From an uncultured Pelagibacteraceae bacterium (GTDB lineage: Bacteria > Pseudomonadota > Alphaproteobacteria > Pelagibacterales > Pelagibacteraceae): a stretch of 40,125 nucleotides of DNA. Below are positions 1-40,125 of this stretch, piece by piece. The stretch lies in NCBI GenBank assembly GCA_902533585.1, contig CACAMG010000005.1:1-40125 (forward strand), given 5' to 3'. Under the pieces are notes generated by a model. It had not been told where the DNA came from. It ran no database searches and saw only the letters and a list, made by a program, of their open reading frames with translations. How positions within the stretch are numbered: the stretch's first letter is position 1; every line of letters begins with the position of its first letter. Made by a program: the position numbers and the translations under genes.

Positions 1-879
1 TCTTTAGTATCATTAAATATAACTAGATTTGATGCTACAAAACATATGGCCCATTCTGTTATTGGAGATGCCAAAGTTTCATTAAAAGAATTATCCCAAG
101 CTTTAGGTGACTGGAAAGCTAATGATGATTGGTATAAAAAATCTAGAAAAGAACTTAAGTCGTGGAATGAATATGTCGATAAAGAAAGTGGTCCAACAAA
201 TCAAAAAGTTCCGAGCTATGCCCATGCAGTAGGAGCTATTTATAGAAATTCAGATCCAAATGACATTGCAGTAACAGCTGCCGGAGGTTTAGTTGGTGAA
301 GTTGTTCAAATATGGAGACCGAGAGAATTAAATACACATGAAACAGAGTGGGGATTTAGTTGTATGGGTTATGAAATTTCTGGATCTCTAGGAATAAAAA
401 TGGCTAATCCAGATAGAGAAGTTATAACTTTTATCGGTGATGGCTCATACTTACTTTATAACTCTGATATTTACTCATCTGTAATAACTGATAATAAATT
501 AATTATAATTGTATGTGATAATGGTGGACATGCTGTTATAAATAGACTTCAATTATTTAAGGGTGGTAAAGAATTTAATTGTTTATTTGAAAGTTCAAAA
601 AATACAAATATTACACAAATAAATTTTGCCGAACATGCTGCAAGTATGGGAGCTAAATCAGAAGAAGTATCTTCAATTTCAGAATTAGAGGAAGCTTTTA
701 AAAGAGCAAAAAAATCAAAGATTACATATGTAATTTCAATAAAAACCCATTCTTACCAATGGTTGGAGGGCTCTGCATACTGGGAAAGTCCTACTTTAGA
801 GATACCAACATCAAAAGAAAATAAAGAAGCATTAAAACTTCATAAAGAAGGAAAAGCTAAACAAAGACAAGGTGTTTAA
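1..879 (+). CDS. iolD: 3D-(3,5/4)-trihydroxycyclohexane-1,2-dione acylhydrolase (IolD-like), 5'-truncated by window edge
   Basis: Frame is open from base 1 (SLVSLNITRFDATKHMAHSVIGDAKV...), so the listed ATG at 46 is internal. ThDP-enzyme C-terminal features: EWGFSCMGYEISGSLGIKMA, TFIGDGSYLLYNSDIYSSV, WLEGSAYWE. Confidence 0.85.
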   Translation, partial: SLVSLNITRFDATKHMAHSVIGDAKVSLKELSQALGDWKANDDWYKKSRKELKSWNEYVDKESGPTNQKVPSYAHAVGAIYRNSDPNDIAVTAAGGLVGEVVQIWRPRELNTHETEWGFSCMGYEISGSLGIKMANPDREVITFIGDGSYLLYNSDIYSSVITDNKLIIIVCDNGGHAVINRLQLFKGGKEFNCLFESSKNTNITQINFAEHAASMGAKSEEVSSISELEEAFKRAKKSKITYVISIKTHSYQWLEGSAYWESPTLEIPTSKENKEALKLHKEGKAKQRQGV

Positions 880-888
880 AACTTTTTT

Positions 889-2046
889 ATGAACAAAGTT
901 TTCAAAGTCGGTTTAGTTGGATGTGGACATATAGCAGAAACATATTTCAGAGCTCATAAATATTTTAATAATTTTAAGATTATTAAATGCGCTGATATTA
1001 AGGAAAAAGCATCAAAAACATGCGCAAAACGTTATGGGATTAAATCACTGAGTGTTAAAGATTTACTAAAAGATAAGGAAATTGAAATTATTCTAAATCT
1101 TACAATTCCTAAAGCTCACTACAAAGTAGCCAAAAATGCTTTATTACATAATAAACACGTTTATTCCGAGAAACCTATGGCCATAAATTTAAAAAATGGA
1201 AAAGAATTGGTCAAAATGGCAAAAAGGAAAAAACTGTATATAGGAAATGCACCAGATACATTTTTGGGTGGAGGAAATCAAAAATCAAAAGAAATTTTGG
1301 AAAAAAAATTAATAGGAAAAATAAATTTGGGAAATGCAATTTTCGCTTTTCCAGGAGTGCAATCTTATCATCCAAATCCAGAACCTTGGTTTGCTAAAAA
1401 AGAAGGTGGACCAGTAATTGACATGGGTCCTTATTATTTAACTGCACTTGTAAACTTGCTAGGCCCCGCTAAAGAAGTTAGTGGAAGTATAATGAGGGGG
1501 GTAAAAAAAAGAACAATAGGAATAGGTCCAAAAAAAGGAAGAAAATTTAAAGTAAAATGTCCAACAACATATCTTGCGACAATAGTTTTTGAAAATAAAA
1601 CTATTATAAGACTAACATTATCTTTTGATGTAATTGCTCATCAAAGAAATCATATAGAATTTTATGGAAATAAAGGATCAATGATTGTTCCAGATCCAAA
1701 TATGTTTGGTGGATCAGTTTATGTATGTAAAAAACTAGGAGAGTCGTGGAAAGAGCACAAGACAAATAAAATGCCTTTAGGAAAAATAAATATAAGAGGA
1801 AAGAGTCTACGAGCAAATGAATCACCTATTAATGCAAACTATAGAGGTGTAGGTTTATCAGAAATGGCTTATTGTATTGAAAAAAAAAAGAGACATAGAT
1901 GCAATGGTGAACTATCACTACATGTTTTAGATATCATTCAATCTACTATGAAAGCGTCTATAACTGGAAAAAAACAAAAAATTAAAACAACTTGTCAAAT
2001 ACCAAAAAAATTTAATCTAAAAGAAATTAAAAAAATAATGAGATAA
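889..2046 (+). CDS. Gfo/Idh/MocA family NAD(P)-dependent oxidoreductase
   Basis: N-terminal VGLVGCGHIAETY Rossmann motif; EKPMA motif (YSEKPMAINLKNG). Confidence 0.9.
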   Translation: MNKVFKVGLVGCGHIAETYFRAHKYFNNFKIIKCADIKEKASKTCAKRYGIKSLSVKDLLKDKEIEIILNLTIPKAHYKVAKNALLHNKHVYSEKPMAINLKNGKELVKMAKRKKLYIGNAPDTFLGGGNQKSKEILEKKLIGKINLGNAIFAFPGVQSYHPNPEPWFAKKEGGPVIDMGPYYLTALVNLLGPAKEVSGSIMRGVKKRTIGIGPKKGRKFKVKCPTTYLATIVFENKTIIRLTLSFDVIAHQRNHIEFYGNKGSMIVPDPNMFGGSVYVCKKLGESWKEHKTNKMPLGKINIRGKSLRANESPINANYRGVGLSEMAYCIEKKKRHRCNGELSLHVLDIIQSTMKASITGKKQKIKTTCQIPKKFNLKEIKKIMR

Positions 2047-2049
2047 TTT

Positions 2050-2907
2050 ATGCAAATTGGAATTGATCTAGGAGCTACAAAAATCGAATATGTAATATTG
2101 GATGATAATGGAGAAGAGATTTTAAGAGAAAGAGAAATTTCTCCAACTGATTATCAAGGTACAATTGAATCCATATTTAAAATAGTAGAAAAATTAGATA
2201 AAAAATTTTCAAAAAAATTTGATACTGGCATATGTCATCCTGGTTCAATTTCAAATGATACTGGTTTTTTGAAAAATGCAGTAAATTCACCATGGATGAA
2301 TAACAAACCTTTTCAATCAGATATTTCAAAGAAGCTAAATAGAAATGTAATTTGTGAAAATGATGCAAATTGTTTTGCTCTTTCAGAAGCTATTGATGGA
2401 TCTGCAAAACATTACGATATTGTATTTGGAATAATTTTAGGCTCAGGGTGCGGCGGAGGAGTAATAGTTAACAAAAAAATTTTAAAAGGAGCTAATAATT
2501 TGTCTGGAGAATGGGGAAAAATAAAATTTAAAGATCAAGATATCGAAGCCTATTTGTCTGGTAATAGCATATCTAAAAGGTTTAATGAAATTTTTAAAAA
2601 AAATATAAAGTCACATGAAATCTTCGATTTATATAGAAAAAAAAATATCGAAGCTCAAAAATATATTGAAGAATACAAAAATAATTTAGCTATATCACTT
2701 ACTTCAATCATTAACTTATTAGATCCAGATGCAATCGTATTTGGTGGAGGCGTGTCTAATGAAATAAGTTTTTTAGATGATATTAAAAAAAAAACTGAAA
2801 AAATTCTTAAAGAACCTAAAATAAATACAGCTTTTATTAAACCAATGTATGGGGATGCAAGTGGAGTAAGAGGAGCAGCAAGATTAGGAAGAAAAATAAA
2901 TTATTAA
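2050..2907 (+). CDS. ROK family sugar kinase
   Basis: IGIDLGATKIEYVILD, CENDANCFALSEA, GIILGSGCGGGVIVN, LDPDAIVFGGGVSN motifs. Confidence 0.88.
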   Translation: MQIGIDLGATKIEYVILDDNGEEILREREISPTDYQGTIESIFKIVEKLDKKFSKKFDTGICHPGSISNDTGFLKNAVNSPWMNNKPFQSDISKKLNRNVICENDANCFALSEAIDGSAKHYDIVFGIILGSGCGGGVIVNKKILKGANNLSGEWGKIKFKDQDIEAYLSGNSISKRFNEIFKKNIKSHEIFDLYRKKNIEAQKYIEEYKNNLAISLTSIINLLDPDAIVFGGGVSNEISFLDDIKKKTEKILKEPKINTAFIKPMYGDASGVRGAARLGRKINY

Positions 2908-2928
2908 TAGAATATTTAATAATAAAGT

Positions 2929-3636
2929 ATGATTGAATTATTTATCGCATTTGCCGCTGGATTAATAAGTTTTTTGTCACCCTGTGTTTTGCCTTTAATA
3001 CCAGGTTATATTGCATTTATTTTAGGAAGCTCATTAAATGAATTGATAGAAAAAAAAAATATAAATATTTTACCGGTAGTTTTATTTACATTTGGTTTTT
3101 CAATTGTTTTTGTTTTTTTTGGGGCAACAGCAACTATTTTAGGTCAGCTGCTTTTAGAAAATTCAAACCAACTTAGAATTGTTGCTGGAATAATTATAAT
3201 AATATTATCGCTTCATATTCTTGATATTTTAAAACTAAATTTTCTTAATTTTGAAAAAAGAATCTATTCAGAAAAAAAACAAGGCCTAATTGGCCCAATT
3301 TTAATTGGTATGGCATTCGCTTTTGGATGGACGCCTTGTATAGGTCCAATATTAGGATCTATTCTACTTTTAGCATCTACTGAAGAAACTATTAATAGAG
3401 GAGTTTTGTTATTACTATTTTACTCTTTAGGTCTTGCAATACCATTTATTTTATCAGGATATCTTATTCAAAAATTTTTATTTTTTTCAAAAAATTTAAA
3501 AAAAAACATCAATCTAATCAAAAAAATTGGTGGTGTTTTACTTTTATTGACAGGTATATTGATTGTTACTGACCAATTTCAGATAATAGGATTTTATTTG
3601 TTAGAATATTTTCCAATACTAGAAAAGTTCGGTTAG
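2929..3636 (+). CDS. ccdA: CcdA/DsbD-type cytochrome c biogenesis membrane protein
   Basis: AAGLISFLSPCVLPLIPGYIAFILG and AFAFGWTPCIGPILGSIL Cys/Pro motifs with multiple TM segments. Confidence 0.9.
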   Translation: MIELFIAFAAGLISFLSPCVLPLIPGYIAFILGSSLNELIEKKNINILPVVLFTFGFSIVFVFFGATATILGQLLLENSNQLRIVAGIIIIILSLHILDILKLNFLNFEKRIYSEKKQGLIGPILIGMAFAFGWTPCIGPILGSILLLASTEETINRGVLLLLFYSLGLAIPFILSGYLIQKFLFFSKNLKKNINLIKKIGGVLLLLTGILIVTDQFQIIGFYLLEYFPILEKFG

Positions 3637-4493
3637 TTTTTTTCAGGTTTTGTAAATACTATTAAAATCACTCCAACAATTATTATAACTCCACCAATAA
3701 ATAATTCTTTAGTTGGTTCTTCACCTAATAAAAAAATTGCAGCTAATAATCCAGTGGGAGGTATACCCATAGTAACTATAGGTAAAACTTTGTATAAAGG
3801 ATTGTTTTTTAAAACATAATAAAAGCAACCATATGTTATTGGCTGCATAATAAATCCTAAATAAATTGCAATCATCCAAGTTTCAAAAGGTGCATTTTTA
3901 AAGTAGTTAATTGTATTTCCATCAAAGATGGCCGAAAGTCCGATTAATATTGGACCAGAAAATAAACCTAACCAAGCAACTAGAGCTAATGGATTTATTT
4001 CTTTGCTTAATGGTTTTACAAGAACTTGTCCTAAGGCCCAAACACCAGATCCTATAATTACCAAACTTACACCAAAAAATTTACCATCCAAATTTGGTGA
4101 GCCAGTTAAAATATATACACCAATAAATGCAATAGTTATTCCGATTAAACTTCTTATTGTTGGTTTTTCTTTTAATATAAAGTATGCAAATAAAACTCCG
4201 AAAGGAACTTCAGTTTGAACAAGTAATACGGCAGCTGAAGCATCAATTAAACTTAGCCCAGTATATGTGATACTATACTGAAGAGTGTTAGCTATAAGTG
4301 AGGCAATAAATATTTTTTTAAGATAACCTCTTGGTATTGGAAACCACCAAATTAACATTGATGCTACAAAAGTAAATCTCAAACCCATCAATAAAAAAGG
4401 AGGCAAGTGTTCCATTGCTGGTTTTGCGATAACAAAGCCAAAACCTAAAAAAATTGGTACTAAACTTGCAATTAAAGTGTCACGAAGCGTCAA
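3633..4493 (-). CDS. EamA/DMT superfamily transporter
   Basis: About 10 TM segments in two EamA-like halves (FGFVIAKPAMEHLPPFLLMGLRF; LIGITIAFIGVYIL). Stop overlaps the ccdA stop by 3 bp. Confidence 0.8.
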   Translation of the reverse strand: MTLRDTLIASLVPIFLGFGFVIAKPAMEHLPPFLLMGLRFTFVASMLIWWFPIPRGYLKKIFIASLIANTLQYSITYTGLSLIDASAAVLLVQTEVPFGVLFAYFILKEKPTIRSLIGITIAFIGVYILTGSPNLDGKFFGVSLVIIGSGVWALGQVLVKPLSKEINPLALVAWLGLFSGPILIGLSAIFDGNTINYFKNAPFETWMIAIYLGFIMQPITYGCFYYVLKNNPLYKVLPIVTMGIPPTGLLAAIFLLGEEPTKELFIGGVIIIVGVILIVFTKPEKN

Positions 4494-4505
4494 AAAAAGC
4501 TTTCA

Positions 4506-5075
4506 TTACTTTTGATCTTTTTTTTCAGCATATGGTTCTCTATCAAATATTTTTCTAACCATTGGTCTAAAAAAATCAAGAGAATAAGACTTATAACCAG
4601 GGTCAAATGATGATTGATCATACTTATCACAAAAATCAACGCATGCTTGATAGTATTTGTGATTTTTATATTTATCCCTTAGGTTTCTGTCTCTTCCGAA
4701 ATGATGAGCATAATAATATAATTGAAATTCGCCATGTTTTTCTATGATCCAATGTGTTTTTTCTGAAACATAAGGTTTTAAAATAGCCGCAGCATATTCA
4801 GCATGATTCATTGGAGCTAACTCATCTCCTATATCGTGTAGCAAAGCAGCAACGACCATTTCCTCACTTTCACTATTTTTGTAGGCTCTCGTAGCACTTT
4901 GAAGAGAATGTTCTAGCCTAGAAACTTGATATCCTTCTAATGTTTCATTCAAACCTGACATAAATTTTAGAATTCTATCAGCAGTTCCTTTTGCATATTT
5001 TTTTTCATGTTTATCCAAAAGAAAATAATCATCTTTTGTGCCATTTTTCATTTCTTTAAAACTTACTTTAGCCAT
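4506..5075 (-). CDS. HD-domain protein, possible mixed-valent diiron oxygenase-type (PhnZ/TmpB-like architecture)
   Basis: H (SRLEHSLQSA) ... HD (LLHDIGDELAPMNHAEYAA) ... H (IIEKHGEFQLYYYAHH) ... D (CVDFCDKYDQSSFDP). Overlaps the upstream oxygenase gene by 8 bp. Confidence 0.7.
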   Translation of the reverse strand: MAKVSFKEMKNGTKDDYFLLDKHEKKYAKGTADRILKFMSGLNETLEGYQVSRLEHSLQSATRAYKNSESEEMVVAALLHDIGDELAPMNHAEYAAAILKPYVSEKTHWIIEKHGEFQLYYYAHHFGRDRNLRDKYKNHKYYQACVDFCDKYDQSSFDPGYKSYSLDFFRPMVRKIFDREPYAEKKDQK

Positions 5076-6177
5076 TTACATTAAATTTCCTTTTCAAGTG
5101 TCTTAGTTTGCCTTCAGTGCTGTCAAAATCAATATAACATCCTTGTAAAAATCTTTTACCTTCTTTGGGATCAAATTTTGTTCTGCCATGTAATACTCTA
5201 TAATTATCCATCATCATAAGGTCTTTAGGCATTAATTTAAATTCTATTCTATTTTTTTCTGAATTATATAAATCAGATAAATTTTTTCGTGCTTTATAAT
5301 ATAAATCTAGTTTATTTTTTTCTAAAATCGGAACGTAATCTAACCTTGGACTAAATCTCACTTGTTTAAAATTTTTTTCTTCATCTAGATGAATTAGCTC
5401 AGACCAATCCTCTAGAACAACATTTTTGTCTATAAATTTAAATTTAATCTTGATTTGCGAGAGAATATTATAATATTCAGGGTTTTCTATTTTAAGTCTT
5501 TCTGTAACTGTATAACCATCAACAAGAGTTGATAAACCTCCACTAACTTCATTTTCAATACAATGTAATAGTTGAATACATGGGACTGGGTTTCTATAAG
5601 GGTTATCGGTATGTGGACTTAAGTGTAAAGTTGTATAAGCTAAATCATTTGGATTTGATTTAGACTTAACATTAAAATATTCACCAAAATTTGTTCTCCT
5701 TACACTTCCAATTGAATTAGCAAACTTAACAATAAAATTATCTTTAGTTGGAACATTTTTTATAATTACAAAACCATATTCATAAAAAGAAACTAATAAA
5801 TCATGCATTTCTTTTGACTCAAAAAAATTATCTTTGAAATCAAAATTTTTTACATTTTTTAAAGTAGAGTCCCATTTAATTTTATTTATTGATTTAATAA
5901 CAGTATCTTTGTTAGAAAATTCATAAGCAAGTTTATTCAAATCAATTTTAGAATTAACACCATCATTAAAATTAATTTCAATAAAGCCGTCACTAATTTT
6001 TGCTTTATCAACGGCAATTTCACAGCTCATCGATGATGGATCAAATAGTCTTTGCTGCGTTCCTTGGTCTAAAAATTCTGGTCCATCTACCCTTTCTCTT
6101 AACCAAAAAGGATGGATTTCTTCTTTAAAAGTACCGCTATTTAAAAAAATTTTGTTATCTTTCAATTCGATTTTCAT
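5068..6177 (-). CDS. TauD/gamma-butyrobetaine hydroxylase-like Fe(II)/2-oxoglutarate dioxygenase
   Basis: N-terminal BBOX-like segment (HPFWLRERVDGPEF...TQQRLFDPS). Catalytic HxD (LSPHTDNPYRNPVPCIQLLHC), distal His (MMDNYRVLHGRTKFD) and following RFLQGCYIDFD. Confidence 0.85.
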   Translation of the reverse strand: MKIELKDNKIFLNSGTFKEEIHPFWLRERVDGPEFLDQGTQQRLFDPSSMSCEIAVDKAKISDGFIEINFNDGVNSKIDLNKLAYEFSNKDTVIKSINKIKWDSTLKNVKNFDFKDNFFESKEMHDLLVSFYEYGFVIIKNVPTKDNFIVKFANSIGSVRRTNFGEYFNVKSKSNPNDLAYTTLHLSPHTDNPYRNPVPCIQLLHCIENEVSGGLSTLVDGYTVTERLKIENPEYYNILSQIKIKFKFIDKNVVLEDWSELIHLDEEKNFKQVRFSPRLDYVPILEKNKLDLYYKARKNLSDLYNSEKNRIEFKLMPKDLMMMDNYRVLHGRTKFDPKEGKRFLQGCYIDFDSTEGKLRHLKRKFNVNG

Positions 6178-6253
6178 AATACTTATTGAGAATTATTTAA
6201 AATTTAGCTTTAATCAAGCCAAATTAAATAGTAATTAAATACAAAAAATCTTT

Positions 6254-7051
6254 ATGGAATCTAAAAAATATAGACTTTACTATAGTTTTTTAAGTAATCT
6301 TGCTAAAGAGCTTACAAATTTTTACTTTAAAAAGATAAACAAAAAATTTTCTGTAACAAACAAGCTCAAAGGCAAAGGATACGATCCTGTTACCACTTCC
6401 GATAAAGCTTTTGAAAAATTTATTCGATACAAAATATCCCAAAAATTTCCTGATCATCAAATTATTGGAGAAGAATTTGGATTAAAAAAAAGTAAAAGTG
6501 ACTATTCTTGGATTATAGATCCAATAGATGGAACTAGATCTTATGTAATTGGAAATCCTACTTGGAGCAATTTAATTTCTCTCAATTACAAAGGTTATCC
6601 AATATTGGGCTTAGCTAACTTTCCTATGCTTAATAAATATTATTTAAATTATAATGATAAAATTGCATATGTAGTTGAAAATAATAAAAAAAGAAGAATT
6701 AAAGTTAATAAAAAAATTTCATTTGACAAGGCAAAAATATCAGGAGCTTTTCATGGTTGGCTTTCATTTAAAAAACAATTGAAAATTCCAAAAGTATTAA
6801 AACTTATGAGATTTAAATGTCCTGACTCATTAAGCTACACACTTTTGGCAGAAGGAAGATTAGACGTAGTTATACAATGCGCAAATAAAATTTGGGATAT
6901 TCATCCAATAATTCCTATCGTTAAAGCAGCTGGAGGAATACTTAGCACTTGGGATAATAGAGATGCTTTTAATGGTGGAAGTATTTTAGTATCAGGCAAT
7001 AGGTTTAACCATAATAAAATGCTTAAACTTTTAAAACCAGTAAGCAAATAA
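6254..7051 (+). CDS. Inositol monophosphatase family protein, HisN (histidinol-phosphatase)-like
   Basis: Metal-binding motifs DPVTTSDKAFEKFIR, IIGEEFG, DPIDGTRSYVIGNPTWSNLISL and IWDIHPIIPIVKAAGG. Confidence 0.82.
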   Translation: MESKKYRLYYSFLSNLAKELTNFYFKKINKKFSVTNKLKGKGYDPVTTSDKAFEKFIRYKISQKFPDHQIIGEEFGLKKSKSDYSWIIDPIDGTRSYVIGNPTWSNLISLNYKGYPILGLANFPMLNKYYLNYNDKIAYVVENNKKRRIKVNKKISFDKAKISGAFHGWLSFKKQLKIPKVLKLMRFKCPDSLSYTLLAEGRLDVVIQCANKIWDIHPIIPIVKAAGGILSTWDNRDAFNGGSILVSGNRFNHNKMLKLLKPVSK

Positions 7052-7132
7052 CTTAGAAGTAACAGCGATAATTCTTCTTTAGTTTCTCTAATTATTGAGT
7101 TAGATTTTTATATAAAATAATTAGGAGGGGAA

Positions 7133-8692
7133 ATGAAATCTAAAAATTTGATCAAGTTTTTATTGGCAACTTTTTTTGTTTTTCTATCAACGCAATCATT
7201 TGCAAAAACAATTAAATGGTCAATGCAAGGAGATAGTTTAACCCTAGATCCTCACGCTCAAAATGAAGGCCCAACAACCATGGTATCAAGACAAGTTTAC
7301 GAAGCGCTTGTTACTAGAGGTTTAGATATGTCTATAGGACCTCAATTAGCTACGGACTGGAAAACTACAAATCCAACAACGTGGGTTTTTAATCTTAGAA
7401 AAGATGTAAAATTCAGCGATGGAACAAGTATGACGTCTGAAGATGTAGTATTTAGTATATTAAGAGCTCAACAACCTACGTCGGACTTTAAAGAATATAT
7501 TAGCACTGTTACATCGGTTAAAGCACTAGATGAATATACAGTTGAGATTCAAACAAGAGATCCAAATCCAATTCTTTTGAATCAATTGTCAAATATATTT
7601 GTAATGTCTAGAAAATGGTGTCACGAAAATTTTGCAATTGTTCCACAAAACTGGGATGCAGGACAAGAAACATTTTCTGCAACTAACTCAATGGGAACTG
7701 GACCATTTAAAATTACTTTAAGAGAACCAAATACTAAAACTGTTTTCAAAAAGAATACTAAATGGTGGGGCAATGTAGAGCATAACTTAACTCAAATTCA
7801 ATTACTTCCGATTAAAAATGCAGCAACAAGAGTAGCAGCATTATTATCAGGAGAAATCGATATAGTTACAGATGCGCCTGTTCAAGACTTAGCTCGTATC
7901 AAAAGTTCCGCTGAACATAAAGTAGAAAGCACACCGCAAATGCGTACAATTTTTCTTGGAATGGATCAAGCTGCAGATAAATTGAGATCTGGTAATACTG
8001 GCGATAATCCGTTTAAGAAAAAAGAAGTTAGACAAGCTTTTTACCAAGCAATTGATATAGAGGCTATCAAGAAAAAAGTTATGAGAGGTTTAAGTGAACC
8101 AGCAGGAATTATAACTTTTCCAGGTGTTACAGGTTACACAAAAGAGCTTGATAAAAGATTGCCTTACGACGTTAACGCAGCAAAACAATTATTAGCGGAC
8201 GCAGGTTATCCAAATGGTTTTGACATTGAACTAAGATGTCCAAATGACAGATATGTAAATGATGAAGCGATTTGCACAGCTGTTGTAGGAATGTTAGGAA
8301 AAATTGGAATTAATGTAAATCTATTTGCTCAAACTAAGAGTAAACACTTTAAAGAACTTAAAGATGACCAAGGCGATTTTTATATGCTAGGTTGGGGTGT
8401 TCCTACTTTAGACAGTCATTATGTATTCCACTATCTATATGAAAGCGGCGCAAGCTGGAACAAAGTTAATTTTAGCGATCCAGAAGTTGATGCTGCAATT
8501 AGAGTAATGGAAGGTGAAGTTGATCTAGATAAAAGAAATGCTGCAATAGCAAAAGCTTGGAAAATCGTGAGAGATAATATTGCTTATCTTCCACTACATC
8601 ACCAAGTAATTTCTTGGGCATCTAAAAAGAAAGTGAATGTGCCTATAAGACCGAATAATGAACCATTATTCCGTTTTTCTAGTATAAACTAA
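7133..8692 (+). CDS. ABC transporter substrate-binding protein, family 5 (oligo/dipeptide type)
   Basis: Signal peptide (FLLATFFVFLSTQSFAK) and SBP_bac_5 signature (SDGTSMTSEDVVFSILRAQ; PFKKKEVRQAFYQAIDIEAI). RBS aggagggg upstream. Confidence 0.92.
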   Translation: MKSKNLIKFLLATFFVFLSTQSFAKTIKWSMQGDSLTLDPHAQNEGPTTMVSRQVYEALVTRGLDMSIGPQLATDWKTTNPTTWVFNLRKDVKFSDGTSMTSEDVVFSILRAQQPTSDFKEYISTVTSVKALDEYTVEIQTRDPNPILLNQLSNIFVMSRKWCHENFAIVPQNWDAGQETFSATNSMGTGPFKITLREPNTKTVFKKNTKWWGNVEHNLTQIQLLPIKNAATRVAALLSGEIDIVTDAPVQDLARIKSSAEHKVESTPQMRTIFLGMDQAADKLRSGNTGDNPFKKKEVRQAFYQAIDIEAIKKKVMRGLSEPAGIITFPGVTGYTKELDKRLPYDVNAAKQLLADAGYPNGFDIELRCPNDRYVNDEAICTAVVGMLGKIGINVNLFAQTKSKHFKELKDDQGDFYMLGWGVPTLDSHYVFHYLYESGASWNKVNFSDPEVDAAIRVMEGEVDLDKRNAAIAKAWKIVRDNIAYLPLHHQVISWASKKKVNVPIRPNNEPLFRFSSIN

Positions 8693-8701
8693 AATATTCT
8701 T

Positions 8702-8730
8702 TACAAGCCCTTTTTAAAAAAGGGCTTGTA
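8702..8730 (+). promoter_or_regulatory. Intergenic stem-loop between SBP and permease genes
   Basis: tacaagcccttttt/aaaaaagggcttgta inverted repeat with perfect 9-bp outer arms. No strong U-tract downstream in the + transcript. Confidence 0.8.
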
Positions 8731-8748
8731 ATTTAAAACTTTCGTAAA

Positions 8749-9732
8749 TTGATTAAATATTTTTTTAAAAGATTGTTTCAATCAGTCTTAGTGATGCTGA
8801 TTGTTGCTTTTGTTTCTTTTTCACTTTTTAACTTTGTTGGAGATCCAATAAACAATATGGTTGGTGAAGAAACTTCTGATGAAGAAAGAGATGAACTAAG
8901 GGAAACGCTTGGCTTAAATGATCCTATACATATTCAATTTTCAAGATTTGTTATTAATGCATCGAAAGGAGAATTTGGAATATCATACCAACTAAGAAGA
9001 CCAGTTTCAGAATTAATTTCTGAAAGATTACCAGCTACAATCGAATTAGTTTTAATTTCCGCATTAATTGCCCTAGTATCGGGAACTTTATTAGGTGTTT
9101 ATACAGGTATAAACAGAAGAGGGTTTCTGAGTGACATCATATTAGCTATTTCATTACTCGGAGTATCACTCCCCACATTTGTTATTGGTATATTATTTAT
9201 ATATCTTTTTGCGGTAATTTTAGGAGTACTCCCTTCTTTTGGAAGAGGAGAGGTTGTTGATCTTGGTTTTTGGTCCACAGGTTTTTTAACAGCGTCTGGT
9301 TTAAAAGCTATAATTCTCCCTTCTGTAACGCTTAGCCTTTTTCAAATGACTTACATTATTAGACTCGTTCGAGCAGAAATGATGGAAATACTACAGACAG
9401 ATTATATTAAGTTTGCAAGAGCAAGAGGCATAAGTGAAAAAAGTATTCATTATAAACATGCATTAAAGAATGGCTTAATACCTGTAATTACAATAGCAGG
9501 AATAAATATTGGTACATTAATTGCCTTTTCAATAATTACTGAAACAGTTTTCCAATGGCCTGGTATGGGATTTTTATTTATTCAAGCTGTTCAATTTGTA
9601 GATATACCAATCATGTCTGCTTACTTAGTTTTTATAGCTTTTGTTTTTGTGATGATAAATTTCATCGTTGATATTTTATATTATTTTATTGATCCAAGAA
9701 TTAGAGTTAAAGCGGAGGCAGTAAGTGGATAG
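8749..9732 (+). CDS. dppB: ABC transporter permease DppB-like (TTG start)
   Basis: FFKRLFQSVLVMLIVAFVSFSLFNFVGDP and EAA loop ARARGISEKSIHYKHALKNGLIPVITIAG; predicted start codon is TTG. Confidence 0.9.
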   Translation: MIKYFFKRLFQSVLVMLIVAFVSFSLFNFVGDPINNMVGEETSDEERDELRETLGLNDPIHIQFSRFVINASKGEFGISYQLRRPVSELISERLPATIELVLISALIALVSGTLLGVYTGINRRGFLSDIILAISLLGVSLPTFVIGILFIYLFAVILGVLPSFGRGEVVDLGFWSTGFLTASGLKAIILPSVTLSLFQMTYIIRLVRAEMMEILQTDYIKFARARGISEKSIHYKHALKNGLIPVITIAGINIGTLIAFSIITETVFQWPGMGFLFIQAVQFVDIPIMSAYLVFIAFVFVMINFIVDILYYFIDPRIRVKAEAVSG

Positions 9733-10651
9733 TCAAAAATTAACATTGTTTAATAGAATCAAAGACAGTGATATTTATTTTAGTTTTATAAAATCACCAA
9801 CAGCTATAGTTTCAGCAATTATTTTAATAATTATTTTCTTTTGCTCTTTTTTTGTTGAATTTGTAACCCCGTATAATCCATTTGATCCATCTTCTTTATC
9901 TTTAATGGATGCGTTTACTCCACCTTCGTGGACAGAAGATGGTCTTGCTAAATTTATACTTGGAACCGATGGGCAAGGTAGAGATATGTTATCGACAATT
10001 CTTTATGGATCAAGAATTTCTTTAATTGTAGGCTTTTCTGCTATTATATTTAGTTTGATACTAGGAGTCTCGCTAGGACTAACAGCTGGTTACTTCGGTG
10101 GTAAATATGAAATGATTGTAATGAGATTAACAGATGTACAGTTAACAGTACCAAGTATTTTAATGGCCCTTTTAGTTGACGGAATTGCAAGAGGAATAAT
10201 TTCTAGAGAAATGCACGATGAAATGGCAATTTATGTTTTAATTTTTGCAATTGGAATTTCAGAATGGCCTCAATTTGCAAGAGTATCAAGAGCCGCAACT
10301 TTAGTAGAAAAGAATAAAGATTATGTTTCAGCATCAACAATTATTGGTGTGTCGAATATTCTAATTATGTTTAAACACATTTTACCCAATATAATGAGAC
10401 CGGTTTTAGTAATTGGAACAATAGGACTTGCTTTAGCAATCTTAGCTGAGTCAACTTTAAGTTTTTTAGGTGTAGGTGTTCCACCAACAACGCCTTCACT
10501 AGGCACATTAATTAGGCTTGGAAATGATTTTTTATTTTCTGGAGAATGGTGGATTACTTTCTTTCCAGCAATTTTTTTAGTTATATTAGCATTTTCAATT
10601 AATCTATTAGGAGATTGGATGAGAGATACTCTCAATCCAAAATTAAATTAA
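9725..10651 (+). CDS. dppC: ABC transporter permease DppC-like (GTG start)
   Basis: LGTDGQGRDMLSTILYGSRISLIVGF and LSFLGVGVPPTTPSLGTLI motifs. Overlaps dppB by 8 bp. Confidence 0.9.
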   Translation: MDSQKLTLFNRIKDSDIYFSFIKSPTAIVSAIILIIIFFCSFFVEFVTPYNPFDPSSLSLMDAFTPPSWTEDGLAKFILGTDGQGRDMLSTILYGSRISLIVGFSAIIFSLILGVSLGLTAGYFGGKYEMIVMRLTDVQLTVPSILMALLVDGIARGIISREMHDEMAIYVLIFAIGISEWPQFARVSRAATLVEKNKDYVSASTIIGVSNILIMFKHILPNIMRPVLVIGTIGLALAILAESTLSFLGVGVPPTTPSLGTLIRLGNDFLFSGEWWITFFPAIFLVILAFSINLLGDWMRDTLNPKLN

Positions 10652-12333
10652 TGAGTTTTCTAAAAATAAATAATTTAAGCGTTGACTACAAAATGAGGAG
10701 AGAAACAGTTTATGCCGCAAAAAACATTAATATAGAAGTTAGTAAAGGCGAAATTTTAGGTTTAGTTGGTGAGTCTGGTTCAGGAAAAAGTACAGTCGGT
10801 AATGCAATTATAAATCTTATTGATGAACCAGGAAAAGTTTCAAATGGATCGATACATTTAGGAGAATTAAATATTCATGAAGACCCAGAAAATATTGTAA
10901 AATATAGAGGTAAAAAGATTGGACTAATTTTTCAAGATCCACAAACTTCTTTAAACCCGATATTCACTATAGGTGAACAGTTAATTGAAACAATTCAAAC
11001 TCATTTAAATTTAAGTACTAGCGAAGCAAAAAGCAAAGCTATAAATCTTTTAAAGGAAGTTGGAATCAAAGATGCAGAAACTAGATTTGATAATTATCCT
11101 CATCAATTTTCAGGCGGAATGAGACAAAGAGTTGTTATCTCGCTTGCACTTTGTTGTGAGCCAGAACTCTTAATTGCAGACGAACCAACAACAGCATTAG
11201 ATGTATCAATTCAATCTCAAATACTAGATTTAATTAAAAGATTAACTAAAGAAAGAAATTTAGCAGTAATATTAATTACTCATGATATGGGAGTTATTGC
11301 TGAAACTACTGACAGAGTAGCTGTAATGAAAAATGGAGATCTGGTTGAAATTGGACCAACAAAAAAAATTCTAACAAAACCACAGGAAATTTATACAAAG
11401 AGCTTGGTTAGTTCAGTTCCACCAACCGATAAAAAAATTGAGAGATTTAAAATAATCGAAAAAGAAAACAAAAGTCAGAGCGAAACTAATATTAAAATTT
11501 TAAATAGATGGACCAAAAAAGAAATTGTTAATCAAGATTTAGTTCAAGTCAAAAATCTTAGCAAAACTTTCGATGATAGTTTTTTTACTGAAAGTTCAAA
11601 AAATGCAGTTATGGCAGTAGATGACGTTTCATTTAACATTAAAGAAGGTCAATCATTTGGATTAGTAGGAGAGAGTGGAAGCGGAAAATCGACAATTGCT
11701 AAAATGATTGTGAATTTATTTAGACCAAGTGGAGGAGATATTTATTTTGACAATGTTTGTATAACAAAAATTAAAAATAAGAAAGAAATGTTGAAGTTTA
11801 GAAAGCAAATTCAAATGATATTTCAAGATCCATACTCTTCATTAAATGGAAGATTAAAAGTTAAAGATATAGTTGCTGAACCTATTAAACTTCACAATCC
11901 TTCAATTAGTTCAAGAGATATAGATAGTTATATTTATGATTTATTAGAGTCTGTTGAAATGACACAACAATCAGCTGAGCGTTATCCTCATGAATTTTCT
12001 GGAGGTCAAAGACAAAGGATATCAATAGCAAGAGCTCTTGCAACTCAGCCAAGACTTCTTGTTTGTGATGAACCAACTTCTGCTCTAGATGTAAGTATTC
12101 AAGCACAAATATTAAATTTATTAAAAGATTTACAAGAACAATTAAATCTGACAATCTTATTTATTAGTCACGATTTACCCGTAGTAAGGCAAATGTGCGA
12201 TAGAATAGCAGTATTAAAAAATGGAAAACTTTGTGAGATTTCAAAAACTGAAGAGTTATTTAAAAATCCATCACATGAATACACAAAAGAATTGTTAACG
12301 TTAATGCCAAAAATTGAATCAATTTATAACTAA
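10651..12333 (+). CDS. Fused two-domain oligopeptide ABC transporter ATPase (DppD-DppF type)
   Basis: Two complete NBDs: GESGSGKST x2, signatures FSGGMRQRV and FSGGQRQRI, Walker B ADEPTTALD and CDEPTSALD. Track start is 10615, but ATG at 10651 (taatga overlap) fits better. Confidence 0.9.
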   Translation: MSFLKINNLSVDYKMRRETVYAAKNINIEVSKGEILGLVGESGSGKSTVGNAIINLIDEPGKVSNGSIHLGELNIHEDPENIVKYRGKKIGLIFQDPQTSLNPIFTIGEQLIETIQTHLNLSTSEAKSKAINLLKEVGIKDAETRFDNYPHQFSGGMRQRVVISLALCCEPELLIADEPTTALDVSIQSQILDLIKRLTKERNLAVILITHDMGVIAETTDRVAVMKNGDLVEIGPTKKILTKPQEIYTKSLVSSVPPTDKKIERFKIIEKENKSQSETNIKILNRWTKKEIVNQDLVQVKNLSKTFDDSFFTESSKNAVMAVDDVSFNIKEGQSFGLVGESGSGKSTIAKMIVNLFRPSGGDIYFDNVCITKIKNKKEMLKFRKQIQMIFQDPYSSLNGRLKVKDIVAEPIKLHNPSISSRDIDSYIYDLLESVEMTQQSAERYPHEFSGGQRQRISIARALATQPRLLVCDEPTSALDVSIQAQILNLLKDLQEQLNLTILFISHDLPVVRQMCDRIAVLKNGKLCEISKTEELFKNPSHEYTKELLTLMPKIESIYN

Positions 12334-13466
12334 TGAAAAAAATATTTTTAATATTAATCGCGATTATTTTTACAACAAATGTAAATGCTCATTCTACAAA
12401 AAATATAAATTTTGACCTCAAAACAAATTGTTCGAAAAAAAAATCTCCACTCAAATGGGTTTCAAAAAATAAAAATACCAAAGGTGGTGAGCTAATAAAA
12501 TTTCAGTCTTACACAGGTTTTGACCAAAGAACCGTTCTTATTGGTGCTCACAAAAATAACCCAATTGAAATAACAGGATATCTGCAATTACCAAAAGGTT
12601 CAGATAAAGTGCCAATAGTTATTTGGACTCATAGCAGTGGTGGTCCTGGTGAATATGCATGGAATGATTTTATCTACCATGGCACTAAAAATCTTTTAGA
12701 ATCTGGAATTGGAGTTATGTATGTAGATAATTTTTGTCACAGAGGTGCAAGACAAACTTGGAGAGATCAATCAAAAGTTCCACTTATTAATGGAGCAATA
12801 GATGCTATTATGGCTTACAAATTATTACAATCTCATTCAAGATCTAATGGTAAATTTGGAATTACTGGACATTCAAGAGGTGGGAACAACAGTCTTTATT
12901 TAGCAGATGTAAAGTTTACATCTTTGTTTTTGGAAGGTACCAGAGGATTTGATGCAATATTACCTGAGGCAGCAGAATGTAAACTTGCAGGTTTCTTTGA
13001 CAAGCCAGAACTAACATCAAATACTAAATTACTTTATATTCATGGTGCTGCCGATGACTACACATTGCCTAAACATTGTGAAGATTATGTAAAAAAAATT
13101 AAATCTGAACCTGGTCAAGTTGATATTGATTTAAAAAAAGGTTGGTATCATGGATTCCATTTTGATCAAAAACCTAAAAAGTATCAAGCAATGACAGTTC
13201 ATAATTGTCCTGCTTTTTTTGTTGATAATGATGGTTTTGTTGTTGGTAATGAATGGCCTGATATGGTGTTAACTAAACATAAACTTTTTTCATCTATGGA
13301 TGCTTTTTATGAAGCAGCACAAGCTGAACCAAAAAAATTATGGAAAAAAACATTTAAAATTTTAAAAAAAGAAAAATGTCTGAAAAGAGGAGTTACAATT
13401 GGTGGAGATCACATGGAAGAATATATGCCTCAATTCATAAATTTCTTTAAAGAATATTTACTATAA
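12333..13466 (+). CDS. Secreted alpha/beta hydrolase (dienelactone hydrolase-like)
   Basis: Signal peptide; nucleophile elbow GITGHSRGGNNSLYLAD; late His (GGDHMEEY / WYHGFHFDQ). TAATG overlap with upstream ATPase gene. Confidence 0.75.
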   Translation: MKKIFLILIAIIFTTNVNAHSTKNINFDLKTNCSKKKSPLKWVSKNKNTKGGELIKFQSYTGFDQRTVLIGAHKNNPIEITGYLQLPKGSDKVPIVIWTHSSGGPGEYAWNDFIYHGTKNLLESGIGVMYVDNFCHRGARQTWRDQSKVPLINGAIDAIMAYKLLQSHSRSNGKFGITGHSRGGNNSLYLADVKFTSLFLEGTRGFDAILPEAAECKLAGFFDKPELTSNTKLLYIHGAADDYTLPKHCEDYVKKIKSEPGQVDIDLKKGWYHGFHFDQKPKKYQAMTVHNCPAFFVDNDGFVVGNEWPDMVLTKHKLFSSMDAFYEAAQAEPKKLWKKTFKILKKEKCLKRGVTIGGDHMEEYMPQFINFFKEYLL

Positions 13467-13476
13467 AGGAGGAAAA

Positions 13477-13869
13477 ATGCCAATGTTTAAACCAATTGAA
13501 GAAAGTGAAGCTAAAGGAAAAGTTAAAGAAATATATGACGAAATTAAAAATGTAAGAAAAATTACAGAGGTTCCAAATTTTTGGAAATATCTTGCAAATA
13601 GTCCAGAAACTTTAGAAAGAACTTGGAATTCATTAAAACAAGTTATGAAAGCAGGTGCACTTGATCCAGTAGTTAAAGAATTAATCTACGTTGCGGTTTC
13701 AATGACGAACAGCTGTGAGTATTGTACTAAATCTCATACGTTTGCTGCAAAGAAAAAGGGTGCAACGGATGAAATGATAAAAGAAATGATTGATGTTATG
13801 GGGATAGCTAATCAAAATAATAAATTAGTAGAAGCTTACGGCGTTGAAGTAGACGAGATTTACAAATAG
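13477..13869 (+). CDS. Carboxymuconolactone decarboxylase/AhpD-like protein
   Basis: LIYVAVSMTNSCEYCTKSHTFAAKKKG (CxxC...H motif). Confidence 0.85.
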   Translation: MPMFKPIEESEAKGKVKEIYDEIKNVRKITEVPNFWKYLANSPETLERTWNSLKQVMKAGALDPVVKELIYVAVSMTNSCEYCTKSHTFAAKKKGATDEMIKEMIDVMGIANQNNKLVEAYGVEVDEIYK

Positions 13870-14205
13870 TTAATTAGCTTTTCCTAGTAAATTAACAATT
13901 AAGACACCTGATATTATTAAAATAAGACCTATCAATGTATAAACATCAGGAAACTGATTAAACTTAATTATACCAACCAATGAAGTTGCAATAATACACA
14001 GCCCAGCAAACGAAGCATAGGTAATACCTACAGGAATAACTTTCATAACAAGTGACAAGGTATACATACATCCAACAATAGTTATTGCTGTTAATATACT
14101 TGGCATAATCAAAGTAAACCCGTCAGCCATTTTGGCAAAACTATTAGCAGCTGTACCCAAAGCAACTGCAATAAATAATATTATATATGCTGAAACATTT
14201 CCCAT
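13870..14205 (-). CDS. SMR-like small four-TM protein (EmrE/SugE fold, atypical)
   Basis: 111 aa, four hydrophobic segments, FAKMADGFT...PSI and LIGLILIISGVLIVNLLGK resembling EmrE. See finding on missing Glu. Confidence 0.7.
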   Translation of the reverse strand: MGNVSAYIILFIAVALGTAANSFAKMADGFTLIMPSILTAITIVGCMYTLSLVMKVIPVGITYASFAGLCIIATSLVGIIKFNQFPDVYTLIGLILIISGVLIVNLLGKAN

Positions 14206-14232
14206 TAGTTAATAATATATGATTTTTAAATT

Positions 14233-14943
14233 TTAAGAAAGTTTTGATCTACCACCATCAACAGCAATTATTTGACCTGTGACCCATGAACTTTCATCTG
14301 TAAGTAAAAATTTTGCAAGAGCTGCTCCGTCTTTTCCTTCTCCTATCCTTTTTAATGGATGCGCTTTTGCTATTCCTTCCGCAATAACTGTATTTTTTAA
14401 TATAGGTTGAGCAATCTTAGATTTTGTTAAGCTTGGAGCTATACAATTTACTCTTATATTGGGAGCAAATTCAGCAGCAAGAGAAACAGTTAAACCTTCA
14501 ACAGCAGCTTTAGTAGAAGCTATTATTGAGTGATTAGTAAAACCTCTTTGAGCAGCAACAGTCGAAAATAATACTAGAGAGCCTTTATTTTTTTTAAGAC
14601 TTTCTTGAAATCCTTTTATAACTTCAACAGCAGAATAAAGATTCAACTTCATACATTTATTAAAATCTTGCTCTGTAACCATTTTAATTGGTTTTAAATC
14701 TATAGAGCCTACACAATATGCAATTCCTTTTACATTATTTATGTCAGCTTTAACTTTTTCTACAAAATCATCTTCTAAAACATCCACAAGAGTATATGAA
14801 CAACCTAATTTGTCAGATAATGCTGCAACTTCATCATTATTTCTTGCTACCAAATGGATATCGTATCCTGAAGTTTTTAATAGAGTTGACAAATTGGAAC
14901 CAATAGAACCTGTTGCTCCAAAAATTAAATATTTTGCTGTCAT
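14233..14943 (-). CDS. Short-chain dehydrogenase/reductase (SDR)
   Basis: FGATGSIGSNLS; catalytic S...Y region is atypical (TVAAQRGFTNHSIIASTKAAVEGL); VNCIAPS; IAVDGGRS terminus. Confidence 0.85.
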   Translation of the reverse strand: MTAKYLIFGATGSIGSNLSTLLKTSGYDIHLVARNNDEVAALSDKLGCSYTLVDVLEDDFVEKVKADINNVKGIAYCVGSIDLKPIKMVTEQDFNKCMKLNLYSAVEVIKGFQESLKKNKGSLVLFSTVAAQRGFTNHSIIASTKAAVEGLTVSLAAEFAPNIRVNCIAPSLTKSKIAQPILKNTVIAEGIAKAHPLKRIGEGKDGAALAKFLLTDESSWVTGQIIAVDGGRSKLS

Positions 14944-14946
14944 ATT

Positions 14947-15363
14947 TTAATAATAACTTCCTCCCATAGCTTTATATTTTTTTGCTAAATATTGAGCTTT
15001 TCTAGCTGACCACTGTCCGGCTTTTGTTCCATGAGTTTTTGTTGCCTTAATTTGTTGAAATAATTTTTTTCTTAAATAAGGTTTTGTATAACGACCATCT
15101 GTTATTTTATTATCTATTTTCCACTCATCTCTATATATTTTTACTTTTCTTACAATAAATTTTGGTTGTTTAGAAAATTGTTTACCTTTTTTTATAGTTT
15201 TTCTTTTTAATTTAGATGTAAGTTTGTATTCTTTGTCTGATAAAGCTTTAATAGCTTTTTCAGGTAAATATCTTTCTCCAGTCAAAGAAGATTTTTTCCC
15301 AGATTTTGTTCTCCATCTTTGCTTTATCCAGGCTTTTAAACTTATTTGTTTTTTGGACAACAT
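14947..15363 (-). CDS. Highly basic protein resembling DUF5872-type proteins known from phages/giant viruses
   Basis: SLKAWIKQRWRTKSGKKSSLTGERYLPEKAIKAL...KRKTIKKGKQFSKQPKFI...YR plus C-terminal AGQWSARKAQYLAKKYKAMGGSYY. Family call is from memory of motif patterns. Confidence 0.55.
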   Translation of the reverse strand: MLSKKQISLKAWIKQRWRTKSGKKSSLTGERYLPEKAIKALSDKEYKLTSKLKRKTIKKGKQFSKQPKFIVRKVKIYRDEWKIDNKITDGRYTKPYLRKKLFQQIKATKTHGTKAGQWSARKAQYLAKKYKAMGGSYY

Positions 15364-15373
15364 ATAAAAACAA

Positions 15374-15613
15374 TTAATAAATATTTTTTCTAGGATCTTT
15401 TATTTTTTGTATTTTATCAATAAATCCAGATAATTTTGCACTTATATAAATTATATAGACTAGAGTTGTTCCCAACAGCATTGTTGATAAAAATACAAAT
15501 ACACCAGTTAAAAATTTTTCTGTGAACCAGTTTTCTATTCCAGAACTGGATAAATACAACAGATTCCAGAATAGCAAAAAAAAGCCTTCATAAATTAGAA
15601 TGATTCTAAACAC
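15374..15613 (-). CDS. Small two-TM membrane protein, unknown function
   Basis: 79 aa with two hydrophobic segments (IILIYEGFFLLFWNLLYLSS; GVFVFLSTMLLGTTLVYIIYI); fits between co-directional genes. Confidence 0.5.
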   Translation of the reverse strand: MFRIILIYEGFFLLFWNLLYLSSSGIENWFTEKFLTGVFVFLSTMLLGTTLVYIIYISAKLSGFIDKIQKIKDPRKNIY

Positions 15614-15683
15614 CAGGCTGATATATATGCTTAAATTATTAAATCAAATCAATGATCGGAACAAAATGTCACAATGTGTTTGT

Positions 15684-15794
15684 TTATTTAAAAATAATTA
15701 TAAGCACTATTATGAATGCTACAGCATAATAAAAAGGCATAGCTTTTCTCCAAGAATATAAAATTTTTGCAGCATTTTTATTTCTTTTATTCAT
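15684..15794 (-). CDS. 36-aa single-TM micro-protein (not in supplied ORF track)
   Basis: Translation MNKRNKNAAKILYSWRKAMPFYYAVAFIIVLIIIFK*. Start ATG overlaps the upstream stop (TAATG at 15796-15792, minus strand). Confidence 0.6.
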   Translation of the reverse strand: MNKRNKNAAKILYSWRKAMPFYYAVAFIIVLIIIFK

Positions 15795-16114
15795 TACTTA
15801 GGTAATTTTGTTGCCCCTGTTTCTTGCTTAATTATCTTTCCATCTTTAAATTCCATGTAAGACATAACCGCTTCTTTATTCCCATCATTAAATGTTACAA
15901 ATGAATGTTCGAAACCAACTTCATCATTTTCAAATAAAATTCTAACATTGCTTCTTTTAACATCTCCACTTTTAAGCCACTCTATAACAGTTTTTTTATC
16001 CAGTTTTTTCCCCGACGAATGAAGTATAAATTGATAATCATCATGAATAATTTCATTAGCTAAATTTGAATCATTGTTAGCAAGTGCTTGGTTATATTTT
16101 GTCAGTATAGACAT
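15794..16114 (-). CDS. NTF2-like/SnoaL-like protein (DUF4440-type)
   Basis: YNQALANNDSNLANEIIHDDYQFILHSSGKKLDKKTVIEWLKSG...EAVMSYMEFKDGKIIKQE pattern. Confidence 0.65.
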   Translation of the reverse strand: MSILTKYNQALANNDSNLANEIIHDDYQFILHSSGKKLDKKTVIEWLKSGDVKRSNVRILFENDEVGFEHSFVTFNDGNKEAVMSYMEFKDGKIIKQETGATKLPK

Positions 16115-16115
16115 A

Positions 16116-16406
16116 TTATTTTGCTCCTTTAACTATTATAAAATTACCGACAGAATTATTTAACCGTATCTGTCTTACCGGTTTATATTCTTCAGAGTTA
16201 TACCATTCCAATGCTTTTTCATAAGAAGGAAATTTAATTACTACAGTTCTTGGATATTTCCATTCACCTTCAAAACATTGAAACTCACCACCTCTTACTA
16301 AATATTCTCCACCAAATTTTGTAACAATATCTGTAACTTTTGCTAAATATTCTTTGTAGTCTTCAGGATTAGTTACTTCAATTTGGGTTATTGCGTATCC
16401 AGTCAT
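16116..16406 (-). CDS. DUF1330 family protein
   Basis: GYAITQIEVTNPEDYKEYLAKVTDIVTKFGGEYLVRGGEFQCFEGEW...VVIKFPSYEKALEWYNSEEYKPVRQIR. Confidence 0.88.
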   Translation of the reverse strand: MTGYAITQIEVTNPEDYKEYLAKVTDIVTKFGGEYLVRGGEFQCFEGEWKYPRTVVIKFPSYEKALEWYNSEEYKPVRQIRLNNSVGNFIIVKGAK

Positions 16407-16418
16407 TTTTATTAATCC

Positions 16419-16709
16419 TTATAGATTAACTTTACTCAATTCATACATTTGAACAACTTCGACACATTCATCGAAAATAGGTTTTGCTATTGGATTATTG
16501 CCTGAAGCGAATTTCTTCATTTCTTCTTCATTATGAACTGAGACTTTAAACATAACATAACTTTTATCTGGTCCTATTGCTGGAACTGTTTTTTCAACAT
16601 GAGCAATAGTTTTTCTTACTGCCATTCCTTCATCTGATTGCATAAATCCCATGAACTTTTCAAATTTACCAGATTTAAGTCTTGCTATTGCAAGCATTTC
16701 TTTTTCCAT
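16419..16709 (-). CDS. Small conserved-looking protein, possible dimeric alpha/beta-barrel (ABM-like) fold
   Basis: 96 aa, MLAIARLKSGKFEKFMGFMQSDEGMAVRKTIAHVEKTVP...; co-directional with DUF1330 gene, 12-bp gap. Confidence 0.5.
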   Translation of the reverse strand: MEKEMLAIARLKSGKFEKFMGFMQSDEGMAVRKTIAHVEKTVPAIGPDKSYVMFKVSVHNEEEMKKFASGNNPIAKPIFDECVEVVQMYELSKVNL

Positions 16710-16775
16710 ATTTTCCCCCTCTATTTAATTTATATTTTTAATGTAACGCTTTTATTAGAAATCTGCTATGCAAAA

Positions 16776-16895
16776 TTAATTGTTACAGCAACAATTAATG
16801 TCTGATGGAATACAATCACAATCCTTAGTTCCATCACAAGTACATTTCTCATTTATACAATTTGCGCAATTACATTTTGGGTTATTACAAGCCAT
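16776..16895 (-). CDS. 39-aa cysteine-rich metallothionein-like micro-protein (not in supplied ORF track)
   Basis: Translation MACNNPKCNCANCINEKCTCDGTKDCDCIPSDINCCCNN*: 11 Cys in 39 residues, multiple CxC/CxxC. Lies 52 bp downstream of and co-directional with the MBL-fold gene. Confidence 0.72.
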   Translation of the reverse strand: MACNNPKCNCANCINEKCTCDGTKDCDCIPSDINCCCNN

Positions 16896-16947
16896 AGTAG
16901 AAATATATTGGTATAATATTTATTTACAACAGAAATATTGTCGCTTA

Positions 16948-17640
16948 TTAAATTTGGTCTAAAGTTAAACCTTTTACATTCGCAGGTACAGCAACATCCA
17001 TCATTTTAGGATTTGCTAGATTTAGATTGTTCATAATTTCTGCATATTGTTCCTTTGAACTTACTTGAAGACGTGGATTATTATTTTTTTCATTTTCAAT
17101 AGTTGAATTTTTTTTTCCATTATAATCATGAGCTGGATATACCAAAGTTTTTTCTGGTAATTTAAGTAGTTTGTTAAATAATGAGTCATAAGCATCATAA
17201 GAGTTTCCATTTTGAAAGTCTGTTCTCCCAGTTCCATTTATTAAAAGAGTATCTCCAGTAAAAACTCTATCATTCATAAGATAACTATAAGAACAATCAG
17301 TGTGACCCGGTGTATACACTGCTTTAAGTTCAATATTTTCTACATTTATTTTTTCGTTATCTTTTATTTTTAAATCAATTACTTCTGACTTTGATTTTTC
17401 ACCCATAATCCTGGTGCAACTTGTTCTTTTATGTAATTCGTTTAAACCTGTTATGTGATCAGCATGAATATGCGTATCAATTACTTTAACTAATTTTAAA
17501 TCTAAATTTTTTAAAACTTCTATGTATTCTTCTGCATGTTCAATTACAGGATCTATAATTAAAGCCTCACGACCTTTTCCACTTGATATAATGTAAGTAT
17601 AAGTTGAAGATTTAGTGTCAAATAACTGTTCAAATATCAT
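16948..17640 (-). CDS. Metallo-beta-lactamase fold persulfide (sulfur) dioxygenase, ETHE1/Blh-like
   Basis: DTHIHADHITGLNEL, YTPGHTDCSYSYL, VFTGDTLLINGTGRTDFQNG, LVYPAHDYNG. Confidence 0.82.
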   Translation of the reverse strand: MIFEQLFDTKSSTYTYIISSGKGREALIIDPVIEHAEEYIEVLKNLDLKLVKVIDTHIHADHITGLNELHKRTSCTRIMGEKSKSEVIDLKIKDNEKINVENIELKAVYTPGHTDCSYSYLMNDRVFTGDTLLINGTGRTDFQNGNSYDAYDSLFNKLLKLPEKTLVYPAHDYNGKKNSTIENEKNNNPRLQVSSKEQYAEIMNNLNLANPKMMDVAVPANVKGLTLDQI

Positions 17641-17723
17641 TAGTAATATTAGACACTATAAAAAATTGCATAGCAAATCAATCTTGTTTATAACTGTTCA
17701 AAAAATATTAAAGAGAGGAAAAA

Positions 17724-18386
17724 ATGACTTTAAAAATAAATAGTGTCGCTCCAGACTTTAAAGCAACTACTCAAGAAGGAGAAATTTCTTTTCACGAGTG
17801 GCTTGGCGACAGCTGGGGAGTATTGTTTTCACATCCAAAAGACTTCACTCCAGTTTGTACAACTGAATTAGGTACTTTAGCAAAAATGAAACCAGACTTT
17901 GACTCAAGAAATGTAAAAGTAATTGGATTAAGCGTAGATCCAGTTTCTGATCACGTTAAATGGTTAGATGACATTAAAGATGTTTGTGGAATGAAACCAT
18001 CTTATCCAATCATAGCAGATGAAAAATTAGAAGTTGCAAAACTTTATAACATGCTTGAAGGCGATGCTGGAACAACATCAATGGGACGTACAGCGGTAGA
18101 CAATGAAACTGTAAGAACTGTTTATGTTATTAGACCAGACAAAAGAATTGGTTTATTTCTAACTTATCCAATGACAACTGGAAGAAACTTTCAAGAGATA
18201 TTAAGAGCAATAGACTCTATGCAAAGAACAGCAAAACATAAGATTGCTACACCAGCTGATTGGAAACCTGGAGAAAAAGTAATTATTGTTCCTAAGGTTA
18301 CAAATGAGGAAGCAAAAAAAATATATCCAGATGGTTGGGAGACAATAAAACCATATTTAAGAAAAGTTCCAGATCCACAAAAGTAA
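17724..18386 (+). CDS. Peroxiredoxin, 1-Cys Prx6-type
   Basis: GVLFSHPKDFTPVCTTELGTLAKM; long C-terminal extension with TPADWKPGEKVIIVP. Confidence 0.92.
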   Translation: MTLKINSVAPDFKATTQEGEISFHEWLGDSWGVLFSHPKDFTPVCTTELGTLAKMKPDFDSRNVKVIGLSVDPVSDHVKWLDDIKDVCGMKPSYPIIADEKLEVAKLYNMLEGDAGTTSMGRTAVDNETVRTVYVIRPDKRIGLFLTYPMTTGRNFQEILRAIDSMQRTAKHKIATPADWKPGEKVIIVPKVTNEEAKKIYPDGWETIKPYLRKVPDPQK

Positions 18387-18387
18387 T

Positions 18388-19041
18388 TTGGATACAAAAG
18401 TATTAAACCAACAATCTCAGCATTGGGAAAAGAATTTCTCAAGTAAGCCTGAGATGTTTGGTTTAGAACCAAGTTTACCAGCAAAAAAAGCTTTAGAATT
18501 ATTTAAAGAAAATGAAATCAATAAAATTATTGAACTAGGTGCTGGATTAGGAAGAGATACAATTTTTTTTGCAAAAAATTCAATTCATGTTGATGCTTTG
18601 GATTATAGCCAGTCAGGGATCAAAGTTATAAATGAAAAAACAAAAATTCAAAATTTATCAGATTATATTTCAACTAAAACTTTTGATGTAAGAAAGACGT
18701 TGCCATTTAAAGACAACTCCATTGATGCTTGCTTTTCTCACATGCTATACTGCATGGCATTAACAAGTTTAGAGCTAGAAAATTTAAATAATGAAATTTG
18801 TAGAGTATTAAAACCAAAAGGTATAAATATTTATACAGTCAGAAATACAGATGATGGTGATTATAAAAATGGAACTTATATAGGGGAAAATTTATATGAA
18901 AACGACGGATTTATTGTGCATTTTTTTTCAAAAGAAAAAGTAAAAAAACTTTTAAAAGGATTTAATAATATTTTAATAGATAGTTTTGAAGAAGGAAATT
19001 TTCCAAGAAAACTATTTTTTGTATATAATCAGAAGATTTAA
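18388..19041 (+). CDS. Class I SAM-dependent methyltransferase (TTG start)
   Basis: IIELGAGLGRDTIFFAKNSIHVDALDYSQSGI; begins 1 bp after the peroxiredoxin stop. Confidence 0.82.
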   Translation: MDTKVLNQQSQHWEKNFSSKPEMFGLEPSLPAKKALELFKENEINKIIELGAGLGRDTIFFAKNSIHVDALDYSQSGIKVINEKTKIQNLSDYISTKTFDVRKTLPFKDNSIDACFSHMLYCMALTSLELENLNNEICRVLKPKGINIYTVRNTDDGDYKNGTYIGENLYENDGFIVHFFSKEKVKKLLKGFNNILIDSFEEGNFPRKLFFVYNQKI

Positions 19042-19046
19042 TATTT

Positions 19047-19802
19047 ATGAAAGATATATATGTAGACGATACAGGAGAAGGCTATCCATTGGTTTTAGTA
19101 CATGGTTTTTTAGGTTCATCAGAGATGTGGAAGCTTCAAAAAGAATTTCTAAAGAAATATTTTAGAGTAATAACACCTGCCCTACCTGGATTTGGAGAAA
19201 GCCATAAGCTTAAATCATTGGATAGTATTAATTCTATGGCTAAAGTCATATTAGAATGTCTTGATAGTAAAAAAATTAATAAATTTAATTTATTAGGTCA
19301 TTCCATGGGCGGAATGATAGTACAAGAAATTGCAAAAATTTCAGGGGATAAAATTAATAAATTAATTTGTTTTGCTACAGGCTCTATTGGAGATATTCCA
19401 GGTAGGTTCGAAACATTAGAGGAATCAAGAGAAAAACTTAAAAAAGAAGGTATTAAAGAAACGGTAAAAAGAGTTCCCAAAAAATGGTTTATTAACGGAG
19501 ATAGGGCAAAATATTATTATCTTTGTGAAAATGCTACAAAAGAAACTAGCCAAGAGACAGCTGACAATGCTCTAATCGCAATGAAAAATTGGAGAGGTTT
19601 TGAAAACTTAAAAAATATTAAAAATGAAACACTTATCATTTGGGGGGATAAAGATATTTCATATAATTTTGAACAGGTTGATACTTTAAATAAAAATATA
19701 CCAAATTCTGATTTATCAATTTTTAAAGGGAGCTGTCACAACGTTCATTTAGAAAAACCTGAAGAATTTAATTCATTAGTTTTAAATTTTCTAAGTAAAT
19801 AG
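19047..19802 (+). CDS. Alpha/beta fold hydrolase
   Basis: LVHGFLGSSEMWK, LLGHSMGGMIVQEIA, GDKDISYNFE, CHNVHLEKPEEFN. Confidence 0.88.
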   Translation: MKDIYVDDTGEGYPLVLVHGFLGSSEMWKLQKEFLKKYFRVITPALPGFGESHKLKSLDSINSMAKVILECLDSKKINKFNLLGHSMGGMIVQEIAKISGDKINKLICFATGSIGDIPGRFETLEESREKLKKEGIKETVKRVPKKWFINGDRAKYYYLCENATKETSQETADNALIAMKNWRGFENLKNIKNETLIIWGDKDISYNFEQVDTLNKNIPNSDLSIFKGSCHNVHLEKPEEFNSLVLNFLSK

Positions 19803-19891
19803 GACATTATTTCATAAAAAACATGTTGAAGTTTTATTAAAATTAAATTCAAATCTGATTTTTAAATTTAAATAACAAAAAGAGGGAAATA

Positions 19892-20854
19892 ATGAAAATA
19901 ATAAAAACAGCGTTAATTGCTGGATTGATTTCAATGTTGACTTCGTTTTCAAGTTTTGCTGAAAAAGTAAAAATTGGAGATCCAGGTTGGACGGGTGCAA
20001 CTGCTATAGCAAATTTATTAGCAGCTGTAGTTATTGACAAAATGGGTGGCGAAGCAGAACTAGTACCAGGAAACAATACTGCAATCTACGGAGCAATTGA
20101 TAGATCAAAGGGCGAAATAGAAGTTCATCCAGATATCTGGTTACCAAACCAAGAAGCTTACACTAATGATTTAGTTCCAAAAGGAACTCTTAAATTAAGT
20201 AGTAATTCTTACGAAGGAAACCAAGGCTATTGTGTTTCTCAAGATTTTGCAAAAAAAATGAATATTACTGCAATTGAAGACTTGGGAAGACCAGAAGTTG
20301 TTAAAGCAATGGACAGCGATGGTAACGGAAAAGGTGAGTTTTGGATTGGTGCAGATGGTTGGGCGTCAGCTAATGTTAACGAAGTAAAAGTAAGAGATTA
20401 CAAATTACTTGATGCGGGAATTGAACCTATAAGAGCAGCAGAAGCTGTTAAAAATGCTAGAGTTTTAGATTCAATTAAAAAAGGAGAAGGTTACGCATTT
20501 TATTGTTACAAACCTCATGCAATTTGGGGAATGGCAGATGTAGTAATGTTAGAAGAACCTAAACATGATCCTGCTAAATATAAAATGATACAACCAAAAG
20601 CAGATCCTGATTGGTATAAAAAGTCTTATGTTGCATCTAAAGACGCACTTAAAAAAATACAAATTGGTTGGGGAACTTCTTTAGAAAGCAAATCTCCAGC
20701 AATCGTTGAATTTTTTAAGAAATTTCAAATATCAGCGGACGATGTTTCTTGGATGGCTTACCAAGTATCAGTTAAAAAAAGAGATCCAGGCGAAGTAGCT
20801 AGAGATTGGATGAGTAAAAACAAATCTAAAGTTGACGGCTGGTTAGGACTATAA
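19892..20854 (+). CDS. proX: Glycine betaine/choline-type ABC transporter substrate-binding protein (ProX/OpuAC-like)
   Basis: Signal peptide; VKIGDPGWTGATAIANLLAAVVIDKMGGEAELVPGNNTAIYGAI; upstream of ATPase and permease of the ProVW type. Confidence 0.88.
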   Translation: MKIIKTALIAGLISMLTSFSSFAEKVKIGDPGWTGATAIANLLAAVVIDKMGGEAELVPGNNTAIYGAIDRSKGEIEVHPDIWLPNQEAYTNDLVPKGTLKLSSNSYEGNQGYCVSQDFAKKMNITAIEDLGRPEVVKAMDSDGNGKGEFWIGADGWASANVNEVKVRDYKLLDAGIEPIRAAEAVKNARVLDSIKKGEGYAFYCYKPHAIWGMADVVMLEEPKHDPAKYKMIQPKADPDWYKKSYVASKDALKKIQIGWGTSLESKSPAIVEFFKKFQISADDVSWMAYQVSVKKRDPGEVARDWMSKNKSKVDGWLGL

Positions 20855-20877
20855 GTTTAGTTCAATAAATTATATTT

Positions 20878-20902
20878 ACCTGGCGACGTAATGTTGCCAG
20901 GT
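20878..20902 (+). promoter_or_regulatory. Intergenic stem-loop between SBP and ATPase genes
   Basis: ACCTGGCGAC-GTAAT-GTTGCCAGGT: 10-bp stem with one G:U in the + transcript (an A:C mismatch in the minus transcript). Confidence 0.8.
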
Positions 20903-20939
20903 ATGCTTTTCAATTGAATTTTGTTTAAAAACGTAATTT

Positions 20940-21992
20940 ATGGAAACAGCTATCCAAATTCAAAACGTCTGGAAAATCTTTGGAAACAATTCAAAAGAAG
21001 CTTTAGATGCTATCCAAAACAAAAAAATTTCAAAGCAGGAAGCTTTAGAAAAATATAACTCTGTAATAGGAGTTTCAAATGTATCTTTTGATGTAAATAA
21101 GGGAGAAATATTCTGTGTTATGGGACTTTCAGGTAGTGGAAAATCTACATTAGTAAGACATATTAATAGACTTCTTGAACCAACTTCTGGAAAAATATTA
21201 ATTAATGATCAAGATGTAATGCAGTTTGATAAAGATAGTTTGCAAGAATTAAGAAATAAAAAAATAGGAATGGTGTTTCAGAATTTTGCATTGATGCCGC
21301 ACAGATCAGTTCTAGATAATATCGCAATGCCTTTAGAAATAAGAGGAGTAAGTAAAAATGATAGATTAGATGCAGCGAACAAAATTTTAAATATTGTAGA
21401 ACTTCAAGGTTGGGGAAATAAATATGCACATGAATTATCTGGAGGTATGCAACAAAGAGTGGGTTTAGCTAGAGCTTTAGCAGCAGATCCGGAATTTTTA
21501 TTAATGGACGAACCTTTTAGTGCATTGGACCCGTTGATTAGGAGACAGCTTCAATCAGAATTCATAAAACTTTCAAAACAGATGAAAAAAACAACTGTGT
21601 TTATCACACATGATTTAGATGAAGCAGTTAGAGTAGGACATAGAATAGCCATCATGAGAGATGGTATGGTAGTTCAAATTGGAACACCAGAAGAAATCGT
21701 TGTTAATCCAGTAGATGAATATGTTGCAGATTTTGTTAAAGGAATTTCAAGACTAAAAGTTGTTCAAGCAAAAACAATTATGCAATCTATAAAAGATTAT
21801 GAAAATAAATTTGGTCCATTAGACAATGAAAGTGAAACAGTAAATGAAAATGATGTTTTGAGTAAACTAATAGAAACTTCAATTTCAAAAGATAAACCAA
21901 TAATAGTTTTAAGCAAAAACAATCAAAAAATGGGAGTTATAAGTCAATCTGATCTATTAAAAGCCGTTGTTGAGGGAAATGATAATGAATAA
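20940..21992 (+). CDS. proV: Glycine betaine ABC transporter ATPase, ProV-like
   Basis: MGLSGSGKSTLVRHINRLLEPTSG, ELSGGMQQRVGLARAL, LMDEPFSALDPLIR; C-terminal partial CBS-like region. Confidence 0.92.
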   Translation: METAIQIQNVWKIFGNNSKEALDAIQNKKISKQEALEKYNSVIGVSNVSFDVNKGEIFCVMGLSGSGKSTLVRHINRLLEPTSGKILINDQDVMQFDKDSLQELRNKKIGMVFQNFALMPHRSVLDNIAMPLEIRGVSKNDRLDAANKILNIVELQGWGNKYAHELSGGMQQRVGLARALAADPEFLLMDEPFSALDPLIRRQLQSEFIKLSKQMKKTTVFITHDLDEAVRVGHRIAIMRDGMVVQIGTPEEIVVNPVDEYVADFVKGISRLKVVQAKTIMQSIKDYENKFGPLDNESETVNENDVLSKLIETSISKDKPIIVLSKNNQKMGVISQSDLLKAVVEGNDNE

Positions 21993-23487
21993 AGAAAATA
22001 AGAATTTATCTAGATCAGAGCTTATAAGCAATTTTGTTATTACAAATCCCGGGTATTACATTAAAGAGTTCAAAAAAATTGGTAGCAAACCATCTTATTC
22101 TTTTTCATTTAATTTATTTGCCTCATTACTAGGTCCAATTTGGTTTGGAATGAGGAATATATGGAATTATGCTTTAGCTTTTTTAATAGTCGAAACTTTT
22201 GCTGTTGTTCAAATTATTAGAGGTTTATTTGGAAATATTACCAAAGATGCTTTAGAAAAAATTGATAAAATCCAATCAACAATTGACTTTAGAAACAAAC
22301 AATTAGAAGCAGCAATACAAAATAATCCTGACAAAGTAGAAGTTTATAAAAGAGCAATAAAATCTTTAGAAGATGCGATGAAAGAGTATGTTTTAGATGT
22401 ACAACAAATCGAGGCTTCTGCTATTTGGATAACAATCTTTGGGTTTGCTGTACTAATATTTGTTAAATTAATTCAAGGAGTATTAGCTAACACCATTTTA
22501 GAAAAAAGATACTCAGAATGGCTTTCAAATAAATTGATTAGCCCTGGTATGAAAATGAAAAATTACATATTAAGTGGAATTTTTACAGCTGTAATAATGT
22601 TATTTTCAGTAGTTCATTACAGTTTTCCTGGGTTGATGGAAATTATGAATGATTTTCCCACTCATCCAGAAATTAGGCTTACTTCAATCAAATGGGTTGA
22701 AACAATTTTCGATTATGCAGTTATAAAAGGAGATGCTTTATTTACAGCAATTACCATTGGAATAAGATCTGTATTAGATTTTTTGGAGTTAATTTTTGTA
22801 AAAACTCCATGGGTTGTAATTATAACTACTATAGTAGTTTTAACAGCTCTATCCGCAGGAGTAAGAACGGCAATTTATTCAGCAGGATTTTTAGCTTATA
22901 TGGGTTTTCTTGGTTTTTGGGTTAAAGCTATGACCACTCTTGCTTTGCTTGGTACCGCAGCAATTTTAAGTATTGTTATTGGAATTCCACTTGGAATTTA
23001 TTGTGCAAGACGGCAAAGATTTTATTCAATGATAAGACCAATAATGGATTTCATGCAAACAATGCCAGCATTTGTATTTATGATTCCAGTAATTGCATTT
23101 TTTGGAACAGGAAAAGTCGCCGCAGTTATAATAACAATGATATTCGGTGGAACACCTGTGGTTAGACTTACAGTTTTAGGTTTGAGAGGTGTTCCTGAAA
23201 CTATAAGAGAAGCTGCAATCGCATATGGTGCATCCAAATGGTATTTGCTTAGAAAGGTAGATTTACCATTGGCAACTCCTTCGATTCTTGCAGGGGTAAA
23301 CCAAACTGTAATGTTAAGTTTAGCAATGGTAGTTGTTGCATCATTAATTGGAGCAAAAGGTTTAGGTCAAGATGTGCTTGAGGCTTTACAGTACGCTAAC
23401 GTAGGACAAGGAATTTTAGCTGGTATTGCAATATTGTTTGTAGCGTTAATTTTAGACAGAGTTGTTCAAGGTAAGAAGAGAGTTTAG
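21985..23487 (+). CDS. proW: Glycine betaine ABC transporter permease, ProW-like with N-terminal extension
   Basis: C-terminal permease (GIPLGIYCARRQRFYSMIRPIMDFMQTMPAFVFMIPVIAFFGTGK; REAAIAYGASKWYLLRKVDLPLATPSILAGVNQ). N-terminal FASLLGPIWFGMRNIWNYALAF is DUF2628-like. Likely start 21985 (overlaps proV stop). Confidence 0.88.
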   Translation: MNKENKNLSRSELISNFVITNPGYYIKEFKKIGSKPSYSFSFNLFASLLGPIWFGMRNIWNYALAFLIVETFAVVQIIRGLFGNITKDALEKIDKIQSTIDFRNKQLEAAIQNNPDKVEVYKRAIKSLEDAMKEYVLDVQQIEASAIWITIFGFAVLIFVKLIQGVLANTILEKRYSEWLSNKLISPGMKMKNYILSGIFTAVIMLFSVVHYSFPGLMEIMNDFPTHPEIRLTSIKWVETIFDYAVIKGDALFTAITIGIRSVLDFLELIFVKTPWVVIITTIVVLTALSAGVRTAIYSAGFLAYMGFLGFWVKAMTTLALLGTAAILSIVIGIPLGIYCARRQRFYSMIRPIMDFMQTMPAFVFMIPVIAFFGTGKVAAVIITMIFGGTPVVRLTVLGLRGVPETIREAAIAYGASKWYLLRKVDLPLATPSILAGVNQTVMLSLAMVVVASLIGAKGLGQDVLEALQYANVGQGILAGIAILFVALILDRVVQGKKRV

Positions 23488-23496
23488 TATTTTTTA

Positions 23497-24111
23497 ATGT
23501 ACTTTCTAATTCTTGGTTTTTTTACAGGTTTAAGTTTAATTTTTGCTATAGGAGCTCAAAATATATTTGTTATGGAGCAAGGCTTAAAAAAACAATATAT
23601 ATTTTTAGTATGTTTGATCTGCTCTGTATCAGATTTAATTTTAATTTTTTTAGGAATATTTTTATTTGAATACCTTAAAATTTACTTCACTAAAAATGTT
23701 GAGTTAATTTTTAATATATTGCTTTTTATCTTTCTAATTTACTTTATTTATAATAAAATAATATCATTATATAATAATTCTAAAATTAATTTTGAAAGTA
23801 ATAATTTATCACTTAAGAATATAATAGTTAAAACTCTTGGTTTTACATATCTAAATCCACATGTTTATTCAGATACAGTTTTTTTTTTAGGAAATTTTTC
23901 AAAAAACTTTTTAATTTCTCATAAATATTTTTTTGGCATAGGAGCTTCTATTGCTTCTTTTTTATTTTTTTTCTCTTTAGGTTATTTAGCAAAATTTTTT
24001 TCAAATTATTTAATTAATTCAAAAGCGTGGAAAATTATAAATTTTTTTATTATTATATTTATGACCGTTTTATCTAGTTATGTATTTTTAGATATTATCA
24101 ATTTAATTTGA
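23497..24111 (+). CDS. LysE/ArgO family amino-acid exporter
   Basis: GFFTGLSLIFAIGAQNIFVMEQGLKKQYIFLVCLICSVSDLILIFLGIF. Confidence 0.85.
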   Translation: MYFLILGFFTGLSLIFAIGAQNIFVMEQGLKKQYIFLVCLICSVSDLILIFLGIFLFEYLKIYFTKNVELIFNILLFIFLIYFIYNKIISLYNNSKINFESNNLSLKNIIVKTLGFTYLNPHVYSDTVFFLGNFSKNFLISHKYFFGIGASIASFLFFFSLGYLAKFFSNYLINSKAWKIINFFIIIFMTVLSSYVFLDIINLI

Positions 24112-25389
24112 AAAACCGTATTTTCTAAGCCTTACATCACCAGTTCTTGCATGAGCTTCCATTCCTTCGTATCTTGATATTCTGGCTGCCGCTGCACCAA
24201 CTTCTTTAGTAGATTCTTTTGTCATTCTCTGAAAACTAAGAGTTTTAATAAATTTCCCAACAAATAAGCCTCCAGTATATCTTCCAGCACCTTTTGTTGG
24301 AAGAATATGATTTGTACCTGAACATTTATCTCCATAAGCGACAGTAGTCTCTTCTCCAATAAATAATGAACCATAATTTTTCAGTCTTTCGTGGAACCAT
24401 TTCAAATTTTTAGTTTGTACTTCTAGGTGCTCAGGAGCATATTCATCACTAATTTTTGCCATTTCTTCGTCAGTATCACATAAAATAACTTCACCAAAAT
24501 CTCTCCATGCATCTCCAGCACTTTGTTTTGGAAGTTCTGGTAAATCAGCAATTAATTCTGGAACTCTTTTCATTACATCATCAGCTAATTTTTTACTTTT
24601 TGTAAATAACCAAGCAGGAGAATTGTAACCATGTTCAGCCTGTCCTACTAAATCATAAGCAACAATTTCAGGATCGGCTGTTTCGTCAGCTATAATTGCA
24701 ATTTCTGTTGGTCCAGCAAAAAGATCTATACCAACTTTTCCAAATAATATTCTTTTGGCTTCAGCAACAAATTGATTACCGGGACCAACTAAAATATCAG
24801 CAGGAGAATTTCCAAATAAACCATTGGTCATTGCTGCAATTGCTTGAACTCCGCCTAAATTCATAATTACATTTGCACCACAAAGGTCTGCGGTATAAAC
24901 AATAGAAGGATGTACTCCAACATCAGGTTTGGGTGAACTGCATACTAAAATGTTTTTTACACCTGCTACTTTGGCAGTAGTTACACTCATTACAGCAGAA
25001 GCAATGTGAGCGTATCTTCCGGCTGGAACATAACATCCTGCAGTATTAACAGGAATTAATTTTTGTCCAGCATACAAACCATCTGAAAGCTCAACTTCAA
25101 AATCTTGACCATAATTTTTTAATTGAGCTTCAGCAAACTTTCTAACTCTTTCATGAGAAAATTGGATATCATCTTTTGTTTTTTGATCTAAATTTTTTTT
25201 TATCTCTTCAATCTTTTCTTTGGAAACTATTATGTCACCATCGTATTTATCGAATTTTTTACCAAGAGCCTTACATCCTTCTTCTTTAGTTTTTTCAATA
25301 TCTTTTAAAATATTTTCTACAATTTCTCTTGTTTTTACATCATCGGTAGATGAGGTTTTTGGTGATTTTTTTAAATATTTTATAGCCAT
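24103..25389 (-). CDS. HisD-family dehydrogenase, sulfopropanediol dehydrogenase (HpsN)-like subgroup
   Basis: GCYVPAGRYAHIASAVMSVTTAKVAGVKNILV, LVGPGNQFVAEAKRILFGKVGIDLFAGPTE, VGQAEHGYNSPA, APEHLEV, YGDKCSGTNHILPTKGAGRYTGGLFVGKFIKT. Confidence 0.8.
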   Translation of the reverse strand: MAIKYLKKSPKTSSTDDVKTREIVENILKDIEKTKEEGCKALGKKFDKYDGDIIVSKEKIEEIKKNLDQKTKDDIQFSHERVRKFAEAQLKNYGQDFEVELSDGLYAGQKLIPVNTAGCYVPAGRYAHIASAVMSVTTAKVAGVKNILVCSSPKPDVGVHPSIVYTADLCGANVIMNLGGVQAIAAMTNGLFGNSPADILVGPGNQFVAEAKRILFGKVGIDLFAGPTEIAIIADETADPEIVAYDLVGQAEHGYNSPAWLFTKSKKLADDVMKRVPELIADLPELPKQSAGDAWRDFGEVILCDTDEEMAKISDEYAPEHLEVQTKNLKWFHERLKNYGSLFIGEETTVAYGDKCSGTNHILPTKGAGRYTGGLFVGKFIKTLSFQRMTKESTKEVGAAAARISRYEGMEAHARTGDVRLRKYGFSN

Positions 25390-25417
25390 AATTTATTTAA
25401 AAATTTTAAATCATTAA

Positions 25418-26329
25418 TCAATCTAATGCAACAACAGCAGCTGCCATAGATGCCAATCTTGCTGAAGCCTCATCAGATCTACTAGTAATTACAACAGGAA
25501 CTTTGCCTCCAACCACTACTCCTGCAGCGCACGCTCCCATAAAATATATCATCATTTTAACTAAACTGTTTCCAGATTCTATATTAGGTACTAACAAAAC
25601 ATCTGCTTCACCAGCTACAATATTTTTTATTCCTTTAATAGCTGCAGATTTTTTTGAAATACTGTTATCAAAAGCTAAAGGTCCAAACACATCAGCATTT
25701 ATTTTTTCTTTAACAGCTAGTTCAGTAATTTCCTTAGCGTCTAAAGAACTCTGTACACTATCTAACACTTCTTCAGTAGCAGATAGAACCGCAACTTTAG
25801 GTCTATCAATTCCAATTCTATTACAAAAATTTACAACATTTTTTAATATATGCATTTTTGTTTTAATATTTGGTAAGACATTAAGAGCGCCATCTGTGAT
25901 AATTAATGGTTTGTCATCTTTGTTTAATGTCATATGCCAAATATGACTTAACCTTGTTTTTCCAATAAGATTATATTCTTTTTTTATAACCTCTTTCATC
26001 AAAACGTCAGTATGAATATGGCCTTTTACAATTATTTTTATTTTGCCTTCCGATGCGAGTTGAGCAGCAACTTTTGCAGTTCTATTTTCATCAGGTTCAT
26101 GTACTATTTTATAATTTGAGATATCAAATTTAAGCTCATCAGCACAATTTTCTATTTCTTTTTTATTTCCAATAAAAATTGGTATAATTAAGTTTTCACC
26201 TACTGCATCCATAATTGACAACATAGGCAAAGGTTTTCCAGCATTAACTATACCTGCTGTTACACCTTTTTTTTTATGTGCAGAATCTAAGAGATTGTTT
26301 GGGCAAACTATTTCTTTATCTGAAATCAT
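25418..26329 (-). CDS. Phosphate acetyl/butyryltransferase family protein (Pta/Ptb-like)
   Basis: IIPIFIGNKKEIE, KIIVKGHIHTDVLMKEV, HIWHM, LIITDGALNVLPNIKTK, ADVLLVPNIESGNSLVKMMIYF. Confidence 0.85.
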   Translation of the reverse strand: MISDKEIVCPNNLLDSAHKKKGVTAGIVNAGKPLPMLSIMDAVGENLIIPIFIGNKKEIENCADELKFDISNYKIVHEPDENRTAKVAAQLASEGKIKIIVKGHIHTDVLMKEVIKKEYNLIGKTRLSHIWHMTLNKDDKPLIITDGALNVLPNIKTKMHILKNVVNFCNRIGIDRPKVAVLSATEEVLDSVQSSLDAKEITELAVKEKINADVFGPLAFDNSISKKSAAIKGIKNIVAGEADVLLVPNIESGNSLVKMMIYFMGACAAGVVVGGKVPVVITSRSDEASARLASMAAAVVALD

Positions 26330-27325
26330 TTAATTATTCCAAAATGGGCATTCGCTTGGAGCAAATAGATATTTTTTTAAATTATCTGATAATTTTAAAG
26401 TAGTGATAGACATACCAGCCATTTCCATTGAAGTTGCATATCTTCCAACATAAGTTTTGATATTATTTATTTTTGAATTAGATAAATTTTCATTTACTCT
26501 TTTTGAAATAATATATAATTCTTCTAGAGGAGTAGCACCCAAACTGTTTATCATTATGGCAATATTTTCATTAGATTTTAATTTTGAATCATCCATGATT
26601 CTTTTGTAAAGATCATCAACTAAATCATTTGCGGGCCTTAATTTTTCTCTTTTAATACCTGGTTCACCATGTATTCCCATGCCAATTTCTATCTCATCAT
26701 CACTTATTTCAAAAGTGGGTTTACCAGCCTCTGGTAATATACAGGGAGACAATGCAACCCCAAGTGTTCTAATATTGCTATTGGCTTCAGCTGCTGTATT
26801 AAAAACCTCATCAAGAGAAGCACCATCTTCAGCAATGGCTCCAGCAATTTTAAAGACAAAAATCATACCAGCTATTCCTCTACGTTTTAATTTTTCAGAT
26901 TCATTTGCACTTGCAATATCATCTGCAACTATTACCTTTTTTGTTTTGATGCCTTCGGCTTCAACCATTTCACATGCCATTTCAAAATTCATTACGTCTC
27001 CACCGTAATTACCAATAATACATAAAACACCATTTCCATTATCTGCATTTTTAATTGCTGATACCATCTGTTCAACAGAAGGTGATGCGAATACCGAGCC
27101 TATTGCACATGCATCCAAAAACCCTTTTCCAACATATCCTGTAAAAACTGGTAGATGACCAGAGCCACCACCAGTCACTATTCCAACTTTTTTAGATGCT
27201 TTGTTAGATCTTGTGATAACTCTATTGTTATCTTTGGCCATGGCATAAATATTCGGATGAGACTTAATTAAGCCATCAATAGACTCTTCTACAAAATTAC
27301 TTGGATTGTTGATTATTTTTTTCAT
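26330..27325 (-). CDS. Dihydroxyacetone kinase DhaK-type subunit
   Basis: GGGSGHLPVFTGYVGKGFLDACAIGSVFASPS, NYGGDVMNFEMACEM, MGIHGEPGIKR (covalent-binding His motif). Confidence 0.92.
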   Translation of the reverse strand: MKKIINNPSNFVEESIDGLIKSHPNIYAMAKDNNRVITRSNKASKKVGIVTGGGSGHLPVFTGYVGKGFLDACAIGSVFASPSVEQMVSAIKNADNGNGVLCIIGNYGGDVMNFEMACEMVEAEGIKTKKVIVADDIASANESEKLKRRGIAGMIFVFKIAGAIAEDGASLDEVFNTAAEANSNIRTLGVALSPCILPEAGKPTFEISDDEIEIGMGIHGEPGIKREKLRPANDLVDDLYKRIMDDSKLKSNENIAIMINSLGATPLEELYIISKRVNENLSNSKINNIKTYVGRYATSMEMAGMSITTLKLSDNLKKYLFAPSECPFWNN

Positions 27326-27369
27326 AATTATTTTTATAATCTAAATTTAAAAAAGTATATAGTTGTTAT

Positions 27370-27825
27370 ATGAAAAAAATTATAAGTATCATAGTTCTGT
27401 GCTTTCTAACTTGCAACGTTAGTTTTGCTGATAATCTAAAAATAGTAGATGGCGATACCATTATTTTAAATGGTGAAAAAATAAGATTTTCGGGTATTGA
27501 CACACCTGAATTAAAACAGACTTGCCTACAAGGCGACCAAAAAGTACTTTGTGGTATGTCAGCAAAAATGCTGCTAGTGAAAAAGATTGGCAACAACACA
27601 CTTAAATGCATCAAAGAAGGCAAGGATGTTTATAAAAGAACCTTGGCAGAATGCTTTGTGAATGGTGAAAGCCTATCAAAATTTTTAGTACGAAGTGGCT
27701 ATGCTTTTGCATATAGAAAATATTCAACAAAATTTATTGAAGATGAAAATTTTGCAAAAGCTAATAAATTTGGAATGTGGGCAATGAAGTTTCAATATCC
27801 ATGGGATTTTAGAAAAGCATCATGA
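27370..27825 (+). CDS. Secreted thermonuclease (SNase)-family protein
   Basis: Signal peptide; KIVDGDTIILNGEKIRFSGIDTPELKQTC; YKRTLAECFVNGESLSKFLVRSGYAFAYRKYS. Confidence 0.9.
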   Translation: MKKIISIIVLCFLTCNVSFADNLKIVDGDTIILNGEKIRFSGIDTPELKQTCLQGDQKVLCGMSAKMLLVKKIGNNTLKCIKEGKDVYKRTLAECFVNGESLSKFLVRSGYAFAYRKYSTKFIEDENFAKANKFGMWAMKFQYPWDFRKAS

Positions 27826-28961
27826 AAAAACTTTTTAAAGTAGATATACCTAAAGAAATTCTTGAAGATATATATTCAAAGGTGAAAAACTACCAATGGC
27901 ATGAAATGCCTGATGATGGAGGATGGGAATATGGAACAAATTTAGATTACATGAAGGAGCTTTCAAAATATTGGACCGAAAAATATAATTGGAGAAAAAC
28001 TGAAGAAAAAATAAATAAATTTAGTAATTTTAAATCTAATATTGATGGGGTTGACATTCATTTTATTCATGAAAAGGGAAGTGGATCAAATCCAAAACCA
28101 TTATTACTAAGTCATGGGTGGCCAGGTTCGATAGTAGAATTTTTACATATAATAGATCAACTTGCGCATCCTGAAAAATTTGGAGGAAAAGAAGAAGATG
28201 GATTTGATGTTGTTGTTCCATCACTGCCTGGATTTGGATTCTCAGGAAGATCTTCTAGGCCAATTGGTCCAAGAAAAATGGCTTCAATATTTAATAACTT
28301 AATGACAAATGTTTTAGGATATAAAAAATATATCGCTCAAGGAGGTGATTTCGGAGGAACAATCTGCACTTGGCTCGCTTATGATTTTCCTAAAAATTTA
28401 CTAGGAATACACATTAACATTTTAATTACGCGGCACCCTGATGGACCACAAACTAAAGAAGAAAAAGAATGGCAAGAAAGATTTAGAAAAGAACAAAGAA
28501 TTGAAGATGGTTACAGAACTCAACAAGCTACAAAACCACAGACATTGAGTTATGCAATGATGGATAGCCCAGTAGGAGTTGCTGCTTGGATAATTGAAAA
28601 AATGAGAGGATGGTCTGATATTAAAAATGGAGATATTGAAAGTGTTTTTTCAAAAGATATTTTGTTATCAAATATTATGGTTTACCTAGTAACCAAAACT
28701 TTTAATACTGCATCATGGATTTATTATGGAAGAAGAGAGGAGGGAGGTAGAGCTTTGCCAAAAGAACATCTTCCTTTAAAAACTCCCACCGCAGTAGCTT
28801 TATTTCCAAAAGAATATTTAGAGTGGGCACCAAGATCTTATGTTGAAAGAATTTATAATATAAAACGTTGGACAGAAATGCCTGGGGGCGGACATTTTGC
28901 AGCATTAGAACAACCAGATTTATTAATTAAAGATATTAGAGAATTTGGAAGGACTTTATGA
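27822..28961 (+). CDS. Epoxide hydrolase (EHN-type N-terminal domain)
   Basis: Trp/Tyr-rich N-terminal EHN region, LLSHGWPGSIVEFLHIIDQLAHP, AQGGDFGGTICTWLA, MPGGGHFAALEQPDLLIKDIREF. Overlaps flanking genes by 4 bp. Confidence 0.9.
   Translation: MKKLFKVDIPKEILEDIYSKVKNYQWHEMPDDGGWEYGTNLDYMKELSKYWTEKYNWRKTEEKINKFSNFKSNIDGVDIHFIHEKGSGSNPKPLLLSHGWPGSIVEFLHIIDQLAHPEKFGGKEEDGFDVVVPSLPGFGFSGRSSRPIGPRKMASIFNNLMTNVLGYKKYIAQGGDFGGTICTWLAYDFPKNLLGIHINILITRHPDGPQTKEEKEWQERFRKEQRIEDGYRTQQATKPQTLSYAMMDSPVGVAAWIIEKMRGWSDIKNGDIESVFSKDILLSNIMVYLVTKTFNTASWIYYGRREEGGRALPKEHLPLKTPTAVALFPKEYLEWAPRSYVERIYNIKRWTEMPGGGHFAALEQPDLLIKDIREFGRTL
28890..28915 (+). repeat. 26-bp direct repeat, copy 1 (inside intact epoxide hydrolase)
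   Basis: ggacattttgcagcattagaacaacc, identical to 29976-30001. Confidence 0.9.
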
Positions 28962-29947
28962 GTTTGAAAGAATTTATAAAAAATTCACCAAAAACTGAAT
29001 TACATTTACATATTGAAGGGACATTAGAACCTGAACTTATGTTCTCTTTAGCAAAAAGAAATAAAATTGAGATTCCTTTTAAAAATGTAGATGATGTAAA
29101 AAAAGCATATAATTTTAGCAATTTAGACTCTTTTTTAAAAATATATTACGAGGGCGCCAAAGTATTAATTAAAGAACAAGACTTCTTCGATCTCACATGG
29201 GCCTACATATTAAAATGTAAAGAAGACAATATAGTGCATACTGAAATTTTTTTTGATCCACAAACTCATACAGATAGAGGAATTGATTTTGATACTGTTA
29301 TAAATGGAATTTTTAATGCTTTTAAAAAAGCTGAAAAAGAATTTGGTTTAAGTTTTAAAATTATAATGTGTTTTTTAAGACACTTAAATGAAGATGAGTG
29401 TTTTAAAATTTTAGATAAGGCATTGGCACATAAAGATAAGATTTTTGGTGTTGGACTAGATTCGTCTGAGACAGGCAACCCTCCTAAAAAATTTGAAAAA
29501 TTATTTAAAAAAGCATTAGAAAATGAATTTATAACAGTTGCTCATGCTGGCGAAGAAGGACCCCCGGAATATATTTGGGAAGCTTTAAACTGTTTAAATG
29601 TTCATAGAATTGATCATGGAGTTCAATGTCTTAAAGATGAGAAATTGGTTGAAATATTATCAAAAAGTCAAATTCCTTTAACAGTATGTCCGCTTTCAAA
29701 TGTAAAATTAAAAGTCTTCAATAATCTAGGAGAACATAATTTAAAAAAAATGCTAGATAAAAAGTTAATGGTTATGGTGAATTCAGATGATCCAGCCTAT
29801 TTTGGAGGTTATTTAAATAAAAATTTAATTGAAATACAGGCAGCATTAAATCTATCTCAAGAAGAAATAAAAACACTAATTGTTAACTCTTTTAAGTCTT
29901 CTTTTTTAAATGAAGAAAAAAAGAAAGAATGGATTTCTAAAATATAA
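28958..29947 (+). CDS. add: Adenosine deaminase
   Basis: KTELHLHIEGTLEPELMFSLAKRN, VAHAGEEGPPEYIWEAL, RIDHGVQCL, LTVCPLSNVKL, VNSDDPAYFGGY. Confidence 0.92.
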   Translation: MSLKEFIKNSPKTELHLHIEGTLEPELMFSLAKRNKIEIPFKNVDDVKKAYNFSNLDSFLKIYYEGAKVLIKEQDFFDLTWAYILKCKEDNIVHTEIFFDPQTHTDRGIDFDTVINGIFNAFKKAEKEFGLSFKIIMCFLRHLNEDECFKILDKALAHKDKIFGVGLDSSETGNPPKKFEKLFKKALENEFITVAHAGEEGPPEYIWEALNCLNVHRIDHGVQCLKDEKLVEILSKSQIPLTVCPLSNVKLKVFNNLGEHNLKKMLDKKLMVMVNSDDPAYFGGYLNKNLIEIQAALNLSQEEIKTLIVNSFKSSFLNEEKKKEWISKI

Positions 29948-29963
29948 AATATATTGGATAAAA

Positions 29964-30041
29964 ATGTCCAAGGGAGGACATTTTGCAGCATTAGAACAAC
30001 CTGAATTATTGGTTAAAGATGTGTTTAGGTTTACAAATTAA
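29964..30041 (+). pseudogene. 3'-terminal remnant of an epoxide hydrolase paralog
   Basis: Translation MSKGGHFAALEQPELLVKDVFRFTN* parallels the C-terminus of the intact gene at 27822-28961 (GGGHFAALEQPDLLIKDIREFGRTL*). 26-nt exact match ggacattttgcagcattagaacaacc. Confidence 0.85.
29976..30001 (+). repeat. 26-bp direct repeat, copy 2 (in epoxide hydrolase remnant)
   Basis: Identical to 28890-28915; the pair flanks add. Confidence 0.9.
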
Positions 30042-30057
30042 ATAAAAAAAATACGAA

Positions 30058-30447
30058 ATGGAAAAAATTACTAAAACCCTACAATTTGCTTTATTAACAA
30101 TTATACTTATCAGCACTGTCATTGCAGTTGGTATAGAAATAAAAAAAATGTTTGTTAATCAATCAGTTACCTTAGCTGATTTGCTTTTAATGTTTCTTTA
30201 TTTAGAGGTTTTAGCAATGGTAAGGGTATTTTGGGACGAACAGTCAATAAGTATTACACTACCTTTATTGATAGCAATAACGGCTTTATCTAGATTTATT
30301 ATACTTCAGGGTAAAGAGATGGACCCGTCAGGTCTAGTTTATGAAGCTGTAGCAATATTCTTAATTGCTGGAGCAATTGTAGTTCTTAGATTACGCCATA
30401 GTGATAAACTAGGTCTTAATCTTAAAGTAAAAAAAAAGTATAGATAA
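30058..30447 (+). CDS. PsiE-like membrane protein (phosphate-starvation-inducible family)
   Basis: Four TM segments; LADLLLMFLYLEVLAMVRVFWDEQSISITLPLLIAITALSRFIILQGKEMDP. Confidence 0.75.
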   Translation: MEKITKTLQFALLTIILISTVIAVGIEIKKMFVNQSVTLADLLLMFLYLEVLAMVRVFWDEQSISITLPLLIAITALSRFIILQGKEMDPSGLVYEAVAIFLIAGAIVVLRLRHSDKLGLNLKVKKKYR

Positions 30448-30451
30448 ACAA

Positions 30452-30820
30452 TTAACCTAATGCTTTAGAAAGCTTTTGGGTATCGTCAAATATACGCATC
30501 TCAGTTTGTATTCCATCTTTAACTGTGAACATATGAACTGCGTGCATATCAAGGTTTTTTGCTGTCACGTGTACATGTAAATATACTTTATCTCCTTCTG
30601 CACTTACATTTTGAATATCTAAATTGAAACCTGGTAACTTTTCTGGAATTTGTGATAACATCCTTGATACCCAATCATTGTAACCATTGTAAGTACCTGA
30701 CCAAGCATGGTTTCCTGTTACATGTATCTTTGCGTCTTTGTGCCACTGTTTTCCCAGCTCTTCAATTTTTCCTTCAGAGAAGAGTTTATATCCTTGTAGC
30801 ACTAAGTCTTTTGGTGACAT
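30452..30820 (-). CDS. SnoaL/NTF2-like protein
   Basis: VLQGYKLFSEGKIEELGKQWHKDAKIHVTGNHAWSGTYNGYNDWVSRMLSQIPE...DKVYLHVHVTAKN. Confidence 0.8.
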   Translation of the reverse strand: MSPKDLVLQGYKLFSEGKIEELGKQWHKDAKIHVTGNHAWSGTYNGYNDWVSRMLSQIPEKLPGFNLDIQNVSAEGDKVYLHVHVTAKNLDMHAVHMFTVKDGIQTEMRIFDDTQKLSKALG

Positions 30821-30860
30821 AATTCCTTATACCATAAAAAATATTAAAATTACATTAAAT

Positions 30861-31448
30861 TTAAAATATTTGACTTAATTTATTTAATGCGTACATACCA
30901 GGATCATCTAATTCCATAGTTTTGTCTTCAAACATCCTTGCTCTACCGATTTTAATTTTTTTCCCTTTAAATTCTACCAAAGATTGTTTTGTTGCAGATT
31001 TAAATATTTCTGAATAATTTTGATTATCTTTTAGTTTTTTTATAATCAAATCTAAGCTATCAGCAATTGTTTTATCACCTAAACTAGTTTTACCTCTCTC
31101 TAGTATTGTTTTTAAAGCTGTCTCAAAAATATCTACAATATCTTCATGATTACATTCAGTTTTTCCTTTTAAGTTTTTTGAAATATTCATAAATGAAAAG
31201 GCTATTAATGTTCCAAAACTAGAGCCAGATTTTTTAACAAATGATTGTGAACAAATCATAAAATTTGCACCCATATCATCACTAAATTTATCGATATTGT
31301 TATTTATTTCTTTTAAACCGTGTAGAATTGTAACCCCTAAGTCTCCATCACCTATTTTTCCATCAGTAGCATTAAAATCATCATAAGATTTTTTTGCTTC
31401 TTCTAGCAACTTTTTAAAAATATTAATTAAAACTTTTTTATTAAGCAT
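30861..31448 (-). CDS. Dihydroxyacetone kinase DhaL-type (ATP-binding) subunit
   Basis: NATDGKIGDGDLGVTILHGLKEI (Asp triad DxxxxDxD retained), KSGSSFGTLIAFSFM, SLGDKTIADSLD, GRARMFEDKTMELDDPG. Confidence 0.85.
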   Translation of the reverse strand: MLNKKVLINIFKKLLEEAKKSYDDFNATDGKIGDGDLGVTILHGLKEINNNIDKFSDDMGANFMICSQSFVKKSGSSFGTLIAFSFMNISKNLKGKTECNHEDIVDIFETALKTILERGKTSLGDKTIADSLDLIIKKLKDNQNYSEIFKSATKQSLVEFKGKKIKIGRARMFEDKTMELDDPGMYALNKLSQIF

Positions 31449-32445
31449 TTAGCTTTTTTAAATCTTCAGTAATTTTTGGCGGAATATTTATTTCTTTTTT
31501 AAGATTTTTTTTAAACCTACGTTGTTTACTTTGACCAGGATATAAAATTTCTTTTACACCTTTTATTTTAGGTAATCTTTTTATTCTTTTAATATTTTCT
31601 TTTATTCTTTTACTATAATTCCCTACAAAAAGATTAGGTTTCATAACTAAAAATAAATGACCAATATTTTGTGGACCTGAAAAGTCATCAAAAGGATCTT
31701 TTACTTTGCCGCCATGATTACCACCTGTGAATACGCCACTTAATATGTCAACCATCCAGGCAAGTCCTGAACCTCTGAAACCTGCAATCGGTAATTGAAC
31801 GCCAGCTAATGCCTTTTTTGCATCAGTAGTTGGTTTACCAAATTTATCTAGAGCAACTCCTTTAGGTATTTTTTTACCCATTCTTGCTGCAACTCTTATT
31901 TTTCCTCTATTAATAACTGAAACTGAAGTATCTAGTATAAATGGTATTCTTGATGATGTAGGTGTTCCAAAACAAATAGGATTTGTACCAAACAAGCTTT
32001 TTTTAGCACCATGAGGAGCTATAGCAGGAGGAGCGTTAGTAAAACAAAATACAATTAAATTTTTATTAACCGCTTGCTCAGCGTAGTAACCGGAAAGTCC
32101 ATAATGACCACTATTTTTAACTGCAACTAAACCAATTCCAGTTTTTTTGGCATTTTTTATTGCTTGCTTAATCCCAATATCAGCTGCAACAAATCCAATA
32201 CTGTTATTAGCATTAATTTGAGAAATTGATTGAGAAATTTTTTTTATTTTAATTTTTGGCTTAGGGTTAATAACTTTTTTGTTTATTCGATCACAATACA
32301 TTTTTAATCTAGACAATCCATGAGTAGGGGCTCCAACTAATTCTGCATTAATAAGAGCATTAGCACATATTAAAGCATGAGAACTGCTTAGTTTGTGATT
32401 TTTAAATATTTTAATGATTTTTTGTTTTAAAATCTTTTGCTTCAC
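31441..32445 (-). CDS. Ldh2/MDH2-family dehydrogenase (malate/L-lactate/sulfolactate dehydrogenase-like)
   Basis: GAPTHGLSRLKMYCDRI, VKNSGHYGLSGYYAEQAV, FGTNPICFGTP, FRGSGLAWMVDILSGVFTGGNHG. Overlaps dhaL-like gene by 8 bp. Confidence 0.87.
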   Translation of the reverse strand: MKQKILKQKIIKIFKNHKLSSSHALICANALINAELVGAPTHGLSRLKMYCDRINKKVINPKPKIKIKKISQSISQINANNSIGFVAADIGIKQAIKNAKKTGIGLVAVKNSGHYGLSGYYAEQAVNKNLIVFCFTNAPPAIAPHGAKKSLFGTNPICFGTPTSSRIPFILDTSVSVINRGKIRVAARMGKKIPKGVALDKFGKPTTDAKKALAGVQLPIAGFRGSGLAWMVDILSGVFTGGNHGGKVKDPFDDFSGPQNIGHLFLVMKPNLFVGNYSKRIKENIKRIKRLPKIKGVKEILYPGQSKQRRFKKNLKKEINIPPKITEDLKKLNA

Positions 32446-32447
32446 TT

Positions 32448-34358
32448 TTAACCTTTACCACGCCAAGGAATAGTTTTGTCGATTATTTTTCTAAGAGTAA
32501 CATCAAATAAAAGACCTAACATTCCCATTACAAATATAGTTATCCAAATAACTTCATATTGAAAATATTTTTTTGCAACGTTTTCAACAAAACCGATACC
32601 TGTCGTTCCTGCCAAAAATTCAGCTGCAACTAATGTTCCCCAACACATACCAATAGCAACTCTTACTCCAGTAAGAATTTCTGGTAATGAATTTGGAAAT
32701 ATAACATATCTTAGGATTTGCCATCTAGAAGCACCTAATGAATGAGCTGCGTGTATCTTTGATAATTGAGTGCCAGATGCTCCTGCTCTTGCAGAAATAA
32801 TCATTATAGATAAAGATACCATGAATAGTAAAAATACTTTTCCTACATTGTCAATTCCAAGAACAGATATTACCAGTGGTGCCCATGCAAGAGGAGGCAC
32901 TGGTCTGTATAATTCAATTAATGGATCAAAAAAACCTTTAGCAAATCTATTTAAACCCATAAACAAACCTAAAGGAACTCCAATAATTATTCCAAAAATT
33001 AAACCTAAAAATACTCTTAAAAATGAATCCCATATATGGCCCATAGGAATGGGTATTTTGAATAATTTAAATTCACCTGTCACTATCTTTAAAACTTTAC
33101 TCTTAAAGTTTGGTTTTACAGTACCATCTTCACTGTGAACGGGGTATTTGCCTGGCACAATATCTGCAATCCAATCAGGAAGAATAAAACCAATTATTCT
33201 ACTAACATCCATCATTTCATACCAAATTAATGGAATGTTTTTAAATCCAACGCTTGGTTTTAGTAAAAGAACAAATTTATTTAAAGTATCAGAAGGTTTG
33301 GGTAGCCACCTACCAGAACCTTGTTCAGAGCAACTAGGACCACTTGATACTATTGTTCCAGAAGGAAATAAAAAAATATCTACTAGCCTTAAATACCCTT
33401 GTTCTTTTTTTTGAACATTATCAAATTCTACAATTGCTTTGTTCATACCCTCTAAAGTTTTTGGTGGAAAAATGCTTGCATATTCAATTCTTCTTGCAAT
33501 TTTAAGAACATCCTTTGCTAAAGCCGAAGCAACTTCTTGAGTATCATTTAAATCAGATCTATATTTTTTAACCTCATCTTTAATTTCTTGAATTGCTCTT
33601 TTGTATTTAGGATTGTGGTTTCTTAGTTTAAAGAATTCATCACTAATTGATTTTAATTCTTTTGCAACAGCATCAAATTTCAATCCTTTTTTTGTTTTAG
33701 GAATAATCGGAATTTCTATTGTTTGTTCAACCGCAGTTCCTGACGCTCCCCATTCACCTTCTTTTATTGCTTCTTCTTTTCTTTTATTCTCTTCTTCGGA
33801 AGTTTCTTCTGGATAATTTGGTTTTTGAAATTTTATTGTTAACTGAGTAATTTTATTAGTTAATTCATCGATTTTAACTTTATTTTGGTTCTCAAAGAGA
33901 TTTTCATTTGTTAGTAGTGGGATTGTTTTTTTAGTTTTTGCAACTAAACTTAAAAGCTTATTTTTATCTTGATCTCGTAAATCTGGTGATTGGCTTATTT
34001 CTTTAGCTATTTTATCGATATTTTTATTTTCACTTTGAATAACAAAGGTGCTTTTGTATTGCCTTTCTTCTATTGGAAATAGATATTTTAGTGAAAGCAA
34101 TGAATCATTAACTTTTCCAACTTGGCAAAGTTCATTAGCTGATTTTGGGTAAAAAGCTTTTGCTATATCCCATGAATAATAAAGCCATGTCAGCAACAAA
34201 AAGCTACTTCCAACAATTACCCAATGAATACCTCCTTTTGCTCTTTCAGGATTTCCAAAAACAGCATCAACTCTTTCAGTTCTAATTAGTTTTCTTCCGT
34301 AAAGAATACACCCTATAACTGCAAAAAAAATTAAAAATGTTATTATTTGTGTAAACAT
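32448..34358 (-). CDS. TauC/SsuC-type ABC transporter permease with large N-terminal insertion
   Basis: C-terminal permease: HIWDSFLRVFLGLIFGIIIGVPLGLFMGLNRFAKGFFDPLIELYRPVPPLAWAPLVISVLG; AHSLGASRWQILRYVIFPNSLPEILTGVR. About 400 residues precede it. Confidence 0.88.
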   Translation of the reverse strand: MFTQIITFLIFFAVIGCILYGRKLIRTERVDAVFGNPERAKGGIHWVIVGSSFLLLTWLYYSWDIAKAFYPKSANELCQVGKVNDSLLSLKYLFPIEERQYKSTFVIQSENKNIDKIAKEISQSPDLRDQDKNKLLSLVAKTKKTIPLLTNENLFENQNKVKIDELTNKITQLTIKFQKPNYPEETSEEENKRKEEAIKEGEWGASGTAVEQTIEIPIIPKTKKGLKFDAVAKELKSISDEFFKLRNHNPKYKRAIQEIKDEVKKYRSDLNDTQEVASALAKDVLKIARRIEYASIFPPKTLEGMNKAIVEFDNVQKKEQGYLRLVDIFLFPSGTIVSSGPSCSEQGSGRWLPKPSDTLNKFVLLLKPSVGFKNIPLIWYEMMDVSRIIGFILPDWIADIVPGKYPVHSEDGTVKPNFKSKVLKIVTGEFKLFKIPIPMGHIWDSFLRVFLGLIFGIIIGVPLGLFMGLNRFAKGFFDPLIELYRPVPPLAWAPLVISVLGIDNVGKVFLLFMVSLSIMIISARAGASGTQLSKIHAAHSLGASRWQILRYVIFPNSLPEILTGVRVAIGMCWGTLVAAEFLAGTTGIGFVENVAKKYFQYEVIWITIFVMGMLGLLFDVTLRKIIDKTIPWRGKG

Positions 34359-34359
34359 A

Positions 34360-35157
34360 CTAAATATCTTTTCCCATAATTTCTTCTTCCATGTTCCAAA
34401 TCATGGCCAATATCTCTTCTCTTTTGCTAGAAAATTCTTTTTGTTTTTTAATTTCTCTTAAATCTCCATCTAATCCCATTGATGCAAAAGGAAGTCTATA
34501 TTCCTTATGTATACGACCAGGTCTTGGCGCCATTACGTATAATCTTTCTCCAAGTAACAGAGCCTCTTCAACAGAATGAGTAATTAAAATTATAGTTTTT
34601 CCAGTTTCTTTCCAAATTTTTAGAACTAATGATTGCATCTTTTCTCTAGTCAATGCATCAAGAGCACCCAAAGGCTCGTCCATTAAAATTAAATCTGGAT
34701 CATTAATTAAACATCTTGCAAGAGCAACTCTTTGCTGCATACCTCCAGATAATTGGTAGGTTGGAGTATTTCCAAATCCTTTTAGTCCTACTATTTCTAA
34801 CCATTCTTCAACTTTTTTTGATGTCTCTACTGGATTTTCTTTTTTCATCCTTAAACCAAAGTTTACGTTTTCGGCTACCGTCAACCATTCAAACAAAGCA
34901 CCTTGTTGAAAAACCATTCCTCTTTCAACACCAGGACCATTGATTTCATTTCCGCCTAAAACAATTGAGCCTGAAGTAGGTCTAAGAAATCCAGCTGCAA
35001 TATTTAATAATGTTGTTTTTCCACAACCAGAAGGTCCTAATACAGTTAAAAGCTCTCCTTTTTTAAGTGTAAAATTTAAATCTTTTAAAGCATGAACGGT
35101 TTCTCCTTTAGGAGTTTTAAAGATCATATTTAAATCTTGAGAAACTAGGTCGCTCAT
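34360..35157 (-). CDS. TauB/SsuB-type ABC transporter ATPase
   Basis: LGPSGCGKTTLLNIAAGFLRPTSG, QLSGGMQQRVALARCL, LILMDEPLGALDALTREKMQ. Confidence 0.93.
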   Translation of the reverse strand: MSDLVSQDLNMIFKTPKGETVHALKDLNFTLKKGELLTVLGPSGCGKTTLLNIAAGFLRPTSGSIVLGGNEINGPGVERGMVFQQGALFEWLTVAENVNFGLRMKKENPVETSKKVEEWLEIVGLKGFGNTPTYQLSGGMQQRVALARCLINDPDLILMDEPLGALDALTREKMQSLVLKIWKETGKTIILITHSVEEALLLGERLYVMAPRPGRIHKEYRLPFASMGLDGDLREIKKQKEFSSKREEILAMIWNMEEEIMGKDI

Positions 35158-35188
35158 ACAAATAATATAATTGAATTTATGCTAAAAA

Positions 35189-35221
35189 AATAGGCACCAA
35201 TTTAATAAATTGGCGCCTATT
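35189..35221 (-). promoter_or_regulatory. Stem-loop with U-tract between SBP and ATPase genes
   Basis: Minus transcript AATAGGCGCCAATTT-ATT-AAATTGGTGCCTATTTTTTT: 15-bp stem with one G:U and a T-run after it. Confidence 0.85.
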
Positions 35222-35241
35222 AATATTATCCTAACCTAAAA

Positions 35242-36183
35242 TTAATTAGGTAAAAAACTAGTATCTACTGCTCCATCAGGAGTGTTCATTCCTTTTAGGA
35301 ATCCAGCAAGATTACCACTTTCCATAGATTTCTTAGTTTCTGCAGGTGTTAAAAATTTAAATCCACCTATAGTTTCTTTCATATCTCCAAGTTTCATTTC
35401 AGCATCTTTAGCTATTGCGTTCAGGTCACTTTTACCTGATGCGTATCTAGCATTAGCTTCATGAGTTACTTCTATGAAAGTTCTAAGCATACCTGGGTTT
35501 TCTTTCATGAATTTGTCAGTAACAGATGTAATATCTATACCAAGAATACCAGCATCACGAGCTTCTTGAACTGTTAATAGTCTTGATCCAACTGCTACAG
35601 CAGCTTTGATAGAGTTACCACCAAATAAACATGCCATAACAACATCGCCACTTACTAACGCAGCAGCTCCTTCTTCTGGGTCCATTTGAATAACATCCAT
35701 TTTTGATCTATCAGCTCCTACAACTTTCATACTTTCATCAAAAACATACTCAGCCATTGTTCCTAGTGGAACAGCAACTTTTTTGCCTTCTAATTCAGAA
35801 GCATTAGCTTTTGTAATACCAGAAGCGTTAGATGTAACACAAGTTGTTCCACCCATTCCGTATTCCATAGCAATATCTACAAGTTTCAAAGGTGCTTTAG
35901 ATTTAACTGCATTTATAAATGGTACTAAACCTTGAGAGTAAGAGATATCAATATCTCCCGCTAACATCGCATCAGTCATTGCACCACCGTTTGCAAAGTT
36001 TGTCCATTTAACTGGCACACCCAAAGCTTTATCAAAAAGTTTTTTTACTTTATCTTCTTGGTTTGGAGTAGGCCACTCTAAGAAGAATGCAACTCTAACT
36101 TCTTTTGCAGCTGAATTAGCAACTGAAATAGATAAGCTAAGAGCAACAATAGTTCCTAGAAGAAAACTAATTATTTTTTTCAT
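35242..36183 (-). CDS. Taurine-type ABC transporter substrate-binding protein (TauA-like)
   Basis: Signal peptide; VRVAFFLEWPTPNQEDKVKKLFDKALGVPVKWTNFANGGAMTDAMLAGDIDISYSQGLVPFINAV. Confidence 0.85.
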   Translation of the reverse strand: MKKIISFLLGTIVALSLSISVANSAAKEVRVAFFLEWPTPNQEDKVKKLFDKALGVPVKWTNFANGGAMTDAMLAGDIDISYSQGLVPFINAVKSKAPLKLVDIAMEYGMGGTTCVTSNASGITKANASELEGKKVAVPLGTMAEYVFDESMKVVGADRSKMDVIQMDPEEGAAALVSGDVVMACLFGGNSIKAAVAVGSRLLTVQEARDAGILGIDITSVTDKFMKENPGMLRTFIEVTHEANARYASGKSDLNAIAKDAEMKLGDMKETIGGFKFLTPAETKKSMESGNLAGFLKGMNTPDGAVDTSFLPN

Positions 36184-36387
36184 TATTATCCCCTTTAAAT
36201 TTAAATTTAAAAAACAGATTAAAGTGGAAAATTAGAGACTTGTAAACGATAGTTTATATAACCCCTATTCAAAAGTAATCCTATACAACTCTTAAGTGTA
36301 TTTATTAAATTACGATTTTTATAGAGAGCTTTTAAAAATTAGTCTATGAAATCAAGAATTAAACTAACAAAAAAAATTAAAACAAAT

Positions 36388-37734
36388 ATGAGTTCAGAAA
36401 ACAAAACAACTATACCAAATTCTTTAAACGAACATTGGATGCCATTTACATCCAATAAAAGTTTTAAAGAAAGCCCAAGATTAATTACCGAAGCCAAAGG
36501 CGCGTACATGAAAAACCATCATGGTAAAACCCTGATTGATGGAAGCTCTGGTTTGTTTTGTAATCCATTGGGACATGGAAGAAAAGAAATTATTAGCGCA
36601 ATAACCAAACAACTAGAAACATTAGATTATACACAACCATTTCAACAAGGTTTTGGAGGTTCATTTGAACTAGCAACAAGAATTTCAAAACATACACCGG
36701 GAAATTTAAATAGAATTTTTTATACTATATGTGGTTCTACTGCGGTTGATACTGCTATTAAAATTGCAATTGCCTTTCATAAAGCTAAAGGAGATGGAAA
36801 AAGATTTAGGGTAGTTGGAAGAGAAAGAGCATATCATGGAATGAATATCGGCGGGACATCTGTAGGTGGAATGGTTAACAATGTAAAAGCATTCGCAAGC
36901 ATATTAATGCCTGGTGTTCTTCATATGAGACATACTCATTTACCTGAACATAAATTTGTAAGCGGGCAACCAGAAACTGGAGCTGAGCTAGCAGATGATC
37001 TAGAAAGATTTGCAATGAATTTTGGTGGAGAAAATATAGCAGCTTGCATTGTTGAACCTGTAGCAGGCTCTACTGGAACATTAGTGCCTCCCAAAGGATA
37101 TTTACAAAGATTAAGAGAAATATGTGACAAACACGGAATATTATTGATTTTTGATGAAGTAATAACAGGTTGGGGAAGAATGGGTTCCGAATTCGCTGCT
37201 CAAGAGTTTGGAGTTACACCTGATATTATGACAATGGCAAAAGCTACAACCAATGGAATAAGTCCAATGGGAGTAGTGGCATGCAAAGAAGAAATATATG
37301 ACGGAATAGTAGATAACGCACCTAAAGGAACTATAGAATTATTTCATGGATATACATACTCAGGAATACCCATATCTGTGGCCGCCGGTTTAGCCGTTCA
37401 AGATATTTTTGAAAAGGAAAATATATTTAAAAGAGTAAAAGAACTATCACCATATTTTCAAGAGGCTATCTTTTCGTTGAAAGATTTAGAAGCAGTAGAA
37501 AATATAAGAGGATATGCATTAATGGCTGGTATTGATATTAAAATGGATCAAAAACCAGGAAAAGCAGGATTTACTTGTTGGACACATTGCTATGAAGCTG
37601 GAGTTAATTTTAAAGCCACGGGAGACTGTTTAATTATTGCTCCAATGTTTATTTCTGAAAAAAAACATATCGATGAGATAGTTGATAAATTAAAAACTGG
37701 AATAACAAATTATTCTAAAAGCAAAAAAAATTAA
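36388..37734 (+). CDS. Class III aminotransferase (omega-amino acid/beta-alanine/taurine:pyruvate aminotransferase type)
   Basis: EHWMPFTSNKSFKESPRLITEAKG, GSTAVDTAIKIAIAFHKAKG, RERAYHGMNIGGTSVGGM, LLIFDEVITGWGRMG, MTMAKATTNGISPMG. Alternative start at 36346. Confidence 0.85.
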   Translation: MSSENKTTIPNSLNEHWMPFTSNKSFKESPRLITEAKGAYMKNHHGKTLIDGSSGLFCNPLGHGRKEIISAITKQLETLDYTQPFQQGFGGSFELATRISKHTPGNLNRIFYTICGSTAVDTAIKIAIAFHKAKGDGKRFRVVGRERAYHGMNIGGTSVGGMVNNVKAFASILMPGVLHMRHTHLPEHKFVSGQPETGAELADDLERFAMNFGGENIAACIVEPVAGSTGTLVPPKGYLQRLREICDKHGILLIFDEVITGWGRMGSEFAAQEFGVTPDIMTMAKATTNGISPMGVVACKEEIYDGIVDNAPKGTIELFHGYTYSGIPISVAAGLAVQDIFEKENIFKRVKELSPYFQEAIFSLKDLEAVENIRGYALMAGIDIKMDQKPGKAGFTCWTHCYEAGVNFKATGDCLIIAPMFISEKKHIDEIVDKLKTGITNYSKSKKN

Positions 37735-37743
37735 TTTTCATCC

Positions 37744-38859
37744 ATGAAAATTGGCGTTCCTAAAGAAATAAAGCCACAAGAGAATAGAATTGGTTTAACA
37801 CCAGAAAGTGTAAAACTTCTAGTTTCAGAAGGGAATGAAATTTTGATTGAAAATAATGGAGGATATGAAGCTGGATTTTATAATGATCAATATAAAAAAG
37901 CTGGTGCTAAAATAGTAGAAAAAGCAGAAGATATTTTTAATGAGGCTGAAATAATAGTTAAAGTAAAAGAACCTTTATCTAATGAAGTAAAAATGATTAG
38001 AGAAAATCAAATTATTTTTACTTATTTGCATTTAGCTGCTGCTAAAGATTTAACACAAGGTTTAATTGACTCTAAATCTATTTGTATAGCATATGAAACA
38101 GTTACTGATAATAATGGTAGACTGCCTTTGCTTGCGCCGATGAGTGCTGTTGCGGGAAGAATGTCAGTACAAGCTGGTGCACATTGTTTAGAAAAAAATC
38201 AAAAAGGCAGAGGTTTGCTGCTAGGAGGTGCTCCAGGAGTAGAACCAGGAAATGTTGTAATTTTAGGTGGTGGAGTTGTTGGTGAAAATGCTGCAGTTAT
38301 TGCAACAGGAATGAGAGCAAAAGTAAATATTGTAGATAAGTCAGAAGCAAGATTGAAAGAATTAAAAGAAATTTTTGGTGATAAAATTATACCTAATTTA
38401 AGCGACAAAACAGATTTAGATAAATTAATTTCAGAATGTGACCTTTTAGTTGGAGGCGTTTTGATACCTGGTGCAGAAGCTCCAAAATTAATAACAAAGC
38501 AAATGATAAAAAAAATGAAAAGAGGATCAGTTATTGTAGATGTAGCTATAGATCAAGGAGGGTGTGTTGAAACAAGTAAACCAACTACGCACGCTGATCC
38601 AACTTATATAGTTGATGATGTAGTTCACTATTGTGTAGCAAACATGCCAGGAGGTGTTCCAAGAACATCAACTTTAGCATTAAATAAAGCAACTCTTCCT
38701 TTTTTAGCTAAGTTAGCAAAAGATGGATATAAAAAAGCCCTTAAGGACGATACTAATTTTATGGAAGGATTAAATGTTTGTGGTGGAGATGTAACTTATA
38801 AAGCAGTGGCTGATGCTTTTGGTTATAACTATGTTTCTCCAGACAAAGTAATAAATTAA
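37744..38859 (+). CDS. ald: Alanine dehydrogenase
   Basis: MKIGVPKEIKPQENRIGLTPESVKLLVSEGNE, EKAEDIFNEAEIIVKVKEPL, LLGGAPGVEPGNVVILGGGVVGENAA, DVAIDQGGCVETSKPTTHADPTY. Confidence 0.94.
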   Translation: MKIGVPKEIKPQENRIGLTPESVKLLVSEGNEILIENNGGYEAGFYNDQYKKAGAKIVEKAEDIFNEAEIIVKVKEPLSNEVKMIRENQIIFTYLHLAAAKDLTQGLIDSKSICIAYETVTDNNGRLPLLAPMSAVAGRMSVQAGAHCLEKNQKGRGLLLGGAPGVEPGNVVILGGGVVGENAAVIATGMRAKVNIVDKSEARLKELKEIFGDKIIPNLSDKTDLDKLISECDLLVGGVLIPGAEAPKLITKQMIKKMKRGSVIVDVAIDQGGCVETSKPTTHADPTYIVDDVVHYCVANMPGGVPRTSTLALNKATLPFLAKLAKDGYKKALKDDTNFMEGLNVCGGDVTYKAVADAFGYNYVSPDKVIN

Positions 38860-39300
38860 ATGTATAGACCTTTGCCAAAACAATTAACAATTAAAGACTC
38901 ACCTATTGAGGGATTAGGGTTGTACGCAAAAGAAGATATTAAGAAAAATTCTTTTATTGGGATAACACACATAAGAGACGAACAATTTGAAAATAAATAT
39001 ATTAGAACTCCTTTAGGAGGTTTTTATAATCATTCTGATCATCCAAATATAATTAGAATGGTATCTGACGCATTACCAAGATTAAATTTTGGTGATCAAG
39101 TTGATCCAAACACTGATAAAAAAGTAATTAAAGATGGAAAAAATGATAGGGAAAATATGTATTATAATTTACATGAAAAAAGTGATGCAAAATATATGTT
39201 TATGATAACAATCAAAGATGTAAAAGCAGGACAAGAATTAGTTGCTAATTATAATCTTTACACTTATCCAAAAACGGGTGTTGGCTTACAAATGATATGA
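38860..39300 (+). CDS. SET-domain protein (putative lysine methyltransferase)
   Basis: SPIEGLGLYAKEDIKKNSFIGITH; FYNHSDHPNIIRM (NHS-PN motif); DVKAGQELVANYNLY. Confidence 0.8.
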   Translation: MYRPLPKQLTIKDSPIEGLGLYAKEDIKKNSFIGITHIRDEQFENKYIRTPLGGFYNHSDHPNIIRMVSDALPRLNFGDQVDPNTDKKVIKDGKNDRENMYYNLHEKSDAKYMFMITIKDVKAGQELVANYNLYTYPKTGVGLQMI

Positions 39301-40125
39301 TACGATTATTAATCGTAATTTTTATTTTATTTTTTTTTAATTCTAGTTTTGCAAAAGATTATTTTCGCGGCCAAGAAGTACAAGGCCAAATTGAAATAAA
39401 CAAAAAATTTAAAATCCCATTATCAAGTGGAAAGTGGATAGTTTTTGATAAAATGACCGACAGTTTTGCAAATGTTCGAGTTAAAAGCACCAGCTTTGCA
39501 CTTGTTGTTGATGGTGAAGTAATGGAGTCAATAGCAATAGGAGAATCTCAATTAGGAGGAAATTATCAAGTTTATCTGAACGATGCCATAAATGAATCAA
39601 TTTTTTTAGATGAGCACGACGGATGTTACAAAAGACCGGAATATTTCGTAGTTGAAGTATATCGTAAAGGGTCAACACATAACTGTATGGTAATAGGGCA
39701 TACTGATTTAAAAAAAGAACTCTACAATCCTGATAATAGTTCGACAAGAATCTATTCAGCAAGAGAAAGAAAATGGTTGGAAGACAATAATATTAAGTAT
39801 CCTTTAATAGCTTTGGTTAGTGCCCACAGTCATTTTTCAAGATTAGTTGGTCAAGACTGGTATGTAATTTCATTTTTAATGAATCCAAAAGTACTAAATG
39901 CACCAGAAATTATCAATTTTTCAGAAGAAACTTCTGAATTTCATAAATTAAATATAGATAGATTCCCAGAGCATAAAAAAATAATGGAAAAATGGGTTTC
40001 AATATCTTCAAAACGTCATAAAGAATTTGAAAGAATGGTAAAAACTAAAAACAAACACAAATTAGACCTGGCAAAATATATTATTGAAAATGACGAAGTT
40101 ATAAAAACTAATGAATCTAATTTAG
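39297..40125 (+). CDS. Secreted protein of unknown function, 3'-truncated by window edge
   Basis: ATG overlaps the SET gene stop (ATGATATGATAC); signal peptide MIRLLIVIFILFFFNSSFAKDYFRG; frame open to window end. Absent from supplied track because it runs off the end. Confidence 0.7.
   Translation, partial: MIRLLIVIFILFFFNSSFAKDYFRGQEVQGQIEINKKFKIPLSSGKWIVFDKMTDSFANVRVKSTSFALVVDGEVMESIAIGESQLGGNYQVYLNDAINESIFLDEHDGCYKRPEYFVVEVYRKGSTHNCMVIGHTDLKKELYNPDNSSTRIYSARERKWLEDNNIKYPLIALVSAHSHFSRLVGQDWYVISFLMNPKVLNAPEIINFSEETSEFHKLNIDRFPEHKKIMEKWVSISSKRHKEFERMVKTKNKHKLDLAKYIIENDEVIKTNESNL

Follow-up and report, generated by a model that had tools for sequence, protein, structure and literature searches.

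A metallothionein-like microprotein gene associated with cysteine biosynthesis genes in SAR11 bacteria

Eukaryotic-type and copper metallothioneins are aromatic-free thiolate clusters in which Cys provides all of the ligands, and the alpha domain of mammalian metallothionein employs 11 Cys for 4 divalent ions. Among the bacterial proteins, SmtA has a GATA-type zinc-finger fold (PMC10612145). Another type of short Cys-rich coding sequence occurs in mycobacteria, where polycysteine leaderless sORFs are described as cysteine-responsive attenuators, according to two later papers that refer to the original work (Canestrari et al., 2020, via PMC9031893 and PMC9094748). In SAR11 bacteria, transcriptional regulators are few and RNA serves to control sulfur metabolism (PMC5069961; PMC13198564), and sulfur genes of Pelagibacter are under SAM-II and SAM-V riboswitches (PMC5069961). 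The genes cysE and cysK are unmentioned in a 2009 survey of structured RNAs in Pelagibacter (PMC2704228) and were not upregulated in P. ubique HTCC1062 under sulfur limitation (PMC5069961).

This article describes a microgene found on a 40,125-nucleotide contig stretch (the window) of an uncultured Pelagibacteraceae bacterium, and its relatives in other SAR11 genomes. The reading favored here, to which a probability of about 0.55 is given, is that it encodes a metallothionein-like protein and constitutes the leaderless first cistron of a cysEK transcript, with a terminator- or stabilizer-like hairpin located before cysEK.

The microgene, its homologs and its relation to metallothioneins

The microgene occupies positions 16776..16895 of the minus strand, where an ATG...TAA frame encodes MACNNPKCNCANCINEKCTCDGTKDCDCIPSDINCCCNN, a protein of 39 aa of which 11 (28%) are Cys, arranged as C-x4-C-x-C-x2-C-x4-C-x-C-x5-C-x-C-x6-CCC. 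The frame had been proposed from the letters alone (hereafter, the sequence-only reading) as one whose Cys content is very unlikely to arise by chance, and re-translation and the statistics agree with that proposal. Taking as background the six-frame Cys-codon frequency of 2.7%, a binomial estimate gives a probability of 3.5e-9 that 38 codons would include 11 or more Cys, which becomes about 4e-7 on multiplication by the ORF count. Among the window's 112 ATG ORFs with a length of 30 aa or more, the microprotein ranks first in Cys content, the second reaching 19%. Searches of Pfam and NCBIfam gave no match for the microprotein. Pfam hits to Serglycin and DUF3648 were discarded as noise, and PDB matches to LDL-receptor class A repeats (phmmer, 0.0039) as coincidences of Cys spacing, their E-values being at least 2 with a profile. 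An AlphaFold2 model was of low confidence (pLDDT 66, pTM 0.30) and was left unused.

A single-sequence search of 150 related genomes retrieved 18 clear homologs, all from the same genus, and a scan of named bacterial genomes extended these to 80 homologous loci, all of them in Pelagibacterales (SAR11) and nearly all titled Pelagibacteraceae. A profile built from 56 distinct members matched 52 of the 397 Pelagibacterales genomes searched; of these, 51 belong to the genus of the window and one to another genus of the family. These counts are lower bounds, and the true prevalence exceeds 13%, because the search missed a divergent member at locus L131. In a sample of 385 genomes of the class only the window's own genome was matched, no credible match came from 150 genomes of the phylum, and no phage record or viral contig carrying the microgene was detected at the sensitivity used. 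Two weak matches outside Pelagibacterales (L169, L170) were rejected since they are not small Cys-rich proteins. In the representative of the other genus (L121) the microgene directly precedes a cysE that lies on a long branch. The L131 member, found between ETHE1 and cysE at about 1340-1480, is longer (MTCNNKSCNCKNCDPKKCKCSSDGNCACNSCKCSPNSTNCCCNN) and contains an extra Cys block, a gain of the sort that metal-binding repeats show and that favors the metallothionein-like reading. No description of a SAR11 protein of this kind could be found in a search of open-licence papers, and the family is apparently undescribed in that searchable literature. It may have been overlooked so far because the single-contig genomes among those listed by the search lack the gene.

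Selection on the coding sequence was estimated over 35 nearest-neighbor pairs. The dN/dS ratio was 0.24 over codons 2-30, 0.007 for Cys codons (27 synonymous versus 2 non-synonymous changes) and 0.37 for the non-Cys codons of the 2-30 segment, away from the hairpin discussed below; as this whole segment is constrained, selection acts on the peptide and not merely on the Cys codons near the CCC tract. Residues M1, C3, N5, C8, C10, C18, C20, C26, C28, C36 and C37 are invariant among the 56 members, and N12, C13, P30 and C35 nearly so. The sole repeated loss of an internal Cys is a change of C13 to Tyr, in L036 and L100. The spacing of Cys is nearly fixed, with length variation (36-43 aa) confined to the 21-25 linker and the C-terminus; Cys makes up 26-33% of the distinct sequences, 39 of which (of 56) lack W, F, Y and H altogether. 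Microgene Cys codons are TGC in 41% of cases versus 23% in neighboring genes, a bias that selection on efficient decoding would favor. Together, the dN/dS values, the invariant residues and the TGC bias form the pattern expected of a peptide that is translated and functional. Conservation of the Cys codons in related genomes, on which the sequence-only reading had staked its case beforehand, is thus strong, and its idea of a metallothionein-like microprotein is upheld by the constraint on Cys and non-Cys codons alike. The microgene is a real, conserved SAR11 gene. A chance ORF within AT-rich DNA, an explanation to which the short length and the empty Pfam and NCBIfam searches lend themselves, has next to no probability in view of the 80 named-genome loci that keep the frame, the Cys dN/dS and the chance estimate.

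The protein displays the broad traits of metallothioneins: it is small and rich in Cys, has CxC, CxxC and CC motifs and few aromatic residues, and its Cys are under strong selection. With SmtA, BmtA and PflQ2MT it shares the small size, the Cys-rich composition, the CxC and CxxC motifs and, presumably, thiolate binding of soft metals, but it does not possess their conserved His, their CC..CA..H core or, as far as the sequence allows to predict, a GATA-type zinc-finger fold. Neither the window protein nor any of the 56 members matched PF02069 (Metallothio_Pro) at E-values up to 1; hhalign against six PF02069 members gave a probability of 0.7% over 3 aligned columns, and the Y/F-CC-x2-C-A-x2-H core with its conserved His, present in those six, is absent from the microprotein. 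The earlier impression that this is not a standard SmtA/BmtA protein was therefore correct. PF02069 itself was not detected in 101 related genomes. The likeness to eukaryotic and copper metallothioneins is one of composition: Cys as the only ligand, hardly any His or aromatic residue, a total of 11 Cys, and CxC and CCC motifs. No sequence relationship was found, and a stoichiometry of about 4 divalent ions, or more of Cu(I), for the 11 thiolates is a prediction, so that the resemblance would represent convergence in kind and not membership.

Gene neighborhood, promoter-like element and separability from cysEK

The gene directly upstream of the microgene, in the window (16948..17640, minus strand) as well as in 80 of 80 relatives, encodes an ETHE1-like persulfide dioxygenase of the MBL fold, with full-length similarity to PDB entries 4ysb (4e-69) and 4chl, human ETHE1 (2.4e-52). 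It is divergent from a conserved 1-Cys peroxiredoxin gene (17724..18386, plus strand; PF10417 and AhpC-TSA). In relatives the order is divergent peroxiredoxin, in some cases SQR-like genes, ETHE1, microgene, cysE and, nearly always where the contig allows, cysK, with gaps of 46-79 bp between ETHE1 and the microgene and of 25-38 bp between the microgene and cysE. Both downstream products passed NCBIfam equivalog cut-offs, CysE as serine O-acetyltransferase (TIGR01172, 217.6 versus 210.65) and CysK as cysteine synthase A (NF007989, 517.4 versus 387). The cysE gene follows the microgene in the 80 relatives and is absent from that position in the window. Two loci that seemed to lack it (L054, L055) were artefacts of ORF calling, cysE being intact in both, and in L062 cysE (after about 2940) is seemingly frameshifted next to an intact microgene, possibly through a sequencing error. 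Among the neighbors of the microgene, in the window or in relatives, none that is conserved was recognized as encoding a metal transporter, a metal sensor or a chaperone. Beside the peroxiredoxin lies a methyltransferase gene (18388-19041) corresponding to the N-terminal part of the selenoprotein MduS (NF045649, 245 bits; cut-off 380), which is a conserved neighbor in many relatives.

A promoter-like element, TTGTAA-16-TATATT, was located by scanning at 16902..16929 of the minus strand, its -10 hexamer ending 6 nt before the ATG. Taken alone, such matches are no commoner in the window than in shuffles; among relatives a TATAxx hexamer precedes the ATG in 79 of 80, mostly ending 4-6 nt away and usually with TTG 16-20 nt upstream, a placement seen in about 9% of other genes. 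This arrangement predicts a leaderless microgene mRNA starting at or beside the ATG. A very similar element, ACTATATA, precedes cysE at many loci without the microgene, so that the latter seems to occupy the space between cysE and its promoter. Across the loci L171-L230, conservation of ACTATATA ahead of cysE extends to several gene contexts. When the element is more distant from cysE, the leader often contains a TATCAAG...GACAAA-like sequence, which may be a further cis element.

The sequence-only reading had placed the microgene 52 bp downstream of the MBL gene, in the same direction, had recognized that gene as ETHE1-like and divergent from a 1-Cys peroxiredoxin, and had suggested a thiol, persulfide and metal homeostasis module. 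The positions and assignments proved accurate, and the two neighbors are conserved; the module as drawn missed the partner genes cysE-cysK and did not take into account the microgene's own predicted promoter. Also absent from it was the conserved RNA hairpin on the CCC and stop codons, described below, from which a regulatory rival arises. As this element intervenes between ETHE1 and the microgene, the latter belongs more to a cysteine-biosynthesis transcript than to the ETHE1 module, and ETHE1 was dropped as main partner in favor of cysEK.

In the window the microgene is followed directly by a gene (16419..16709, minus strand) for a 96-aa conserved protein with no Pfam or NCBIfam match, which in many relatives comes after cysK. 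The sequence between them (16710..16775, minus strand) resembles a scar of cysE-cysK loss: it reads TAATTTTGCATAGC...TAATAAAAGCGTTACATT after the micro-ORF stop, and the region after cysK in L028 reads TAATTTTACATAGC...TAATAAAAGCGTTACATT. Matching flanks and the same next gene suggest that cysEK was removed between two stop codons, and the window appears to have lost these genes exactly there while the microgene kept its Cys and its hairpin. CysK and a true CysE were not found in the part of the window's genome that was searched (67%). The absence could instead be an amplification artefact, as this is a single 67%-complete genome and the junction falls at a short shared sequence. A terminator-like GTAAC...GTTAC-type inverted repeat follows cysK in L028 and L030 and is partly retained in the window at about 16740-16760.

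CysE was detected in 301 of 397 Pelagibacterales genomes and the microgene in 52, hence most cysE genes occur without it; CysE was present in 51 of 51 other microgene-bearing genomes versus 250 of 345 without the microgene (Fisher p 6e-6). Examination of 80 cysE loci, nearly all picked for the absence of a profile match, revealed the microgene in only two, L131 (the divergent member) and L144, and in 30 a direct succession of ETHE1 and cysE, about 23-51 bp apart and devoid of any Cys-rich ORF. L218 and L222 do have Cys-rich ORFs ahead of cysE, which are unrelated to the microgene. On a CysE tree of 139 rows the microgene label changes 5 times, and the loss in L139 is nested in a carrying clade. 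The microgene is therefore separable from cysEK both ways, being kept without cysEK in the window and absent from most cysEK operons.

The hairpin at the 3' end

The last codons of the window's microgene (CCC), its stop codon and one base beyond can fold as a hairpin, ATTAATTGTT-GCTGT-AACAATTAAT (16775..16799, minus strand), with a few T residues in a row after it on the same strand. In most lineages the CCC and Asn codons fold likewise, together with the stop codon and several bases beyond it, from differing sequences, the arms being ATTAATTGTT/AACAATTAAT in the window, ACTTGTT/AACAAGT in L121 and AGCTGTT/AACAGCT in L021; in L044, of the clade ending in CCC and the stop codon, the hairpin is shifted in register (ACTTCT/AGAAGT) and precedes a T run. 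Against controls with synonymous recoding and shuffled downstream bases, z-scores averaged -3.1 for the CCCN type and were below -5.5 in the L044 group; values in the CCCCN clade were mostly between +1 and -1.4 and not significant, and that of the window alone was weak (-1.4). Among 22 sequences the covariation score was 0.364 versus 0.192 +/- 0.016 in shuffles, and both sides had changed in 37 cells versus 15, slid controls being far lower; this signal is strong but not conclusive, as related sequences inflate such scores. Gene ends reaching -8 kcal/mol amounted to 37% for the microgene versus 0-4% for other genes of the same loci. Two levels of selection are thus visible, one on the peptide and one on the RNA.

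No Rfam match was obtained in the window or in three relatives. The locus recalls the SAM-II and SAM-V systems in that sulfur amino-acid genes of the same bacteria might be controlled at the RNA level, but what is found here is a coding sequence with a 3' hairpin and not an aptamer. The mycobacterial polycysteine sORFs, as portrayed in the two papers mentioned above, offer another parallel: an ORF that is short and rich in Cys, has some of its Cys codons contiguous, is predicted to be leaderless and stands as first cistron before other genes, which in SAR11 are those of cysteine biosynthesis. Two traits of an attenuator sORF are found, namely contiguous Cys codons before cysE in relatives and RNA structure on the poly-Cys codons in most lineages; non-sensing codons should be unconstrained in a pure leader, whereas here the non-Cys codons are not, and N5, N12 and P30 are conserved. 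The SAR11 element also differs in belonging to another phylum, in its many Cys spread at nearly fixed spacing, in protein-level selection, in a hairpin that covers the CCC and stop codons and in persisting without cysEK in the window.

Protein function, leader function or both

According to the metallothionein-like reading, the microprotein would be a Cys-only thiolate scaffold, nearly free of His and aromatics, for the binding of soft metal ions, namely Cu(I), Zn or Cd, or for thiol buffering. As first, probably leaderless, cistron of a transcript that continues into cysE-cysK in relatives, it would be expressed together with the cysteine needed to build it, and the 3' hairpin, as terminator or stabilizer, might yield the small protein in excess over CysE-CysK. 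For a subset of SAR11, a Cys-rich family fixed beside the genes of cysteine synthesis would mean a high expense of sulfur and would thereby point to metal or sulfur stress in the niche. Against this reading stand the weak AlphaFold2 model, the lack of conserved metal-related neighbors and the fact that an association with cysE and a poly-Cys hairpin are equally expected of a cysteine-sensing leader. A carrier of persulfide or sulfane sulfur that cooperates with ETHE1, CysK and, at loci that have it, SQR, and does not bind metal, would account for the invariable ETHE1 upstream and for the SQR-like genes that precede it in some relatives; it seems decidedly improbable given the predicted promoter that separates the microgene from ETHE1, the metallothionein-type Cys spacing and the many ETHE1-cysEK operons devoid of the microgene. 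We know of no persulfide carrier of the microprotein type.

The main rival is a cysteine-responsive leader, alone or together with a protein function, because poly-Cys leaderless sORFs are reported as attenuators in mycobacteria (PMC9031893; PMC9094748) and SAR11 bacteria, poor in transcriptional regulators, control sulfur genes through RNA (PMC5069961; PMC13198564). In its pure form it would be an attenuator uORF for cysEK with a functionless peptide: a ribosome would read the 11 Cys codons on a leaderless mRNA, and its progress through the CCC tract would govern formation of the hairpin and expression of cysEK. The microgene lies at a short distance before cysE behind a promoter-like element of cysE's own kind, its poly-Cys codons fall within a covarying hairpin, and the L044 clade keeps a hairpin in another register. 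A pure leader is nevertheless unlikely, for protein-level selection extends to codons, those of Cys and others, that lie well ahead of the hairpin, and the Cys spacing is nearly fixed; with Cys codons from codon 3 on, starved ribosomes would mostly stall before the hairpin; consensus folding revealed no conserved competing (antiterminator) structure, and in the CCCCN clade the hairpin does not stand out significantly; and the microgene was retained after the window's apparent loss of cysEK and is missing from most cysEK operons. If the hairpin and the Cys codons did regulate cysEK, a minimal genome would be using coding RNA for amino-acid control. Possible, although still on the doubtful side, is a combination of both functions, a metallothionein-like protein whose mRNA, by means of its poly-Cys codons and hairpin, also tunes cysEK to the cysteine supply. 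Selection at the protein and RNA levels and the fixed gene order agree with such a dual role, by which streamlined ocean bacteria would couple cysteine synthesis to a Cys-rich sink without a transcription factor; against it, the hairpin might do no more than terminate transcription or stabilize the mRNA, and it lacks significance in one large clade.

One further pairing was observed within the coding sequence. As N5 is invariant, it leaves little covariation to test; in L025 the codons 3-5 (TGC-AAT-AAC) are complementary to the CCC-Asn region, and both segments are paired in one predicted fold.
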